Shown in pieces: positions 1-64,000 of a stretch of 64,000 nucleotides of DNA. Source of the DNA: Parvibaculaceae bacterium Mf 1.05b.01 (GTDB lineage: Bacteria > Pseudomonadota > Alphaproteobacteria > Parvibaculales > Parvibaculaceae). The notes beneath the pieces were generated by a model that saw nothing but the letters and a program-made list of their open reading frames with translations, was not told the origin of the DNA and did not search any database. Numbering within the stretch: position 1 is the first letter of the stretch; each line of letters opens with the position of its first letter. The stretch covers positions 496,001-560,000 of the forward strand of contig BAOK01000001.1 in NCBI GenBank assembly GCA_000509225.1, in the 5' to 3' direction. The position numbers and the translations under genes were made by a program.

Positions 1-142
1 CATTTCCGAAATGGGTGGGCCGCCTCCGCTGGGTCTTCATCTGGTCATGGGGCCGGACTTTCCGACCTTTGCGTTGAATGCATTTCAAAACCTGCAAGAA
101 GAGAAGATCGCGCTTCTGCATCTTGTGTTTGAAAAACCGTGA
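1..142 (+). CDS. Class I SAM-dependent methyltransferase, C-terminal fragment
   Basis: Only the last 46 codons are present, read in frame from base 2 to a TGA at 140-142; the gene begins outside the window. The tail contains GLHLVMGPDF followed by a short helix, which resembles the end of class I methyltransferases with a conserved G-L-H-L-x-M-G-P-D-F ending. The next gene starts 37 bases downstream on the same strand, so the two may share a transcript. The catalytic SAM-binding part cannot be seen, so the family assignment rests on this ending alone. Confidence 0.5.
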   Translation, partial: ISEMGGPPPLGLHLVMGPDFPTFALNAFQNLQEEKIALLHLVFEKP

Positions 143-179
143 TGGCTCACATGTGCTGCAAAAAGCGAAAGGAAAACCC

Positions 180-1277
180 ATGAAACCCAAGATCCTCGTG
201 ACATCGGCTGCTGGTAAAACCGGCATGGCCACCGCCCTACAATTGCTCAAAAAAGATTTTCCGGTGCGCGCTTTGGTTCATCGAAAGGATGCGCGATCAC
301 AGTTTTTGCACAAGGCAGGCGCTGAAATAGTCATCGGCGAAATGCACGACATTGACAGCCTGCGGGAAGCTTTCAAAGGATGCCAGCGGGCCTATTGGTG
401 CACTCCCGTTGAATCGCACCCACTCCACAAAATGTCGCTCTTTGCGATCGCCGCTGCTGAGGCGAAGGTTGAACATATTGTTCATCTGAGCCAATGGCTC
501 TCGTCCTCTTCCCATCCATCCCTTGCGACGCGAGAGATGTGGATGATGGATCATATCCTCGACTGGATCCCGGGAGCGACCATGACGATCAACAATACGG
601 GATGGTTTGCCGACAATTACGCATTGGTCATGCTGCCTATGGCACAACTTGGCATGATGCCGATGCCTCTGGGGGAAGGAAGGAATGCGCCGCCGTCGAA
701 CGATGATATAGCTGCCGTCAATGTAGGCGCATTGATCAACCCAGAAGACCATGCAGGTCGGACATACCGACCGACAGGTCCGGAGCTTCTGACGCCCCAG
801 GAAATCGCTGATGCATTTGGTCGGGCCTTAGGTCGGACTGTTCGGTATGACAATGCGTCGATGAAGATGTTCTTGAAAGCGCTGGCAGCGCAAAAGCGGC
901 CTGAGTTTGCCCAATCCCAACTGGCCCATTATGTGGTTGATTATCAACAGGATGCGTTTGCTCTCGGCGCTCCCACTGATGCAGTGGAAAAGGTCGGTGG
1001 ACGCCGTCCGCAAACAATGGATGAGATTGCACGCCATTATGCGCAAACCGATCCAGACGCTCGGCAGACCGTGATCAACAAGGTTCGTGCTTTTTCATTT
1101 CTGGTGAAAATCATGACGGCAACGCCGCTGGACAGAGAAAAATTTGAGAGCTCCCGGGAATTTCCAAGTTCGCGCACACCAGAATATGCAGTGAGTGATG
1201 ATGCCTGGTTAGCGGCACATCCGGACAACTCTCAATTGAGAAGTGCCAGTATTACGACCATCAATGCAGCCGAATAG
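180..1277 (+). CDS. NmrA-like NAD(P)-binding protein (atypical SDR)
   Basis: A 365-residue Rossmann-fold protein. The N-terminus has a beta strand followed by TSAAGKTG, a variant of the dinucleotide-binding glycine motif of the NmrA / NAD(P)H azoreductase-like atypical SDRs. The mid part keeps the NmrA-type HLSQW strand and an NNTGWFADN stretch where canonical SDRs have their substrate region. The ATG at 180 is preceded by GAAAGGA; a longer reading frame from 78 has no ribosome-binding site and overlaps the upstream gene. NmrA-like proteins either reduce quinones or sense the NADP redox state, and which applies here is unknown. A strong hairpin lies downstream at 1319-1348. Confidence 0.8.
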   Translation: MKPKILVTSAAGKTGMATALQLLKKDFPVRALVHRKDARSQFLHKAGAEIVIGEMHDIDSLREAFKGCQRAYWCTPVESHPLHKMSLFAIAAAEAKVEHIVHLSQWLSSSSHPSLATREMWMMDHILDWIPGATMTINNTGWFADNYALVMLPMAQLGMMPMPLGEGRNAPPSNDDIAAVNVGALINPEDHAGRTYRPTGPELLTPQEIADAFGRALGRTVRYDNASMKMFLKALAAQKRPEFAQSQLAHYVVDYQQDAFALGAPTDAVEKVGGRRPQTMDEIARHYAQTDPDARQTVINKVRAFSFLVKIMTATPLDREKFESSREFPSSRTPEYAVSDDAWLAAHPDNSQLRSASITTINAAE

Positions 1278-1318
1278 AAATCACTGCGTTGAAGCCGGTG
1301 GTGAACAAGGCAAAAAAA

Positions 1319-1348
1319 GACCGCAAGATGTGGGAGCATCTTGCGGTC
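1319..1348. terminator. Bidirectional intrinsic terminator
   Basis: A perfect 12-bp inverted repeat (GACCGCAAGATG / CATCTTGCGGTC) with a six-base loop sits between two convergent genes. An A-run at 1312-1318 becomes the U-tract for the minus-strand chemoreceptor gene, so termination is best supported in that direction; the plus-strand side lacks a clear T-run. Confidence 0.85.
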
Positions 1349-1376
1349 ACACTCGGCCGGTCTCAGAAATCCGGGA

Positions 1377-2879
1377 CTACTTCTTTGCTCCGACCTGTTT
1401 CAGGAACGTATCGACGTAACCAGTCATTTTTTCTGACTGCTCGCTGAGTTCATTTGATGCCTGACGCACCTGGTCAGCAACGCTGCTTGTTTCTTGAGCT
1501 GCTTGCATGACGCCCTGGATGTTCTGATTGACTTCCTTGGTAGACGCGCCTTGTTCTTCTACAGCAGCAGCGACTGACTCTGTGATCTCGCCCATTTTTT
1601 CAATGGTCGCCGTTACGGACTGAATCGAATCTACCGACTCACCCATACTGTTCTGGATTTCACTGATCTGCAGTGAAATGTCTTCGGTGGCTTTCGCCGT
1701 CTGGTTGGCGAGTGCCTTCACCTCAGAAGCAACAACCGCAAAACCCTTGCCGGCTTCTCCCGCGCGGGCGGCTTCGATTGTTGCGTTCAATGCCAACAGG
1801 TTGGTCTGACTAGCGATGTCCTGAATGAGTGTCACGACCTGGCCGATTTTCTGAGCGCTTTCGGATAGTTCGTTGATGGACTCATTGGACCGTTTGGCTT
1901 CTGCTACAGCATCTCGGGCAATGTCAGAAGACTGATGCACCTGGCGGGAGATTTCGGTGACCGTCGCCTCCAGCTGCTCTGTTGCTGCCGCCACAGATGA
2001 AGACTGTGCTGTTGTCTCTTCTGTGGCGCTGGACATTGTTGCAGCGCTTGCGTCCAGTTCAGTTGACGCTGATGCTACAAGGTTTGTTGCTTCGGCAACG
2101 TTGTTAGCCATTGCAATCTGATCGGTGATGACATTCCAGCTCAGCAAGGGCGCGATATAGTTGCCATCGGCGTCGTCAAGGCGTGAAACTCTCAGTGATA
2201 GGGTTTCATCACCCAACGAGATATTTGCTTCCCAGGGAAGATTGTTTGGGTCTGCCAATAATGCGCGTTGGTGCGCTGGATTTTTGTGGAAGATGTCGAT
2301 ACAGGCACCATGAAGGTCGGCGGCCTTGATCGGCAGGAGATGTTCCAACGGTGTCAGCGTATCGATGCTGGTTTTGTTCACATAGGTGATTTCCAGCGTG
2401 TCTTTGTCTGCCATCATCACATTGACAGGCATCTCATCGAGCATACGTAGCAGGCGATCGGTTTCCTGTTCTTTCAGGACCCTATCTGTCACCACGCTCC
2501 AGGTGAGGGCTGGACCAAGGTATTCGCCTTTGGCGGACATGATCGCTGTGACATAGAGGTCGAGATATTCTTCGCCCAGTCTGATCTGCGCCTTATGGGG
2601 AAGATTGCTGGCATCAGACAGGATTGCTCGCTGGTGCGCTGGGTTCTTGTGGAAGATGTCGATGGACTGCCCCATCAACTCAGACACAGGGCAGGGGAGC
2701 AGATGCTCAACCTTGGCCAGCTCTTCGCTTGTGTTGGTGTTGAAATAGTCGATCCGGAAATCGTCATGCATGTCGCAAGTCATCACTGCGACAGGTAGCG
2801 ATTCGACGATTGACTTGAATGTGTCGATGTTTGCTTTGGATTTGCCGAGAGACGGCGGGATGATTGCTTGAATGTTCAT
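1377..2879 (-). CDS. Soluble methyl-accepting chemotaxis protein with tandem PAS domains
   Basis: A 500-residue chemoreceptor without any transmembrane segment. Two PAS modules occupy about residues 20-130 and 145-260 and carry the same block, [13 protein letters not shown], showing internal duplication. The C-terminal half is the MCP signalling hairpin, with the conserved tip [19 protein letters not shown] and the flanking GKGFAVVA. It should form a cytoplasmic array with CheA/CheW and sense an intracellular ligand or redox state, but no cofactor is evident. The ATG at 2879 follows GGGGAAAA; a frame running on to 3077 is AT-rich and unlike protein. No che genes are adjacent; a CheZ lies at 22.2-23.1 kb. 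Confidence 0.93.
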
Positions 2880-3258
2880 TTTTCCCCAAACCCCTTGTAT
2901 TGACCCGCAGGCCCTGATGAGTATTCCATTCGATCTAATTTTTCCGTTTTGGAACCATCGAAGGTACTGGTTAATCTGAGGTGAACTAATCAAATAAAAA
3001 TTCAAAGTGTATTTTGTAAAACTTTCATTTCTTGTATTTTCATTTGGTAAAAGCAATATTTCTATATGTGAATTCAAGTATTTATATCTATCGTTTTAAG
3101 TGATTCAGTCCGTTAGGCTTAGTTCTGAAATTCTTTCATTGCTACTTACCGGAAAGAAAGCCCCGCCCTACGCGTAGAAATATTTCGATTTATTGGCGTA
3201 GCGCTTATTTGCGATAATATGCGATCAGGTTTGTTGCTTTGGAATATGGGGTTGGCCG
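2880..3258. other. AT-rich divergent intergenic region
   Basis: This 379-bp spacer separates the chemoreceptor and the XRE regulator and is clearly richer in A+T than its neighbours. It must hold both promoters. It contains a weak CtrA-like site, TTAA-N7-TGAAC, at 2971-2986 (one mismatch to TTAA-N7-TTAAC) and phased TGCGAT repeats at 3220-3235. I see no RNA gene or convincing short ORF. Confidence 0.6.
3220..3235. promoter_or_regulatory. Phased TGCGAT repeats, candidate operator of the XRE gene
   Basis: Two copies of TGCGAT start exactly 10 bp apart (3220 and 3230), so they lie on the same DNA face, ending 23 bp before the GTG start of the XRE-family regulator. Such placement fits autoregulation, but this is inference. 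Confidence 0.35.
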
Positions 3259-3714
3259 GTGAGCGAAGAAGCATCTATTGCGGCGCTAGGAGCGCGGCTT
3301 CGAGAAGTGCGAAGCGCTATGGGCCTTAACGCGTCCAAGATGGCTGCTTTGTGGAAACTCGAGCGAAAAACCTGGGAACGTTACGAGCATGGCGAGGGGG
3401 TCCCTAAGGCTACCGTCCTCATAGACCTCGTAAAGCGCGGCGTAAATGCCAAGTGGTTGCTGACCGGCGAAGGAACACTTGCCGGTTCTGGTGCGAGCGT
3501 GACCGCCGGAGATCCAGCGGCCACACGCGTTGCCATCTATAACGTCGCTTACCTGCTCGCGCAGGAAAGCCCGCGGATCAATCTCGACCCGGAAGACTTT
3601 GCTCTGACGTTTCAGGACTTGTTTGATCAACTGCAACAGCAGGAAGAGGAGCAACAGGACGAGCAGGTGGCCTCACTTGCTGTCCAGCGCCTTCTTCGCG
3701 AAGGCGGCGGTTGA
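3259..3714 (+). CDS. XRE-family (Cro/CI-like) transcriptional regulator
   Basis: A 151-residue protein with an N-terminal helix-turn-helix at about residues 8-70 (LGARLREVR, then KMAALWKLERKTWERYEHG) and the phage-repressor-like ending NAKWLLTGEG. The rest is a helical tail rich in glutamine and glutamate, probably for oligomerisation. No S24 protease domain is present, so SOS-type self-cleavage is not expected. The start is GTG at 3259; no in-frame ATG lies near. The last 137 bp overlap the GNAT gene on the opposite strand. The target is unknown; autoregulation through the upstream repeats is plausible. Confidence 0.82.
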   Translation: MSEEASIAALGARLREVRSAMGLNASKMAALWKLERKTWERYEHGEGVPKATVLIDLVKRGVNAKWLLTGEGTLAGSGASVTAGDPAATRVAIYNVAYLLAQESPRINLDPEDFALTFQDLFDQLQQQEEEQQDEQVASLAVQRLLREGGG

Positions 3715-4243
3715 TCGCGGTATAGAAGATTTCAGGCGAGTCGGGTGCCAAATACCCAACCTCAGGAATGGCGACGCCAGCGATGACACGGTCCCTGTGG
3801 ACAGCTTCCGCAAAGCCAATGGCTTTGTAGGTATGCCTGAATTGGTTCTCTTTGAACGCCCAAAGACATGTCGGCCACAGGTCCCTTTTCACCAGAAACT
3901 GGATCATTCGGTCAAACAACATGAAACCAATAGCTTTCCCGCGATAGTCCTTGCGGAAGTAAATTGCGTGCATCTCGCCTTTTGCTTCTGGCAGATCAGG
4001 GTCGTCGCATCGGCGGCAGTTTGAGAAGCCGACCAGAACGTCACCATCCCAGGCAGTTAGGATCAGGTGATCTGGGTCCGGGTTGCTCAAGATTTCCAAC
4101 CACTCTTCATATCGATAGGCATAAGATCTATTCACATGGACTGAGTCAGGCATGAAGGTGTAGGTATCTCTCCAGCTGTCCACATGTAGCCGCGTGATTG
4201 CGGCAACATCGTCGATTGTCGCGGAACGGATATCAAAGGTCAT
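3578..4243 (-). CDS. GNAT-family N-acetyltransferase
   Basis: A 221-residue protein. The first ~175 residues are a GNAT fold: LHVDSWRDTY at the N-terminal helix, then the acetyl-CoA-binding FRKDYRGKAIG. The ATG at 4243 has AAGGAG upstream. The final ~45 residues are proline- and alanine-rich, lack family resemblance and are encoded opposite the XRE coding region, so they look like an extension acquired by stop-codon loss. The substrate is unknown. Confidence 0.85.
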   Translation of the reverse strand: MTFDIRSATIDDVAAITRLHVDSWRDTYTFMPDSVHVNRSYAYRYEEWLEILSNPDPDHLILTAWDGDVLVGFSNCRRCDDPDLPEAKGEMHAIYFRKDYRGKAIGFMLFDRMIQFLVKRDLWPTCLWAFKENQFRHTYKAIGFAEAVHRDRVIAGVAIPEVGYLAPDSPEIFYTAINRRLREEGAGQQVRPPARPVAPLPAVAVDQTSPETSEQSLPGRD

Positions 4244-4302
4244 TTGGTATACTCCTTGGTCATTGCGCGGAATGCGCAAATGGGGGAGTATGGTAGAGTG
4301 AA

Positions 4303-4710
4303 ATGTGTGGTTTGGGAGGAAAGATGCTGGACGCCGGGATGCAGGCGCGCGGCAAGGCGCATATGGCGAGGGTGCTGGGTAAGCCTCAGTATCCGCGTAA
4401 TCGGCTGATCTTGTTGGGCATGGCGTTTCTGGCGGCGTCAGCTGGGCTAAGTTATTTTGTTTGGCCGGAAGCGCCGGGCGATGACCAGCTCGGACGACTC
4501 ACGGTTCTTTCCGCTTGCCAAGAACGAACGCCAGGGCAGGCGTGGCTGGAGGCTCGATCGGCCGCGGGCGCAGAAGGTGCGCAACTCACAGCGGGTCAAC
4601 GTCGGGCCGCGATGGACTATCTATTGGGTGGCGAGCATGCCGTCGGATGTGAGAGTCTGGGAAGCCCAGACGGTGATGGGGAACCGCTCGCTTTTTCTGA
4701 AGGCGACTAA
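4303..4710 (+). CDS. Small single-pass membrane protein, function unknown
   Basis: Up to 135 residues, with one hydrophobic segment (about residues 35-52, LILLGMAFLAASAGLSYFVW) after a basic N-terminus, then a soluble alanine-rich part with two cysteines. This predicts an N-in single-span topology. The start is uncertain: ATG codons at 4303, 4324 and 4339 are all possible, and a GGGAGGA at 4314-4320 sits too close to 4324 and rather far from 4339. The last 90 bp overlap the convergent Cache gene. I do not recognise the family; the start of the gene looks protein-like but it could be spurious. Confidence 0.5.
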   Translation: MCGLGGKMLDAGMQARGKAHMARVLGKPQYPRNRLILLGMAFLAASAGLSYFVWPEAPGDDQLGRLTVLSACQERTPGQAWLEARSAAGAEGAQLTAGQRRAAMDYLLGGEHAVGCESLGSPDGDGEPLAFSEGD

Positions 4711-5421
4711 CATCCGGAAATTGGGTCGTTCATAGATAAACGTTCCCCGGCGCTCTGGCTTAGCTTGAAGAATCTGGCGGACTTCGTCGTGGATAGGGGC
4801 CCTGGCGGGCGATGCTGTCACAATGTCCCCACTAGTATTCACAATAGCTCCACCACAAGACGCACTGACATCTCGGCACCAATCCAACGAGTCTCTTAGT
4901 TTTCTCGGATCGACAATGGCAGTCAAAACTCCATTGAGCGCGGGTTTGTAGGTTGATATCGGAACAAACGGCACGCCGCTTGTTCTGCCGATAACGCGCG
5001 CGCCTAAAATGAGGCCATTGCTTGTCATGGCTTGTTGGAAGTATTGCCTCTCACCAACATTGATATTCGGTGCTGGGAACGAAAATGCGTCGTGACGGAT
5101 GGCGCCATCCTCGCTGACAACGAGGATTGAGCGCACACCGTCGAGGCGGTCTGTCGTCGCTTTCAACTCGGCATGAGTCAGAAAGTCTGGTGGGTGCGCT
5201 TCGCTCATAAATGTCGTCAGGTAATCAAATGCGAACGAAATAGAGGTCGCGAGTGATTCAGCCTCATCGAGAGCATTTTCAGCCGCCTCGATCGTGTCCC
5301 GCTCAATCTGCGCCTCGTCTGGGACGGCCTCGTATTCTGCCTCTGCGGAAGACGTTGAGGGCAGCACGAACAAAATGAGAGCAGCGGTAGCCGCAGCAAG
5401 ATTCAGGTTGAAACGGTTCAT
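4621..5421 (-). CDS. Secreted stand-alone Cache-domain protein
   Basis: A 266-residue protein with a Sec signal peptide ending near residue 26 (VLPSTSSAEA). The mature part resembles the extracytoplasmic dCache sensor of chemoreceptors and diguanylate cyclases: SILVVSEDG, then a GERQYFQQA helix, then a GARVIGRTSGVPFVPIS strand and a GVLTAIVDP turn. No transmembrane anchor or output domain follows, so it would be a periplasmic ligand-binding protein by itself. Residues 30-60 form a helical, acidic coiled region. The two cysteines near residue 190 (DWCRDVSASCGG) could form a disulfide. A missing partner receptor, or a transport-type role, is possible. Confidence 0.7.
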   Translation of the reverse strand: MNRFNLNLAAATAALILFVLPSTSSAEAEYEAVPDEAQIERDTIEAAENALDEAESLATSISFAFDYLTTFMSEAHPPDFLTHAELKATTDRLDGVRSILVVSEDGAIRHDAFSFPAPNINVGERQYFQQAMTSNGLILGARVIGRTSGVPFVPISTYKPALNGVLTAIVDPRKLRDSLDWCRDVSASCGGAIVNTSGDIVTASPARAPIHDEVRQILQAKPERRGTFIYERPNFRMLVAFRKSERFPITVWASQTLTSDGMLATQ

Positions 5422-5582
5422 CTCTTCACCATCGGCGTTTGCCCAGCGGACAGGCTGGCTGGTTTTCTAAGTTCACCGTTTTATCATAGAGCGATAGACC
5501 GCAAACTCCAATAGGAAGAACGTCGGCCGACTCAGCGTTTTTCCTCCATGGTAAAATTAACCGGCTCACTCGGATTAAACAA

Positions 5583-5600
5583 GACAAACCCCTGTTTGTC
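5583..5600 (-). terminator. Terminator hairpin after the DUF3604 gene
   Basis: Read on the minus strand, the DUF3604 stop codon is followed at once by GACAAAC-AGGG-GTTTGTC and then TTGTTT, a 7-bp stem with a four-base loop and a short T-rich tail. Confidence 0.6.
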
Positions 5601-7526
5601 CTATGGCTTGTACCAAATAGGCGAGGAGTAGGCCCGTTCTTGAATCGTTGCGGGTCCCTCAAAAGGTGTCGCGAAGCCCAGTGCCATAGCGTCAAGCTGT
5701 GAGTGGCGGATCGTCGGTATCTGCAGGACCCGGACGTAATAAAACGCCTTCTGAGCAGGATCGAAGGTGGGATCGGTCCAAAGCGAGGAGAACTCGGCGG
5801 CTCCAATGTCATTCGTATAGGTGCCGGTTGACGTGTCCACAGTGTTTCCAACTGCCGGGATTTTGCCGTTGGCGTCAGCTACGCGGCCGTCTGACCAGAT
5901 CACATCAAAGACTTTTTCCTGCGCTTTGCCGCTCGCGTCCAGCCAACCCTTGACGACCTGTACTCTGTCGAGGTTGGCCCCTTCTGGATCTTTTGTGGCG
6001 CGGATGAGCAGTTGGACGGGCGCACCTGTTTCTGGCGCGCTTGTCAGATCTCCCCCCATGGGGACACCCTCGGTGTAACCGATTTCTGCAAGATCATCTG
6101 CGCTTTCAGAGCCCTCGGCGAAACCCCATCCTCCAAAGACGCGAAGAGCGATCCGAGACCCGGTTGTGGCGTAAACTTCTTTGCGGGTGAAGGCTTCAAA
6201 GATCGACTCGCGGGTGTTCTCTTCCGCCCAAACTGCCGCAAGACCGGAGGCTGACATGTTCCATCCATTGAAGTCCACAGTGCCGGACCCTTCAACAGTA
6301 TCGCGTTTGTTTTCCGGTATGGAATCGATGCCGACTTTGCCCCAGAAATTGGGCTCCTCTGAGGAGGCGACGCTGGTGTGGCTGTCGGTTGAGCCGATCA
6401 TGCCGAACTGGAACGGGTTGACGCCGATGCGCTCTTCAATCTCAAGTCCCCGCATCAGCGCGGTGCGGGCATAGTCGCCCACCGCCGGTGTGTAGTTCAG
6501 GTTTGCCGGGCTCGCCTGGAGATAGAACTCGAACTGTTCGAAGTCGGCAAACTCGTCATTTGGTGACAGGGCAGGGTGCGTTTCACTGTCGCCTTTGAAC
6601 TGAGTGACTTCTGCGACGGGTTCCCACTCCATGCGTGTGCGCGCATAGTCAGCTGTGATGTCCTCTCCGCGAATGGTCCGATCCGCAAACATGTAGCCTT
6701 TGGACAGGTTTGAGTTGTGGGGAATGGACAGGAAGCGAGCACTGGTGGCTTGTGTCAGGGCATCCAGGCCCGCCCAGAGATCTTCTGGGTAGGGATTGTC
6801 ATCGGATCCGACCGGATCGATGGTGGCGGCTTCTTCACCGTCGAGAGTGGACATGACGACGCGGTGCAGGTTCACACCATTGGCTGTCTGGGTCCATTCC
6901 CAGCCGATGATGGGGGTGAATACGCCAGGTTCATAGTGCGCATCTGCGGCAGCGACTGACTTGGCCCACATGCTTGCGGACATTTCGTGGATCGTTTCAA
7001 GTGGAATGAGCTGTGTGAGCGCATTGACCAATCCAACTTTCGGGCCGACTGTTAGAGGGTCAGTTGTGTCGCCAGGTGAGATCAAGGGAGTTGCCATTCG
7101 GGCGCGAAAGTTCGAGGTGCCTTCGACGGGATCTTGAATTGACCCTCTGAAGCGTTCCAGAAAGAACGCTGAGATCCACCGTTGCCAAAACCAGGAGCCG
7201 GAGAGGTCAGGGTCTTCGGCATAGATTTGGCCTAGTACGCCCAGTCCTTCTGCGTGGTCGGCGATCACTAGAAAATCGAGAGGACGGTTGAGCTGCACGC
7301 GCGTCCTGTTGAACGGGTGGACGACAGGCTCTCCCTTTGCCAGACGATAGGCGGTGTCTGGATCAGCGTCTCTATTGCCCGCCATAAAGGCGTCTGTGGA
7401 ATAGGAAGTGTGGAGGTGCGTGTCGCCCCACAGAAGCTGCGTGTCTGCTGCCATTGCGGATGCGCCCATCAGCACGCTGGTGCTAACGCCGAGTGCGAGT
7501 GCTTTCTTAAGTGTTTTCACGACCAT
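5601..7526 (-). CDS. Secreted DUF3604 protein (PHP-like metallohydrolase)
   Basis: About 641 residues with a signal peptide (LALGVSTSVLMGASAMAAD). The mature protein opens with LLWGDTHLHTSYSTDAF and continues with DFLVIADHAEGLG, ISIPHNSNLSKG-type and GMIGSTDSHTS motifs. This spacing of histidines and aspartates matches DUF3604 proteins, whose fold resembles PHP phosphoesterases that bind several metal ions. The natural substrate is unknown. The ATG at 7526 abuts GGGGAG; a GTG at 7520 would have better spacing, giving a protein two residues shorter. A terminator follows, and two inverted repeats lie upstream. Confidence 0.88.
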   Translation of the reverse strand: MVVKTLKKALALGVSTSVLMGASAMAADTQLLWGDTHLHTSYSTDAFMAGNRDADPDTAYRLAKGEPVVHPFNRTRVQLNRPLDFLVIADHAEGLGVLGQIYAEDPDLSGSWFWQRWISAFFLERFRGSIQDPVEGTSNFRARMATPLISPGDTTDPLTVGPKVGLVNALTQLIPLETIHEMSASMWAKSVAAADAHYEPGVFTPIIGWEWTQTANGVNLHRVVMSTLDGEEAATIDPVGSDDNPYPEDLWAGLDALTQATSARFLSIPHNSNLSKGYMFADRTIRGEDITADYARTRMEWEPVAEVTQFKGDSETHPALSPNDEFADFEQFEFYLQASPANLNYTPAVGDYARTALMRGLEIEERIGVNPFQFGMIGSTDSHTSVASSEEPNFWGKVGIDSIPENKRDTVEGSGTVDFNGWNMSASGLAAVWAEENTRESIFEAFTRKEVYATTGSRIALRVFGGWGFAEGSESADDLAEIGYTEGVPMGGDLTSAPETGAPVQLLIRATKDPEGANLDRVQVVKGWLDASGKAQEKVFDVIWSDGRVADANGKIPAVGNTVDTSTGTYTNDIGAAEFSSLWTDPTFDPAQKAFYYVRVLQIPTIRHSQLDAMALGFATPFEGPATIQERAYSSPIWYKP

Positions 7527-7564
7527 CTCCCCAATTGTTCGCGTGAAACAGATACCATGTCCGC

Positions 7565-7584
7565 AAAGAGGTTTTTGCCTCTTT
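7565..7584. promoter_or_regulatory. Inverted repeat AAAGAGG-N6-CCTCTTT
   Basis: A perfect 7-bp inverted repeat with a six-base centre lies 39-58 bp upstream of the DUF3604 start codon. It may be part of the leader RNA or a second operator beside the repeat at 7592-7610. Confidence 0.4.
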
Positions 7585-7591
7585 CTATATT

Positions 7592-7610
7592 TATTCCGCG
7601 AAGCGGAATA
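7592..7610. promoter_or_regulatory. Palindromic operator candidate TATTCCGC-GAA-GCGGAATA
   Basis: Perfect 8-bp arms flank a three-base centre, 66 bp upstream of the DUF3604 start and in the divergent spacer with the methyltransferase at 7767. TTCCGC-N3-GCGGAA repeats are typical of dimeric regulators such as the IclR type; the regulator itself is not next door, so the assignment is inference. Confidence 0.5.
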
Positions 7611-7766
7611 TTGGGTGATGGTTCGGGCTGTCGAATAACTTTTCATTTTTCTCACCAGGACCCTTTTTGCGACTCGTTCTAAACACCATATGTTCAGGCT
7701 GAACAGCAGCTCCGATGAGCAGGCTTGAGAGATGGTAAGAACAAAAACAAAGGCGGGGATAAGTTC

Positions 7767-8603
7767 ATGTTGGAAATCAATCAGAATCAGAAAGAATTTT
7801 GGAACGGACCTGGTGGCGAGGCTTGGGTGACGGGTCAGGAAACGCTTGATGCAGCCATGCGACCTGTCACAGAGGTGCTTCTAAAGGCGGCCGCTGTCAC
7901 ATCAACAGACCGCGTAACCGATATTGGCTGTGGCACCGGCGAAACTACCATTGAAATCGCAAAGCATGCGGCGTCTGCCCTTGGCGTTGACGTTTCTGCT
8001 CCGATGCTTGCTCTTGCAACAAGTCGGGCTGAACAGGCTGGGCTGGCCAATGTCCAGTTTGAGCAGCGAGACGTGCAAACCGCAAAGCTGCAACCTGATA
8101 CAACGCTCGCCATGTCCCGCTTCGGGGTGATGTTTTTCGAAGACCCGGTTGCGGCCTTCGCCAATATCCGCGCCCAGATGACCAGCGACGGACGCTTGTG
8201 TTTTGCTTGTTGGAAGACGCCCCGCGAAAACACCTGGGTAAGCCTGCCTATGTCTATCGTGCGCCAGCACGTTCAAGACGACACGCCACCGGACCCCCAT
8301 GCGCCGGGCCCGTTTGCCTTTGCTGATGATTCCCGTGTGCGATCTATCCTTGACGATGCAGGATGGAAAGATATCGATTTGGTGCCGGTCGACTTTGATA
8401 TGGCCTGGGGGGACTCGCCGGAGGCAGCGGCTCACGGGCTGATAGAACGAGGCCCGCTGCGCCGGATATTCGTCGGTGATCCCTCCATCACTGAAGAAAC
8501 CAAGCAGGCCACCATCAAGGGCATCCAGGAAGCCTTGCCTCCGTCCAACGGGGGAATCTTCCTCAAAGGAGCGATTTGGATCGTCACCGCAAAAGCAAGC
8601 TAA
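7767..8603 (+). CDS. Class I SAM-dependent methyltransferase (UbiE-like)
   Basis: A 278-residue methyltransferase. SAM-binding motif I is VTDIGCGTGETT (about residues 52-63), followed by the acidic motif II in LGVDVSAPML and a SRFGVMFF motif IV-like strand; a post-I YafO-like insertion is absent. The N-terminus FWNGPGGEAWV is typical of a group of alphaproteobacterial methyltransferases annotated with ubiquinone-type enzymes. The ATG at 7767 has GGCGGGG seven bases upstream, which favours it over an in-frame start at 7725. The acceptor is unknown. The reductase at 8667 follows on the same strand. Confidence 0.88.
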   Translation: MLEINQNQKEFWNGPGGEAWVTGQETLDAAMRPVTEVLLKAAAVTSTDRVTDIGCGTGETTIEIAKHAASALGVDVSAPMLALATSRAEQAGLANVQFEQRDVQTAKLQPDTTLAMSRFGVMFFEDPVAAFANIRAQMTSDGRLCFACWKTPRENTWVSLPMSIVRQHVQDDTPPDPHAPGPFAFADDSRVRSILDDAGWKDIDLVPVDFDMAWGDSPEAAAHGLIERGPLRRIFVGDPSITEETKQATIKGIQEALPPSNGGIFLKGAIWIVTAKAS

Positions 8604-8666
8604 GCGCATTTCAGGAAGAGCACCAACCTGTTAGCATAGGGTCCTGATCAGATAGAGGGGGACCCC

Positions 8667-9920
8667 ATGGCAGGGCCAGGAGCTAAATACGACATTATCG
8701 TTTGGGGAGCCTCTGGGTTTGTCGGCAAGCTGATATGTGAATATCTGGTCTCTCGATATGGAGGCGACCCGAGCGTTCGCTGGGCCATGGGCGGGCGTTC
8801 CAAGTCGAAGCTTGAAGATGTGCGTGCCGGCTTGGGTGCAGCTGGCGCCGACATCCCCATCATTACCGGTGATGCGTCGGACGCCGATGCGCTGGACAAT
8901 ATCGTGCAGCAGACGAAGGTTGTTCTGACCACGGTCGGCCCTTATGCCAAGTATGGCTCAGAGCTCGTCGCGGCCTGTGTGAAGCATGGCGTGGGTTATG
9001 TCGACCTGGCCGGTGAAGCGCAGTGGATCCGCCGCATGATTGATGCGCACCAGGAAGAGGCAGAGAAGACCGGCGCGCGGATTGTTCCGTGTTGCGGTTT
9101 TGACTCTGTACCTTCAGACCTTGGCGTTTTCTATCTCAACAACCAGGTGAAGAAGAAGACGAATGCGCCGTGCACCCGTGTCAAAATGCGGGTGAAGGCG
9201 ATGAAGGGCGGGGCGAGCGGCGGCACCATTGCCAGCATGATCAATATGATGGAGGAGATGGGGCGCGACAAACAGGTTCTCGAGGTGATGCGTGATCCCT
9301 ATTCGCTGAACCCGGACGGTTTGCGCGACGGCCCGAAGCAACCGAGCGGGACCCCGATCGAGTACGACAAGGATGCGCATACCTGGATTGCGCCCTTCGT
9401 AATGGCAGGGATCAATACCCGTGTCGTCCAACGCACGAATGCGCTCCTGGATTATTCTTATGGCGAAGAATTTCTTTATGACGAAGCCATGATGATGGGC
9501 GAGGGCCTGACCGGGCGTCTTTCGACCTATGGCCTGGCGGGTGGGCTTGGTGGTTTCGTGGCCGCCGCTGCGTTCGGACCTACGCGCAATCTGATGAGCC
9601 GGTTCCTATTGCCGAAACCCGGGGAAGGGCCGTCGAAAGAGCAGCGGGAAAATGGGTTCTACAATCTGGTCTTTATCGGCAAGACAGAAGACGACCAGAC
9701 CTTTGTCGCCCGCGTGACTGGTGACAAAGACCCGGGCTACGGATCAACAGCCAAGATCATCAGTGAATGTGCGATTTGTCTGGCGAAAGACATTACGGCC
9801 GAACAGACCGGCGGTGGCATCTGGACGCCTGCCGCCGCTATGGGGGATCAACTGATTGAGCGGCTTGAAAAGAATGCCGGGCTTACCTTCGACATGGAAG
9901 AGGTTGCCGATCAGTACTGA
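8667..9920 (+). CDS. Saccharopine dehydrogenase-like NAD(P)-binding reductase
   Basis: A 417-residue protein with an N-terminal Rossmann motif WGASGFVGKLICEYL and GGRSKSKL, then TTVGPYAKYG and VDLAGEAQW, all characteristic of the saccharopine dehydrogenase / trans-acting enoyl reductase family. Members close to this type act on lipids or polyketide-like chains rather than on lysine, so a lipid enoyl-reductase role is the likelier guess. A hydrophobic glycine/alanine-rich segment near residues 290-310 may touch membrane. The Shine-Dalgarno AGGGGG at 8656-8661 lies within or beside a small GGGTCC/GGACCC hairpin (8639-8665). Confidence 0.85.
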   Translation: MAGPGAKYDIIVWGASGFVGKLICEYLVSRYGGDPSVRWAMGGRSKSKLEDVRAGLGAAGADIPIITGDASDADALDNIVQQTKVVLTTVGPYAKYGSELVAACVKHGVGYVDLAGEAQWIRRMIDAHQEEAEKTGARIVPCCGFDSVPSDLGVFYLNNQVKKKTNAPCTRVKMRVKAMKGGASGGTIASMINMMEEMGRDKQVLEVMRDPYSLNPDGLRDGPKQPSGTPIEYDKDAHTWIAPFVMAGINTRVVQRTNALLDYSYGEEFLYDEAMMMGEGLTGRLSTYGLAGGLGGFVAAAAFGPTRNLMSRFLLPKPGEGPSKEQRENGFYNLVFIGKTEDDQTFVARVTGDKDPGYGSTAKIISECAICLAKDITAEQTGGGIWTPAAAMGDQLIERLEKNAGLTFDMEEVADQY

Positions 9921-9929
9921 TCTCACGCT

Positions 9930-10550
9930 TTAGTAGATCGTCTTCTTCATGTGCTCAGGATAGTTCTCGTCATAGGTTTTGCCGTCGAAGGGTTCTGCGG
10001 ACATGGCTTCCGCCATCTGCCCGGCGGTAGGCAGGGTCGAGCGATCGACCTGCGCATCCGCGCTCCAAAGGTTTGAGCGGGCGAGCGCCTTTTGACACTG
10101 GAAATAGACCGTGTCGATTGTTGTGACGATCACCGATTTCGGGTTCTTGCCCTGCATGGCAAAGGACGCACAAAGATCAGGATCAGAGACGATTTCCGCT
10201 GATCCGTTTATGCGCAATGTTTCGCCCACGCCAGGGATCATGAAGAGCAGAGAGATGCGGGGATCCCGCACGATGTTCTTCAGGGTATCCAACCGATTAT
10301 TGCCGCGGCGGTCGGGCATCAGGACTGTTCTTTTGTCATGAATGCGGACAAAACCTGGGGGGTCTCCGCGCGGTGAACAGTCCAGCCCTTCCGGCCCTAC
10401 GGTCGCTATCAATACAAAGGGCGAGGCTTCAACAAAGGCACGGTAGTGATCCGTGAGATGATCTTGTTCCTTATCGAGGGCCCGCGGGTTTACCTGGCCG
10501 TAGTGCGCCTCTAACTCTTCAATTGAGGTGATCCGGGTATCGTCGGTCAT
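9930..10550 (-). CDS. PPOX-type FMN-binding flavoprotein (MSMEG_1061-like)
   Basis: A 206-residue split-barrel flavoprotein of the pyridoxamine 5'-phosphate oxidase superfamily. The motifs VLIATVGPEGLDCSPRGDPPGF, DRRGNNRLDTLKNIV and LLFMIPGVGETLRINGSA form the FMN-binding barrel, and the conserved CSPRGD is typical of the MSMEG_1061 group. Such proteins bind FMN or F420 and reduce diverse compounds; true PNPOx activity is unlikely. The ATG at 10550 is preceded by GGAGTG. Its stop lies only 9 bp from that of the convergent reductase gene. Confidence 0.88.
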   Translation of the reverse strand: MTDDTRITSIEELEAHYGQVNPRALDKEQDHLTDHYRAFVEASPFVLIATVGPEGLDCSPRGDPPGFVRIHDKRTVLMPDRRGNNRLDTLKNIVRDPRISLLFMIPGVGETLRINGSAEIVSDPDLCASFAMQGKNPKSVIVTTIDTVYFQCQKALARSNLWSADAQVDRSTLPTAGQMAEAMSAEPFDGKTYDENYPEHMKKTIY

Positions 10551-10598
10551 GGGACACTCCTTCATCGGGGTATTGAGATGTACCATGAGAAGGAACGC

Positions 10599-11687
10599 TC
10601 AGGCGATAGGGACCAGATGATTATCCCATTGCGTTTCTGCAAATCGCGCGGTGGTCTTCGTGGAGTCCAAGGTTGCTTGGAAAGTGATGTCTCCGGCGGT
10701 CAGAGCAAAGTGCCCGGGGTTTTCGAGGGGGGCAATGCCACAGACGTCGCGCGCTGTGTGGAAGCCCAGGTAACGCCCATCGTCTGAAGACCAGAAGGAG
10801 ACTAGGTTTCCGCGCGGGCAGGTAAGCGCGATGATATCACCGCTTGTGTCAAACGCGACACTGCCTGCGTAGTTGCGCATGGCTTTCGCCACTGCGGAGG
10901 GTGTTTCCGCCAGCTGCAAGTCGGTGCCAGTAAATAGGGCCAATAGAGGGACTCTATCTCTCTTTGGTCCCTCATATTGAAGTGCTGCTGCAAGGCCATT
11001 TGGCCCAGCGGCCAGATGACGGATCGAAAGCTGGTGGTTTTCAGGCTCAAGGGTGTGGCGCGACATCAGCTCACCTCTTTTATGATCCACGAGCGTGAGA
11101 GAAGGCGCCATGGTTTCGAGGTTAAGTTTTGACCGCCCCGTATCTGGATGGGTGTGTATGCCCCCATTGGCGATGGCCAGTGACTTGCCGTCAGCGGTCA
11201 ACAGGATTTCATGGGGCCCAATACCGCCGCTTGCAAAATGGCCCAGGAGATCAAAACCTTTTGTGGCGTCCCGCACGCCAATGACACCATCTCCCGTCTC
11301 ATAGTGATTTTCGCTCGTATAGAATAAGGCACCGTCGGCTGAGAAACATCCGTGACCATAAAAGTGATGACCGTTACTTGCGCTCAGGTGGTGGTGTATC
11401 TCTCCAGAATTCAGATCGACCACCAGGGCAAACCGGTCAGGTCTCCGCGCCATGACAACAACATTCTGACCGTCTGGAGAGGGAACAATGTCATGCCCGC
11501 GTCCCGGTAGCTGTATATCGAGATGCACGCGGCCGGTCCCATCAAAGAGTGTGGCGAAATGGGTCTCGCCTACCTGTCGGCACCCCATCCAGCGTGCGTT
11601 TTCAATACTGGCGATCGCTGGAAGGGGTGTTGCGGCTAGTGCCGCCGCAGTAGAGCCTTGCAGAATATGTCGACGAGAGAGGTTCAC
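10599..11687 (-). CDS. DUF1513 protein, Tat-exported beta-propeller-like
   Basis: A 362-residue protein beginning with a twin-arginine signal (LSRRHILQGSTAAALAATPLPAIA). The mature part has repeated beta-rich segments (GRGHDIVPSPDG, GCFSADGALFYTSEN, GIGPHEILLTADGKSL) that read like propeller blades, as in the DUF1513 family. The start is GTG at 11687, sharing one base with the TAG stop of the imelysin gene (TAGTG), so translation is coupled. It is the last gene of the imelysin operon. A periplasmic role in iron handling is inferred from context only. Confidence 0.9.
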   Translation of the reverse strand: MNLSRRHILQGSTAAALAATPLPAIASIENARWMGCRQVGETHFATLFDGTGRVHLDIQLPGRGHDIVPSPDGQNVVVMARRPDRFALVVDLNSGEIHHHLSASNGHHFYGHGCFSADGALFYTSENHYETGDGVIGVRDATKGFDLLGHFASGGIGPHEILLTADGKSLAIANGGIHTHPDTGRSKLNLETMAPSLTLVDHKRGELMSRHTLEPENHQLSIRHLAAGPNGLAAALQYEGPKRDRVPLLALFTGTDLQLAETPSAVAKAMRNYAGSVAFDTSGDIIALTCPRGNLVSFWSSDDGRYLGFHTARDVCGIAPLENPGHFALTAGDITFQATLDSTKTTARFAETQWDNHLVPIA

Positions 11688-12799
11688 TAGTCGCCATCCG
11701 TCGCATTGAAGCCGGGAACAAGCCCTAAATCTTGGGCCAGCTGTTCTCTCACAAGTGACTGAAGGCCGCGAAGTTTTGTGAGAAGGCTTTCCAGGTCGCT
11801 ACGGGCGTCGGGGTCTCCCACAAGCAGAGACAATGGTTGGTCAAAGGCGGCGATATCGCTCAAAATTTCGCTGACCAGTTCCAGGGTCGCTGTTGCCGTA
11901 GTTTCTTTGCCTATGCTGGTCAGCAGATCACCAAACCCGTCTTTGACCGTCAGGAATTGTTCAACGCTTTCAATGTTGAGCCGAATGTTGCGCAAGGACC
12001 TCTGGCTCCGCCAGTTCTCCGTCCGTTTCGGGCGCGCGCCAGCGATGGTTAGGCCCATAGGGCGGTCGAGCTTTTGAAGCCGCACGACATCAATCGCACC
12101 GGCCATATCGTTTAGGAACCGGCTTGCCGCCTCCTTTTCATCGAAGAAGACATCTGTGCCTTCTGCTGCTGAAAGGACCTGTTCGCGATACCCGTTGTTT
12201 CCGGCCCACATTTGCACGATCTCGGCAGTTTGCATCTCCTGATTGCGAGCAATGGCTACCGCGTAACGACAGGCAAAACTGTCCTCTGAGGCTGTGATTT
12301 TGAGGTCATTGAACAGAACATATTCAAGCGCCTGTAAATCGCCGAGTGCGACGCTCTTTTCGGCCAATGCGCCCGATGGCAAGACTGTTTCGTCCTGATT
12401 GTTCAAGACCTGACGCAATTGTCTTTGGCCAGTTCCGCGCTTGTCAGGCCAGAACTGAAAACGCGCGGGCCCTTTGCCTTCATAGATAGGGCCGAACTGG
12501 ATGATCTGTGCTCTCTGCCAGGCATCCATGGTTGCGTGGAATTCGGTTTCCACCTTCAAGCGACCATCGGTGTCTGGCGCGGCGCAATAGGATTTGAGGG
12601 CTTCAGAAAGGTTGCTGCTGTCTTCGGCGAGCTGGGTGTAAGCAGGCACAACAAGTTCGTCCGTCAGCGCTGTGATGAGGGCCGTTGCCTGCTCGGTGCT
12701 GATGGCATCTGCAGAGGCTGGCGTCAGCAAGCTACCGGATACCAGTAGCGTCGCCGATGCGCCTTTGAGAGTGCGCCTAAAGGCTTTTGAGAAAGGCAA
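11687..12799 (-). CDS. Imelysin family protein (second copy)
   Basis: A 370-residue periplasmic protein with a signal peptide ending at TPASADA. It has the imelysin all-helical layout, including MDAWQRAQIIQFGPI and GDLQALEYVLF. The usual imelysin GxHxxE metal-site motif is here GDLQALE, so the histidine is missing. Its start overlaps the end of the di-haem gene by 23 bp and its stop touches the DUF1513 start. The family (IrpA, EfeO relatives) is linked to iron acquisition; this copy may have a structural or altered binding role. Confidence 0.9.
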   Translation of the reverse strand: MPFSKAFRRTLKGASATLLVSGSLLTPASADAISTEQATALITALTDELVVPAYTQLAEDSSNLSEALKSYCAAPDTDGRLKVETEFHATMDAWQRAQIIQFGPIYEGKGPARFQFWPDKRGTGQRQLRQVLNNQDETVLPSGALAEKSVALGDLQALEYVLFNDLKITASEDSFACRYAVAIARNQEMQTAEIVQMWAGNNGYREQVLSAAEGTDVFFDEKEAASRFLNDMAGAIDVVRLQKLDRPMGLTIAGARPKRTENWRSQRSLRNIRLNIESVEQFLTVKDGFGDLLTSIGKETTATATLELVSEILSDIAAFDQPLSLLVGDPDARSDLESLLTKLRGLQSLVREQLAQDLGLVPGFNATDGD

Positions 12800-14285
12800 T
12801 GAGGGCTTCCCTGTCTGGTTTGTCCATGGTGCGGAACGTCTCCCGTGCTTTCATCGCTTCGCCACCATGCCACAGAATGGCTTCTGTGAGATTGCGCGCC
12901 CGACCATCATGGAGGAAGAATGTATGACCATTGACCTTTTCTGTCATGCCGATACCCCAGAGCGGCGCGGTTCGCCACTCAGAGCCCGATGCGGTTCCTT
13001 CAGGGCGTCCATCAGCCAAACCTTCGCCCATATCGTGCAGCAGCAGGTCCGTGTAGGGCCAGATGAGCTGGCCCCGAAGAGCGGGGTCCACGTCCTCATC
13101 ATTGCGGGTTGCATGCTTGGGCGTGTGACAGCTGGTGCAACTCGCCTGATAGAAAAGTTCCTTGCCCCGAAGCACCAGCGGGTCGTCCACTTGTCGGCGG
13201 GCAGGTACAGCCAGATGCCGGGAATAGAAGAAGATCTTATCCATGACCTCGGCAGAGGCTTCGAGGTCGCCACCGGGACCACCAATACCTGCAGGGGCTT
13301 CCAGGCAGGTGGGTTGATTGGCGGTGCAATCGCCGCCGTGAGCCGGGAAGAGGGGATTGGAGATCCCAATGTCACCGGCCATGGCGTCAGATGATTGGTC
13401 TTCGATTGTGGGGTTGCCCAGCTTCCAGCCGAAGCGGGCGAGCATGACGCGTTCCTGTGCGCGGCTCCAGATGTATTTGGGCACGCCTGAAATGCCGTCA
13501 CCGTCGACGTCGTCCGGGTCAGCAGCGGCGAGGATATCTTCTTCAGCGATGGCTTCCAGGAGACCGAGCCCAATCATCGGAGAGGCAATGCGCGGGGAGA
13601 ACAAGACGTCTTCGCGCAGGGGGCCGTAGCCGGGATCGGCAAATCTGTAGGTTGGTTTTCTGAGCGTGACAGGTTCGCCGTCCGCAAAGGTTAGCTCTTC
13701 ATCGGTGTACTCAATCACCATGCGACCTTCGGCTGCGTGGCCCGGGATGGCAATGTCCTGAAGCTGTCCGCCATAGGTGGGTTCCGGTACGATATTGATC
13801 AAGTGGTCGGCAATGGCCTGTCTCTGCTCATCTGTCGCAGGCGGAATGGAGACCCGCAGAAACATGGAAACCGCATTGTCATCATTATTTGCAGGCGGGT
13901 GTCCACGGCCGTCTTTCAGATGGCACCGCTGGCAAGCGCGGGCGTTGTAGAGAGGTCCGAGCCCATCTGCAGACGTGGTTGAACTGGGGGCTGTGACCCA
14001 AAGGCGTTTGAAAAAGCCGTTGCCAATGAAGAAATCACCCCGGCCTTCAAAGCTCATGTTTTGCGAGGGCTGTGAAAAGGCTTCGCGATCGAAGCGGCGC
14101 GTGTTTGTGGCAAGCCCGCCGGGCAGGTTCTCGTGAAGCTCCGCTGCGCTGAAATCTGTCGTTGGGGCGAGGATCGTTGCGCGTTCCTCTGCTGTCATCT
14201 CTGCGGCGGCAGGAGAGGCAAGAACGAGCGCAATCGCGAGGCTCACTATGTTGATTTTGTTACTCACTCTGAGAATTATACGCAA
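12777..14285 (-). CDS. Di-haem c-type cytochrome (DUF1111, DHOR-like oxidoreductase)
   Basis: About 502 residues with a signal peptide (VLASPAAAEM) and two haem-attachment motifs: CQRCH at about residues 118-122, and CTSCH near residue 380. The long DUF1111 framework (LGPLYNARACQRCH, DVDGDGISGVPKYIW, FFLHDGRARNLTEAILWHGGEA) relates it to MauG-like di-haem enzymes. The likeliest start is TTG at 14285, which has GGAGG five bases upstream; a GTG at 14267 is an alternative. Flanked by two imelysins, it probably works with them in periplasmic iron redox chemistry. Confidence 0.92.
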   Translation of the reverse strand: MRIILRVSNKINIVSLAIALVLASPAAAEMTAEERATILAPTTDFSAAELHENLPGGLATNTRRFDREAFSQPSQNMSFEGRGDFFIGNGFFKRLWVTAPSSTTSADGLGPLYNARACQRCHLKDGRGHPPANNDDNAVSMFLRVSIPPATDEQRQAIADHLINIVPEPTYGGQLQDIAIPGHAAEGRMVIEYTDEELTFADGEPVTLRKPTYRFADPGYGPLREDVLFSPRIASPMIGLGLLEAIAEEDILAAADPDDVDGDGISGVPKYIWSRAQERVMLARFGWKLGNPTIEDQSSDAMAGDIGISNPLFPAHGGDCTANQPTCLEAPAGIGGPGGDLEASAEVMDKIFFYSRHLAVPARRQVDDPLVLRGKELFYQASCTSCHTPKHATRNDEDVDPALRGQLIWPYTDLLLHDMGEGLADGRPEGTASGSEWRTAPLWGIGMTEKVNGHTFFLHDGRARNLTEAILWHGGEAMKARETFRTMDKPDREALIAFLKSL

Positions 14286-14374
14286 CTAGGCCTCCAGACA
14301 AAAATGTGGCCCGATGCCGCATGGGCATCGAGCCGCGAGGTCCCCAAAAGGGGAGGCTTCACTGCAAGCGAAGC

Positions 14375-15640
14375 TTACTGGAATACAGCTTCCGGGTTGT
14401 CGAGGCTGTCAGACCCTTCGATCTCGATCTCGTCCACCTCGATGGCCGCAACAATCCGCTCGATGGTACGGGTCTGTGCAACAAGACCGTCGATCGCGGC
14501 TTGAACGATAGCGTTGCCTTCTTCATTGCCTTCACCGATCATCTGATCATAGGCCATCTCACCACTGTCTGCCTTGTCCTTCATGACACGCATGGCGGCC
14601 TGAGTTGCTTCAAGCTTTGTGATCATTTCTGCGTCGAGATCCGCAGATACACCGCGAACGAGGTCAGAGAGGCTGGCGCCACTGACAATAGTCCCGTCTA
14701 TACGCGTGTAGCTTCCGCGATAAACATTTGAGATGCCCAGAGCGTCATAGTAGTGGGAGTCATGGGTGTTGTCGGCGAAGCAATCATGTTCCTCTTCAGG
14801 ATCATGGAGCATGAGGCCAAGGCGCATGCGCTCACCTGCTAGCTCACCATAGGAGAGGCTGCCAAGGCCGATCAGAATAATTCCAAGACCTTCTTTGCCA
14901 TCGCCAAGTGCTGCGCGGGCTGGGCCATTGTCACCCCAGGCTGTCGCCATTTCTTCGAGGTCGGAAATCATGAGATCGGTTGCTGCGACAAGATAGGCAG
15001 CGCGGCGATCGCAATTGCCGCCTGTGCAAGCCTCACCGGATGCATAGTCCGTCGCAGGCCGATTACCGGCTCCGGCGTCTGTACCATTCAGGTCCTGGCC
15101 CCAAAGGAGAAATTCAATGGCGTGGTAACCGGTTGCAACATTAGCTTCTACATCATCAACTTCGTGTAGGCTCTGAAGCAGCTCAGGTGTAAGGTTGGTC
15201 GCATCAATCTCGCGGCCACCGATGGTAAGTTTTTCATTGGCGATGATGTTGGCTGCGTAAAAAGCGTTTTCGTCGCTTTCTTCGCCGTAGGCGCTAGTGT
15301 TGACATAGTCAATCAGGCCTTCGTCAAGTGGCCAGGCGTTTACTTTGCCTTCCCACTCATCAACGATGACGTTGCCAAAGCGATAGGCTTCTGTCTGCTG
15401 ATAAGGAACGCGGGCTGCAATCCATGCTGCTTTTGCGGCGTCAAGCATTTCGTCTGATGGCGTTTCAATGAGGGCCGTGATCGCAGACTTCAACGTTTGA
15501 GCGGTTGTCAGTGAGTCCGTATATCCAGCTTCTGCGATGTCTGCATAGGTTGCCAAAATGTCGGCGGGCTCTGCAGCCGAAGCTATCTGCGCTGATGCCA
15601 AAAATGCGCCAGCTGCAATGGTGAGGGAGAATTTCTTCAT
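14375..15640 (-). CDS. Imelysin family protein (IrpA-like)
   Basis: A 421-residue periplasmic protein, first gene of the operon. A signal peptide ends at QIASAAEP. The imelysin core includes AAKAAWIAARVPYQQTEAYRF and the GxHxxE motif GYHAIEFLLWGQD, intact here. Two cysteine-containing segments (GEACTGGNC) may be disulfide-bonded. The ATG at 15640 is chosen because it starts the signal peptide directly; upstream codons are basic and unlike a leader. Family members are iron-regulated envelope proteins. I could not assign a Fur, RirA or Irr box in the 145-bp leader. Confidence 0.93.
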   Translation of the reverse strand: MKKFSLTIAAGAFLASAQIASAAEPADILATYADIAEAGYTDSLTTAQTLKSAITALIETPSDEMLDAAKAAWIAARVPYQQTEAYRFGNVIVDEWEGKVNAWPLDEGLIDYVNTSAYGEESDENAFYAANIIANEKLTIGGREIDATNLTPELLQSLHEVDDVEANVATGYHAIEFLLWGQDLNGTDAGAGNRPATDYASGEACTGGNCDRRAAYLVAATDLMISDLEEMATAWGDNGPARAALGDGKEGLGIILIGLGSLSYGELAGERMRLGLMLHDPEEEHDCFADNTHDSHYYDALGISNVYRGSYTRIDGTIVSGASLSDLVRGVSADLDAEMITKLEATQAAMRVMKDKADSGEMAYDQMIGEGNEEGNAIVQAAIDGLVAQTRTIERIVAAIEVDEIEIEGSDSLDNPEAVFQ

Positions 15641-15785
15641 ATTGCCCTGTGGTTTTCGGCGGTAAGTCGAACGGTGTTGGTGAAACATCTGTCGGACATG
15701 CCTGCCTGCGTGATGATCCAAGCGTCAATCATCTTCAATAATGCATGCTGTTGTACTGATAATGTGTCGCGATTGCAACGTTTTG

Positions 15786-17003
15786 TTATGAATGGTTGCG
15801 GGCGTAGCGGGTGAGAACTAAAGCTGCCGAAATCATGAGGAACGCTGCGGCAAAATAGGGCGCGCCGGGAAGCTGAAAGGGGGCGTCCTCGGCGGTGAAA
15901 GTGCGAAAGAGTTGCGTCATGAGCAATGGCGCTGCGATCATTGTGAGGCCCATGAGGCTGGAGAGCGCACCCTGCAGCTCTCCCTGGGCATTGTCTGGTA
16001 CCCGTGCAGCCATAAGACTTCGGATGGCGGGCATGGCGAGACCCATTAGAGCCATCGGGATGAGGGCGAGGTAGGCCATCCAGGTTGTCGTGGCGATGCC
16101 GAGAGCAGCAAAACCGATAGCTGCGACCGCCAAGCCGATAAAGGCTGAATTTACTTCGCCGAATTTCTCGACGGTCCATCGAATGAGGACTGTCTGGCTG
16201 AAAATGACGGTGACCCCAACAAAGCCCAGAGCAAAGCCGATCTCTCGTTCGCTCCAGTCGAACTGGTGAATAGCGAAGTAAGTGAAGACTGCCGGATTGG
16301 CGTCATGGGCCAGCTGGAACAGGATGGTTGCGCCTGCCAGTCCTAGAAGGACCGGATAGGCTCTAAAATGGGCAAGAGCGCCAATGGGATTTGCGCGCTT
16401 CCACTCAAAAGTCCGCCGATCCTTGTCTTTCAGTGTTTCGGGAAGAACGAGGAACCCGTAAGCGACATTGATAAATGCGATGCCTGCAGCGGCAAAGAAC
16501 GGGATGCGGGGTCCAATTTCGCCCAGGAAGCCGCCAATTACGGGCCCGATGATGAAACCCAATCCCCAGGCCGCGCCTGTGAGCCCAAAATTTTGTGCGC
16601 GTTTTTCGGGAGGAGAGACGTCTGTCACATAAGCGTTTGCTGTGGCGAAGGTCGCCCCGAACATGCCTGCGAAGATACGTCCCAGAAACAGCCAGAAAAG
16701 CGATGGGGCAAAGGCCATGATGAGATAGTCGATGCCGAGCGCCAGGAGCGATATGAGAAGAATCGGTCGGCGCCCGAAACGGTCCGCGAGGTTTCCCATG
16801 ACAGGTGCGAAAACGAAGTGAGCGGCTGCAAATGAGAAGAGCATCAGGCCGCCATATCCTGCGGCGGCTGAGATGGGCTCGCCTGAGAGTTCCATAATCA
16901 GTTCAGGGATTACAGGAATGATAATGCCGAAGCCGATTGTATCGATCAGGATTGTGACTAAGACAAACGCCAGTGCATGGCGCCCCGGTTTGCGTGCAGT
17001 CAT
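15786..17003 (-). CDS. MFS drug exporter, TetA-like
   Basis: A 405-residue, 12-helix major facilitator. The loop 2-3 signature [14 protein letters not shown] and [22 protein letters not shown] in helix 4-5 match the drug:H+ antiporter-1 group that includes Tet[19 protein letters not shown] in helix 1 is also typical of the TetA(class A/B)-like members. The ATG at 17003 lies eight bases after GGGGGA. It is probably a monocistronic chromosomal exporter, and its substrate cannot be told; tetracycline resistance should not be assumed. Confidence 0.9.
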
Positions 17004-17100
17004 GGCCGAATCCCCCAATTCAAATACCTGATTAGCCTAGTGGGTATCGAGGGGTTGGCATAGGTCAGTCAAGCGAACGTGCGGGTGACGCTTCTCGTCG

Positions 17101-17817
17101 TCACGGCACCGCATCCGTTTGGTCGCGCGGCTTCAGGTTGGCTAGCGTTTCCTTGTATTCTTGGGCGGCTTTCTGCCCGGCGAGCGTGAGCGCATAGATG
17201 CCCGTCTCAACCCGGTCAAACCATCCATGGTGATTGTCGGCCATCAAACGACGGGCTTTTTCGACCCCGGTTATTTTGGAAACCTCTGCGGCTTTGGTCG
17301 GGCCTTGGTCACTCAGGACCTGAAGGCAACGAAGGGCGTCCTGACGATATGCCGTCATCAAGCCCCGGCGGGTCGAACCACCTTTGTTTGGGTCGCCTGT
17401 GCGTTTTGCAAATTCACGGAGCAGGTCGGTCCTTTTGCGTTTTGATTTTCGCGGAGCGTATGGGCCCGGATCTGCGTGCGTTTCGACAAACCCGTCCTTT
17501 AGTCGAATGGTGATCAGGCCCAGGCCCAACCGGCGACACAGAGACAGGTTGGCTTTCAAAGACTTTCTGAACGTGGCGCCGTGTCCCCGGGGGATGGCGA
17601 TGTAGACGATATCGCTGATGGACTGCCGCGCAATGGCCTGATGCACAACGGATAGGGTGAAACCTGTTTTCATTTCCACGATGAGTGGTTCTTCTTCGCC
17701 GCGTCGTGCAACAACATCTACCGCGCCGATTTCGCTTTTCACTTCGTACCCCTGATCCTCAAGGAAGGATTTGAGGGGGGCATAGAGATCTGTTTCGCGA
17801 ACCTTGGGCTTGGCCAT
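17101..17817 (-). CDS. DUF2161 protein, PD-(D/E)XK nuclease-like
   Basis: A 238-residue protein of the DUF2161 family. The N-terminal half has the nuclease-like core RETDLYAPLKSFLEDQGYEV, then GAVDVVARRG and VEMKTG, where the D and the E-x-K are the candidate catalytic residues. The C-terminal half is basic with a winged-helix-like region (SDQGPTKAAEVSKITGVEKAR), suggesting DNA binding. CAGGAGC precedes the ATG. It is unlinked to restriction or mobile genes here. The reaction is unknown; nuclease activity is an inference from the fold. Confidence 0.85.
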   Translation of the reverse strand: MAKPKVRETDLYAPLKSFLEDQGYEVKSEIGAVDVVARRGEEEPLIVEMKTGFTLSVVHQAIARQSISDIVYIAIPRGHGATFRKSLKANLSLCRRLGLGLITIRLKDGFVETHADPGPYAPRKSKRKRTDLLREFAKRTGDPNKGGSTRRGLMTAYRQDALRCLQVLSDQGPTKAAEVSKITGVEKARRLMADNHHGWFDRVETGIYALTLAGQKAAQEYKETLANLKPRDQTDAVP

Positions 17818-17867
17818 GCTCCTGATTACCCTGACGGTGCTCGATTCTCTATTACAAATGGTCTTCG

Positions 17868-18761
17868 TTAAAAGAGGCGCGGAAAGAGGCGCGGAAAGAG
17901 GACCGGAATTCCCTCCACCAGCGCGTCATAATCTGCATAGCGCTCCCGTTTTCGTGTCACCATCATTGGCACAGAGATAAAAACGAAGAGCAGTGTCATG
18001 GCAAGGGCGCCGACAATCATCCAAGGGGCGCTCATACCTGACGCAACGCCGAACAGCCAGACGCCCCACCAGAACAGAAGTTCACCGACATAATTTGGGT
18101 GCTGAGAGTAGGCCCAGACGCCCTTCGTGCAGATGGGCGCGCCCGGGGTGCGTGTCTTGCGGTAAGCCCACATCTGTTCGTCAGCGACGGTTTCCAGGAG
18201 AATGGCTGCAAAGGTGATTGCAACTGCAAGTCCATCGAGTAGGCCGAGCGGTGCGCCCGACTCCGCAACTGCAAGAAGCGGGATGCAGCCCAGGAAGACC
18301 AAGACTGTCGGGTAGAGCTCAATGCCAAATAGATCGATCAATAGGTAGAGACGGCCGAACCTGGCTTTCAAGTCCAGATAGCGGAAGTCCTGCTCATCAT
18401 AGGACTTCCAGCGGCGCATGCAGTTGAACGTGAGACGCAGGGCCCAGAGCATGACAAGGCTAAACGCCAACCATTCCCGTGGCGTCAGCTCCGCGCTGCC
18501 GATGGAAACAAACCAGTAGATCGCAATCAACGGCGGCGCGATGCTCCAATAAGGGTCATAAATGCTGGAGTTGTGTGTCAAAACACTTGCGGCAAAAACC
18601 AAGAGAGTTGCTGCCACGTCGGCGATCAATGTGTTCCACAGGACAGATTGTGTGGGCGCCATGGTGACCACCCACCAGGCAACACCAATTGCGGGTAGAT
18701 AGACTATTATACTGATGATTGCAGGGCCAAAGCGGTGATGCCGCCAGCTGTTCTCCCTCAA
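17868..18761 (-). CDS. DUF1295 membrane protein (steroid 5-alpha-reductase-like)
   Basis: A 297-residue polytopic membrane protein with about seven hydrophobic helices. The C-terminal third carries GVWAYSQHPNYVGELLFWWGVWLF, the conserved block of DUF1295 and related reductases and methyltransferases. The likely start is a TTG at 18761 that overlaps the upstream amidohydrolase stop (TTGA), so the genes seem translationally coupled. The last codons repeat a 12-bp unit giving PVLF-PRLF-PRLF. The substrate is unknown; sterol- or lipid-like molecules are acted on by relatives. Confidence 0.85.
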   Translation of the reverse strand: MRENSWRHHRFGPAIISIIVYLPAIGVAWWVVTMAPTQSVLWNTLIADVAATLLVFAASVLTHNSSIYDPYWSIAPPLIAIYWFVSIGSAELTPREWLAFSLVMLWALRLTFNCMRRWKSYDEQDFRYLDLKARFGRLYLLIDLFGIELYPTVLVFLGCIPLLAVAESGAPLGLLDGLAVAITFAAILLETVADEQMWAYRKTRTPGAPICTKGVWAYSQHPNYVGELLFWWGVWLFGVASGMSAPWMIVGALAMTLLFVFISVPMMVTRKRERYADYDALVEGIPVLFPRLFPRLF

Positions 18762-20503
18762 TCTGCTGCTACCGGAATTTGGACGCCGGCGGGTCTGGAT
18801 TGGGCGCCACGGATGAGCTTTCCATTCAGCTTGCCGGTTGGAACCCCATTCTCGAAAGCAATGTCGCCGGAGATGATGGTGGCGGTGTAGCCGCTTGCTT
18901 TCTGGATCAGCCTTTTGCCGCCTGCGGGAAGGTCGTGGACGATTTCTGGAGCGTGAAGACGCAGATTGTCGAAATCAATCACGTTGACGTCCGCCTTCAT
19001 GCCGGGCGCCAGGATGCCGCGATCATGCAGGCCAACGATTTCAGCATTGGCTTTGGTCTGTCCATGGATCAACCATTCCAGTGGAAGCTTGGGTCCGCGT
19101 GTCCGGTCCCGGCCCCAGTGGGTAAGGAGCGTGGACGGGAAGCTCGCATCGCAAAGAATACCAACATGCGCGCCGCCGTCTCCCAGACCGAAGGCGATGT
19201 TCGGGTGGGTCATCATCGTGCGCACATCATCCAGGCTGCCACCTACATAGTTCATCAATGGGAAGTATAGGAGCGCGTTGCCGTCCCGTTCCAGCATCCA
19301 GTCCAGCACCTGCTCTCGCGGGCTCTTGCCGGACGCTTCTGCGACAGTACCTGCGCTGTCTTCGGGGGCGGGTTCGTAGTTCGGCGGATCGCCCAGCTCA
19401 AACATTTTGTGATAGGCGGTGCAGAGCATGGTGATGATTTGGCCTTCGGGATAGTCCGGCTCTTCTGCCAGTAGTTTCTCCCGGAAGGCCGGGTCACGAA
19501 GTTCCTTCACCTGCTCTTCCAGGGGCAGATGCGCAATGGTTCTGAAAGTCTGGTGAAGAAGGAAAGGGTTCAGCGTTGAGGTGAGCCCCATCAGCACGCC
19601 TGTAGGGCGGGGTGGGACCTGGCCGCGCATGGGCAGGCCTTTGGCCGCCGCATCGCCAATGCCGCCCAGCACTTTCTTCCAGATATCGGGATGCCGGTCG
19701 TCCTGCTCAATGGTGAGAGAGAGGGGACGCCCGGAGACTTCTACCATGCCGCGCAGCATGGCGAATTCCGGTTCGAAGTCCCAGAAGTCGGCGATCAGCT
19801 GAATGACGCCTTTATCTGCTTTGCCCATGGCTGCGGCGATGCCGTGAAGCTCTGCCTGTTCGGCTTTGAAACTCGGTGTATGGGCACCGTTCTTGTCCCG
19901 GTGTTTTTCTGTGCGTGATGTGGAAAAGCCAAGCGCGCCAGCATCCAGCGCATCAACCACGAGTTCCGACATCTGTTTGATGTCGTCTTCATTGGCGGGT
20001 TCGAGATCTGCGCCACGTTGGCCCATGACATAGGCGCGCAGCGCACCGTGAGGCACCTGCAGTCCGATGTCCAAAGCGAGTGGGGACTCCTCAACGGCCT
20101 TCATGTATTCGGGGAAGCTTTCCCAGCGCCAGTCGATGCCTTCGGCGAGCGCAGTGCCGGGGATATCTTCGACGCCTTCCATGAGGCCGATCAGCCAGTC
20201 ATGCTCGTCTGGTTTGCAGGGTGCAAAGCCAACGCCGCAATTGCCCATGACGGCGGTGGTGACGCCGTGGAAAGTAGAGGGCTGCAAATAGGGGTCCCAG
20301 GTCACCTGGCCGTCATAGTGGGTATGAATGTCGACAAAGCCCGGTGTCACTATCTGACCGGTCGCATCAATTTCGGTGCGGCCCTTGTCGCTGACGTCAC
20401 CGACTGCGGATATCTTGGCGCCGTCAATGGCGATATCTGCCGTGAACGGGGCGCCGCCCGTGCCGTCATAGACCGTGCCACCGCGAATAACGAGATCGTG
20501 CAT
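18758..20503 (-). CDS. N-acyl-D-amino-acid deacylase-like amidohydrolase
   Basis: A 581-residue amidohydrolase-superfamily protein. The metal site starts with VDIHTHYDGQVTWDP (about residues 60-74), a conserved MGNCGVGFAP supplies the bridging cysteine of D-aminoacylases, and GLGDGGAHVG carries the catalytic aspartate. Many proteins of this length are annotated D-aminoacylase but act on unknown amides. The ATG at 20503 has GGAGGAGGA upstream. It is the first gene of a pair with DUF1295, and an inverted repeat lies 25-54 bp before its start. Confidence 0.9.
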   Translation of the reverse strand: MHDLVIRGGTVYDGTGGAPFTADIAIDGAKISAVGDVSDKGRTEIDATGQIVTPGFVDIHTHYDGQVTWDPYLQPSTFHGVTTAVMGNCGVGFAPCKPDEHDWLIGLMEGVEDIPGTALAEGIDWRWESFPEYMKAVEESPLALDIGLQVPHGALRAYVMGQRGADLEPANEDDIKQMSELVVDALDAGALGFSTSRTEKHRDKNGAHTPSFKAEQAELHGIAAAMGKADKGVIQLIADFWDFEPEFAMLRGMVEVSGRPLSLTIEQDDRHPDIWKKVLGGIGDAAAKGLPMRGQVPPRPTGVLMGLTSTLNPFLLHQTFRTIAHLPLEEQVKELRDPAFREKLLAEEPDYPEGQIITMLCTAYHKMFELGDPPNYEPAPEDSAGTVAEASGKSPREQVLDWMLERDGNALLYFPLMNYVGGSLDDVRTMMTHPNIAFGLGDGGAHVGILCDASFPSTLLTHWGRDRTRGPKLPLEWLIHGQTKANAEIVGLHDRGILAPGMKADVNVIDFDNLRLHAPEIVHDLPAGGKRLIQKASGYTATIISGDIAFENGVPTGKLNGKLIRGAQSRPAGVQIPVAAD

Positions 20504-20527
20504 GGGGTCCTCCTCCCAAGGGAATTT

Positions 20528-20557
20528 CAATGAGCCAGAGTTTAATGTGGCTCACTG
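20528..20557. promoter_or_regulatory. Inverted repeat upstream of the amidohydrolase
   Basis: Arms CAATGAGCCA and TGGCTCACTG (one mismatch over ten bases) are separated by ten bases. The element sits just upstream of the amidohydrolase start in its leader or promoter, where a repressor or an RNA hairpin could act. Confidence 0.4.
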
Positions 20558-20626
20558 AAAAGTGCGAGGGGGAGGTGGGAACGCCAAGGAAACCTTGCGT
20601 TCCTTGATGCATTTTAGGCGGCCAGG

Positions 20627-21406
20627 TTAGGTCGCCTGAGATTTGCCGCGTTGCTGGATGCCTGCGCGGCGACTTTCGAGCGCGTCTGCTGAAACGCTCG
20701 AGTTAGCTGCGCCGGAGACTTTGAGCTCTGTTTTGAGCGCATCGCCAAAGGCTTCGGCAAAACCGTCGTCAATCAGCTGTTTATAGGCAGGCAGGCATTC
20801 AGGCACGACGGTGAGCATGTCGCCTGCAAGGCTCTGAGCAACACTTACCAGTTCTTCGGGTGCGACGACACGATTGACGAGGCCCCAGTCAGCTGCTTGT
20901 TCCGCACTCAGGAAATTGCCGGTAAGCGAGAGTTCTTTCGCACGATAAATACCGATGGCGCGCGACAGTTTCTGGGAGAGACCCCAGCCCGGCAGAATGC
21001 CAACACGAGCATGGGTGTCTGCAAATCTGCAGTTTGTTGAGGCGATGAGAACGTCACAAGCAAGCGCCAGTTCAAAACCACCAGTGATGGCAACACCATT
21101 GATGGCGCCAATAACTGGTCCGCTGAACTGATTGATCGATGTGACAGGATCTTTATGGGTGACGGCATTGTCCGGTCCCGTGAGACCCTGTTCGCCAAGT
21201 TCCTTCAGGTCGAGCCCCGCGCAGAAGGCGCGGCCAGCACCGGTGAGGACTGCCACGCGAACATCGGGGTCGGCTTCTAAGTCCTGGAACGTGTCGGCGA
21301 TGGCTTCGCGAAGTTCCAAGGACAGGGCGTTCATGGCATCTGGGCGGTTAAGTGTAACTGTGGCAATGCCGTTTGATTTTTCGACAAGAATGATGGGGTC
21401 TGACAT
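20627..21406 (-). CDS. Enoyl-CoA hydratase/isomerase family protein
   Basis: A 259-residue crotonase-fold protein. The oxyanion-hole strand is AFCAGLDLKELGEQG and the second is NGVAITGGFELALACDV, both conserved. By alignment to classical hydratase, the glutamate in ARAIGIYRAKELSLTG is kept, whereas the other catalytic glutamate is replaced within DTHARVGILPGWGLS. This resembles EchA-type paralogues in which hydratase activity is doubtful. The ATG at 21406 has GAGGACC upstream. The acyl-CoA substrate is unknown. Confidence 0.87.
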   Translation of the reverse strand: MSDPIILVEKSNGIATVTLNRPDAMNALSLELREAIADTFQDLEADPDVRVAVLTGAGRAFCAGLDLKELGEQGLTGPDNAVTHKDPVTSINQFSGPVIGAINGVAITGGFELALACDVLIASTNCRFADTHARVGILPGWGLSQKLSRAIGIYRAKELSLTGNFLSAEQAADWGLVNRVVAPEELVSVAQSLAGDMLTVVPECLPAYKQLIDDGFAEAFGDALKTELKVSGAANSSVSADALESRRAGIQQRGKSQAT

Positions 21407-21551
21407 GAGGGGTCCTCGAATATATCTGGTAATAGGCGATTTTGATGGCGTGGTCATAGCAGAGAGAACTGGTCCGAGTCACCTGAAGGGTGGGGTGAGC
21501 CTTACAGAGCAGGCATACTGAGTGTTTTCACGGCTGAGTCGGGCGGGGTAC

Positions 21552-22166
21552 ATGCGATCAGACTGGTATTGGGTGCGCCATGGGGCACTGCTGCAAGATC
21601 CCGGCAGATATGCCGGGCGTCTAGATTTGCCGACCGTTCCGCCAGACGTGGTGGCGGCGCGGCGACTGATGTCCCAACTTCCCCAAGGTGCTGTTTGGCT
21701 GACATCACCGCTAGCGCGCGCACGACAAACTGTTCAGGCGCTCAACCCCGAAGCAAATGCAGTGATTGTCGATGATCTGACGGATCAGGATCTTGGCAGC
21801 TGGGCAGGGCGTCGTCAGTCGGAGGTACATAAAGCCAATCCGCAAATTGATTGGTCTACGCCCTCAAACATTGTTCCTGAGGGCGGCGAAAGCTTTGATA
21901 CTGTTGTGACGCGTGTGGCCTCTTTGATCGAGAGGCTTACCCAGCATTATCCCGACCGTCCCCTGGTGGTTGTGTCCCACTTGGCGCTCATTCGAGCTGC
22001 GATGGTCCTAGCTTTGGATTTACCGAATGAAGGCGGATTCCAGTTCGACGTGTCGCCGTTTTCGCTGACACATCTTTCCTGGTCCGGACCGGACGCATTG
22101 GGAGAAAGATCAGATGACCGGCTCGGTGTCTGGCGTGCCCACACGACCAACCGTGTCCTCACTTAG
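21552..22166 (+). CDS. Histidine phosphatase family protein
   Basis: A 204-residue branch of the phosphoglycerate mutase/histidine phosphatase superfamily. The phosphate-accepting histidine is in WVRHGALLQ (residues 7-15), the SPLARARQT motif supplies the arginine, and the second histidine is in VVVSHLALIRA. DQDLGSWAGR resembles alpha-ribazole phosphatase and related small-molecule phosphatases. The ATG at 21552 follows GGCGGGG; a GTG at 21522 is possible but unsupported. Its stop lies 6 bp from that of convergent cheZ. Confidence 0.88.
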   Translation: MRSDWYWVRHGALLQDPGRYAGRLDLPTVPPDVVAARRLMSQLPQGAVWLTSPLARARQTVQALNPEANAVIVDDLTDQDLGSWAGRRQSEVHKANPQIDWSTPSNIVPEGGESFDTVVTRVASLIERLTQHYPDRPLVVVSHLALIRAAMVLALDLPNEGGFQFDVSPFSLTHLSWSGPDALGERSDDRLGVWRAHTTNRVLT

Positions 22167-22172
22167 GTCTGT

Positions 22173-23105
22173 CTAGTTAAACAGGGCGTCAATGTCGTCC
22201 TGAGCAATCTCTTCACCTGCGCCTTCAGCCGCCATTTCTGCAGCTGGTGCTGTGATGGGAGCTGGTTCTGCAAACTCGAGATCGTCGGCGATCACTCGGT
22301 CAGATTGTGCGGAGGCAACGGGCGCCGGTTCAGGCTGCCCAGCAACCATGTCGATATCGTCAATGTCGTCGATAGAATCCAAATCGTTCATCATCGCATC
22401 GATGTCTTCTTGCGATGTGGCTTGGTCTTCTGCTTGCGGGCCGTTGAGAAGGTGCGCGTCCGGTCTTGGGTCTTTCGGATCAAGCAGCGCTGTCGACATG
22501 GCTCTTTCTTCATCTCCAGGCTCAACGCCCCAGATGCTGATCATCGAGTTGACGCGATGTTCCAGGTAGTGGAGGACCTGAACAACTTTTGTTGTCCGCT
22601 GGCCGGTAATGTCCTGGAATGAGCAGGCCATGAATGTGGCCGTGGCGTGCGCTTCCAATTCGTCACAAAGATCTTCGTTCGCGCCCTGCTCTTTGAGCTT
22701 TTCGGCAATTTCCTGTGTGCGCTCAGCGGCAGCCAGAATTTCTGAAGTGGCGCGTTCAGTGGCGGTCACGATTGCGTCGAGCTCGCCGGTGGCACTCATG
22801 ATCCGGTTGTTTCCGCCATCGGTCGGTTTGATCGCGGCGATCTCAGAACGGGTCTGTTGAATCGACGCGCTCATCTCCTGTAGTTCAAGGCGCAGGACAT
22901 CTACGGTCTGAGTGGGTGTCGCTGCTGCCTGCGCAACACTCCCGATGGCTTCAATAGCTGAGAGAAGCTTGTCAGTATCAGCTGTTCTGTTGCGCCGAGT
23001 GAATTCTTCAATGAACCACCGGCCTCGCGGTGTTTCCATTACTGCCGCCAGAATCGCGTCATATTCCTGCTGTTCGTCAGACGCGTTTTGTTCCGTCTCG
23101 GCCAT
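22173..23105 (-). CDS. cheZ: Chemotaxis protein phosphatase CheZ
   Basis: A 310-residue protein. A long helical region is followed by MACSFQDITGQRTTKV (about residues 159-174), the CheZ active-site motif whose glutamine enters the CheY active site to dephosphorylate it. The C-terminal ~100 residues are acidic, with repeated aspartates and a final EIAQDDIDALFN, the CheY-docking type of tail also seen in FliM-like motifs. The ATG at 23105 follows AGGGGTAGGA. No cheY or other che gene is adjacent. It would end chemotaxis or motility signals, including those of the chemoreceptor at 1.4 kb. Confidence 0.9.
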   Translation of the reverse strand: MAETEQNASDEQQEYDAILAAVMETPRGRWFIEEFTRRNRTADTDKLLSAIEAIGSVAQAAATPTQTVDVLRLELQEMSASIQQTRSEIAAIKPTDGGNNRIMSATGELDAIVTATERATSEILAAAERTQEIAEKLKEQGANEDLCDELEAHATATFMACSFQDITGQRTTKVVQVLHYLEHRVNSMISIWGVEPGDEERAMSTALLDPKDPRPDAHLLNGPQAEDQATSQEDIDAMMNDLDSIDDIDDIDMVAGQPEPAPVASAQSDRVIADDLEFAEPAPITAPAAEMAAEGAGEEIAQDDIDALFN

Positions 23106-23269
23106 CCGTCCTACCCCTGATGAAATCCCGAATTCCCACCAGTATTGGGGAGGTTTATTGCTCAATCGTTGACCGATTGTCAGAAGCTGGACAAAAACCG
23201 GGGGCAAAATGCGTTTAGGTGTTAACAAGTTGTTTCTGTATTGGGCTGACACGACAGAGGCTGGACAAA

Positions 23270-24115
23270 ATGGGACAAAAAAGGGTCATTGTGACCGGGG
23301 CGACAGATGGCATAGGCCTGATCACAGCGCGACGTTTAGCCGAGGCTGGTGCCCAGGTCGGTCTGGTGGCACGTAACGCGGAAAAGGGCGCGCGCGTCGC
23401 AGAGGAGCTTAAAAAGCAGACCGGCAACCCTGATATTGCCTTTTATAAGGCTGATCTCTCAAAGTTCGATGACGTGCGCGCCGTCGCCAACGAAATCCGT
23501 GCGGCGCATTCAGCGCTTGATGTATTGGTCAACAATGCAGGAGCCATGTTCATCGGGAAGCAAATGTCCGCGGACGGTTTTGAGCTGACCTTCGCGTTGA
23601 ACCACCTCAGTGTGTTCCTTCTCACAAATTTGCTGAAAGAACCGCTCGTGGCTGCTGACCAGGGGCGGGTCGTGACTGTTGCCTCTGTTGCTCACCGTGG
23701 TGCTGATCTCAATTTCGCAGACCTGGATGGCCAGAACGGGTCTTACTCAGCCTGGCGGGCCTATCAACGCTCGAAACTCGCCAATATTCTCTTCACCCGT
23801 GAACTAGCGGACCGCTGGCGGGAGAGCCATGTGACGGCGAATTGTCTGCATCCCGGTTTTGTTGCCTCCAAGTTTGGCGAAAACAACAATACCGCCTTCA
23901 GCGCTTTCTTTAAGGTTGGCAAGATGTTCGCCATCTCGCCGGAAAAAGGGGCAGAGACGAGTGTTTACCTAGCGTCTGATGATGATGTCGCCGGACAGAC
24001 TGGCGGGTATTACACACGCAAGAAGAGGGTGCAGCCGTCGCGGGCTGCGAAGAATGCCGATACGGCAAAGCGTCTTTGGGAGGAAAGCTTGCGCATGACG
24101 GGGCTCGACGGGTGA
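23270..24115 (+). CDS. Short-chain dehydrogenase/reductase
   Basis: A 281-residue classical SDR resembling retinol dehydrogenase-type members. TGATDGIG (cofactor glycine motif), VNNAGAMF, a catalytic serine region VASVAHRGAD and the active-site tyrosine/lysine in AYQRSKLANILF are all present. RNAEKGAR after strand 2 suggests NADP preference. The ATG at 23270 has only a weak GGACAAA upstream. The stop codon is fused to the GTG of the aldolase (GTGA), pointing to an operon and possibly to a sugar-acid substrate. Confidence 0.88.
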   Translation: MGQKRVIVTGATDGIGLITARRLAEAGAQVGLVARNAEKGARVAEELKKQTGNPDIAFYKADLSKFDDVRAVANEIRAAHSALDVLVNNAGAMFIGKQMSADGFELTFALNHLSVFLLTNLLKEPLVAADQGRVVTVASVAHRGADLNFADLDGQNGSYSAWRAYQRSKLANILFTRELADRWRESHVTANCLHPGFVASKFGENNNTAFSAFFKVGKMFAISPEKGAETSVYLASDDDVAGQTGGYYTRKKRVQPSRAAKNADTAKRLWEESLRMTGLDG

Positions 24116-24744
24116 ACAGGTTTCGAGACTCTCTTGAACGTATGCCCATCGTCGCCATTCTGCGGGGGCTCAAGCCTGTCCATGCTGTTGCCACAGCAAA
24201 AGCTCTGGTGGACGCGGGGATTGGTATTCTTGAGGTGCCACTCAATGTGGACGGGGCGCTTCACTCCATCGAAGCCATTCGAGGTTCTGTCGGTGATGAT
24301 GTTCTGGTAGGTGGCGGCACGCTGCGCACGGTGGAAGATCTAGCCGCGTTGGTGAACGCTGGTGGTGAGCTTGCGGTCATGCCGCATCTGGACGCGTCTC
24401 TGGTGATTGGTGCGTTGGATGTGGGGCTCATTCCAGTTCCAGGTGTCTTCACACCATCGGAAGGGTTTGCTGCATTGGATGCAGGGGCTGCAGGCCTTAA
24501 AGTCTTTCCTGCCGACGCTCTCTCACCAAAAGCCATCGCTGCATGGCGTACCGTTATGGGGCGAGACGAGGCGCTGTTGGTGCCAACCGGCGGGATTAAC
24601 ACCGAAAATGTTGGCGAGTGGTGGTCTGCCGGGGCGGATGGCTTTGGCGTTGGCTCTGCCGTGTTTGATCCAAGTGGGGATCTGGATGAAACGCGCCGAC
24701 GTGCCGATGCATTTGTTTCAGCCATCACTCACGCACGGGCGTGA
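24112..24744 (+). CDS. dgoA: 2-dehydro-3-deoxy-6-phosphogalactonate aldolase
   Basis: A 210-residue class I aldolase of the KDPG/KDPGal family. It has PIVAILRGLKP (phosphate/arginine), GILEVPLN with the catalytic glutamate, GGGTLRTVED, and LKVFPADALSP containing the Schiff-base lysine. PVPGVFTPSEGFAAL and the VPTGGI phosphate loop fit the DgoA (phosphogalactonate) branch better than Eda. It splits the sugar acid into pyruvate and glyceraldehyde 3-phosphate. It starts with GTG at 24112, overlapping the SDR stop by four bases; the two may act in the same sugar-acid route. Confidence 0.85.
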   Translation: MNRFRDSLERMPIVAILRGLKPVHAVATAKALVDAGIGILEVPLNVDGALHSIEAIRGSVGDDVLVGGGTLRTVEDLAALVNAGGELAVMPHLDASLVIGALDVGLIPVPGVFTPSEGFAALDAGAAGLKVFPADALSPKAIAAWRTVMGRDEALLVPTGGINTENVGEWWSAGADGFGVGSAVFDPSGDLDETRRRADAFVSAITHARA

Positions 24745-24790
24745 AAATCCTCTATAAAGCGGGCGGCTTAGACGAACGAGATGAGACAAG

Positions 24791-25432
24791 ATGACTGGTG
24801 TGACGCTTCCTATCGACATTGAAACCATCAAGGGGTTTCTTGATCCTGCTGAAGGCAACGCGCTTTACCGCGCGGCGCGGAAGGTCAGCGGACAAGGGGC
24901 TTGTCTGGAAGTTGGGTCCTATTGCGGGAAGTCCACTGTGTATTATGGGCTCGCGTGCCAGGAAACAGGATCTGTTCTCTACGCCCTGGACCATCATCTG
25001 GGGTCAGAAGAGAACCAGGCGGGGTGGGAACATCATGATCCCTCGCTCGCTGATGAGGAGACGGGCATGCTCAACACGTTTCCACTGTTTCGCCGGACGC
25101 TTCGCATTGCCCATCTTGAAGACAGCGTCATTCCGCTCGTGGCGCCGTCGACGGTTGCTGCGCGCCATTGGGCGACGCCGTTGGCGATGGTGTTTATCGA
25201 TGGCGGCCATGCATTGGAACACGCGCTCAATGACTATCGATTGTGGGCACCAAAAATCATTCCCGGCGGAATACTTGCCATTCATGATGTGTTCCCCGAT
25301 CCGAAGGACGGGGGGCAGGCACCTTACGAGATCTACAAAATGGCGATTGCGTCACAGCTGTTTGAAGAGATCGAAACCGTGAAGTCGCTTCGATTACTCC
25401 GCCGCCTCGGCGAGGGTCCGCTCAGCAAATAG
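24791..25432 (+). CDS. Class I SAM-dependent methyltransferase (Methyltransf_24-like)
   Basis: A 213-residue protein. CLEVGSYCGKSTVYYG is motif I, ALDHHLGSEE motif II, and VFIDGGHALEHALNDYRLW a conserved motif of the cephalosporin-hydroxylase/methyltransferase-24 type, as found in glycan-modifying clusters. It starts 46 bp after the aldolase stop, but its nearest functional neighbours are the convergent toroid and glycosyltransferase genes, with which it overlaps by 39 bp at the 3' end. The substrate is unknown, perhaps a sugar. Confidence 0.85.
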   Translation: MTGVTLPIDIETIKGFLDPAEGNALYRAARKVSGQGACLEVGSYCGKSTVYYGLACQETGSVLYALDHHLGSEENQAGWEHHDPSLADEETGMLNTFPLFRRTLRIAHLEDSVIPLVAPSTVAARHWATPLAMVFIDGGHALEHALNDYRLWAPKIIPGGILAIHDVFPDPKDGGQAPYEIYKMAIASQLFEEIETVKSLRLLRRLGEGPLSK

Positions 25433-26479
25433 GTGCGAGGCCGGCGTCATGCCGATCACGGCGTCGGTTGCGAGGATTACTGCAGCCGCAGTCCAGGCAG
25501 GACGTTCCTGCGGCCAGGCGACCTTGTCCTCAAACTGAAAGCCCATCCAATAGGCGCCGCAGTCTGAGCGCCATTGATGCTGCCAGGACAGAAGCTGTTC
25601 AGCCTTTTTGCGTTGTCCTGACACGAGCAGCGCCATGACGAGCTCGGCGGATTCCGCGACCGTCACCCATGGTTCGTCGATAACGCATCGGCAGCCTTTG
25701 CCTTCCGCGACGAATGTATCCCACTTCCAGTCGAGACGTTTGACGGCGGCTTCGCCGGTCAGGACACCGGCGAGCACCGGATAGTACCAGTCCATGGAGT
25801 AGCGTGTCTTCGGCTCCCAGGTGCGATCAAACCTGTGTGGTTTGTCACGCAAAGCTTCGCCTAAACGCTGCCGCGCAATTGTCCAGTCACGGCTTGGTTC
25901 ATTCATCTCACGGGCGATGTGGATCGCGCATTCGAGACTTTTATAGATGGACGAACAGCCTGTGATCAGTGCGTCATCTTCCGGCGTGTGTGGGTCGTCT
26001 GCTGCCCAGCGAATGTCCCCATGTTCTGTCTGGTGAGCGAGGATGAATTCCACAGCCTTTTTCACATGGGGCCAGATGTCGGTGAGGAATGTCTTGTCGC
26101 CGGTCAGCAGGAAGTGATGCCAGGCGCCGGTCGCAATATAGGCTGCAAAATTCGTGTCGCGGACGGGTTTTCCCGCACCTTCTTCACCACCCGTATAGCG
26201 CTGTTCTTCCTCGTCCATGGGGACGGCGGAGCCGAGTTCTCCCCACCAGGAGCCATCATCCAGCTGAGTGTCCATAAGGTAGGCGTATGCGTGTTCGGCC
26301 GCTTGCATCTCGCCCAGGACGGCGAGGCCCATGGCAGCTTCTGTATGGTTCCATGGGTCGATGACGCCGCCATCAAACCAAGGGATCGCGCCATTGTCGC
26401 GCTGCAGTTCCTTGATGCGCGCGATTGACCCTTTGAAGAAGTCGTCTGGTAGTCTGTCGCCCTTGGTAAGGAGGGTCAT
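25394..26479 (-). CDS. Alpha/alpha-toroid protein (prenyltransferase- or glycosidase-like)
   Basis: A 361-residue protein of repeated helical hairpins: DNGAIPWFDGGVIDPWNHTEAAMGLAVLGE, then LDDGSWWGELGSA, then IATGAWHHFLLTGDKTFL. The layout matches the (alpha/alpha)6-type fold seen in prenyltransferase/squalene-oxidase repeats and in some glycoside hydrolases. The sugar-like aromatic and acidic pattern fits a glycan role as well as an isoprenoid one. The ATG at 26479 overlaps the upstream methyltransferase stop (ATGA). I cannot choose between the two enzyme types. Confidence 0.7.
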   Translation of the reverse strand: MTLLTKGDRLPDDFFKGSIARIKELQRDNGAIPWFDGGVIDPWNHTEAAMGLAVLGEMQAAEHAYAYLMDTQLDDGSWWGELGSAVPMDEEEQRYTGGEEGAGKPVRDTNFAAYIATGAWHHFLLTGDKTFLTDIWPHVKKAVEFILAHQTEHGDIRWAADDPHTPEDDALITGCSSIYKSLECAIHIAREMNEPSRDWTIARQRLGEALRDKPHRFDRTWEPKTRYSMDWYYPVLAGVLTGEAAVKRLDWKWDTFVAEGKGCRCVIDEPWVTVAESAELVMALLVSGQRKKAEQLLSWQHQWRSDCGAYWMGFQFEDKVAWPQERPAWTAAAVILATDAVIGMTPASHLFAERTLAEAAE

Positions 26480-27198
26480 GAGGTGGTGCCCTGCTTGTCG
26501 AAATAGAGAACCACACTTTTGCCCATTAAGGGCGCAGCGATTGCTTCCAGAATGCGGGTCACAAGCGGATTGTCCGTGATCTCCCACACAAGCAGGCGAT
26601 GGTAGAAATTGACGATTTTGGAATCTGTTTTCTTCACACCAACCGCACAGCGCAACCACCAGTAGGGGGAATGCAGTCCGTGTGCCCAATGGCGGTGTTT
26701 GAATGTGGTGCCGGTTGCTTCCACATCTTTCTTCAGGCGTCCTGTGCGAAAGATGCGCACGTGACCCCCTGGCTCGTTGTGATAGTCGTCAGATAGGGCC
26801 CAGCAGATCCATTCCGGCCAATAGCGGGGTACGGAGACAGCGAAGGTTCCGCCGGGTTTTAAAACGCGGGCGACTTCTTCCAACGCCTGGCGGTAGTTCG
26901 GGATGTGCTCCATCACTTCGGAACAGACGACCTTGTCGAAAGAATTGTCTGCAAAGGGAAGGCTCAGCGCATTGCCCACCGCGAGCGTACAGCGACGCTT
27001 GCTGTCTGGCTCAAGGTCCGGACAGTGTTCAAAACCTTTCCAGGTCTTCTGTACATCGTCAAATGCAAGGTCGATGCCGACGACGTTACAGACTTTGTGG
27101 TGGTAGAGAGCATGCACATGTCGTCCTTCGCCGCAGCCAAGGTCGAGCACATATTCCCCGTCCTCAAGCCCCAGCTTGTTGAAGTCGATTGTCTGCAT
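26476..27198 (-). CDS. Class I SAM-dependent methyltransferase
   Basis: A 240-residue methyltransferase. VLDLGCGEGRHV is motif I, IDLAFDDV motif II, VGNALSLPFADNSFDKVVCSEVMEHI motifs III-IV and VLKPGGTFAVSVP motif V. The C-terminal half is rich in tryptophan, tyrosine and histidine (WPEWICWALSDDYH). The start overlaps the glycosyltransferase by 35 bp and the stop is fused to the toroid start, so all three genes are translated as one unit. The acceptor is probably a glycan or glycolipid. Confidence 0.88.
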   Translation of the reverse strand: MQTIDFNKLGLEDGEYVLDLGCGEGRHVHALYHHKVCNVVGIDLAFDDVQKTWKGFEHCPDLEPDSKRRCTLAVGNALSLPFADNSFDKVVCSEVMEHIPNYRQALEEVARVLKPGGTFAVSVPRYWPEWICWALSDDYHNEPGGHVRIFRTGRLKKDVEATGTTFKHRHWAHGLHSPYWWLRCAVGVKKTDSKIVNFYHRLLVWEITDNPLVTRILEAIAAPLMGKSVVLYFDKQGTTS

Positions 27199-28519
27199 CT
27201 TGCATTGCCTGACGGTAAATATCGACGACTTGGCGTGCGGTCCGCTCCCATTTGAAATGGTCGAGCACACGCTGACGGGCTTTGCGGCCCAGTTCGTCGC
27301 GTTTTTCTGGATGGTCGAGAAGGTCTGCAATGGCATCGGCCAGTGCTTCTGGATTTGAGTGTTCTACAACAATTCCGGCATCACCAACAACTTCCGGCAA
27401 GGAACCGCCGGTTGTGGCGATAACAGGGGCGCCGCAGGACATGGCTTCGCCCGCTGGGAATCCAAAGCCTTCATAGACAGAAGGCGAGATCACCATCGTG
27501 GCTTCGGCATAGGCGCGGGTAATGTCATCATCGCTCATGCCGGAGATGAAGGTCACCTTGTCCATAAGGCCACGGCGCTTCAGCTCTTTCTTGGTAGGAC
27601 CATCGCGGAGCTTGCCGATGACGTGTAGTTCCAGGTCGGGACGCTCTTTGAGGAGTTTGTCGTATGCCCGGATCAGGAAGATCAGACCTTTGAGTGGCAC
27701 ATCGGCGCTCGCACAAACGATCAAACGATTGTTGACGCGCTTAACTTCCGGCATTGGATGGAACTGAAGATGGTTGATGCCGTGGTGGACCACCTGCATC
27801 GTGTCCAGCGGTAGTCCGAAGTCTTTATTCACATCCTGGCGGGTGCTTTCCGACACAACGATGATGGGGTCAAGCTCGTGGGCGACGTTCATCTGCATGT
27901 TGAGGAAGGTGTACCAACGCCATTTCAGGAATTTCATCCACGGATTTGGCATCGCAGCAATATCGATGCGTTTGTCCATGGTGATGGGGTGGTGGATGGT
28001 GCCTGCGACAGGCAGGCCCATATCACGCACTTTCAGCATGCCCCAGCAAAGTGTCTGATTGTCATGCATGACATCGTATTGGTCGATCTTATCGGCCATA
28101 TATTCCGCTAGCCGTTCGCCAAACGTGTAGGGCTCCGGGAAGCCGCCCCAATTGTGGCTCCACCATTCAAAGAGGTCGATTTTCGACTTCAGCATCCAGG
28201 GCCGAAAGGCGCGGATTGGGTGGGGCGTCGCATAGAGGTCGAGAGAGGGCAGTTTGATTAGGCCAACGCGAGGGTCTAGGTCGGGATAAGGTGGACCTGA
28301 GATCACATCGACATGGTGACCCAGTTCGACCAGTGCTTTTGAGATGTGGCGCATATAGACGCCCTGACCGCCGGTCGTTGGGTTGGATCGATAGCTCGGC
28401 AGCAAAATCCGCAGAGCTCGGTCGCCATTGATGGCTTCGACGGTGGCATCCTGGCGATCGGTTGTCTCAACCGGCTCGACAACAGGAGCGAGGGCCTGGT
28501 TTTCCAGCGCCTGCGACAT
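27164..28519 (-). CDS. Glycosyltransferase family 4
   Basis: A 451-residue GT-B glycosyltransferase. The acceptor-side N-terminus has ILLPSYRSNPTTGGQGVYMRHISKAL, and the donor-binding half has VIGKLRDGPTKKELKRRGL, then SPSVYEGFGFPAGEAMSCGAPVIATTGGSLPEVVGDAGIVV, which is the GT4 E-x7-E region. It starts with ATG at 28519 after GGAGAGG. The first ~25 residues are not conserved and include a VVEPVETT segment. It probably adds a sugar to a lipid- or protein-linked glycan in the inner membrane or cytoplasm. Confidence 0.9.
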   Translation of the reverse strand: MSQALENQALAPVVEPVETTDRQDATVEAINGDRALRILLPSYRSNPTTGGQGVYMRHISKALVELGHHVDVISGPPYPDLDPRVGLIKLPSLDLYATPHPIRAFRPWMLKSKIDLFEWWSHNWGGFPEPYTFGERLAEYMADKIDQYDVMHDNQTLCWGMLKVRDMGLPVAGTIHHPITMDKRIDIAAMPNPWMKFLKWRWYTFLNMQMNVAHELDPIIVVSESTRQDVNKDFGLPLDTMQVVHHGINHLQFHPMPEVKRVNNRLIVCASADVPLKGLIFLIRAYDKLLKERPDLELHVIGKLRDGPTKKELKRRGLMDKVTFISGMSDDDITRAYAEATMVISPSVYEGFGFPAGEAMSCGAPVIATTGGSLPEVVGDAGIVVEHSNPEALADAIADLLDHPEKRDELGRKARQRVLDHFKWERTARQVVDIYRQAMQDADNRLQQAGA

Positions 28520-28705
28520 CCACCTCTCCTTCTCATTCCGTTATGGGCCGCTTCTCAGCCGGTCGAGGGCATTGGCCGGTCGGCCTTTTTGCCCGGTTTT
28601 CCGGGGGTCGGTCCTAGTATTTTTGCCTGGTGAACGTCCATTTAGGCCGCACGACATGTGTCCTGCAACCCGGTAGGTGCTCGGTCGGCGGGATCATACC
28701 CAAGG

Positions 28706-28720
28706 TGTTGCGATGCAACA
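28706..28720. promoter_or_regulatory. Perfect inverted repeat TGTTGC-GAT-GCAACA
   Basis: Six-base arms around a three-base centre, about 190 bp upstream of the glycosyltransferase operon start and near the end of the NTF2-like gene. It may be an operator for the glycan operon; the 270-bp spacer shows no other clear feature. Confidence 0.3.
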
Positions 28721-28789
28721 AGCTCCCGGTGACAGAAATGTCAGTTGGTGTGTCAATATTTTCCCACGTTGCCGCCTGGGACTGGCCGG

Positions 28790-29194
28790 TCAGTTTGCCT
28801 GAGGGGTGGGGGTGATTTCATCCCCTTCTGGGGGTTGGCTTACAGGACCTGACTGGTGGTGGACCATGGCCCAGTCCTGGCCTTCGCGGACAAACAGGTT
28901 GCTGGCAATGAGCCACTCAGCGCCGATCTTCTCATAGCAGGTAACGAGGCCCGTCCCGCCAATGAGATGAGCGGTGGCGGCATGGCACTCGATTGCCGGC
29001 GGCGCCGGCCCGTTGATGATGCGCCGCCAGCTCTCCATCACCTCGTCGCGCCCATGAAGCGGCGGCCAGCCGGGGTGCAGACAGGACACAGGCACCGCTA
29101 CCGACCACACGCCCTCTAGCGCATCCATATCCTGGTCGGCGACCGCGCGGTAGAAGGTTTCATTGGCAAAGAGAAGGGTTTCGATCTCGCGCAT
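28790..29194 (-). CDS. NTF2-like (SnoaL/DUF4440-type) protein
   Basis: A 134-residue protein with the NTF2-like pattern: an N-terminal helix ETLLFANETFYRAVADQDMDALEGVW, a CLHPGWPPLHGRDEV loop, and a beta sheet ending in a WLIASNLFVREGQDWAMVHHQSGP strand pair. The family comprises small cone-shaped enzymes or binding proteins. The start at 29194 is 4 bp after the ABA4-like stop, so it is the second gene of a pair. No catalytic residue can be assigned. Confidence 0.82.
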   Translation of the reverse strand: MREIETLLFANETFYRAVADQDMDALEGVWSVAVPVSCLHPGWPPLHGRDEVMESWRRIINGPAPPAIECHAATAHLIGGTGLVTCYEKIGAEWLIASNLFVREGQDWAMVHHQSGPVSQPPEGDEITPTPQAN

Positions 29195-29198
29195 GGGA

Positions 29199-29651
29199 TC
29201 AGGCCGGTGTCTCTGCGTGGTCCAGGGACCAGCCGCCTTTGCGTGTGATGTATCGAAGCGCAATGTAGAGGAGAAGCCCCACCGGACCCAACATCAGCGT
29301 GAAGAATAGACACGGCACAACGAGCCAGTGATTGATGCCACGCTTTTGTGCATCGCGCACTTCCCAGGCGCCGACAAACAGGTCAAACACGAGATAGTGG
29401 AGCCATCCGGCGATGACAGCTTCCGGTACTGTGAAGGCAATCATGAGCGCTTCCAGAGAGCCAAAGCCGCCGCCCTCTACACTGAAGGCGCCTGTCGCTA
29501 CATAAAACGTGTAGCCAATGCCGATGACGATTGGGATCAACGCGCTGTGCACCAGCGTTTGGGTGAACGCCCAGTTGGGCGCCAGCGCCAGCAACAGCCA
29601 GAAGGGCATGATGCCGTAGGTTGCGATCAGAAAAACGAGGTCAGGTGTCAT
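29199..29651 (-). CDS. ABA4-like (DUF4281) membrane protein
   Basis: A 150-residue integral membrane protein with four predicted helices (about residues 5-25, 37-57, 80-98, 110-138). The conserved pattern MPFWLLLALAPNW, then VPEAVIAGWLHYLVFDLFVGAWE, matches DUF4281, named after plant ABA4, which is needed for neoxanthin synthesis. Bacterial members have no established function. It lies in an operon with the NTF2-like protein, near an FAD oxidoreductase and an epoxide hydrolase; a terpenoid or carotenoid link is only suggested. Confidence 0.85.
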   Translation of the reverse strand: MTPDLVFLIATYGIMPFWLLLALAPNWAFTQTLVHSALIPIVIGIGYTFYVATGAFSVEGGGFGSLEALMIAFTVPEAVIAGWLHYLVFDLFVGAWEVRDAQKRGINHWLVVPCLFFTLMLGPVGLLLYIALRYITRKGGWSLDHAETPA

Positions 29652-29731
29652 AGTCAGCTCTCCCAGCGGCCCTCAGGGCAGTTTGGAGAAGCCTACGCCG
29701 AACCTTGCGTCATGGCGAGAGGCCAATAGAG

Positions 29732-30700
29732 CTAGGCGAAACGTCGTTTGAGCCAATCGGTGATCAGGGCGTTCAATTCGTCGGGTTTTTCTGACTGGGT
29801 CCAGTGGCCGCAATCCGGAATAATGTGTTTCTCCAGATCGGGAATGTAGTTCTCCATGCCGTCCGCCATTTCGGGACGGAGCACAATGTCATTGGCGGCG
29901 GAGATCATGAGGCAAGGGACATTGATCTTCTCTTCAATACCGTCGGACTTTTCCCAGTTGCGGGTGAAGTTGCGATACCAATTGATGCCACCTTCATAGC
30001 CGGACTGTTTGAAGGCTTGCACGTAATAGTCGAACTCTTCTGGCGTGAGGAGCGGCTCACCCATCCATTCACTCTCCGGCGTTTTGAAGGCTTCCCCCAG
30101 AGCGAGCTTTTTGTTTTCGTCGGGTTGTGCATCATACTCTGCCAGAGTGATGCCGCTTTTTCGGTACCAGAAGCGCATGGTCTTCTCGATATCCTGCTGG
30201 AAAAGTGCCTCAGCGACGCCGAACTTCTGAAAGAAGACGATGTACATGTCGTCGCCAAAGGCTGCGCGCATGAGTGCGATGGGGTCCATGGGCGAGCGGG
30301 GTGTGAAGGGCGTGTTGACCCCGATGACGCCCGCGACCCGGTCGGGATAATGCAGGGCCATCTGCCAGACAACAAAACCGCCCCAGTCATGGCCGCAGAA
30401 GATAGCTTTCTCCAGCCCCATCTCGTCCATCATGCCGATGAGATCGCCCAGCAGATGCTCCATGTCATATTGATCGACGGCATTCTCGCCTTTCGGGCCG
30501 CCGGTCGTGCCATAGCCACGCTGATCGGGCGCGATGGCATGGAACCCGGCAGCCGCGACCGCCGGTACCTGATGGCGCCAGGAATAGCCAAGCTCCGGAA
30601 ATCCATGACAGAAGATCACGGGCAGGCCTTCGCCTTCTTCATAGACCGCCATGTTGAGGCCATTGGTTTTCACAAAACGTGGATTGGCGAAATCGACCAT
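29732..30700 (-). CDS. Alpha/beta hydrolase, epoxide hydrolase-like
   Basis: A 322-residue protein with the epoxide hydrolase hallmarks: oxyanion motif CHGFPELGYSWRHQ, nucleophile elbow FCGHDWGG, a cap domain, and the acid and histidine in MISAANDIVLRPEM and DCGHWTQSEKP. The aspartate nucleophile of GHDWGG distinguishes epoxide hydrolases and dehalogenases from esterases. Two ATG codons lie close together (30706 and 30700); the second is better spaced from AGGGA. It precedes nothing closely and follows the FAD oxidoreductase by 35 bp, so they probably form one transcript. Confidence 0.9.
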   Translation of the reverse strand: MVDFANPRFVKTNGLNMAVYEEGEGLPVIFCHGFPELGYSWRHQVPAVAAAGFHAIAPDQRGYGTTGGPKGENAVDQYDMEHLLGDLIGMMDEMGLEKAIFCGHDWGGFVVWQMALHYPDRVAGVIGVNTPFTPRSPMDPIALMRAAFGDDMYIVFFQKFGVAEALFQQDIEKTMRFWYRKSGITLAEYDAQPDENKKLALGEAFKTPESEWMGEPLLTPEEFDYYVQAFKQSGYEGGINWYRNFTRNWEKSDGIEEKINVPCLMISAANDIVLRPEMADGMENYIPDLEKHIIPDCGHWTQSEKPDELNALITDWLKRRFA

Positions 30701-30735
30701 GATCATTCCCTGTCGTTCTTATTTGTTGAGCCGGC

Positions 30736-32244
30736 TCAGGCTGCTTTCTTGTATGTCTCCCAGTCCACCGTAGGGGAGAGGTCAAGAAGCTCAAACATCT
30801 CTTTGCGGTTGGGGCCGATGCGCGGAAGGTAGAAGGCCTTGTTGCGCTTTTTGCCGCGTGCCCAGACGCGCATGACTTTGAGAAAGTTTTTCGGCTTTTT
30901 CAGCCAGGCTTCCGGATGGCTCAACATGTGGAACCCATGCATGGCTTCGCGTAGGAGATCAACATCTGACCTGAGTGCAATGTTGATGGCATCTTCGATG
31001 AAACTCTTGGCGAGACGTGCTTTGAAGTCTGCTTCATAGTCCGGGTTCAAGCCGTTCGCAGCGCGCCTGATCGCCGCACGGTCCTGCTTCAACATGCTGT
31101 CATAATAGGGACGGACTTCCTTTGTGACGTCGGCGTGATATTGACGTGCGCGGTCAGCTGGATCGTCCGTTGCTTCAATCGCATTGGCAAGGGCCTGCGC
31201 CTCAACAGCAGCGAATGAACAGCCGCGTCCATAGAGCGGGTTGGTGCGGATCAGATTGTCGCCCATGGGGAAATAGTTGAGCACCACCGGCTTGTCATTT
31301 TCAATGAGATGCCGCCATTGGCTCTTGAGCTCCCCCATACCGTAGACTTTGGATTTGGGTTCGGTGCGTTCCTCTTCAATCCAGGGTGCCATGCCGGGGA
31401 TTGAGCGACAGACTGTGTCAAAAACTTCCGGGTGGACGATACGGCGGCGGATTTCCATCTCCACCTCAGGCACCGCCAGCGTTATGGAGAAGCATCCATT
31501 GTCCGCTGGAAAGATGCCGAACTTGATGTAACCGAGGTCAGCTGCGGTCGGCAGTTTCCCCCGGGGGGGTTCCTCTTGACCCGGGCGCAGACGGTAATGG
31601 CGTGTGTAGTAGAGGATGCCGGCGCCCTCCACATCCTGGCGAACCTGGATGCCCGACGCCTTCAGCCAATCCATGCCCAGTGCATTTTTGCCGCCTGCGT
31701 CAATGACCAGGTCAGCGGTGAGTGTTTGGTCCTGTCCCTGATTATCTATTGTCACGCCGGTGATCATGGGCGTGCCGTCCGTCGCGCGGTCCTGCCTTAA
31801 ACCTTTTACACGAGTGCCCGTCATGAATGTGATGCCGGGCAGCGTGGCTGCATGCCGTCGCATGATGAATTCAAGCGTGGTGCGTCGGCTTGTCAGGATC
31901 GTGAGGTCATCATCGGCTGGCGTTGGTTCGTATGCGTCGCGCAGGGTGCTTGGAATTCCGTCTTCGAAACGCAGCTCTCTGCATCCGGCATCCAGCAGTT
32001 CTTGAAGAAGATCTGGGTATTTTTCGCGAAGCAGGAGGTAAAGGCGTGCCAGGAACGCGTGGCTGTGGCGAAGGTGTCCAACGCCCCGGCGTTCCCATAT
32101 GTCGAAGGCAGCATCGGCAGACGCCTCAGGTGGTGGGGGATCACGCTCAATCAGCGTGACATTGCGTCCTGGTTTGCTCAGCGCCAGCGCGGCATTCAGC
32201 CCCGCTATCCCGGCGCCGATCACAAGGATGTTTTCTCCAGCCAC
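30736..32244 (-). CDS. FAD-dependent oxidoreductase/monooxygenase
   Basis: A 502-residue flavoprotein. The N-terminal FAD-binding motif is ILVIGAGIAGLNAALAL, a mid LTADLVIDAGGKNALG strand supplies the second FAD motif, and GDNLIRTNPLYGRGCSFAAVEAQALA the conserved GD-type FAD contact. The pattern relates it to para-hydroxybenzoate-hydroxylase-type monooxygenases and geranylgeranyl reductase-like enzymes. It starts with GTG at 32244, eight bases after GGAGG. A strong palindrome at 32313-32328 lies upstream. Its substrate is unknown; the next gene is an epoxide hydrolase-like enzyme. Confidence 0.85.
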   Translation of the reverse strand: MAGENILVIGAGIAGLNAALALSKPGRNVTLIERDPPPPEASADAAFDIWERRGVGHLRHSHAFLARLYLLLREKYPDLLQELLDAGCRELRFEDGIPSTLRDAYEPTPADDDLTILTSRRTTLEFIMRRHAATLPGITFMTGTRVKGLRQDRATDGTPMITGVTIDNQGQDQTLTADLVIDAGGKNALGMDWLKASGIQVRQDVEGAGILYYTRHYRLRPGQEEPPRGKLPTAADLGYIKFGIFPADNGCFSITLAVPEVEMEIRRRIVHPEVFDTVCRSIPGMAPWIEEERTEPKSKVYGMGELKSQWRHLIENDKPVVLNYFPMGDNLIRTNPLYGRGCSFAAVEAQALANAIEATDDPADRARQYHADVTKEVRPYYDSMLKQDRAAIRRAANGLNPDYEADFKARLAKSFIEDAINIALRSDVDLLREAMHGFHMLSHPEAWLKKPKNFLKVMRVWARGKKRNKAFYLPRIGPNRKEMFELLDLSPTVDWETYKKAA

Positions 32245-32312
32245 GCGCGTTTCCTCCCCGAAAACGGATCAAAGGCCGTGCTCTTTGTTTATTGAAGAAC
32301 TCGAACCCATAA

Positions 32313-32328
32313 ATAGACCGTGGTCTAT
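32313..32328. promoter_or_regulatory. Palindromic operator ATAGACC-GT-GGTCTAT, TetR-like
   Basis: Perfect seven-base arms with a two-base centre, about 70 bp upstream of the FAD oxidoreductase start. Length and layout suit TetR-family repressors, though none is adjacent. It would control the oxidoreductase/epoxide hydrolase pair; the minus-strand DUF423 gene upstream ends at 32367. Confidence 0.55.
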
Positions 32329-32366
32329 AAAATAGGGAAGGTGATGGTCGATGTCTAGAGGATCGC

Positions 32367-32735
32367 TCAACTGAGGCGGTAGGCAGCGATAGCAAGGCAG
32401 AACCATCCCAGCATAAACGCGGTGCCGCCGATGGGTGTTATGAGCACCAGAGACCTGCTGCCGGTCAGCCCCAAAAAATAGAGGGAGCCTGAGAAAAGCA
32501 GAATGCCGATGGTGAAAGCCCACCCGGCTGCGGTGGTGAGCGTGGATGGTGCGATGGAGGCGACCCAGGCGACGGCCAGCAAGGCCAGCGCATGGGTCAT
32601 ATGGTATTGGGCCCCAGTCTCAAAGGCGGCGAGGTCTGTGGCGCTTGCACGGGCCTTCAATCCATGGGCACCAAAGGCGCCAAATCCAACGGCCAGCAAA
32701 CCATTAAGGGCGCCAAGCATGAGCCAGAGTTTCAT
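32367..32735 (-). CDS. DUF423 membrane protein
   Basis: A 122-residue protein with four predicted helices. LGALNGLLAVGFGAFGAHGLKA near the N-terminus and YHMTHALALLAVAW with the following GSLYFLGLTG are the DUF423 hallmarks. The family (E. coli YgdD) is uncharacterised. The ATG at 32735 has GGAGAG upstream. It is not clearly coupled to neighbours. Confidence 0.9.
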   Translation of the reverse strand: MKLWLMLGALNGLLAVGFGAFGAHGLKARASATDLAAFETGAQYHMTHALALLAVAWVASIAPSTLTTAAGWAFTIGILLFSGSLYFLGLTGSRSLVLITPIGGTAFMLGWFCLAIAAYRLS

Positions 32736-32918
32736 AAAGATCTCTCCATCCATAGGTCTAGAAAATATTGTGCTTCAGTGTACGCGTTCCAATTCGCGAG
32801 TCGATATGGAGCCATCGACGCAGGGGCAGGCATGGCATTTGACTTGGGGCCCCCGTTTGTCATGCTCAGAAAAAAAGCGCTGGCAAATGCCGCGACAATG
32901 ATCTTCAGGGAGAGGCTC

Positions 32919-34025
32919 ATGCTCACCAAAGCTGACGAATATCCAATACATCAGACACCGGAACCGATTGCCTATTCAGGTACCGACCGGAACTTCTATG
33001 ACCGGTATTTCTTCAACGGTTACACAAAAGACGGGTCGCAGTTTTTTGCAGCGGCACTCGGCGTCTATCCGCATTTGAACGTGATGGATGCGTCCTTCTG
33101 TGTGGTGCATGAGGGCGTGCAGCATAATCTTCATGCCTCCCGCATTCTGCATTCGGAGCGCCTCAATACGAAAGTGGGGCCGATTGCGGTGGAGATTATT
33201 GAGCCACTGCAGTCTGTCCGTTTGATTGTTGATGAGAATGAGCATGGGATCAGCGCAGACCTAACCTTTCATGCGCGTGCGCAGCCAATCGAAGAGCCAC
33301 GCTTTATCACGCGGAATGGCTCACGTGCGATGATGGATGTGACACGGATGACCCAGAACATCACGTGGGAAGGGTGGATTGAGGTCAATGGTGACCGGAT
33401 TGACGTCACCCGCGATGCCTTTGTCGGCACACGTGACCGTTCCTGGGGCACGAGGCCCATCGGGGCAGCGGATGCCCAGCCGGTTGCACCTGCGCAGGAG
33501 CCGCAATTTTATTGGCTCTGGGCGCCGCTCAATTTTGACGATTGCATTTCGCTTTATCACCTCAACACCTATGCCAGTGGGGAGCCGTGGAATACAGGGG
33601 CTGTGATCTGTGGCTTGGGAGACGCAGAGCCAGAGCATACGCGGTCCTGCTGGTCCAATCTGGAGTTTCAATCGGGCACGCGTTTCGCAAAATCGGCGAC
33701 CATTGAGATGGAAAACCATAGACGCGAAAAAACCTTCATTGAGCTCACACCGAAGTGGAATTTCTACATGACAGGCCTTGGCTATATGAACCCCACCTGG
33801 GGTCATGGCAGTCTGCATGGGGAGCTTGAAGTTGGCTATGACACCATCAAGACCGCTGACATCACGGACTCCATGCCGCCATATCTTCATATCCAGGCAT
33901 TTGTCGAAGCGACGATGACCCTTCCAGACGGCGAGGTGAAGGAAGGGAGCGGCATCCTTGAGCAGCTGATCATGGGGCGTCATGAGCCTTCAGGCTTTAC
34001 TGACCTCTTAGATATGGCACCCTGA
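32919..34025 (+). CDS. Uncharacterised protein, candidate AttH/DUF7064-type lipocalin-like fold
   Basis: A 368-residue soluble protein that appears beta-rich. DRYFFNGYTKDGSQFFAAALGVYPHLNVMDASFCV near the N-terminus and GTRDRSWGTRPIG in the middle are its clearest landmarks; I associate them, with moderate confidence, with the DUF7064/7065 (AttH-like) group. The ATG at 32919 lies just after AGGGAGAGG; earlier in-frame starts to 32592 read through the antisense of DUF423 and are unlikely. It is three bases upstream of an APH-family kinase. Function unknown, perhaps binding of a hydrophobic ligand. Confidence 0.75.
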   Translation: MLTKADEYPIHQTPEPIAYSGTDRNFYDRYFFNGYTKDGSQFFAAALGVYPHLNVMDASFCVVHEGVQHNLHASRILHSERLNTKVGPIAVEIIEPLQSVRLIVDENEHGISADLTFHARAQPIEEPRFITRNGSRAMMDVTRMTQNITWEGWIEVNGDRIDVTRDAFVGTRDRSWGTRPIGAADAQPVAPAQEPQFYWLWAPLNFDDCISLYHLNTYASGEPWNTGAVICGLGDAEPEHTRSCWSNLEFQSGTRFAKSATIEMENHRREKTFIELTPKWNFYMTGLGYMNPTWGHGSLHGELEVGYDTIKTADITDSMPPYLHIQAFVEATMTLPDGEVKEGSGILEQLIMGRHEPSGFTDLLDMAP

Positions 34026-34028
34026 TCG

Positions 34029-35069
34029 ATGGAAGAAATTGCAGAAAAAACCGCTGCCTATCTGGCGCACAAAAATCCGGACAGCAGTGACTTTGAGGTC
34101 ACCGACCTGTCGCGCATTCATGGCGGGGCGAGTCGTGAGACTTATCGGTTTCGTGCGAGCTGGACAGAAGGGGGTGCACGTAAAGAGCGCGCCCTTATTC
34201 TTCGCCGAGATCCGGAAGCAAGTCTGATTGAGACAGAGCGGGATGTCGAGTTCAACGCCTACCGCGCATTTTACCCAACCGGTCTCCCGGTTCCGGAGCC
34301 TCTCTATTTAGAGACAGACGAGAAGTGGCTTGAGCGTCCCTTTTTTGTGATGGAGCAGGTTGAAAACTGTCAGGCTGCTTCGCCGTTTGGACCGGATCCA
34401 TACGGGCCGTTGGCTGAGAAAATCGGGGAGCAATTCTGGCGGCACCTTGGCACGATTGCGGGTCAGGACCCTGCAGCGATTGGTTTTGCTGCAGCTGCGG
34501 ACTATCCCGCGCCAGACACCTGCTGGAAAGCCGCGCTCGATTATTGGGAAGGGGAGATTGATGGGGACGCGCTCTGTCCTCAGCCGATTGCCAAAGGTGC
34601 AATCCGCTGGCTCCGGCGGAACCCACCACCGCCACCGAAAAGGATTTCCGTGGTGCATGGCGACTATCGCACCGGCAACTTCCTTTACGATGATGAAGGT
34701 GAGCTCAAGACAATTCTTGATTGGGAAATGTGCCATTTGGGCGATCCGCTAGAGGATATTGCCTGGGCGGCAGACCCGCTTTGGGCTTTCAACGATCCCC
34801 GTCCCGGCAGCATGATTGATCGTGACAAGGCGCTCTCCATCTGGTCGGAACATTCCGGGATTGAGATTGATCCTGTGGCACTGCGCTGGTGGGAAGTCTT
34901 CTCAGCGGTGAAGGGATTGGCGATCTGGATTTCAGCTGGCAAAGAATATGAAGAGGGCAACAATGTGGACCCGATCATGGCGTTTTCCAGTTGGTACTGC
35001 ACGGACGTCCACAATCGCCAGCTGGTTGGGTGGATGCCTGACCTCATTAACGCGGAGAGCCGGTCATGA
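34029..35069 (+). CDS. Aminoglycoside phosphotransferase (APH)-family kinase
   Basis: A 346-residue kinase-like protein. The ATP-binding loop region is IHGGASRETYRF, the catalytic loop is VVHGDYRTGNFLYDD and the metal motif is ILDWEMCHLGDPLEDIAW, all typical of the APH family, notably the ACAD11-type branch that phosphorylates hydroxyacyl-CoA chains. It should not be taken as a resistance gene: the neighbours are not resistance-related. It starts three bases after the preceding stop and overlaps the next gene by four (ATGA). Confidence 0.9.
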   Translation: MEEIAEKTAAYLAHKNPDSSDFEVTDLSRIHGGASRETYRFRASWTEGGARKERALILRRDPEASLIETERDVEFNAYRAFYPTGLPVPEPLYLETDEKWLERPFFVMEQVENCQAASPFGPDPYGPLAEKIGEQFWRHLGTIAGQDPAAIGFAAAADYPAPDTCWKAALDYWEGEIDGDALCPQPIAKGAIRWLRRNPPPPPKRISVVHGDYRTGNFLYDDEGELKTILDWEMCHLGDPLEDIAWAADPLWAFNDPRPGSMIDRDKALSIWSEHSGIEIDPVALRWWEVFSAVKGLAIWISAGKEYEEGNNVDPIMAFSSWYCTDVHNRQLVGWMPDLINAESRS

Positions 35070-35515
35070 AGCCTGATGTTCAAACCGTGATGATGCGATC
35101 TTTTGAACGCATCCTGACTGACATTGCGCCGCACCTTTGCTCTGAATATGCGGTCGGCAGTTCTTCGGTGATTGGGTTGATGATGTTCCAAACAGCAACC
35201 GAGTTCGAGCGCGCGGCTGACATTCGCGTTCAGGAGAACGCGGCGATGCGGGGACTATTTGATGAGGCGGTTGGTATGTTACCAACGGGAGAATTGCGCA
35301 CTCGTGTTGAGGAGGCTGCGTCCTCAAGTGATCCAAGTCTTAAGATCAGCGAGCTGGATCAGGCCAATGATGCTCTGTCTGCCCTTCTGATTGAGCTGCA
35401 AGCTCATGCGGAGACGATGGAGGGGACTGCGGCGCGGAAACTTGAAACAAAGATCTGGGATGAGCTTGCACGTGCGGCAACCGCGCGTCGTTTGCCGCAT
35501 CCGATCACCGGATAA
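35066..35515 (+). CDS. Small helical protein of unknown function, coupled to the APH-family kinase
   Basis: A 149-residue protein that looks almost entirely alpha-helical, with LMMFQTATEFERAADIRVQENAAMRGLF and a later QANDALSALLIELQAHAET helix. I do not recognise a domain. It overlaps the kinase stop (ATGA), so it is translated from the same message as the lipocalin-like protein and the kinase. It may be a partner or regulatory subunit of the kinase. The stop lies 2 bp from the convergent PPK2 stop. Confidence 0.75.
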   Translation: MKPDVQTVMMRSFERILTDIAPHLCSEYAVGSSSVIGLMMFQTATEFERAADIRVQENAAMRGLFDEAVGMLPTGELRTRVEEAASSSDPSLKISELDQANDALSALLIELQAHAETMEGTAARKLETKIWDELARAATARRLPHPITG

Positions 35516-35517
35516 GT

Positions 35518-36246
35518 TTAGGCGTTTTTGAGGTAGGTTCGGATCATCGGGCTGACGTCAGGTGGGTCAATGTCGAGACCTTGAGAGAAGCGCGCAAGGA
35601 TCTGGTCGAAACACGCAATCCGCGCTTCCTGCTTTGAGTTGGCATCAATGACGTGCCAGGGGGCGTGTTTGGGGGAACAGGTTTCGATCATTTCATTGTA
35701 GGCGCTTTTGTAGGAGTCCCACCTCGACCTGTTGCGGATGTCTTCTTCTGTCAGCTTCCAGCGCTTTGTCGGGGTTTCGAGGCGCGATTTCAGGCGATGG
35801 AGTTGGGTTTCCGGAGAGATGTCCATGAAGATTTTGACGATCCTGTAGCCTTCTTCTGCAAGCGACCATTCAAACTCGTTGATCTCTCGATAGGCCCGTC
35901 GCCACTCCGCTTCGCTCGCGAAGCCTTCCACCCGTTCGACCAGCACACGCCCATACCAGGACCGGTCGAAGATGCCTATATCGCCGCGCGATGGAATGCG
36001 GGTCCAGAAACGCTTTAACCAATGACCGTTTATTTCTGATTCCGTCGGTGCCGCGATAGACCAGACGTGGAGTGCTCGGGGGTCAAGGCACCAGGCAATA
36101 CGGCGGATCGTGCTGCCTTTGCCGGCGGCGTCCCAGCCTTCAAAAACGATGATACCCCGCTCATTTTGTCGGAGCATGGCCTGTTGCACCAGATTGAGCT
36201 GCTCCTGCCGATCTTTTAAGTCTCTTTTGTAATCTGCGCGATCCAT
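35518..36246 (-). CDS. Polyphosphate kinase 2 family protein
   Basis: A 242-residue PPK2 domain. Walker A is FEGWDAAGKGSTIRRI (about residues 36-51), the lid/Walker B region is IGIFDRSWYGRVLVERVEGF, and EDIRNRSRWDSYKSAYNEMIE completes the family core. The family transfers phosphate between inorganic polyphosphate and nucleotides. The single-domain length fits class I or III enzymes acting on nucleoside mono- or diphosphates. The ATG at 36246 has GGAGGGG upstream. It is divergent from the quinone reductase gene. Confidence 0.92.
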   Translation of the reverse strand: MDRADYKRDLKDRQEQLNLVQQAMLRQNERGIIVFEGWDAAGKGSTIRRIAWCLDPRALHVWSIAAPTESEINGHWLKRFWTRIPSRGDIGIFDRSWYGRVLVERVEGFASEAEWRRAYREINEFEWSLAEEGYRIVKIFMDISPETQLHRLKSRLETPTKRWKLTEEDIRNRSRWDSYKSAYNEMIETCSPKHAPWHVIDANSKQEARIACFDQILARFSQGLDIDPPDVSPMIRTYLKNA

Positions 36247-36384
36247 GGCTTCCCCTCCGTCATTTTTTTCGCCGCCGCACTTACGTCCCTTTGCGCGGGT
36301 CCTTCCATTGACAGAAGGCTGGTCTGATGCAGATGTTACTCCCAACAGACATTGAACCACAAAATACGATCAAGGGAGATTGCG

Positions 36385-37395
36385 ATGCGTGCGATGCAAG
36401 TTGAGGGCGCTTTTGGCCTGGAAAATTTGAAGGCAGCGGATCTGGCAAAACCGGAGCCAGGCCCTGGACAGGTATTGGTGAAGCTCAACAATGCCTGCCT
36501 CAATTACCGTGATCTCGCCATCGTTTCTGGATTTGGCGGGAATTACCCATTGCCATTGGTGCCACTCTCTGATGGAGCTGGCGTCATTGAAGCGGTTGGA
36601 ACAGGCGTCTCGCGCGTTGCAGTGGGGGACAGGGTATCGCCCCTCTTCTTTCAGGGGTGGATTGCTGGGGAGCCCACACAGGCTGCGCTCAGCAGTTCCG
36701 TCGGTGGTCCCATCAATGGCTGTGCAGAAGAATATATCTGTCTCTCCGAAGAAGGGGTGTCAAAGCTTCCCGATATGTTGAGTGATGCGGAAGCGGCTTG
36801 CCTGCCGTGCGCGGGGCTCACGGCATGGCGAGCGTTGGTTTCTGAAGGGCAGATTAAGGCGGGCAACACTGTGCTTCTTCAGGGCACAGGCGGTGTGTCG
36901 ATTTTTGGGCTGCAGTTTGCAAAGGCGGCAGGTGCAGAAGTCATCATTACTTCTTCGTCGGATGAAAAGCTGGAGCGTGCCAAGGCACTCGGGGCGGACC
37001 ACACGATCAACTACAAAACCACACCTGACTGGGCTGCTGCAGCACGCAAGATCACCGGCGGGCGCGGTGTCGACCATGTGGTTGAAGTTGGCGGCGCAGA
37101 AACCCTGCAGCAGTCGATGCAGGCGGCGCGGATTGGCGGACATATTGCTGTGATCGGACTTCTGTCCGGTCTGATGAAAGATGTGAATGTTGCCGCGATC
37201 TTTTCACAGAACCTGACCATCAAAGGCATCACTGTCGGTAACCGTGAGCAGTTTGACGATATGGTGCGCGGCATTGAGCGCAACAATATCAAGCCGGTGA
37301 TTGATGCCCACTATGGGCTGGAGGAGCTTGGCACGGCGCTTGGGCATATGGCCGGCGCGTCCCACTTCGGCAAGATTGTGATCGATATTGCCTGA
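36385..37395 (+). CDS. Zinc-independent MDR-family quinone oxidoreductase/alcohol dehydrogenase
   Basis: A 336-residue medium-chain reductase. NACLNYRDLAIVSG and PLSDGAGVIEAVGTGV form the catalytic domain; LLQGTGGVSIFGLQFAKAAGAEVI is the NADP-binding motif. The usual structural-zinc cysteine cluster is absent, as in quinone reductases and crotonyl-CoA-type enzymes. The ATG at 36385 follows AAGGGAGA. The natural substrate is unknown; it may reduce quinones or enals. Confidence 0.9.
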   Translation: MRAMQVEGAFGLENLKAADLAKPEPGPGQVLVKLNNACLNYRDLAIVSGFGGNYPLPLVPLSDGAGVIEAVGTGVSRVAVGDRVSPLFFQGWIAGEPTQAALSSSVGGPINGCAEEYICLSEEGVSKLPDMLSDAEAACLPCAGLTAWRALVSEGQIKAGNTVLLQGTGGVSIFGLQFAKAAGAEVIITSSSDEKLERAKALGADHTINYKTTPDWAAAARKITGGRGVDHVVEVGGAETLQQSMQAARIGGHIAVIGLLSGLMKDVNVAAIFSQNLTIKGITVGNREQFDDMVRGIERNNIKPVIDAHYGLEELGTALGHMAGASHFGKIVIDIA

Positions 37396-37400
37396 CAAAC

Positions 37401-40400
37401 CTATTCAGCTGGGGCGGTGGTGGCACCGCTTTGGCTGGGATAGGTCTCTTTCTCAAACATCGGCAGGATGATCTTGAGAAGAGGTGGAATGATGAGCAGC
37501 GTCAGCAGCGCTGAGAGCATCAAGCCACCGATCACAACGGTGCCAAGCCCCCGATAAAGCTCAGAGCCTGCGCCTGGAAAGAGCACAAGTGGTGCCATGC
37601 CAAAGATGCTGGTGAGCGTTGACATGAAGATAGGCCGGATGCGGTTCCGTACGGCACCGGAAATTGCTTCATCAAAGCTTTCGCCTTGTTCGCGCAATCC
37701 ATAGAGGGACTGGTGCACGAGCAAGATAGCATTGTTCACCACAATGCCGATCAGGATCACAAAGCCCAGGAGGGTCAGCATATCGAGTGCCTGGAAAGTG
37801 AAAATATTGAGGAACACGAGACCTGCCACGCCGCCAGCAGTCGCCAAAGGAACAGAAAGCATGATGATCAGGGGATAGATAAAGCTCTCAAACAGCACAG
37901 CCATCACGAGGTACACGATGATGAGCGCGAGCAGGAGGTTCATCACCAGTTCGCCCCAGGCTTCCTCCAGCTTGTCTGCAGAGCCGCCGAGACCCATGCG
38001 GATCGTCTGCGGAATGCCTTCGGCCTCTAGATCCTCGATGACACCTTCCAAAATTGAAAGAGCCTCTTCCAGGGGCAACTCCGAGGCAGGCCGCACCTGC
38101 AAGGTGATGACCCGAAAGCGTTCGAGATGATGAATTTCCGACGGGCCAGCCGTGATTTCAATGTCCGCGAGAGAGCTTGCGGGCACGATCGTGCCAGAGC
38201 GCGTGACAACCGGTAGGTTGTTGATGCTCTGGGTCTCGTCTGCCTGCTCAAAATTGCCGTAGAGGGCCAGGTCCATGCGACGGCCTTCGACAGTGATCTC
38301 ATCGACACGCAGACCATCATTGAACGCATCAAGCGTGATGCCAAGCTCCGCAGCAGAGAGACCATTGTCACCGAGCCGGACGCGATTGGGCGTGATGCGG
38401 ACTTCTGGCGCGCCTAACTCTAGTGATGGCTGAGGCCGCATCTGGTGGCCCTCTGAGCGAGGGAGAAGGGCTTCAACCTTGTCAGCCGCGCGGCGCGCAG
38501 TGGCAACAATGTCATTCGTATCTGTTCCGGCGATCACGAAGTTCACCTGACGACCGCCGCCAACGCCTCTGCCAAAGAGCGAACGCTGGGCGAAGAAACC
38601 GAACGTGCCTGGTTCCCGTAGTACTGGTTCGCTGAGCAAGGGTATGAGTTCACCTGCACGCTCCACATTTTCAGGATAAGCGCCGACGAAGGCAAAGTTG
38701 GTTGAGGCAAAGAAGAAAAAGTTCCGCATCCACGGGCGATCATCAAGATCTCGGTCTGCTGGCGCTGTCGGCGCCCAATTTTCGCGATTGGCGTCTTCTA
38801 CACGCCCCGCGATTTGAAGCGCAGTTTCCAGATTATAGCCGGGAGGCGGGCTGATATAGCCAAAGACAAAGGCCTGATTGCCGTCTGGCAGATAGTCGAG
38901 TTTCGGCAGGAAGAGCAGGGTGCCGAGCGCAGCGACGCCGCAAATGATGGCAACAGTCCCGCCAGCGCGCTTGATGGATGCAATCATCCAGGTCACGGCC
39001 TCGAGAACCTTCGTGACAAATTGAGACGCAAGATGATCGACTCGAGGGAGCGTGAAGAGTGCGTCATCGTCCCCATCGCGGGGGAGCAGTTGGGCGGCGA
39101 GTGCTGGGATGACGGTGACGGCGACCAGCAGAGATAGGGAAACAGCCACCGAGATTGCGACCGCAATGTCCCGGAAGAGCTGTCCAACTTCGGCTTGCAT
39201 CAGGAGGATAGGGGCGAACACGGCGACGGTTGTTGTGGCCGAGACGAGGACCGCACTCCAAACCTGTTTGGTGCCTTCATAGGCAGCGGTTTTGCGGTCA
39301 TGGCCTTCCGATTTCAGTCGGAAGATGTTTTCCAGCACGACGATTGCGGCGTCGACCACCAGGCCGACTGCAAACGCAATTCCTGCCAGTGAAATGACAT
39401 TGATGGATTGCCCCAGCGCCGCCATAGCGACAAAGGACCCGACAATCGATACAGGGATCGATAGAGCCACGACGAGCGTTGCCCGCCAGGACCTTAGAAA
39501 CAGGATGAGAACAATGACCGCCAACGATCCGCCCACGAAGATGTTCTGCTGAACAAGGCTGATAGCGGATTCAATGTAGACAGTCTCATCGTAAGACTGC
39601 ACGGCCTGAAGGCCTGCATTGGGAAGCTCATATTCATTGAGTTCTCGAAGGGCCTCTCGAATGCCTTCCATGGTCTCTATGACATTGGCGCCAGCTTCGC
39701 GCACGGCATTGACGGACATGGCGTCTGTGCCAAGACTGCGGAATTGCCCTGTACGTTGTTTGAAGCCGAACTCAACGCTTGCAATGTCTCCGACCACGAC
39801 TCGTCCTATGCGGCCAGAGGTCTCATCCTGCGTGGTGCGGAGGACGACATTGCGGACCTGGTCGACGGATTTCAGCTCGCCTTCCGTCCGCACGATGTAG
39901 GCGCGTTTGCCTTCCTCAACTTCGCCTGCTGAAATGGACGCGTTAGCGGCTCGCAAGCGTTGCAACACGTCCGGGACAGTAAGGCCATATCTTGCCAGAC
40001 GGTCGGGGTGGATCACGACCTGAAGCTCGCGCTCTGTCCCGCCAAAGAGGTTTGAGCGGCTAACGCCTGGGACACGCTCTAAGCGTTCCTGAATCACGTC
40101 TTCGACGAAATCCCCATAGGAATTCATTGGTCGCTCATTGCCGGGGAGGCGCGTGAGTACAATCCAGGTGATGGGATTGTCTTCGCTCCCCGCAGAGCGC
40201 AGAACCGGTTCGCGGGCTTCATCCGGGTAGTCGCCTATCTGATCCAGCCTATTGGAGACCAGAAGCATGGCGCGGTTCATGTCAGTGCCCAGCGCATATT
40301 CCAGAAAGACCTCACCGCGGCCTGGGCGGGAACGGCTGGTCATCTGGGTGACGCCTTCAAGGCCCTTTAGATTGTCTTCCTGTCGATTGACAATCTCGCG

Positions 40401-40580
40401 CTCGATTTCAACAGGAGACGCCCCTTGCCAATTTGTTGAAATGGTCAGGAGCGGTTTGCGGACGTCTGGTATCAGCTGAATGGGAATGGCTCGGAGTGCT
40501 ACAAATCCGAAAACAACGAGAATAATCACGCCCGCCAGAATGGCTGTGGGCCGTTCAATGGAAAGACGGATCAAATTCAT
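37401..40580 (-). CDS. RND efflux transporter permease (HAE-1-like)
   Basis: A 1059-residue inner-membrane pump with the RND layout: helix 1, a large porter domain, a helix 2-6 block with FVGGSLAVIVLILFLRSWRATLV, a second periplasmic domain and helices 8-12. In helix 4 the motif is VVDAAIVVLEN (D410, A411), with alanine where AcrB has the second aspartate of its proton relay; helix 10 has GIVVNNAILLVHQ, with asparagine for the relay lysine. These are variant HAE-1 signatures. The periplasmic adaptor gene lies five bases upstream. Substrate unknown. Confidence 0.93.
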   Translation of the reverse strand: MNLIRLSIERPTAILAGVIILVVFGFVALRAIPIQLIPDVRKPLLTISTNWQGASPVEIEREIVNRQEDNLKGLEGVTQMTSRSRPGRGEVFLEYALGTDMNRAMLLVSNRLDQIGDYPDEAREPVLRSAGSEDNPITWIVLTRLPGNERPMNSYGDFVEDVIQERLERVPGVSRSNLFGGTERELQVVIHPDRLARYGLTVPDVLQRLRAANASISAGEVEEGKRAYIVRTEGELKSVDQVRNVVLRTTQDETSGRIGRVVVGDIASVEFGFKQRTGQFRSLGTDAMSVNAVREAGANVIETMEGIREALRELNEYELPNAGLQAVQSYDETVYIESAISLVQQNIFVGGSLAVIVLILFLRSWRATLVVALSIPVSIVGSFVAMAALGQSINVISLAGIAFAVGLVVDAAIVVLENIFRLKSEGHDRKTAAYEGTKQVWSAVLVSATTTVAVFAPILLMQAEVGQLFRDIAVAISVAVSLSLLVAVTVIPALAAQLLPRDGDDDALFTLPRVDHLASQFVTKVLEAVTWMIASIKRAGGTVAIICGVAALGTLLFLPKLDYLPDGNQAFVFGYISPPPGYNLETALQIAGRVEDANRENWAPTAPADRDLDDRPWMRNFFFFASTNFAFVGAYPENVERAGELIPLLSEPVLREPGTFGFFAQRSLFGRGVGGGRQVNFVIAGTDTNDIVATARRAADKVEALLPRSEGHQMRPQPSLELGAPEVRITPNRVRLGDNGLSAAELGITLDAFNDGLRVDEITVEGRRMDLALYGNFEQADETQSINNLPVVTRSGTIVPASSLADIEITAGPSEIHHLERFRVITLQVRPASELPLEEALSILEGVIEDLEAEGIPQTIRMGLGGSADKLEEAWGELVMNLLLALIIVYLVMAVLFESFIYPLIIMLSVPLATAGGVAGLVFLNIFTFQALDMLTLLGFVILIGIVVNNAILLVHQSLYGLREQGESFDEAISGAVRNRIRPIFMSTLTSIFGMAPLVLFPGAGSELYRGLGTVVIGGLMLSALLTLLIIPPLLKIILPMFEKETYPSQSGATTAPAE

Positions 40581-40585
40581 CTGGC

Positions 40586-41665
40586 TCAGGCTCCTTCGTC
40601 AACACGGACGGTTTGGCCTGAACGAAGCCGTTCATTGCCACGAACTGCTACGCTGTCACCCACAGAGAGGCCATCAATGACGACGAAGCGGCCACCGACT
40701 GGTTCACCCAATTGAACGGACCGCATCTCTGCTGTGTTATTTGTGACAATGAAGACAATGGTCTCGCCCTGCCGGTTGACGATCGCGTCTTTGTGAACCG
40801 TCACCACATTTCGTGGATCACCAACCGGGATGTGAACAATTGCGGTCTGGTTTGGGGTGAAGAAGGTTCCAGCGTCCCCCTCGAGTGTGAAACGAACCGC
40901 CCGTGTCCGGGTGAGGGGATTTTCGACGGGGACCAGAGCGCGTACGCTGGCAGGTGCTTCAACGCCGGCTATTTCCACGGTCACCTTGCGACCTGGGCGC
41001 AGCCCTGCCATGCGGTCTGAGGGAATATCCGCTTCAGCTTCCAGTGATTGATCATTGACGAGGCTCACGACCGGTGCGCCAAGGGGCACATAAGCGCCGG
41101 CCTCGGTCTGTCGCAGCGTTACCGTTCCTGCATAGGGTGCACGAATGCTCGCATAGTCGAGATTGAGGCGCGCGATTTCTAGATCGGCCTTCGCTTCAGT
41201 AACCCGACTTTCCAATGTGGTCACTTCCAGCTTCTTGTCTTCATACTGACCTTGCTGGAAGGCGGCTGAGTTTCTGAGGCGCCGTAACCTCTCTGACTCA
41301 TTTTTGCGGATTGCGAGTTCAGCTTCTGCGCGCTGGAGCGCGGCTTCCATGCGACGTACCTCTACTTCCAGACTGTCGGAGATGAGCTCCGCCATCAGGT
41401 CGCCTTCCTCCACATGATCTCCTATGTGAACGTGCATCTTTGCGACTGCGCCAGCGATCCGAGCTGCAACAACACCTGACTGCCGAGACACGAGGCGTCC
41501 AATTACAGGGGCCGTCTGGCCAAACGGTTCGATGATCACGGCGTCGATTTGGACAAGCGACGCCGGTGGCCCGCCTGGCTCATCTTCAGCCAGTGCCATA
41601 TTGGGCAAACTAAAAGCAACGGCTGCTACCAACGCAGCCGCTGTGGAAATCACACGGAGTTTCAT
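40586..41665 (-). CDS. RND efflux periplasmic adaptor subunit
   Basis: A 359-residue membrane-fusion protein with a signal peptide (AALVAAVAFSLPNMALAED). A lipoyl half (VVAARIAGAVAKMHVHIGDHVEEGDLMAEL), a hairpin coiled coil and a beta-barrel/lipoyl half (YAGTVTLRQTEAGAYVPLGAPVVSLV) follow in the canonical order. It lies first in the operon, five bases before the pump gene. No lipobox cysteine is visible, so it is a soluble or hydrophobically anchored adaptor. No outer-membrane factor gene is adjacent, so TolC-like protein must come from elsewhere. Confidence 0.92.
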   Translation of the reverse strand: MKLRVISTAAALVAAVAFSLPNMALAEDEPGGPPASLVQIDAVIIEPFGQTAPVIGRLVSRQSGVVAARIAGAVAKMHVHIGDHVEEGDLMAELISDSLEVEVRRMEAALQRAEAELAIRKNESERLRRLRNSAAFQQGQYEDKKLEVTTLESRVTEAKADLEIARLNLDYASIRAPYAGTVTLRQTEAGAYVPLGAPVVSLVNDQSLEAEADIPSDRMAGLRPGRKVTVEIAGVEAPASVRALVPVENPLTRTRAVRFTLEGDAGTFFTPNQTAIVHIPVGDPRNVVTVHKDAIVNRQGETIVFIVTNNTAEMRSVQLGEPVGGRFVVIDGLSVGDSVAVRGNERLRSGQTVRVDEGA

Positions 41666-41774
41666 CGCCTGGATCAATTTTGTTGTTCGTCGTTGGGCCT
41701 GAGTTTAAGCGGGGAACCCAATGCATACGAGGATAAAGTGATCAATTCGTCGTGCAGCGGCGCAAATGTCGCGT

Positions 41775-42752
41775 TTAACCCCAGACGTTCCCATCGTAAG
41801 GCTGCATTTCACTCTCCCTAAAGGAGATTCCAGGATCGCGGTCCTCTTTCAAAAGGAGGGGGCCGTCCAAATCGACTAGGTCTTTGGGTTGGGCAACCAG
41901 CATAGCCGGAGCCATACCGAGAGACGTTCCCACCATGCAGCCCACCATTATGTTAAAGCCAATGTCGCGCGCTGCGCGTGCGGTGGCGATTGCTTCTGTC
42001 AGGCCTCCGGTTTTGTCGAGCTTGATATTGACGGCGTCATAGAGCCCAACAAGGGGTGCAAGTGAGGCAATGCCATGACAGGATTCGTCTGCGCAGAGAG
42101 GGACCGGGCTGTCATAGGATCGCAATAGCTCATCATCTCCTGCAGGCAATGGCTGTTCGATCAGGGAGACACCATGCCTTGCCATCGTCTCCACATTGTT
42201 GAGGAGGTTATCGGGCGTCCATCCCTCATTTGCGTCGATGATCAGTTTTGCCTCTGGTGCCGCACCACGAACAGCCGCGATGCGTTCTTCGTCCCCCTCG
42301 CCACCCAATTTGATTTTGAGGAGCGGGCGCGCTGCAGCTGCGGTCGCAGCGGCGGCCATTTGATCCGGACCGTCGAGACTAAGAGAGAAAGCAGTTGTGA
42401 GTGGCACCGGTGTCACCCCGATCAGGTCTGCCACCCGCTTGCCTGACCGTTTGGCCTCAAGGTCCCAGAACGCACAGTCGATTGCGTTGCGTGCGGCGCC
42501 TGGGGGCAAGGAGAGTTGAAGCTCGGTCCGACTCAATCCCTTTTCGATGGCGGGTGAAAGACTGTTGATTGTCGCCACAACACCTTCCAGGGTTTCTCCA
42601 TAGCGGGCATAGGGGACGCATTCGCCGCGTCCGATCTTGTTACCATCTTGCAAGGTTGCGACGACGACCCGGGCATCCGTTTTTGTGCCACGGGAAATGT
42701 TGAACGCTGCGGCCAGCGGCCAGGTTTCAATGCTGCAAGTCAGACGTGTCAT
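41775..42752 (-). CDS. dgcA: DgcA-like N-acetyl-D-glutamate racemase / dipeptide epimerase
   Basis: A 325-residue enolase-superfamily enzyme. The general-base lysines are in LLKIKLGG, metal ligands are the aspartate and glutamates of IDANEGW, SLIEQPLP and LCADES, and the second lysine is in NIKLDKTGG. This set matches the muconate-lactonizing subgroup that includes L-Ala-D/L-Glu epimerases and the DgcA racemase. The dgcN partner is not in view. It follows the cyclase-like gene by 56 bp on the same strand. A dipeptide epimerase role is the alternative. Confidence 0.85.
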   Translation of the reverse strand: MTRLTCSIETWPLAAAFNISRGTKTDARVVVATLQDGNKIGRGECVPYARYGETLEGVVATINSLSPAIEKGLSRTELQLSLPPGAARNAIDCAFWDLEAKRSGKRVADLIGVTPVPLTTAFSLSLDGPDQMAAAATAAAARPLLKIKLGGEGDEERIAAVRGAAPEAKLIIDANEGWTPDNLLNNVETMARHGVSLIEQPLPAGDDELLRSYDSPVPLCADESCHGIASLAPLVGLYDAVNIKLDKTGGLTEAIATARAARDIGFNIMVGCMVGTSLGMAPAMLVAQPKDLVDLDGPLLLKEDRDPGISFRESEMQPYDGNVWG

Positions 42753-42808
42753 GGGGCGGGATCATGGCGGCGCATTGACGCGCCGCCAAGTGATTTGTTC
42801 AAGAAGCG

Positions 42809-45052
42809 TTAGAAACGGCCTGCATAGTAGGACCCGTTCCAGTTCGGGCCAGGCGACTCGTTCTCCATCTGTTTGATCCGCGCTTCATAGAAATCGTAAA
42901 GCGTGGAGATGGAACCGTTGAGGCCACGGCAATGACCCAGTGCTTCACGGGCGGCGTCCCATCGCTGGTTCCGATAGGCATCGAAGAGCTTGCGGTGACC
43001 GTCCTCCAGCGCTCTGAATTTCGGGCTCGCCCGCACGATGGAATCGCCGAGCAGGGCGTAAGCGCGCCAGCCGTCGGGATGGCGAGGTGTCGATACGAGA
43101 TCCACCTCAAGCAGGGCAAACTTGTCGCCGACAGCGTCTTTGAAACCATCGCCGACAATCACAGCGGGCCCATAATTGATTGCATGGTGGCGCAGATAGT
43201 GGGCGATGCTGACTGGTTCTCCCAGGACACCATAATCGTAGCTTTGGGTGGCGCCCATATTGCCAATGATTGCCGAGCCGGTTTCGACACCGATGCTGAC
43301 TGAAAGGGGAATGTGGCTCAGATTGTGTCGTCTGGCATCTTCTTCCAAAAATTCGTTTAGCGTATCCAGCTGTTCGCGCATCAAAAGAGCGGCGTCACAG
43401 GCTTTCATAGCGTGATCTGGTTCACTCAAGGGCGCGTTCCACACAGCCATCATGGTGTCGCCGGTATATCTGTCGACCATGCCTTTGCGGTCATGCACGG
43501 TTTTCGTCAGTGGTGAGAAGAACCGATTCAGAATATCTGCGTAGGCCACAGGGTCTTCCAGGTACCGGTCGGCAATCACGTTGAAACCGCGCAAGCCAAC
43601 AGCAAGAGATGTGACTGTGCGTTGCTCCCCGTGTTCGGGGATCAGTTTTGGATTGCGGACGACCTTTGCAAGCGCTTTTGAGGAGAGGCGCCGGGTCATC
43701 TGGTTTTCTATGAAACGCGTCTCTGCTTCGATGCGGAACCGGTTCACCAAGGTGGTGGTGAAGAAAATGGCTGCGAGTGAGGTTGCAGGGAACATCGGAT
43801 CCAGGAGCCACCCTTCGGTGTCGAACAGGTACCATGCGCCATAGCCTGCGGCGCCAAGACTCAGCACCATGAACATAAAGCCCCAGCCAGCTCGTTTGCG
43901 GATAACCAGGATCATCGTAATGAACCCAATAAGGGTCAGGAACGCGAGCTCGGCATTTTGCGCCCAGGCGGGACGGATGAGATATGCGTTCGAGGCTATC
44001 TGATCGATCGCTTCTGCGATGATGGCGCCGGAGGGAAGGGGACCGATGACCGTGTCATAGGTTCTTTCAGCCCCGTTCACGGAAAAGCCAATGACAGCGA
44101 TCTTGCCATTAAGGTCGAAGGCTTCCGCGTCGCTCATGATACGCCAGGCTTCGTATGTGGATTGCTGAGGCACTGAACGGAAATAAAGGCGCAGAGATCC
44201 ATCGGCCTGAGTTTGGACATTGTTGTCCGTGCCGATGATGGTTACTTCTGCAAGACCAGCAGGTTCACCGATCACGAAGGCCCCCTCGGGAATTGTGACC
44301 GTCGCTTGATATCCGTCGGCGGCCTGATGGACCCGCAATGCCTCCAGCGTGGAAGACGGGAAGAGTTTTCCGTCCAGATTTGTCAGCATTGGAATGCTGC
44401 GTACCCGATCTGATTGGCGCTGACTTGGCAATCCCGCCCCATTGCCGTCGGCATTTCGGGACAGACGGCCAAGGGTTGGAACCCAATTGTCATATCTTGG
44501 CGCATAGCGCAGCGGGTTGCCGCCTATATCTGCAATGTCGGTGACTTGAGATGGTGCGTTTTGTGCGACGCCCTTGCCTGGTGTCAGTGTGACCACAGAC
44601 GATCCGGCTTTCAGGGCCTCAACCAGCAATATGTCGTGATCTGGAAGTTCGGCTAGCGCTGCCGCAAGGGCGGTCACATTCGCTTCTGGCGGAAGCGGAG
44701 ACCAGACCTTGAGCGCCTCGCGGGGCGATGTCGTATCAGCCTCAGGTAGTGGCATGTCCAAGACGACTGTCTCTGCCCCGGCGTTGCGCGCAGCCTCCAC
44801 CAGTTCTGCCAGGCGGGCTCTCGACCAGGGCCAATGTCCATAGCGGGCCGAGGAGGCCGGTCCGATGTCTACATAGACGCTTTTCTGCGCTTCAGATGGT
44901 CTTGGTTTGATCTGCTGATAGAGATCGAATGTCTGATTGGACAGGGCAGTCGCCAACCCGCGCGGGTCATAAAATGACAGACAAAGCGCGCCAATGAGCA
45001 CAATGGCAGGCAGAAGAGCCGACAGGCGTCTGAAAATGGTCGTGGATTGCAT
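42809..45052 (-). CDS. CHASE2-domain protein with degenerate class III cyclase domain
   Basis: A 747-residue membrane protein. Helix 1 (residues 12-27) leads to a periplasmic CHASE2 sensor (about 35-360), then three helices (about 365-435) and a cytoplasmic class III cyclase domain (about 475-680). Key residues differ from active cyclases: glycine (G486) replaces the first metal aspartate, serine (S615) the catalytic asparagine and tyrosine (Y619) the transition-state arginine; the second metal aspartate (D532) stays. It may be an inactive, signalling-only cyclase. DgcA follows 56 bp downstream. Confidence 0.9.
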   Translation of the reverse strand: MQSTTIFRRLSALLPAIVLIGALCLSFYDPRGLATALSNQTFDLYQQIKPRPSEAQKSVYVDIGPASSARYGHWPWSRARLAELVEAARNAGAETVVLDMPLPEADTTSPREALKVWSPLPPEANVTALAAALAELPDHDILLVEALKAGSSVVTLTPGKGVAQNAPSQVTDIADIGGNPLRYAPRYDNWVPTLGRLSRNADGNGAGLPSQRQSDRVRSIPMLTNLDGKLFPSSTLEALRVHQAADGYQATVTIPEGAFVIGEPAGLAEVTIIGTDNNVQTQADGSLRLYFRSVPQQSTYEAWRIMSDAEAFDLNGKIAVIGFSVNGAERTYDTVIGPLPSGAIIAEAIDQIASNAYLIRPAWAQNAELAFLTLIGFITMILVIRKRAGWGFMFMVLSLGAAGYGAWYLFDTEGWLLDPMFPATSLAAIFFTTTLVNRFRIEAETRFIENQMTRRLSSKALAKVVRNPKLIPEHGEQRTVTSLAVGLRGFNVIADRYLEDPVAYADILNRFFSPLTKTVHDRKGMVDRYTGDTMMAVWNAPLSEPDHAMKACDAALLMREQLDTLNEFLEEDARRHNLSHIPLSVSIGVETGSAIIGNMGATQSYDYGVLGEPVSIAHYLRHHAINYGPAVIVGDGFKDAVGDKFALLEVDLVSTPRHPDGWRAYALLGDSIVRASPKFRALEDGHRKLFDAYRNQRWDAAREALGHCRGLNGSISTLYDFYEARIKQMENESPGPNWNGSYYAGRF

Positions 45053-45119
45053 TTACGCTAACTCTTTACCAACTGACTTATCCATGACCCCCGTCCCGTG
45101 AACCTTACACAGAAACGCC

Positions 45120-45129
45120 GAAACGTTTC
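45120..45129. promoter_or_regulatory. GAAACGTTTC palindrome, LacI-type operator candidate
   Basis: A perfect ten-base palindrome with a central CG, the typical core of LacI-family operators. It lies in the divergent spacer between the CHASE2 gene (45052) and the TAXI gene (45310), so either or both could be regulated. The rest of the spacer shows no clear feature. Confidence 0.4.
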
Positions 45130-45309
45130 AATTTGGAACGGTCGGAGATCGCTCTAGCAGTGTGTTGCAGGAAGTGTTCCAGACGAACTGCCCCATTTTT
45201 CCCACTTTTCCTTGCTTGTTTTGTGTCGTGGGCGCTTTACCATGCGACCCAACAGGATGGAGTCCCAGCAATCTGTGGGGCGGGTTTAGGTAAAATAGGG
45301 AGTGCGGTG

Positions 45310-46296
45310 ATGAGCCGGATGGTGACGGGTTTGAAGATGTGGGTGGCCGCTTTGGCGCTGGTCTTTGCTGCTGGAACAGGTGCTTACGCTGAGCCGGAAC
45401 GGGTTTTCGTCACGGTTGGGACCGGCGGCATTACCGGCGTTTACTATCCCACGGGTGGTGCGATCTGTCGTTTGGTCAATAAGGACCGCAAAACGCATGG
45501 CATTCGCTGCTCGGTAGAAAGCACTGGTGGATCACTCTTTAACATTAACGCCATTCGCGAGGGCGACCTGGAAATGGGTGTCGCTCAATCGGATTGGCAG
45601 TTCCATGCTTATAACGGTACGTCGAAGTTTGCTGAGACGGGTGCCTTCTCCGATCTGCGCTCCGTGTTTTCCCTGCACCCTGAACCCTTCACTGTGGTTG
45701 CCCGTGCAGATGCGGGAATCACCTCCTTTGAAGACCTTGAGGGAAAACGGGTCAATATTGGCAATCCTGGTTCTGGCCAGCGTGCCACAATGGAAGTTGT
45801 GATGGAGGCCCTTGGCTGGACGACCCGAAACTTTGCCCTGGCCTCTGAGCTTAAATCCGCTGAACAGTCACTCGCGCTTTGCGACAATAAGATTGACGCC
45901 ATTGTCTTTACTGTCGGGCACCCAAGTGGCTCCATCCAGGAAGCTACCACCACCTGCGACACCGTGCTTGTGAATGTGAATGGTGAGGCTGTTGATAAGT
46001 TGATTAATGACAACAGTTTCTATGGCCCAGCCACCATTCCAGGCGGCATGTACAATGGAAACCCGGAAGATGTATCCACCTTTGGCGTGGCGGCAACTTT
46101 TGTAACATCCGTGACTGTGGACGACGAAATTGTCTACCAGCTTGTAAAAGCTGTCTTTGAAAACTTTGATGATTTCAAGAAGCTGCATCCAGCCTTTGCC
46201 GTTCTGACCAAAGAGGGCATGGTTCGCAATGCACTGTCGGCGCCGCTCCACCCTGGGGCTGAGCGGTACTATAAGGAAGCCGGGCTTCTTGAATAA
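45310..46296 (+). CDS. TAXI-family TRAP transporter solute-binding protein
   Basis: A 328-residue periplasmic protein. A signal peptide ([15 protein letters not shown]) precedes [26 protein letters not shown], the TAXI signature, then [39 protein letters not shown] proteins bind carboxylates such as glutamate or 2-oxoglutarate for a fused permease. The ATG at 45310 starts the signal peptide; upstream codons to 45133 are unlikely. The fused permease follows 24 bp downstream. Confidence 0.92.
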
Positions 46297-46320
46297 GGAT
46301 CGCAGGCGGGGAGATTTCCG

Positions 46321-48888
46321 TTGAGCGAACCGAACCCAAGCGTTGCTGAAGAGCTGGTCGCGGCTGAAACCGGCGCGCGCACTCATGACGGCACGACGGG
46401 AAAGGTGATTGCAGGCATTGCGATTGCCTGGTCCCTTTTTCAGCTCTGGTACGCGTCACCACTTCCCTTTCTTGTCGCAAGATATATTCCTGTTCTGAAC
46501 GACACAGAAGCGCGGGCGATCCATCTCGCGTTTGCCTTTCTTTTGGCCTTTGTGAGCTTCCCGGCCTTGAAGCGATCACCGCGAGACTGGGTGCCGCTTC
46601 AGGACTGGGTGCTTGGGATCGCGGGCGCTGTGTCTGCGGCCTACCTTTTTGTTTTCAATGATGCGCTCGCCTCGCGACCAGGTCTCCCTAATACGGCGGA
46701 CCTTGTGACAGCAGGCATCGGTCTGGTGCTGTTGCTGGAAGCGACGCGGAGGACGCTTGGTCCGCCGCTGACCGTGATGGCGCTCATCTTTCTGTCCTAT
46801 GTGTTTTTTGGGAACATGGCGCCGGACCTCATCGCCTGGAAGGGGGCTTCCTTCTCTCGTGCCATGAGCCATTTGTGGATTACGACCGAAGGCGTGTTTG
46901 GGATCGCTCTTGGAGTCTCCACGAGTTTCGTCTTCTTGTTTGTACTTTTCGGCTCCTTGCTCGACCGGGCGGGTGCTGGTCACTATTTTATTCAAGTGGC
47001 TTTCGCGCTCCTCGGTCATATGCGGGGCGGGCCTGCGAAAGCGGCCGTTCTCGCATCTGGCATGACGGGCTTGGTGTCTGGTTCGTCTATCGCGAACACA
47101 GTTACGACCGGCACTTTCACCATTCCACTGATGAAGCGGGTCGGCTTCTCAAGCGAAAAGGCCGGTGCTGTTGAGGTTGCTTCATCGGTCAACGGGCAGA
47201 TCATGCCACCTGTTATGGGGGCGGCCGCGTTCCTCATGGTTGAGTATGTGGGAATCTCCTACCTGGAGGTCATCACCCATGCATTCTTGCCGGCTGTGAT
47301 TTCCTACATTGCACTCATCTACATTGTGCACTTGGAGGCGTTGAAGGCTGGCATGGAAGGCTTGCCTCGATCGGGAACACCACCGACGGGCATTTCTCGG
47401 GTTCTGCGGGCTGGAGTATCAATCAGTTCATTCCTGATTGTGGCCGGCATCTGGTATTACGGCATCCTTGCAGCCCAGAGTCTGTTTGGCGCGGCGGCCT
47501 CTTACGTGCTCGCGTTAGGGTTTCTTCTTTTCTACGTGGTGACTCTTGGCTATGCCGCCCGGCACCCAGATTTGCCGCCCGAGGATCCTAACGCACCTAT
47601 CATCGAAACGCCTCGCATTGCGGATATCGGGCGAACAGGACTTCATTTCATTCTCCCGATCGGGGTGTTGGTTTGGTGTTTGATGGTGGAGCGTTTGTCG
47701 CCGGGGCTTGCTGCATTCTGGGCGACGGTCGCAATTGGCTTCATCCTGATTACCCAGCGAGCCGTGCTCGGAGCTTTTCGGGGCCGCCGAGCATTTGTGC
47801 CCGATTTAAAGGCGGGTGTTGTTGATTTCGCGTCAGGGCTGGAGCTGGGCGCGAAGAATATGGTGGCGATTGCGATTGCGACCGCTGCTGCGGGCATCAT
47901 TGTTGGTGCGGTGTCTCTCACCGGTGTGGGGCAGGTGCTGACGGAGCTCGTTGAGATCCTATCCGGCGGAAACCTTCTCGCCATGTTGGGTCTGGTCGCG
48001 ATCCTCTCCATCGTACTGGGCATGGGGCTGCCGACAACCGCCAACTACATCGTCGTGTCTGCTCTGATGGCTGGCGTGGTTGTTGATCTTGGGGCGCAGA
48101 ACGGGCTCGTTGTGCCGCTTATTGCTGTGCACCTGTTTGTTTTTTACTTTGGGATTATGGCCGATGTTACGCCGCCGGTCGGGCTTGCGTCATTTGCGGC
48201 TGCGGCAATTTCACGGGCCGACCCCATCAAGACAGGCATCGCGGCTTTTGCCTATTCGCTGCGGACTGTTGTTCTGCCGTTTCTCTTCATTTTCAATACG
48301 AAACTTCTGCTGATCGGGATCGAAGGGCCGATTGATCTGGCGTTGACGGTTCTAGGTGCGGTGACGGCGGTGCTGGTGTTCGCCGCCGCTACTCAGGGCT
48401 ATTTCGTTGCGCGGAACAAGCTCTGGGAGTCAGCAGTATTGTTGCTGGTCGCGTTCACGCTCTTCCGACCGCAATATTGGGTCGACCAGATTGCGCCACC
48501 GTTTCAGACCGTCCCCTATACAGAGGCCGTGCCTCTTATCGAAGGCGCCGCCGCTGATGTTTCGCTGCGCCTCACAGCGACAGGCGAGACACTGGAGGGA
48601 GATATAGAGACCCGTACGGTGCTTCTACCGCTCGGTGAACAAGCGCCGGTGGATGTTCGCCTGGAACATGCAGGTCTTATTCTTCGGACGGAAGAGGGCA
48701 GCACCTTTGTCGATGATGTGGTATTTGGAGGTCCAGCAGGGGAAGCGGGCATCGATTTTGACTGGGAAGTCCTGTCGATCGAACTCCCTAATGATCAGCC
48801 AAATGCCTATTTCATGTATCTGCCAGCTGGGGCTCTGCTACTCGGCGTCTGGGTGATGCAGCGCCGCCGCAGGATAATGTCGGCTTAG
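46321..48888 (+). CDS. TRAP transporter permease, fused small and large subunits, DUF3394 tail
   Basis: An 855-residue fused DctQM-type permease: the N-terminal four-helix small-subunit part (to about residue 150) continues into the large multi-helix subunit, with GSLLDRAGAGHYFIQVAFALLG and GLVSGSSIANTVTTGTFTIPLMKRVGF typical of the TAXI-associated type. The last ~160 residues are a DUF3394 domain followed by a C-terminal helix. Translation probably begins at TTG 46321, seven bases after GGGGAG. It uses the sodium or proton gradient to import the TAXI ligand. A bidirectional terminator follows. Confidence 0.92.
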   Translation: MSEPNPSVAEELVAAETGARTHDGTTGKVIAGIAIAWSLFQLWYASPLPFLVARYIPVLNDTEARAIHLAFAFLLAFVSFPALKRSPRDWVPLQDWVLGIAGAVSAAYLFVFNDALASRPGLPNTADLVTAGIGLVLLLEATRRTLGPPLTVMALIFLSYVFFGNMAPDLIAWKGASFSRAMSHLWITTEGVFGIALGVSTSFVFLFVLFGSLLDRAGAGHYFIQVAFALLGHMRGGPAKAAVLASGMTGLVSGSSIANTVTTGTFTIPLMKRVGFSSEKAGAVEVASSVNGQIMPPVMGAAAFLMVEYVGISYLEVITHAFLPAVISYIALIYIVHLEALKAGMEGLPRSGTPPTGISRVLRAGVSISSFLIVAGIWYYGILAAQSLFGAAASYVLALGFLLFYVVTLGYAARHPDLPPEDPNAPIIETPRIADIGRTGLHFILPIGVLVWCLMVERLSPGLAAFWATVAIGFILITQRAVLGAFRGRRAFVPDLKAGVVDFASGLELGAKNMVAIAIATAAAGIIVGAVSLTGVGQVLTELVEILSGGNLLAMLGLVAILSIVLGMGLPTTANYIVVSALMAGVVVDLGAQNGLVVPLIAVHLFVFYFGIMADVTPPVGLASFAAAAISRADPIKTGIAAFAYSLRTVVLPFLFIFNTKLLLIGIEGPIDLALTVLGAVTAVLVFAAATQGYFVARNKLWESAVLLLVAFTLFRPQYWVDQIAPPFQTVPYTEAVPLIEGAAADVSLRLTATGETLEGDIETRTVLLPLGEQAPVDVRLEHAGLILRTEEGSTFVDDVVFGGPAGEAGIDFDWEVLSIELPNDQPNAYFMYLPAGALLLGVWVMQRRRRIMSA

Positions 48889-48899
48889 CACAGGTACAA

Positions 48900-48932
48900 A
48901 AAAGGCAGCTCGATGATATTGAGCTGCCTTTT
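48900..48932. terminator. Bidirectional terminator
   Basis: A 12-bp inverted repeat (AAAAGGCAGCTC / GAGCTGCCTTTT) with a nine-base loop, with A-run and T-run flanks for both strands. It ends the TRAP operon and the convergent cytochrome c gene. Confidence 0.9.
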
Positions 48933-48955
48933 CATTAAGTGAATGTACCGCGAGA

Positions 48956-49381
48956 TTATTCAGCTGCAGCTTCTTCTGCAGCCGGCGCTGCCCCGGTTTC
49001 CTGACGAAGATAAGCGATCAGGTTTACCCGATCCTTTTCTTTCCGCAGGCCAACAAAAGACATGTTGGTACCAGGCACATAGTCCCGTGGTTTGGTGAGG
49101 TATTCAGCCAGGTTCTCGTCGGTCCAGGTGCCGATTTCAGCGGCACGGGCCGTCATGCCGTCAGAGAAGTTGAAATCTGCCGCTGAGGCAACTGGGCGGT
49201 CAAACATGCCATAGAGGTTCGGGCCGATCTTGTTGCCTTCTCCGTCACCAAGGGTGTGGCAGGCAGCACATTTCTTAAACACTTTCGCGCCTTTGCCCAA
49301 ATCTGGCTCGCTTGCATGAGCCGCCAGTGGCAGTGCGAGAGACAGGCCCAGAATGGAGAGACCTTTGACTAACTGGTTCAT
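48956..49381 (-). CDS. Cytochrome c family protein (class I, c2-like)
   Basis: A 141-residue periplasmic cytochrome. A signal peptide (LSLALPLAAHASEP) is followed by the haem motif KKCAACHTLG (about residues 35-44) and the distal methionine in PGTNMSFVGL. The overall length fits cytochrome c2/c552. A C-terminal alanine- and glutamate-rich tail (APAAEEAAAE) is unusual but harmless. It is a soluble electron carrier in respiration. The ATG at 49381 starts the signal peptide; an in-frame start further upstream is not supported. Confidence 0.92.
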   Translation of the reverse strand: MNQLVKGLSILGLSLALPLAAHASEPDLGKGAKVFKKCAACHTLGDGEGNKIGPNLYGMFDRPVASAADFNFSDGMTARAAEIGTWTDENLAEYLTKPRDYVPGTNMSFVGLRKEKDRVNLIAYLRQETGAAPAAEEAAAE

Positions 49382-49523
49382 CACTTTCCTCGTTTCAGTG
49401 CGGCGCCAAATTTGAACGCCCGTACCCCTTGGTGGTCTTACAAACACATGTCATCTTACATGAATAACTAAGAGGTCAACCTAATCTCCCAAAAAGCTCA
49501 GGCAATGTGGCCGTATGACGCGG

Positions 49524-49540
49524 TTCTTGTGGTACAAGAA
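49524..49540. promoter_or_regulatory. Perfect inverted repeat TTCTTGT-GGT-ACAAGAA
   Basis: Seven-base arms with a three-base centre, 75 bp before the start of the Mla operon and 143 bp upstream of the cytochrome c start. A dimeric regulator could bind here. A second short repeat, ACCCC-CGACA-GGGGT, lies at 49571-49585, close to the Mla start. Confidence 0.5.
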
Positions 49541-49614
49541 ATCGAGGGAATTCGGTCAAAATAAGACCGTACCCCCGACAGGGGTTAGATCGGATAGGGG
49601 CAATCAAAGCGGTT

Positions 49615-50757
49615 ATGAGCGCGACCACGACAGCGACATTGGAAACCGAGGAGGCAGAGGTTGGCTTCCTTGTGCGTGCCAAAGGTGCGTGGACAGTCCG
49701 GCTGGTCCGTGATCTTGATGGACCACTCAGAGAAATCAGCCCGAAGCGCGCCCGCGGCAGAGACGCCGTTATCGATCTCACGGGTCTGACGAGGCTTGAT
49801 ACGGCAGGTGCCTGGTTGCTTCATCGCACCAGCGAGCAGCTTAGGGTCGCGGGGCTCAGAGTTTCCTACCGCGGCGAAACAGCTGAAATCAGGACCCTAT
49901 TGGATGTAGCTGAAGGGTACCGTTTTGGTTTCAACCTTCGCTTGCCGCGCCCTCCTGCCTATATCCAACTCGCTGACAGGGTGGGGGCAACGCTTATATC
50001 CGTTGCGAATGAAGTCCGCGGTTTGTTGGGCTTTTTTGGGCTTTTGCTGGAGGTTCTCTGGCGCACCATCAAGCATCCTAGTCGGTTGCGGGTTGTCCCT
50101 TTGGTTCATCACATGGAACGTGCTGGTCTTGATGCACTGCCCATCGTTTGTCTGATGACATTTCTGATTGGGGGCGTTCTTGCTCAGCAGGGTGCCGTCC
50201 AGCTCCAGAAGTTCGGAGCTGAAGTTTTCACGGTGAATATGGTCGCGATCACATTTTTGCGTGAGATCGGGATTCTCCTCACTGCTATTATTGTTGCGGG
50301 TCGCTCAGGAAGTGCGTTCACCGCGGAAATCGGCTCCATGAAGATGCGCGAAGAGGTGGACGCTATGCGAACCCTTGGCCTGGACCCAATGGACATGCTG
50401 GTGGTGCCCCGCGTTCTTGCCCTGGTCATCATGCTGCCGCTTCTCACCTTTGTTGCTGACATTATGGGCCTGGTTGGTGGTGCCTTAATGGTCTGGCAGA
50501 TGTTGGACACGTCGCCGGGTGTTTTCATCGTGCGTTTGTCGGAGGCGGCAGACTTCTGGACTTTTGGCGTGGGCATTTTGAAAGCGCCGTTGATGGCACT
50601 GGTGATTGCAATGATCGGCTGCTATGCGGGCATGCGTGTCACAGGAAGCGCTGAATCCGTTGGCGTGCAAACAACGCGGTCTGTTGTGCAATCGATTTTC
50701 ATGGTCATAGTGCTTGATGCACTTTTTGCCGTCTTCTTCACTGCGATAGGGATCTGA
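49615..50757 (+). CDS. mlaE: MlaE-family ABC permease with N-terminal STAS domain
   Basis: A 380-residue protein. Residues 1-110 form a STAS domain (AVIDLTGLTRLDTAGAWLLHRT), corresponding to MlaB fused to the permease. The permease half has GGVLAQQGAVQLQKFGAEVFTVNMVAITFLREIG and the conserved EIGSMKMREEVDAMRTLGLDPMD loop of MlaE. It moves phospholipids across the envelope with MlaF, MlaD and the lipoprotein, which follow in that order. The fusion is common in alphaproteobacteria. Confidence 0.93.
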   Translation: MSATTTATLETEEAEVGFLVRAKGAWTVRLVRDLDGPLREISPKRARGRDAVIDLTGLTRLDTAGAWLLHRTSEQLRVAGLRVSYRGETAEIRTLLDVAEGYRFGFNLRLPRPPAYIQLADRVGATLISVANEVRGLLGFFGLLLEVLWRTIKHPSRLRVVPLVHHMERAGLDALPIVCLMTFLIGGVLAQQGAVQLQKFGAEVFTVNMVAITFLREIGILLTAIIVAGRSGSAFTAEIGSMKMREEVDAMRTLGLDPMDMLVVPRVLALVIMLPLLTFVADIMGLVGGALMVWQMLDTSPGVFIVRLSEAADFWTFGVGILKAPLMALVIAMIGCYAGMRVTGSAESVGVQTTRSVVQSIFMVIVLDALFAVFFTAIGI

Positions 50758-50760
50758 TTG

Positions 50761-51537
50761 ATGACAGATGATGACCCTATTATTAGGGTGAGAGGTTTGC
50801 GGAACCAGTTTGGCTCGCAGGTTGTCCATGACAATCTGGATCTTGATGTGAGGCGAGGCGAAGTCCTGGGGATTGTTGGCGGGTCAGGGACAGGCAAGTC
50901 CGTGCTGCTTCGTTCCATTGTTGGCCTGCAACGCCCAACAGCGGGCACGGTTACTGTGCTGGGCCGAACTATTTCCGAGATGGAAGAAGAAGAGCGCAAA
51001 CGGCTGGAGCAACAATGGGGCATCTTGTTTCAAGATGGCGCGTTGTTTTCCGCTCTCACGGTGGCTGAAAATGTCCAGGTTCCCTATCGGGAACATCTTG
51101 GCCTTCCGCTGGATCTGATGGATGAGTTGGCGGCGCTGAAAATCACCATGGTGGGGCTGCCGTCGGATGCCTGTACCAAGTACCCGTCTGAACTTTCGGG
51201 CGGCATGAGGAAGCGGGCCGGGCTGGCGCGGGCCCTGGCGCTTGATCCCGATATTCTCTTTCTGGACGAGCCCACGGCGGGGCTGGATCCTATTGGGGCG
51301 GCCGCTTTTGACACGCTGATACGGGACCTTCAAAGGACACTTGGGTTGACGGTTTTCCTCGTCACGCACGATCTGGATACTCTGCACGCGACGTGTGATC
51401 GGATCGCGGTCCTCGCTGACAAGCGTGTTACGCTGCAGGGGACCATGGATGATATGCTGCGCAGCGATCATCCCTGGATCAAAGAATACTTTACAGGCCC
51501 TCGGGCGCGGGCGGCGCAGGCGTCGGCAACCGGGTAG
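50761..51537 (+). CDS. mlaF: Mla-type ABC transporter ATP-binding protein
   Basis: A 258-residue ABC ATPase. Walker A is VGGSGTGKSVLL, the ABC signature LSGGMRKRAGLARAL, Walker B ILFLDEPTAGLDP, and the switch histidine is in LVTHDLD. The first ATG is at 50761, three bases after the permease stop; an in-frame TTG at 50758 is unlikely. It energises phospholipid movement through MlaE. Confidence 0.94.
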   Translation: MTDDDPIIRVRGLRNQFGSQVVHDNLDLDVRRGEVLGIVGGSGTGKSVLLRSIVGLQRPTAGTVTVLGRTISEMEEEERKRLEQQWGILFQDGALFSALTVAENVQVPYREHLGLPLDLMDELAALKITMVGLPSDACTKYPSELSGGMRKRAGLARALALDPDILFLDEPTAGLDPIGAAAFDTLIRDLQRTLGLTVFLVTHDLDTLHATCDRIAVLADKRVTLQGTMDDMLRSDHPWIKEYFTGPRARAAQASATG

Positions 51538-51552
51538 GGATAGAGAAGCCAC

Positions 51553-52503
51553 ATGGAAATCAAATCCAACAATATCATGATTGGTGCCTTCGCACTGGCA
51601 ACGATTGCAGCCCTGTTCCTGTTCGCGCTGTGGGTTGGCCGGGTGCAGCTTGATCGGACATATGCTTATTATGAGATTGTTTTCTCAGGATCTGTGTCTG
51701 GTCTGACGGAGTCGGGGGTCGTCCAATATAACGGGATCCCAGTTGGCCGTGTTGTTGACCTTCATCTGGCCGAAGACGACCCGAGCAAAGTGGTTGCCCT
51801 CGTTGAGTTGGACGCCCGAACACCTGTGAAAGAAGACACAGACGCCAAACTGGAGCTGTTTGGTTTGACTGGCGTGGCGCAGATCGAGTTGACGGGCGGG
51901 ACGTCTACGGCGCCGCCGCTGATGCCGCAGGCTGGGGAATCTTATCCGACAATTATCGCGGCGCCGTCTGCCTTTCAGGAACTCTTCATGAGTGCGCCAG
52001 ATGCCATCGAAAATGCCAACGCGCTTCTAAGAGACGTGCGACTTCTGGTTCGTGAAAACCAGAGCTCAATCAAAACCATCGTGTCCAATCTGGAAACACT
52101 CTCGGCGGAGCTGGCGGGTAGCTCTGGTGATATTTCTGGAACGTTGGAGAATATCAACACTATTACTTCAGACGTCGCAGCCGCGACCGGCAAACTTGAA
52201 AACCTGGCAGGTACAGCTGACCGGTTGATGGAAAATGATGTGACTGCATTGGTCCGGGAAGCAAAAGGCGCTGCGGCATCCTATGGGCGCGTCGCGGACG
52301 AGCTTGAGCTCGTACTATCGAGCAATCGCAGTTCTATCAATAGTTTCGCGCGAGATGGATTGGGTCAGTTGCCGCTTCTAATAGAAGAGGCTAGGGATAT
52401 GGTTGCGGCTTTGGAGCGTTTTGTTTCCCGTGCCGAGGGCGACCCGGCAGGCTTCTTGCTCGGAAGCGATACACCAGAATATGAACCGGAATCAGGACGA
52501 TAA
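51553..52503 (+). CDS. mlaD: MlaD-family MCE protein
   Basis: A 316-residue protein with one N-terminal helix (IGAFALATIAALFLFALWVG) and a single MCE domain beginning YAYYEIVFSGSVSGLTESGVVQYNGIPVGRV. The C-terminal ~170 residues are long and helical, a tail that is longer than in the enterobacterial MlaD and may extend the periplasmic tunnel. It forms the hexameric ring that receives lipids. It starts 15 bases after mlaF. The stop overlaps neither neighbour; the auxiliary lipoprotein starts one base after it. Confidence 0.93.
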   Translation: MEIKSNNIMIGAFALATIAALFLFALWVGRVQLDRTYAYYEIVFSGSVSGLTESGVVQYNGIPVGRVVDLHLAEDDPSKVVALVELDARTPVKEDTDAKLELFGLTGVAQIELTGGTSTAPPLMPQAGESYPTIIAAPSAFQELFMSAPDAIENANALLRDVRLLVRENQSSIKTIVSNLETLSAELAGSSGDISGTLENINTITSDVAAATGKLENLAGTADRLMENDVTALVREAKGAAASYGRVADELELVLSSNRSSINSFARDGLGQLPLLIEEARDMVAALERFVSRAEGDPAGFLLGSDTPEYEPESGR

Positions 52504-52504
52504 A

Positions 52505-53158
52505 ATGAAGAAGTCTCAAGTCAGGTTTACACGGTTTATGGGGATCGCGTTTGTTGCGGTTGCTCTTCAGGCCTGCGCGCTGGCTGCAGTGGGAACGAAT
52601 GAGGCACCTGACATTTACGTTCTCACGGCTCCCTCGATTGATTTCGGGCAGAACCGGCCACAAGTATCGACACAGATTGTTGTTGATGCACCCGAAGCGC
52701 CAGCAGCTCTGAATTCGAACCGCATTGTTTTCCAACCGTCAGCTAATGAGATCCGATATTTCTCAGGGGCGCGATGGGCAGACCGGGTGCCTGACATGGT
52801 TCAGGTTCTTCTGGTTGACGCCATGGATCAGGGTGGGCGCTTTCAGGCAGTGGGTCCGCGCTCTGCGGGGATCCGATCTGATTATCTCCTGCAGGTCTCC
52901 ATTTCGCGTTTCGGCGTAGAGAGTGAAGGGGCGGAGATGGATGATGTACGTGTTCAGATCAACTCAAAGTTGGTTCGTCGTTTCAGTGACACGGTGATCG
53001 CAAGCCGACGCTTTGAGAGCGTGAAAGAGTCTGAGAGTTCTCGAACCATCGATGTTGTGGGGGCATTTGACGACGCGAATTCTGAAGTGCTCTCAGCCAT
53101 TGCGTTGTGGGCTTATGACGAAATTGTTTCTGCTGAGCGAGTTGACCCCGCCAGCTAG
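52505..53158 (+). CDS. ABC-type transport auxiliary lipoprotein (PqiC/MlaB-like system component)
   Basis: A 217-residue lipoprotein with the lipobox LQAC (cysteine 24). The mature part (YVLTAPSIDF, then IVFQPSANEIRYFSGARWADRVPDMVQVLLVDAM) is the ABC-type transport auxiliary lipoprotein domain of PqiC. Many alphaproteobacterial Mla operons end with such a protein, which bridges the MCE ring to the outer membrane. AGGACGA lies five bases before ATG 52505; an ATG at 52481 would overlap mlaD and lacks a good site. Confidence 0.9.
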   Translation: MKKSQVRFTRFMGIAFVAVALQACALAAVGTNEAPDIYVLTAPSIDFGQNRPQVSTQIVVDAPEAPAALNSNRIVFQPSANEIRYFSGARWADRVPDMVQVLLVDAMDQGGRFQAVGPRSAGIRSDYLLQVSISRFGVESEGAEMDDVRVQINSKLVRRFSDTVIASRRFESVKESESSRTIDVVGAFDDANSEVLSAIALWAYDEIVSAERVDPAS

Positions 53159-53181
53159 CCGGTTTCAGGACACTAAAGCGA

Positions 53182-55332
53182 CTAGGACAGGCGTCCGGTC
53201 GCCTGCGCAAGCAGAAGATAGACTTTCCCGGTATCAGAGGTGAGGTAGGTGTCTGCGAGGATGCCTTCCCGGTCTCGCTCGGCTGCTTCTGTGAGTAGCT
53301 GCTCGAACTGCACCATGAATTTGTCCGCATTCTCACGAAACTCGCGTTCGGCGGTGTATTTTTGCGCTATCTGATCGTAAAGTTCTCGGCCCTGGAGGTT
53401 GTAGAGACGGCGCGCGAAGACATTTCGCTCTCCCGCCTGGTATCGGCGCCAAAGGTCCGCCGGGGGGCTTTGCTCAAGGGCCCGGTCAAGGTCAATTGCG
53501 ATCGATTGCAGGCTCTCGATGATGTGTAACGACCTTCGATGAAGCTCGCCATCATTGGCCTGCTGGGTAGGGCGCTCAGCATGTCCGGCAGCGGCTAGCA
53601 GGTCTGAAATCCCCCAGGAGCCGTTTTCCGGGAGCCGCCCGGCGCTGCTTTGTGGTGGTGCTGGCCGGGTCGTGGCGACAGTTTGAGCAACAGCGCGCTG
53701 TGGCCCGCTGCGATCCAGGTTCCGGGCATGGCGCACGACGATTTCGGCAATTGAGGCAAGGGCAGACACTTGGTCCTCCAGGACCCGCTGAAGGGCTTGT
53801 GCACCGTCAGCGGCTTCTTCGGGCAGTTCTGCCATCCTCTTTTCAAGTTCTTCGCTTGCTGAGTGGAGCGCTCGCCCTGCCTCTTTGGCTGCGCCGCCAA
53901 TGCCAAACATGGCTGCGCCTAAGCGCTCGCCAGCGGCTTCTGCCTCTGTCGCAGATTTTTCCATTTCAGAGCGCAAATCCACTATGCGCTTATCAAGCTT
54001 CATGGCGGCGGCATTTGATCGTGCTGTGATCGCGTTTTCGATCTCTGAGGCAGCTTTTTCCAGAGACATCGAGGCAGCCTGTGCTGCTTCAGTTGTCTGT
54101 TTGGCGGCATTGCCAAAGGTTGCTGTCGCAGCTTCCAGACCGTCGCTGGCGCTGCGCGATGCATCGCCAACGGTGTTTGCGGCATCGTTCGCGGCGCGGG
54201 TAATGGCGCTCACTTCTCCTGCAAAGGTGGAGCCCAATTCCTTGGCGCGCGACGAGGCGGTTTCCATGGAATGAGTGAGTTCTCGGGAAAGACGGGCAAC
54301 GGCTTCATCAATTTCAACCGTCCGTTCAGCCATTTGCCCAGATGTGTTCTCAATGAGCGTTCGATGCTTCTCGAAGGAGGCATCCAGACGGTTGCGCTCA
54401 CTCTCAAGGGCCAGGGCAGCTTCGGCTATAGCGTCCCGCTGGGCTTCATAGCGTTCGCTAAGCCCATCAGCCTTTGAGAGAGCTGTCTGTGCAACCACTT
54501 CCAGGCGAGAGGATTGCCGGTCGAGCATGGATGTTGTGGCATCTGCGCCGCCAATTGCTGCCTCACTGGCGCGGGAAAGGGCTTCTGACTGATGGCGCAG
54601 CCTTTCGCTCGCCGCTTCCATTTTCTGTTCGGCAGATGCTGTGACACTGCGTACCGAGGCAACCTGGCCAGACAGGTTTCGCGTTACCGTGTCGGTTTCA
54701 TTGCCCAATGACTGTGACAAGCCTTCCAGGGCTTGTTTGTGCTCGCCCAACATCTCCCGCAGCTTGGCGGCTCGAAGCTCCGCGCGCTCACTTCCTGCAT
54801 CAATGTCGGTGAGCTGCTCCTGCAGCATGATGTTTAGGGCAGCTGCGCGGGCCAGAGAGTCATCTATGCCTTTGTTCACGGTATCAAGGTGAAGGGCTAC
54901 CTGATTGCCAAGGCGGGCGACATCGCCGATCGCGGTTTCTTCCGGCTCTGTGAGGCGGAGCGCGGTCCGAGCAAGCGCGTCTGCCATCAAGCGCATTTCC
55001 TGACTGCGCCAGGCAATAAAGGCGACCAGCCAGATCAGCGTGAGCGGCGCGAGGGCCGCCGCCGCGAGGAGAGCGAGTTCTGCCCTCGGTGCTGTCGCCA
55101 ATCCGTTCAGCCCGTAAAATCCGGCTACATAGGCGATCATGGAGCCGACCCAGAGGGCCGTTAGCGCACCTGCCATCGTCAAAATCGTCCGGCTCGGGCG
55201 CCGGGACATCAGGCGGTAGAGCTCCCCGGTTGCGGCGGAATCTTCATTCGCTGGCGCTGCCGACAGGCTGGGACCAGCCGCTGGTTCAGTTGCGACGGAC
55301 AGAGAAGATGTTGGGCGATCTACTTGTTCCAT
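53182..55332 (-). CDS. TipN-like membrane-anchored coiled-coil protein
   Basis: A 716-residue protein. A short cytoplasmic N-terminus leads to two helices (about 48-75 and 82-110), then about 450 residues of alanine- and glutamate-rich coiled coil, a proline linker near 565 and a conserved C-terminal domain (LWRRYQAGERNVFARRLYNL, then YLTSDTGKVYLLLAQATGR). The order of two N-terminal membrane segments and a large coiled coil matches Caulobacter TipN, a pole-marking protein. Assignment is by layout plus remembered C-terminal similarity; a chromosome- or motility-related role is possible. No close partner gene. Confidence 0.72.
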   Translation of the reverse strand: MEQVDRPTSSLSVATEPAAGPSLSAAPANEDSAATGELYRLMSRRPSRTILTMAGALTALWVGSMIAYVAGFYGLNGLATAPRAELALLAAAALAPLTLIWLVAFIAWRSQEMRLMADALARTALRLTEPEETAIGDVARLGNQVALHLDTVNKGIDDSLARAAALNIMLQEQLTDIDAGSERAELRAAKLREMLGEHKQALEGLSQSLGNETDTVTRNLSGQVASVRSVTASAEQKMEAASERLRHQSEALSRASEAAIGGADATTSMLDRQSSRLEVVAQTALSKADGLSERYEAQRDAIAEAALALESERNRLDASFEKHRTLIENTSGQMAERTVEIDEAVARLSRELTHSMETASSRAKELGSTFAGEVSAITRAANDAANTVGDASRSASDGLEAATATFGNAAKQTTEAAQAASMSLEKAASEIENAITARSNAAAMKLDKRIVDLRSEMEKSATEAEAAGERLGAAMFGIGGAAKEAGRALHSASEELEKRMAELPEEAADGAQALQRVLEDQVSALASIAEIVVRHARNLDRSGPQRAVAQTVATTRPAPPQSSAGRLPENGSWGISDLLAAAGHAERPTQQANDGELHRRSLHIIESLQSIAIDLDRALEQSPPADLWRRYQAGERNVFARRLYNLQGRELYDQIAQKYTAEREFRENADKFMVQFEQLLTEAAERDREGILADTYLTSDTGKVYLLLAQATGRLS

Positions 55333-55529
55333 AAGGATTTTTTCTCTTGGCCTCTGAGAAATTGAAGGGTGTTTGATTGGGCTGCCGGAGTCAAGCTGCA
55401 GAGTGTGTCCGCGCCCGTTGTGGATAGGGAATTGTCGCTAGAGCTTGCCGCATTTGACGCAAAGGTTCAGGATTTGCTCTCAAGCCGATTTGAGCGCAAC
55501 GCGCACGGCACTCCGACGGGATCAAGTCT

Positions 55530-55838
55530 ATGCCTGGCAGCGACGAGATGAAGACGGAAACTGAAGAGGTGGATGGTGCTGCCGCGCGGGCGGCTGACCG
55601 GCACGCCAAGCCTACCTGGGCCCAGATCCGGTATCTGATCCGCGGCTTGAAGGAGCCAGGCGGCAAGCTGCCGCTGTTTGATGATGAAGGCCAGGAAATC
55701 GACATTCGAACGATCCGTTCCTGCATTGCGCGCGGTTGGGCAGAACCCTGGTTTGCCAATCCGGTCAAACCCAACTGGCTTGTCTGCAAATTGACGCCTG
55801 CGGGGTACAAAATTCTCGGTGTGGAGAAGAGCCAGTAG
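55530..55838 (+). CDS. Small conserved protein, function unknown
   Basis: A 102-residue soluble protein with an acidic N-terminus and a basic core (WAQIRYLIRGLKEPGGKLPLFDDEGQEIDIRTIRSCIARGWAEPWF) that ends in a helix reading LTPAGYKILG, a winged-helix-like pattern. Such an ending resembles MarR/PadR-type or plasmid-type DNA-binding subdomains, but no family is certain. ATG 55530 or 55548 could be the start. It is followed by a strong GC-rich hairpin. Confidence 0.65.
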   Translation: MPGSDEMKTETEEVDGAAARAADRHAKPTWAQIRYLIRGLKEPGGKLPLFDDEGQEIDIRTIRSCIARGWAEPWFANPVKPNWLVCKLTPAGYKILGVEKSQ

Positions 55839-55881
55839 CCTCCATTTGAGGACCGGTGGAGGACAGGTCGCCCAACGAAAT

Positions 55882-55909
55882 GCCCCCGGCGAGGGGGCGC
55901 GCCGGGGGC
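55882..55909. terminator. GC-rich hairpin, probable terminator
   Basis: A nine-base perfect inverted repeat, GCCCCCGGC / GCCGGGGGC, with a ten-base loop, 44 bp after the small protein's stop. There is no T-run, so termination would depend on structure alone or Rho. Confidence 0.5.
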
Positions 55910-55960
55910 TCTACGAGGGGTTCTTACGAGTCACGAGGCTCTTGCAACCTCACTTAAATG

Positions 55961-55977
55961 TTTACCAAATATTAACC
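55961..55977 (+). promoter_or_regulatory. Candidate CtrA-binding site TTTA-N7-TTAACC
   Basis: The sequence TTTA, CCAAATA, TTAACC matches the CtrA consensus TTAA-N7-TTAAC with one mismatch, about 236 bp upstream of the Hpt gene. CtrA controls the cell cycle and motility in alphaproteobacteria. Confidence 0.45.
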
Positions 55978-56090
55978 ATAAAGTCAAGGGAAAAGCTCCG
56001 CATCCTGATGATTCTAGACTTGAAGCTGTTAACATTTTCAAGACCAGCCATTGTTTTGCGCAGTTTTCCTAAGGTTTTCCCATTTTTTGA

Positions 56091-56113
56091 TTTCGTTAAT
56101 ACTGTTAACGAAA
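56091..56113. promoter_or_regulatory. Perfect inverted repeat TTTCGTTAA-N5-TTAACGAAA
   Basis: Nine-base arms with a five-base centre, 100 bp upstream of the Hpt gene start, in an A+T-rich context with a T-run at 56083-56088. It may be an operator. Confidence 0.45.
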
Positions 56114-56212
56114 TTGCTGGTTTTCGGGAAGCCTGAGGGGGACGAAAAAGGCCTTCGGTAAGCTTTAGTGCCAATACTGGTGGCTCTTGTGTCGCGTTAG
56201 TTGGAGTTGCGT

Positions 56213-56599
56213 ATGTCTGGGGGAATGGCGTTGCGGGCCGAAGTGCCTGCTTGTGTTGGGAGCAGACGAGAGAGTGCATTGATCGATCTGGTTCATCTTT
56301 CCAAATACACATTGGGCGAGCGGTCGCTTGAATGCGAGCTGCTGGGCCTTTTTCGGTGCCAGGCTGGCGTCTATGTGGAGCGGCTTGAAGCCTGCTCTTC
56401 GCCTAAAGAGTGGAAAGATGCCGCTCATAGTCTCAAGGGTTCTGCGCGCGGCGTCGGCGCCTGGGCGGTGGCTGACCATGCTGAGACAGCTGAACAATTG
56501 GCTGACCCATTTGGCGAAGCGCGCGAAGATGCACTGATGATGCTGCGGAACACGGTTGATGAGACCGTCGCTCACATTGAAGTTCTTCTGGCCGACTAA
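56213..56599 (+). CDS. Histidine phosphotransfer (Hpt) domain protein
   Basis: A 128-residue single Hpt domain. The phosphorylatable histidine is H72 in AHSLKGSARGVGA, embedded in a four-helix bundle, with the preceding helix YVERLEACSSPKEW. It relays phosphate between a hybrid kinase and a response regulator; neither partner is adjacent. The ATG at 56213 has GGAG seven bases upstream. It overlaps the convergent oxidase gene by four bases. CtrA control is suggested by the upstream box. Confidence 0.88.
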   Translation: MSGGMALRAEVPACVGSRRESALIDLVHLSKYTLGERSLECELLGLFRCQAGVYVERLEACSSPKEWKDAAHSLKGSARGVGAWAVADHAETAEQLADPFGEAREDALMMLRNTVDETVAHIEVLLAD

Positions 56600-57699
56600 T
56601 CTCTGAGCTGCTCTGCGACATAATCGCCGATGGCAAGTGATGAGGTGAGGCCCGGGCTTTCAATGCCGAACAGGTTCACGAGGCCGGGCAGGCCATGCTC
56701 CTTGGGGCCATCAATCCTGAAGTCATGGGCTGGTTCGCCAGGTGCCTGAAGTTTCGGCCTGATGCCCGCATAGCCCGGTTGCAGACTTCCCTCTTCCAGA
56801 TCCGGCCAATAGTTCCTGATGGCGGCGTAGAAGCTGTCCCCCCGTGTCGGGTCGACGGCGTAGTCCGGCCCGTCCACCCATTCCACATCCGGCCCAAAAC
56901 GCGCCTGACCGCCAAGGTCGAGGGTAAGGTGCACGCCAAGGCCCGCCTTTTCCGGCACGGGATAAATCAGTTTTGAGAAGGGGACGCGCCCAGCCAGCGT
57001 GAAATAGTTTCCCTTCGCGTAATAGGCTGTCGGTTGATGTTCCGGTTTGAGGCCTTTTGTATTGGACGCGAGACGCGGGGCGGAGAAACCCGCTGAATTG
57101 ACCACTGTCTTTGCTTTGATCACCATCTCCGTATCGCCGGAGATTGTGAGGACAATGCCGTCGTCCTGCGCTTCCATGGCGTCAACGCTGCTGCCAAAGG
57201 CGATGGCGCCGCCGCGATCTTCCATATCGCCCTGATAAGCAAGCATGAGCCCGTGACTGTCCAGAATTCCGGTGGAGGGCGAGAGGAGGGCTGCTTCTGC
57301 TTGCAGGGCGGGTTCCATCTCTTGAAGACCTGCGCGCTCAACCAGGCGCAGATCATCCACCCCGTTTCGTTCTGCCCGTTGTTGGATGCTGGCAAGTTCT
57401 GCGACTTGGGGCCCATTGGTCGCGACGATCAGCTTGCCGCACTTTTTATGTTCGATGCCGCGTTCTTCCATGAAGGGGTAGAGGCGTTTGCGGCCTTCCA
57501 CACAGAAGCGGGCCTTCAGACTGTCGGCAGTGTAATAAATGCCTGCATGGATCACTTCGGAATTATGGGAAGAGGTTTCGCTGCCAATGAGCTTGGCTTT
57601 CTCCAGCACCACCACCTCGCGGCCCAGCAGTGCCAAGGCCCTCGCCACGGCAAGCCCCACAACGCCCGCACCAATCACCACACAATCCAGCTGGTCCAA
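56596..57699 (-). CDS. L-2-hydroxyglutarate oxidase-like FAD oxidoreductase
   Basis: A 367-residue DAO-family flavoprotein. CVVIGAGVVGLAVARALALLG is the FAD motif; SSHNSEVIHAGIYYTADSLKARFCVEGRKRLYPF and GIRPKLQ with the preceding YAGI are the L-2-hydroxyglutarate dehydrogenase LhgO signature. The usual length is close to 400, so it is normal. It oxidises L-2-hydroxyglutarate (or a related hydroxy acid) to 2-oxoglutarate, giving electrons to quinone or oxygen. It faces the Hpt gene convergently. Confidence 0.9.
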   Translation of the reverse strand: MDQLDCVVIGAGVVGLAVARALALLGREVVVLEKAKLIGSETSSHNSEVIHAGIYYTADSLKARFCVEGRKRLYPFMEERGIEHKKCGKLIVATNGPQVAELASIQQRAERNGVDDLRLVERAGLQEMEPALQAEAALLSPSTGILDSHGLMLAYQGDMEDRGGAIAFGSSVDAMEAQDDGIVLTISGDTEMVIKAKTVVNSAGFSAPRLASNTKGLKPEHQPTAYYAKGNYFTLAGRVPFSKLIYPVPEKAGLGVHLTLDLGGQARFGPDVEWVDGPDYAVDPTRGDSFYAAIRNYWPDLEEGSLQPGYAGIRPKLQAPGEPAHDFRIDGPKEHGLPGLVNLFGIESPGLTSSLAIGDYVAEQLRD

Positions 57700-57923
57700 A
57701 ATTCATCCTCATAGGTTCGGACATGTTTCCCATCTCAGGTGTGCCGAATTATGGCGCTTGCGTCTAGTTCGTTCTCAGCCTGTCTTGCGCGGGTGCCTGG
57801 GGCGAGATTATTGAGATCGCAAAAGCGAACGGCGTGAGTGCAGAACAGATTGAGAATGTTCTGATTTTGCTCGTGACATAAACCTCCTTAGATGAAATGT
57901 TTGTTTTCACAAGGGGGTGTTTG

Positions 57924-59267
57924 ATGACTCACAAGTTTTTCCAGAGGGCGCTGATCGTTTCCTGCGCCTTTCTCATTGCTGGTTGCGGGACAACGCGTTG
58001 GAGTGGCAAACAGAACGTCCTTTTTTACGACCATGTCGGGCACGCGCCGGAAAATGTGGTGCGGCTATACATAGATAGGCAAGGGAGTTTGTATCCGCAG
58101 ACGGGGTTTTCCGATAGCTACGCACCCTTCGACGATGTCGACGGCGATACGCTTCGTGCTGTAGTTCATCATGTTGCTGCTTCTGACGTTGAAAGAGAGT
58201 TCTGCGGTGGCTTGAGCGCTGATCCTGATTCAGATCTCAGGATTCTTTGCACGGAGAAGGCTGAGAATACGGACAAATCCTGGCGGCAGCGGCAGGAAGT
58301 TTTGTGGGATAGAGTTGGCGCGCGGATTCACAAAATGGCTAGCAAAGGAGAGGAAGACCGAACCCTTGTATTCCTGATTCATGGATTTAATGTCGCGAAT
58401 GCGAGGCAACCTTATGAGATAGCCGAAGAGTTTCTTTCGGCAGCTGCGGGTAATGATGAAAATCTGCTGTTTGTTGAAATTCATTGGGATGGCTGGACAT
58501 CTCCCTTGGGGTTGGGTGTGTGGGGAGAAGCGCAGACATCTGGTCCGCTTGTTGGTTTTGAGATGCGACAATTGTTTAGTGTGATCGCTAGTGCGTATGA
58601 GCAAGAAGGGCTTTCGCCCCCTAAGGTGCGCGTACTCACACATAGTTCCGGGGCCATCGTCGTTGGGTCTCTTTTTGGTAACCCAATTGCGGCACTCCCG
58701 AATCTGCGAAATACCAATCGAAACAGTGATTATGAGTTCTTTGCTGCAAACCTTTCCCCGCCTAGCGGCCGTTACAGGATTCCCGATTTTCCTGATATCC
58801 GAATAGGAATGTTAGCTGCAGCGACGCCAGCGTCGACGTTCGTGGGACGGATGCCACGGCACAATGTGGTTTCCTATCCTAGGGATGAAGGATTCCCAGA
58901 TGCAGGAATTTTGTCTAAAAACACAACACTTCTCATCAGTATAAACGAGAAGGACTTTGCGCTTACAAAGGGCGGTGTCGGGGCAAACTCTGCCCAGACA
59001 GGTGCTACCGGTTTGGGAACAATTCCTGAATCATACTGCGAGGTTGAGCGGCGCTTGCAAGGGGGGCGAACGCCGAAGGTGCAAGCTTTTGGCTTCAACT
59101 TTAATCGTGCGGGCGGCACCTGGGATGAATATGAAGATATTCATGACTTTCCACTTTACCTGGCGCAGGCAAATGCAGGCGCAGACGGCTTTTCATTTCT
59201 GAAGTTTTTGATGGGGGCGGTATCGAATGAGACTGCTCGGCAGCATGCGATGGTTTGCCCTAGCTAG
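57924..59267 (+). CDS. Lipoprotein with alpha/beta-hydrolase (DUF900-like) domain
   Basis: A 447-residue lipoprotein with lipobox LIAGC (cysteine 21). The hydrolase core begins TLVFLIHGFN (oxyanion loop, residues 147-156), as in DUF900 proteins, and has VLTHSSGAIVV (238-247), where threonine-histidine replaces the usual glycine-histidine before the presumed nucleophile serine. Its DNA is visibly richer in A+T than the flanks, with a different codon style, suggesting transfer. The ATG at 57924 follows GGGGG. The substrate and the terminal 100 residues (VQAFGFNFNRAGGTW) are unrecognised. Confidence 0.72.
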   Translation: MTHKFFQRALIVSCAFLIAGCGTTRWSGKQNVLFYDHVGHAPENVVRLYIDRQGSLYPQTGFSDSYAPFDDVDGDTLRAVVHHVAASDVEREFCGGLSADPDSDLRILCTEKAENTDKSWRQRQEVLWDRVGARIHKMASKGEEDRTLVFLIHGFNVANARQPYEIAEEFLSAAAGNDENLLFVEIHWDGWTSPLGLGVWGEAQTSGPLVGFEMRQLFSVIASAYEQEGLSPPKVRVLTHSSGAIVVGSLFGNPIAALPNLRNTNRNSDYEFFAANLSPPSGRYRIPDFPDIRIGMLAAATPASTFVGRMPRHNVVSYPRDEGFPDAGILSKNTTLLISINEKDFALTKGGVGANSAQTGATGLGTIPESYCEVERRLQGGRTPKVQAFGFNFNRAGGTWDEYEDIHDFPLYLAQANAGADGFSFLKFLMGAVSNETARQHAMVCPS

Positions 59268-59285
59268 TTTCCGTTCAGCATGGTT

Positions 59286-60803
59286 TCAACGCTGCGACGC
59301 CCGTTCAACGGGCCCGTCATCTGTCAGGGTGACGTGGGTGAGGGTGGCCTCGTCATGGGCCATGCGCCAGGAGAGCATCTTCTGGGCGAACTCCAGCACC
59401 AGCGGCAGATAGTCCGGATCGGTCGCGCGGTTCACCAGTTCCTGCTGGTCTTTCTCCAGATCGAAAAAGAGCGGGGGCAGGTTCGTGAAGTGGACGTACT
59501 TATATTTCTCTGAGCGGATCACGTTCATGGTGCATTGATGCAGTGTGATGCCGAGTCTTTGTTCCGCCTTGTCGTCGGCGGGGTCGCGAAAATCAAATTC
59601 CCAATGGGCTTCTGTCCGCCAGTCGCGGGGCACGCTTCCACTTTCCAGCGCGGGAACCAAAGACCGCCCGTCACAATGGGGCGGCACGGGCGCGCCAATG
59701 CTGGAAAGCAGCGTCGGCATGATGTCCACATTTTCCGTGAAAGCATCAATGCGTGTGCCGCGTGTGTCATTTGCGCGCGGATCGCGAATGATGAGCGGGA
59801 TATGATAAGAGCCGTCGAAATAGCCGGTCTTTCCGATCAGCCAATGGTCGCCCATCTGCTCCCCATGGTCTGAGGTGAAGATGATGAGCGTGTTCTCATA
59901 CTGGTCACTCTCTTTGAGGAACGCGATCAGCCGCCCGATCTGATGGTCCACCTCGGTCATGAGGCCGTAATAGACCGCCTTCATGCGCCGCTGCTTCTTG
60001 TCATTGTCGGGTGCTAAGTAGTGGCGGTGCTCCAGCTGGTGTTCGAGCCAGGGATGGATGGCTCCTTCCTCTTCTGGCGTCGCCGCGCGGATGTAGCCAG
60101 GCAGGCTTTCCGGGTCATACATGCTGGCATAGGGCTCGCTCGCCACCCAGGGTGGGTGAGGGCGCAGGAGCGACAGATGCATGATGAACGGGTCTTCTGC
60201 CGCGTGCATATACTCCATGCAGCGATCCACCTGATAGGCGGTGTCATTGTCGTCTGCCGGATAGACGAGGGGCTTTGGTGTTGCGCGTCCATGTTCATAG
60301 TCCGGGCCTTCATCGCGCAGACCGAATGTCTGGCGCAGATCATCGGGCAGGGGATAGCCCTTGTCCTTCAGATAGTCCGCCCAGGGTCCGGGCCAGGTGC
60401 CCATCATGGCGATGGGACGAATGCCCGGCAGCGGGCCTTCGTAAGTGCGGAGCCAGGGGCTGTCATCCTGCAATTCGCGCGGGTCGTTTGCTGTGTCCGT
60501 ATAGCCGATCAGCACCCGGTCATAGCCGACTTTCTCAGCTTCCAGCGCCCAATTGGTGTGGCGGGCATCGAGCGGCGTGCCATTGGTGCAGGCGCGGTGG
60601 TTCTGCAGGTAGAGCCCGGTGTGAAGGGACGCACGGCTCGGCGCGCAAGGGACCGCAGTGGCATAGTGCCTGGTGAACATCATGCCGTCTTGGGCGAGCG
60701 CATCCAGGTTCGGTGTCTTCACCACAGGATGGTCGAGGGCAGACAGGCAATCACCGCGCCATTGATCGGCGGTGATGAAAAGGACGTTCAGCGGCTTGGT
60801 CAT
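59286..60803 (-). CDS. Sulfatase-family hydrolase
   Basis: A 505-residue alkaline-phosphatase-superfamily enzyme. The active-site motif VPCAPSRASLHTG (C53, C-x-P-S-R type) is the signal for formylglycine conversion; metal ligands are ITADQWRGD (D13) and FTSDHGEQMGDH. Substrates could be sulfate or phosphonate esters. It needs a formylglycine-generating enzyme or anSME maturase, not visible in this window. No signal peptide is evident, so it would act in the cytoplasm. It precedes the desaturase gene by 15 bp. Confidence 0.9.
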   Translation of the reverse strand: MTKPLNVLFITADQWRGDCLSALDHPVVKTPNLDALAQDGMMFTRHYATAVPCAPSRASLHTGLYLQNHRACTNGTPLDARHTNWALEAEKVGYDRVLIGYTDTANDPRELQDDSPWLRTYEGPLPGIRPIAMMGTWPGPWADYLKDKGYPLPDDLRQTFGLRDEGPDYEHGRATPKPLVYPADDNDTAYQVDRCMEYMHAAEDPFIMHLSLLRPHPPWVASEPYASMYDPESLPGYIRAATPEEEGAIHPWLEHQLEHRHYLAPDNDKKQRRMKAVYYGLMTEVDHQIGRLIAFLKESDQYENTLIIFTSDHGEQMGDHWLIGKTGYFDGSYHIPLIIRDPRANDTRGTRIDAFTENVDIMPTLLSSIGAPVPPHCDGRSLVPALESGSVPRDWRTEAHWEFDFRDPADDKAEQRLGITLHQCTMNVIRSEKYKYVHFTNLPPLFFDLEKDQQELVNRATDPDYLPLVLEFAQKMLSWRMAHDEATLTHVTLTDDGPVERASQR

Positions 60804-60818
60804 TTTTACGTGCTTTGG

Positions 60819-61682
60819 TTAGCCAAGGGGGCGGGCGACGGGCATGCCTGCCTCAACCACGTCATCCTCTGTCATTCGAAAGAAGTGGCGGTATTTCGTG
60901 AAGGGGATGCGGGGAAAGGCGTGATGCACCCCGTGATAGTTCTGCTGCACATAGGCCCAGGTGACAATCGTGTCCAGCCAGCGGGGAAAGACAATGACGC
61001 GGGTATTCTCAAAGCGGGCGCGGGCTTTGTAGGGCACGTGGACGAGATAATCGAACAAGATACCCAACGTCATCATGGCAAACGTTGCAGGCACCAGAAA
61101 TCCGAAGACGGCGAGTTTCCAGTCGACGAAGACCGCAATGAGCACGATGGCGCCAAGTGACAAGAACGTATCGCGGAGACCGATCCAATAGGCGCGGCGC
61201 ATCTGCGGCTCGTCCCAATGCCTGTAGCAATAGAAGAAGTAGCCGTTGAAGAGCGTGCCGCTGCGCAGGCAGGTCATCAGGAAATTCGAGCCGTTTACCC
61301 AATGATCCGGGTCGTGCTCCGGGTCATTCGTGTTGCGATGGTGGGTCAGGTGGATGGTTTTGTGCATCTCATAGGAATGCACAAGGAAGAAGGAGGAGAG
61401 TGTGCCGACGCCCAAGTTGATCCAGGCGAGGTCTTTCCGCATCCCCGTGATGTTCTGATGCACCGCTTCATGAAGGGCGGTGTAGCTCAGATAAACGCTC
61501 AAATAGATGATGAGCGAGACCGCCCAGAGCGGGATTGCGTTCAGCGCCCCAGCCGTCAATGTGCCGACAATAATTGCTGCACAGCCCAGTGACAGGGCGA
61601 TGGTCTGCCAGACAATGCCGTCCACCATTGCGTTGGCGTTCTGCGCCATGACCTCGCTGTGGGCTCTGTGTTCGGGAAGCAT
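60819..61682 (-). CDS. Membrane fatty acid desaturase/hydroxylase-like protein
   Basis: A 287-residue protein with four helices and three histidine boxes: ALHEAVHQN, HLTHHRNTND and NYHGVHHAFP, the non-haem di-iron ligand set of fatty acid desaturases and carotene hydroxylases. It uses oxygen and electrons from ferredoxin or cytochrome. The nearby 2Fe-2S ferredoxin (62.6 kb) could be a donor. The sulfatase gene lies 15 bp downstream on the same strand, so they may share a transcript. Confidence 0.9.
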   Translation of the reverse strand: MLPEHRAHSEVMAQNANAMVDGIVWQTIALSLGCAAIIVGTLTAGALNAIPLWAVSLIIYLSVYLSYTALHEAVHQNITGMRKDLAWINLGVGTLSSFFLVHSYEMHKTIHLTHHRNTNDPEHDPDHWVNGSNFLMTCLRSGTLFNGYFFYCYRHWDEPQMRRAYWIGLRDTFLSLGAIVLIAVFVDWKLAVFGFLVPATFAMMTLGILFDYLVHVPYKARARFENTRVIVFPRWLDTIVTWAYVQQNYHGVHHAFPRIPFTKYRHFFRMTEDDVVEAGMPVARPLG

Positions 61683-61884
61683 GGGATGCCTGCGTGGTTT
61701 TTGTTCAGGAAGCTTTGGTCACAAGTATGTCCGCTCTACGCAGCCAAATGCAAACGCGTGTCCGGATCAGCGAATTGTGATCTCTCGCCACTGGAGAAAT
61801 GGTGCCTCTCCGCCTAGCCTACACCCAAAGGCTGGCGCGTTTTAAACGTCAGGATTTTGTTATGGCTTGTTCTGGGAGGAATTT

Positions 61885-62475
61885 ATGACGCGATTGGCAC
61901 CATTGGACCGGGCAGACCTGCCGGATCTGGAAGATCATATGGCATTGGCGGAGGCCTCCATGGGGTTTTTGCCCAATTCCCTTCTCATCATGGCGCGGCG
62001 TCCGGAACTGGTGAAAGCCTTTGTGGGCATGATGGCGCAGGTCAATCTGGGTGGGGCCCTGTCGCCTGGTCTCAGGCAGATGATTGCCTATATGGCGAGC
62101 CGATCCGCCGGGTGTCTTTATTGTCAGGCACATACGCATCATGGGGCTGAGAATGCGGACGATCTGGATGCGCAGAAGCTTGCGCAGATCTGGGATTATG
62201 AGACGTCTGATCTCTTTTCTGAGGCGGAGAGGGCGGCGCTCACGGTCGCGCAATTGTCTGCTCAGGTGCCAAACGGGGTTTCTGACGCGGATTTTGCGGC
62301 CCTCAAGCCCCATTTCGATGAGGACCAGATTGTCGATATTGTCGCGGTGATATCGGCTTTTGGCTTCCTCAATCGCTGGAATGATACGCTGGCGACCCCC
62401 TTGGAGGAGGTGCCCGTGGCTCATGCGAGCGATCATTTGGCCAAATCTGGCTGGACGACAGGCAAGCACGCGTGA
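61885..62475 (+). CDS. Carboxymuconolactone decarboxylase (AhpD-like) family protein
   Basis: A 196-residue all-helical protein. SRSAGCLYCQAHTHHGA contains the CxxCxxxH active-site motif of AhpD-type peroxidases. The ATG at 61885 follows GGGAGGA. AhpD-like proteins reduce peroxides with lipoyl partners, whereas others are decarboxylases; the CXXC favours redox activity. Confidence 0.9.
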   Translation: MTRLAPLDRADLPDLEDHMALAEASMGFLPNSLLIMARRPELVKAFVGMMAQVNLGGALSPGLRQMIAYMASRSAGCLYCQAHTHHGAENADDLDAQKLAQIWDYETSDLFSEAERAALTVAQLSAQVPNGVSDADFAALKPHFDEDQIVDIVAVISAFGFLNRWNDTLATPLEEVPVAHASDHLAKSGWTTGKHA

Positions 62476-62594
62476 TATTTCCCGGCCTGCTGCTTATTCG
62501 GAGTGGCCGGTGGTGGGCTTTCAGCCAATTTGGACAATTCGCCACTTGAAAAATAATGACACAGGCGTCATTTTCTTGGCGCGGGCACGCTTAA

Positions 62595-62957
<363 letters not shown>

Positions 62958-62995
62958 GCCAAAAACACGCTTAATACGGGGGTAACCCTGTTGAG

Positions 62996-63027
62996 ACGCC
63001 TCTTTCCGCAGGAAAGGGGCGTTTTTT
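62996..63027 (+). terminator. Intrinsic terminator after the ferredoxin gene
   Basis: A 12-bp stem with one G-U pair (ACGCCTCTTTCC / GGAAAGGGGCGT), a three-base loop, then six T residues. Confidence 0.9.
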
Positions 63028-63140
63028 ATGGTTAAGCCTTGGTTTCTAAAGGGGGCATTAACCATTTCAGCGACATTCTGAGGATCAATGCTTCGGGCTT
63101 GGTCTCATGGACCTCGACCCCTCTTTGGGAGCCTCAGAAT

Positions 63141-64000
63141 ATGGCACTGACGATTGATGGAATTGGCGAGACGCGCTGTACGGATCTGCATGGCACGGGT
63201 GACGTCTATGCGCAGGCGATCCGCAACTGTGCAGCGCGGATGGAAGGGGAAAACCCGCTAGCGGCCGCTGAAGCCCTTCAGGACGAACTCTCCCGACTCG
63301 ACAAAGCCAGCAAACGCGGGGCGGTTGTTCCGCGTCACGTGCTGGTCATCGGCGGCGCAGGCTATGTGGGCTCTGTGATGGTGCGTGAGCTTTTGAAGCG
63401 CGGATACCAGACCCGGGTCCTCGACAATTTCCTCTATTCAAATTCGCTGTCTTTGGAAGGGCTTTATGACGAGCCAGGCTTCAGCCTGGTTATGGGAGAC
63501 CTGCGGGACGAGGCGGTGCTTGATCGCGCGCTGGACGGTGTCACCGATGTGGTGCTTCTCGCTTCGCTTGTTGGCGACCCGATCTCCAAGAAATTCCCCG
63601 ACCTCACACGCTCAGTCAATCAGGCCGGTTCAGAGACTGTCTTTAAAGCGCTTGAGGGGCGGGGCATTCACAAGTTTGTCTTTACGTCGACCTGCTCCAA
63701 TTACGGTATGCGGGACAGCGATGAACCAGCGGATGAAACATCCGATCTCAAACCTCTCTCCATCTATGCTGAGACCAAAGTCGGGTTCGAGCAGTTCCTG
63801 CTGGAGCAGGGCAAAAAATCGGAAACTATCCCGACGGTTCTCCGTATCTCCACAGCATTCGGGCTCAGTCATCGCATGCGGTTTGACCTGACAGTGAATG
63901 AATTTACGGCTGCTCTCGCCAAAGGCGAAGCACTGGATGTCTATGACAAGGATACGTGGCGTCCTTACTGCCATGTACGGGACATTGCCGGTGCGGTCAT
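63141..64000 (+). CDS. NAD-dependent epimerase/dehydratase, truncated by the window end
   Basis: The reading frame is open for about 286 codons and has no stop in the window. An extended SDR: after an N-terminal extension of ~65 residues comes HVLVIGGAGYVGSVMVRELLKRGYQTRVLDN (NAD motif), a LLASLVGDP segment, TSTCSNYG and the catalytic YAETK in SIYAETKVGFEQF. Sugar-nucleotide epimerases and dehydratases have this pattern. The GGGAG nine bases before ATG 63141 supports the start. The leader contains a TTAACCAT CtrA half-site near 63059. Confidence 0.88.
   Translation, partial: MALTIDGIGETRCTDLHGTGDVYAQAIRNCAARMEGENPLAAAEALQDELSRLDKASKRGAVVPRHVLVIGGAGYVGSVMVRELLKRGYQTRVLDNFLYSNSLSLEGLYDEPGFSLVMGDLRDEAVLDRALDGVTDVVLLASLVGDPISKKFPDLTRSVNQAGSETVFKALEGRGIHKFVFTSTCSNYGMRDSDEPADETSDLKPLSIYAETKVGFEQFLLEQGKKSETIPTVLRISTAFGLSHRMRFDLTVNEFTAALAKGEALDVYDKDTWRPYCHVRDIAGAV

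Follow-up and report, generated by a model that had tools for sequence, protein, structure and literature searches.

A CHASE2 protein of Parvibaculaceae is probably a stand-alone receptor with a pseudo-cyclase domain

We find that the 747-aa protein encoded at 42809..45052 on the minus strand of the window, the 64,000-nucleotide stretch of Parvibaculaceae DNA analysed here, joins a CHASE2 sensor domain to a class III cyclase fold in which nearly all catalytic residues are replaced. These replacements are shared throughout the family, and the altered domain is tightly conserved. We consider the protein to be, in all probability, a stand-alone pseudo-cyclase receptor. Most likely, it was vertically inherited, and its output is the binding of a protein or a ligand.

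Domains, fold and catalytic residues

The first-pass annotation had described an intact reading frame over 747 codons, and the ORF list confirmed it. Searching Pfam, we found a CHASE2 domain at residues 25-378 (43919..44980, minus strand; PF05226, E 7.6e-30, 104.8 bits) and a class III cyclase-like domain at residues 479-619 (43196..43618, minus strand; Guanylate_cyc, PF00211, E 4.6e-07, 30.1 bits against a cut-off of 21.9). The fold match of the latter is wider than the Pfam span, covering about residues 473-673. No NCBIfam model matched the 747-aa protein at E<=0.001. The AF2 model, built from a 34-row alignment (pLDDT 83.1, pTM 0.61), shows two long helices after CHASE2 (362-413 and 420-452) and three helices in a C-terminal tail (residues 671-731; 42860..43042, minus strand). 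The helices at about 362-452 are presumably membrane-inserted, which would give the layout of a CHASE2 receptor, a CHASE2 domain followed by membrane helices.

Performing VIA-align comparisons with the model, we matched the cyclase domain to CyaB (3r5g) with Z 21.7 over 190 residues (rmsd 2.7), to CyaC (1wc0-1wc6) with Z 20.8 and to Cya2 (2w01) with Z 20.6. Across the CyaB, CyaC and Cya2 structures, Z ranged from 18.0 to 21.7 over about 190 residues, and Foldseek agreed with these fold matches. The match to CyaC is the outcome of a check that had been proposed along with the first annotation. With PF00211 over its gathering score and Z of about 21 to solved cyclases, the domain has the homologous fold of a class III nucleotidyl cyclase. 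Such matches to a predicted model establish the fold and not the function.

Reading the residues directly and in a HMMER alignment with 6fht and 2w01, we located Gly in place of the first metal-binding Asp (G486, 43595..43597), Arg in place of the substrate (base) Lys (R528, 43469..43471; the facing residue is Lys in 6fht and Glu in 2w01), Ser in place of the transition-state Asn (S615, 43208..43210) and Tyr in place of the transition-state Arg (Y619, 43196..43198), all on the minus strand. The second metal-binding Asp is retained (D532, 43457..43459, minus strand). These are exactly the four substitutions and the one kept aspartate that the first-pass annotation had named. It had overlooked two more changes. 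Position 608 is Gly, where the 98 canonical rows carry Ser (93) or Thr (5), and the stretch that is mostly K-G-K in active relatives reads P656-R657-H658 in the family alignment (43079..43087, minus strand). In class III cyclases, a lysine of the K-G-K stretch contacts the triphosphate. A class III enzyme is recognised by two metal-binding Asp residues, a base-selecting Lys (Glu in guanylate cyclases) and the transition-state Asn and Arg; among these, the window protein keeps D532 alone. Ma1120 is described as active although it carries Ala where the Asn would be (PMC4215837), so a change of the Asn alone is no proof of inactivity. In a homodimer of the window protein, both sites would be without the first metal Asp, the base Lys, the Asn/Arg pair and the K-G-K stretch, so that canonical catalysis would be very unlikely.

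Conservation, selection and ancestry

Searching 387 alphaproteobacterial genomes, we obtained matches at E<=1e-60 in 146 and read the six key positions in 148 of the matches listed and in the window gene. The canonical D-K-D-S/T-N-R set occurred in 133 of these 149 (127 D-K-D-S-N-R and 6 D-K-D-T-N-R). The 16 non-canonical ones among the matches listed belong to family f1 (six), f108 (three), f5, f4 and f81 (two each) and f14 (one). The pattern is D-R-G-S-N-L in f108, G-R-D-S-V-R in f5 and E-K-D-S-G-R in the f14 row (L282). The dead CHASE2 cyclases of f5 (L160/L226 in genome G040 and L195/L227 in G161) have G/R at the first-metal and Lys positions, keep the Arg and lie away from mla.

The family f1 is that of the window, Parvibaculaceae, and comprises Parvibaculum, Tepidicaulis and MAGs labelled Rhodobiaceae; the window's own genus is g1. 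All 35 distinct readable rows of f1 carry G486, R528, G608, R657 and H658. Position 619 is Tyr in 31 and His in 4, position 615 is Ser in 29, Thr in 3, Gly in 2 and Asn in one (L065), and position 532 is Asp in 33 and Glu in 2. Conservation of the four substitutions in homologues, which had been suggested as a check, is thus complete for G486 and R528 and extensive for the other two. The f1 copies go down to about 50% identity with the window protein, and all 35 readable ones are dead nearly alike. The altered residue set is far beyond chance. One MAG copy (L216 in G005) is split between two frames, by a sequencing error or a true break.

We calculated Nei-Gojobori dN/dS for 24 chosen pairs (15 f1, 2 f108 and 7 canonical), which are few and share sequences and so are not independent. 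Three f1 pairs, of the window protein with L060, L061 and L089, were dropped for saturated dS in at least one domain. The 12 usable f1 pairs gave dN/dS values of 0-0.043 (median 0.029) for the dead domain, in each pair lower than for CHASE2 (0.025-0.352). The active domain gave 0.033-0.066 (median 0.052) in the 7 canonical pairs, below CHASE2 in 6 of them, and the ranges of the f1 and canonical domains overlap. The tail values were 0-0.165 in f1, with a median of 0.02, and 0.074-0.27 in canonical pairs, with a median of 0.114. The domain values of the two f108 pairs were 0.022 and 0.129. CHASE2 itself showed 0.11-0.35 in Parvibaculum (8 pairs), 0.093 in the Tepidicaulis pair, 0.025-0.040 in g1 and 0.045-0.090 in canonical pairs.

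At 45-55% CHASE2 identity, the f1 dead domain was 83% and the tail 82% identical (122 non-independent pairs, L061 left out), against 63% and 44% for the canonical domain and tail (1219 non-independent pairs), a gap that is partly confounded because CHASE2 evolves faster in Parvibaculum, though not in g1. At sixteen positions within 440-747, the f1 rows share a fixed residue that differs from the near-fixed canonical one. Purifying selection on the dead domain is very strong. The constraint on it is at least as strict as in the active relatives, and that on the tail is clearly stricter; the gene is thus not decaying. Catalytic motifs lost in a protein that selection conserves are the mark of a pseudoenzyme, and the original view of a pseudo-enzyme rather than a decaying gene is upheld by the conservation across all 35 rows, the low dN/dS of the 12 f1 pairs and the preserved fold.

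Building a tree of 145 rows (L057, L091, L148 and L200 left out as short, L212 as having no cyclase part), we found the 35 f1 rows beside 4 f108 rows (SH-aLRT 96). The 98 canonical rows formed a separate group, which also included L210. In this tree, which included the six key columns, eight other non-canonical rows, L210 among them, needed 3 changes. A 69-row tree without the six key columns recovered f1 with f108 (SH-aLRT 99.5) and separated all 23 dead rows from the rest by a branch with SH-aLRT 99.7; it is a quick, unrooted tree of chosen rows with long branches (L090 and L093 flagged), L091 being left out and L210 counted with the canonical rows. L282 is in neither tree. With some confidence, f1 and f108 would be sisters. 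We claim only this sisterhood because the branches are long, the tree is quick and unrooted and the eight other non-canonical rows needed 3 changes; for these reasons, a deep single origin of all the dead copies is not claimed. A single ancient loss with later drift is compatible with the differing patterns in f1, f108, f4, f81 and f5, and so are several losses.

Genomic neighbourhood and cyclic-nucleotide proteins

A dgcA-type N-acetyl-D-Glu racemase gene (41775..42752, minus strand; NCBIfam NF042940 over cut-off) begins 56 bp downstream of the pseudo-cyclase gene on the same strand, and the two are a probable operon. Comparing the f1 copies, we found dgcA directly downstream on the same strand at 0.8 kb or less in 34 of 35 and at 5.0 kb in L064. 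On the other side lies the divergent MlaE-MlaF-MlaD-auxiliary lipoprotein operon (49615..53155, plus strand), with MlaE at 49615-50757, MlaF at 50758-51537, MlaD at 51553-52503 and the auxiliary lipoprotein at 52385-53155, all on the plus strand. The mlaE gene is upstream and divergent within 5.2 kb in all 35 f1 copies. Outside f1, it is adjacent in 7 of the 10 testable dead copies (f108 3 of 3 tested, f4 one of two, f81 two of two, and L093). No mla was found near the f5 copies L226 and L227, and no mlaE in the 1.8 kb examined upstream of L088. The mlaE test did not include L091, and the f108 copy L037, L210 and L282 stood outside the neighbourhood comparison.

None of 16 canonical controls, which came from the higher-scoring among the 133 and were not a random draw, has mlaE within 5.2 kb (for L230, 2.1 kb upstream was examined). 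In three of the 16 (L232, L238 and L241, from f29 and f113), mlaE lies at 7.2-7.4 kb in the same orientation. The position at this locus may therefore be inherited, and the site of the dead gene was probably once occupied by the gene of an active CHASE2 cyclase. In the complete genome G007, from another genus of the same family, dgcA is followed by cyt c and then mlaE, and no cyclase gene intervenes, a clean loss. This genome thus does without the gene, whose tie to Mla is not strict.

Three further features accompany the locus. Between the pseudo-cyclase gene and mlaE, the window has a TAXI-type TRAP pair (45133-48888; a binding protein and a fused permease with DUF3394). The pair occupies this place in the g1, g3 and g4 copies read, and we did not find it there in those read from Parvibaculum (g5). 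A gene for a 750-aa protein that no Pfam or NCBIfam model matched at our thresholds (53185-55437, minus strand) is retained in several families at the distal end of the mla operon. A gene for a Rv3169-family protein (32493-34022, plus strand), beside an APH-type phosphotransferase gene, is near the locus in several relatives.

Searching 40 Parvibaculaceae genomes, we found a PF00211 match in 37. The dead protein is the only such match in 31 of the 40, the window's genome included. Four genomes (G017, G019, G028 and G031) have a second cyclase-type protein beside the dead one, canonical in three and D-R-D-R-N-R in G028. In G011 (canonical) and G425 (not alignable to the pseudo-cyclase gene), PF00211 matches only proteins other than the dead one. 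G007, G013 and G034 had no PF00211 match, and G013 has a CHASE2 fragment of the gene at a contig end.

A search of the window's genome for a class I cyclase (PF01295) found none. The genome has one CYTH protein, whose ORF runs well beyond the CYTH part. Its other CHASE2 proteins (L032 and L034) were rejected as cyclases: one is a CHASE2-PAS-histidine kinase encoded next to a FecR-like gene, the other a membrane protein with CHASE2 alone, the non-CHASE2 domains being assigned by eye. Seven proteins have a cNMP-binding fold, and by eye only L252 has the full phosphate-binding cassette. L252 is a MlotiK1-like cyclic-nucleotide-gated potassium channel (C2:634353-634592 and around) with an intact GEMAL..RRSA cassette, a motif also seen in the aligned MlotiK1 chain. 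From this intact cassette, some cyclic nucleotide may still be sensed in this cell. The channel is kept in a genome in which we recognise no active cyclase of class III or class I.

Competing explanations and known systems

In the receptor that we favour, the chain would homodimerise like its active relatives, and a periplasmic signal on CHASE2 would alter the dimer geometry. Rather than producing cAMP or cGMP, the cytosolic pseudo-cyclase and tail would then bind or release a protein, or hold a ligand. The receptor probably descends from an active CHASE2 cyclase encoded close to this chromosomal locus. We infer a conformational relay because dead sites with a regulatory role, such as those of NeoR and tmAC, depend on an active half next to them, and as far as PF00211 sees, 31 of the 40 family genomes lack one. 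The constant neighbours Mla and dgcA make envelope homeostasis the most likely pathway, a link by location only; by location alone, too, Mla and DgcA are candidate partners. Counted against this receptor reading, besides the active Ma1120, the overlapping dN/dS ranges and the partly confounded identity comparison, are the D532 kept in 33 of 35 rows, the N615 kept in L065, the f108 pair with a dN/dS of 0.129, the intact cassette of L252 and the loss of the gene in G007.

Some of these points would suit a cyclase with rebuilt chemistry, in which other residues have taken over the metal and transition-state roles, or another substrate is used. The former active-site region is strongly conserved, with D495, N491, R528, E612, R657 and H658 newly fixed; D532 is nearly constant, a cNMP-type channel is still present, and one canonical residue is described as dispensable in Ma1120 (PMC4215837). 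We hold such a cyclase to be improbable, as a single chain has the metal Asp, the base Lys, the Asn, the Arg and K-G-K replaced together, close relatives vary between S, T, G and N at 615 and between Y and H at 619, unlike a new catalytic residue, and even D532 is Glu in two rows. A gene in early decay, a pseudogene in the making, would account for the split MAG copy in G005 and for the absence of the gene from G007. It is scarcely credible in view of a dN/dS near zero in the dead domain and of 35 rows that remain dead nearly alike despite identity down to about 50%; the selection data refute it, unless the open copies are unexpressed. The first annotation also offered a regulatory sensor or partner as a possible role. 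The sensor role fits the architecture; that of partner in a class III heterodimer finds no support, given the sole PF00211 match in 31 of 40 family genomes. In such a heterodimer, it would be the dead half beside an active class III cyclase, as in NeoR and the mammalian two-domain cyclases. The NeoR catalytic domain, described as lacking the Asn/Arg motif and inactive alone, does form active heterodimers (PMC12264004), and four family genomes have a second cyclase-type protein. However, NeoR is described as keeping the metal Asps that it donates (PMC12264004), one of which is Gly in the window protein. An active class III partner encoded in the window's genome was rejected as far as PF00211 sees, and a class III heterodimer is unlikely there because the pseudo-cyclase is the genome's only recognisable class III cyclase domain. 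The heterodimer is very improbable as an explanation and largely refuted for this genome, unless a divergent cyclase escapes PF00211. A non-cyclase partner is possible.

A narrower proposal overlaps with the favoured receptor, namely a signalling scaffold specific to the Mla operon, in which the receptor directly controls Mla lipid transport or its expression. In its favour, mlaE lies divergently beside every one of the 35 family copies and beside 7 of the 10 dead copies that could be compared elsewhere, versus 0 of 16 canonical controls within 5.2 kb. We rank it as a narrower rival, on balance unlikely, because canonical cyclases of f29 and f113 (3 of 16) lie near the same operon in the same orientation, a position that may be inherited, and because G007 retains mla without the gene; the f5 copies L226 and L227 have no mla nearby, and L088 none in 1.8 kb upstream. 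Returning to the stand-alone receptor, we put forward a wider model only tentatively. Stand-alone pseudo-cyclase receptors of several alphaproteobacterial families may form a lineage that arose at the mla/dgcA locus, where an active CHASE2 cyclase was re-used as a messenger-free relay, the cyclase dimer serving as a protein-binding conformational switch that couples the periplasm to envelope lipid or peptidoglycan maintenance.

In the open-licence PMC literature, none of the titles or opening lines among the matches listed concerned a stand-alone bacterial pseudo-cyclase or this gene, which is weak evidence of novelty. The 'adenylate/guanylate cyclase' annotations of Parvibaculaceae should not be taken as evidence of cAMP signalling.

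CyaB, CyaC and Cya2, which are active enzymes, share the fold of the window protein but have the canonical residues, with Glu for Lys in Cya2. Soluble guanylate cyclase has a pseudo-site with a regulatory role similar to that of the degenerate second site of mammalian tmAC. The tmAC site has lost its catalytic residues, like the domain studied here, and is described as regulatory (PMC12264004); unlike tmAC, where one site of the pair is active, both sites of a homodimer of the window protein would be dead. The CHASE2-domain cyclases CyaD1, CyaD2 and CyaK of Sinorhizobium meliloti are called receptor-like, and CyaD1 without CHASE2 is described as making cAMP constitutively (PMC13001267, PMC5498481), so their output is under CHASE2 control. 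The window protein likewise joins a CHASE2 sensor to a class III cyclase domain; unlike these cyclases, whose cAMP activates Clr, it is without the catalytic residues, and its genome has no other recognised class III cyclase domain. NeoR of the chytrid rhodopsin guanylyl cyclases also pairs a sensor with a cyclase fold without the Asn/Arg motif and is described as inactive alone (PMC12264004). It keeps its metal Asps and forms heterodimers with RGC, whereas in 31 of 40 family genomes we found no class III partner for the dead protein. If the stand-alone receptor is true, it would provide a clean natural test of the roles of the class III fold besides making cAMP; the dead halves cited here work beside an active half.
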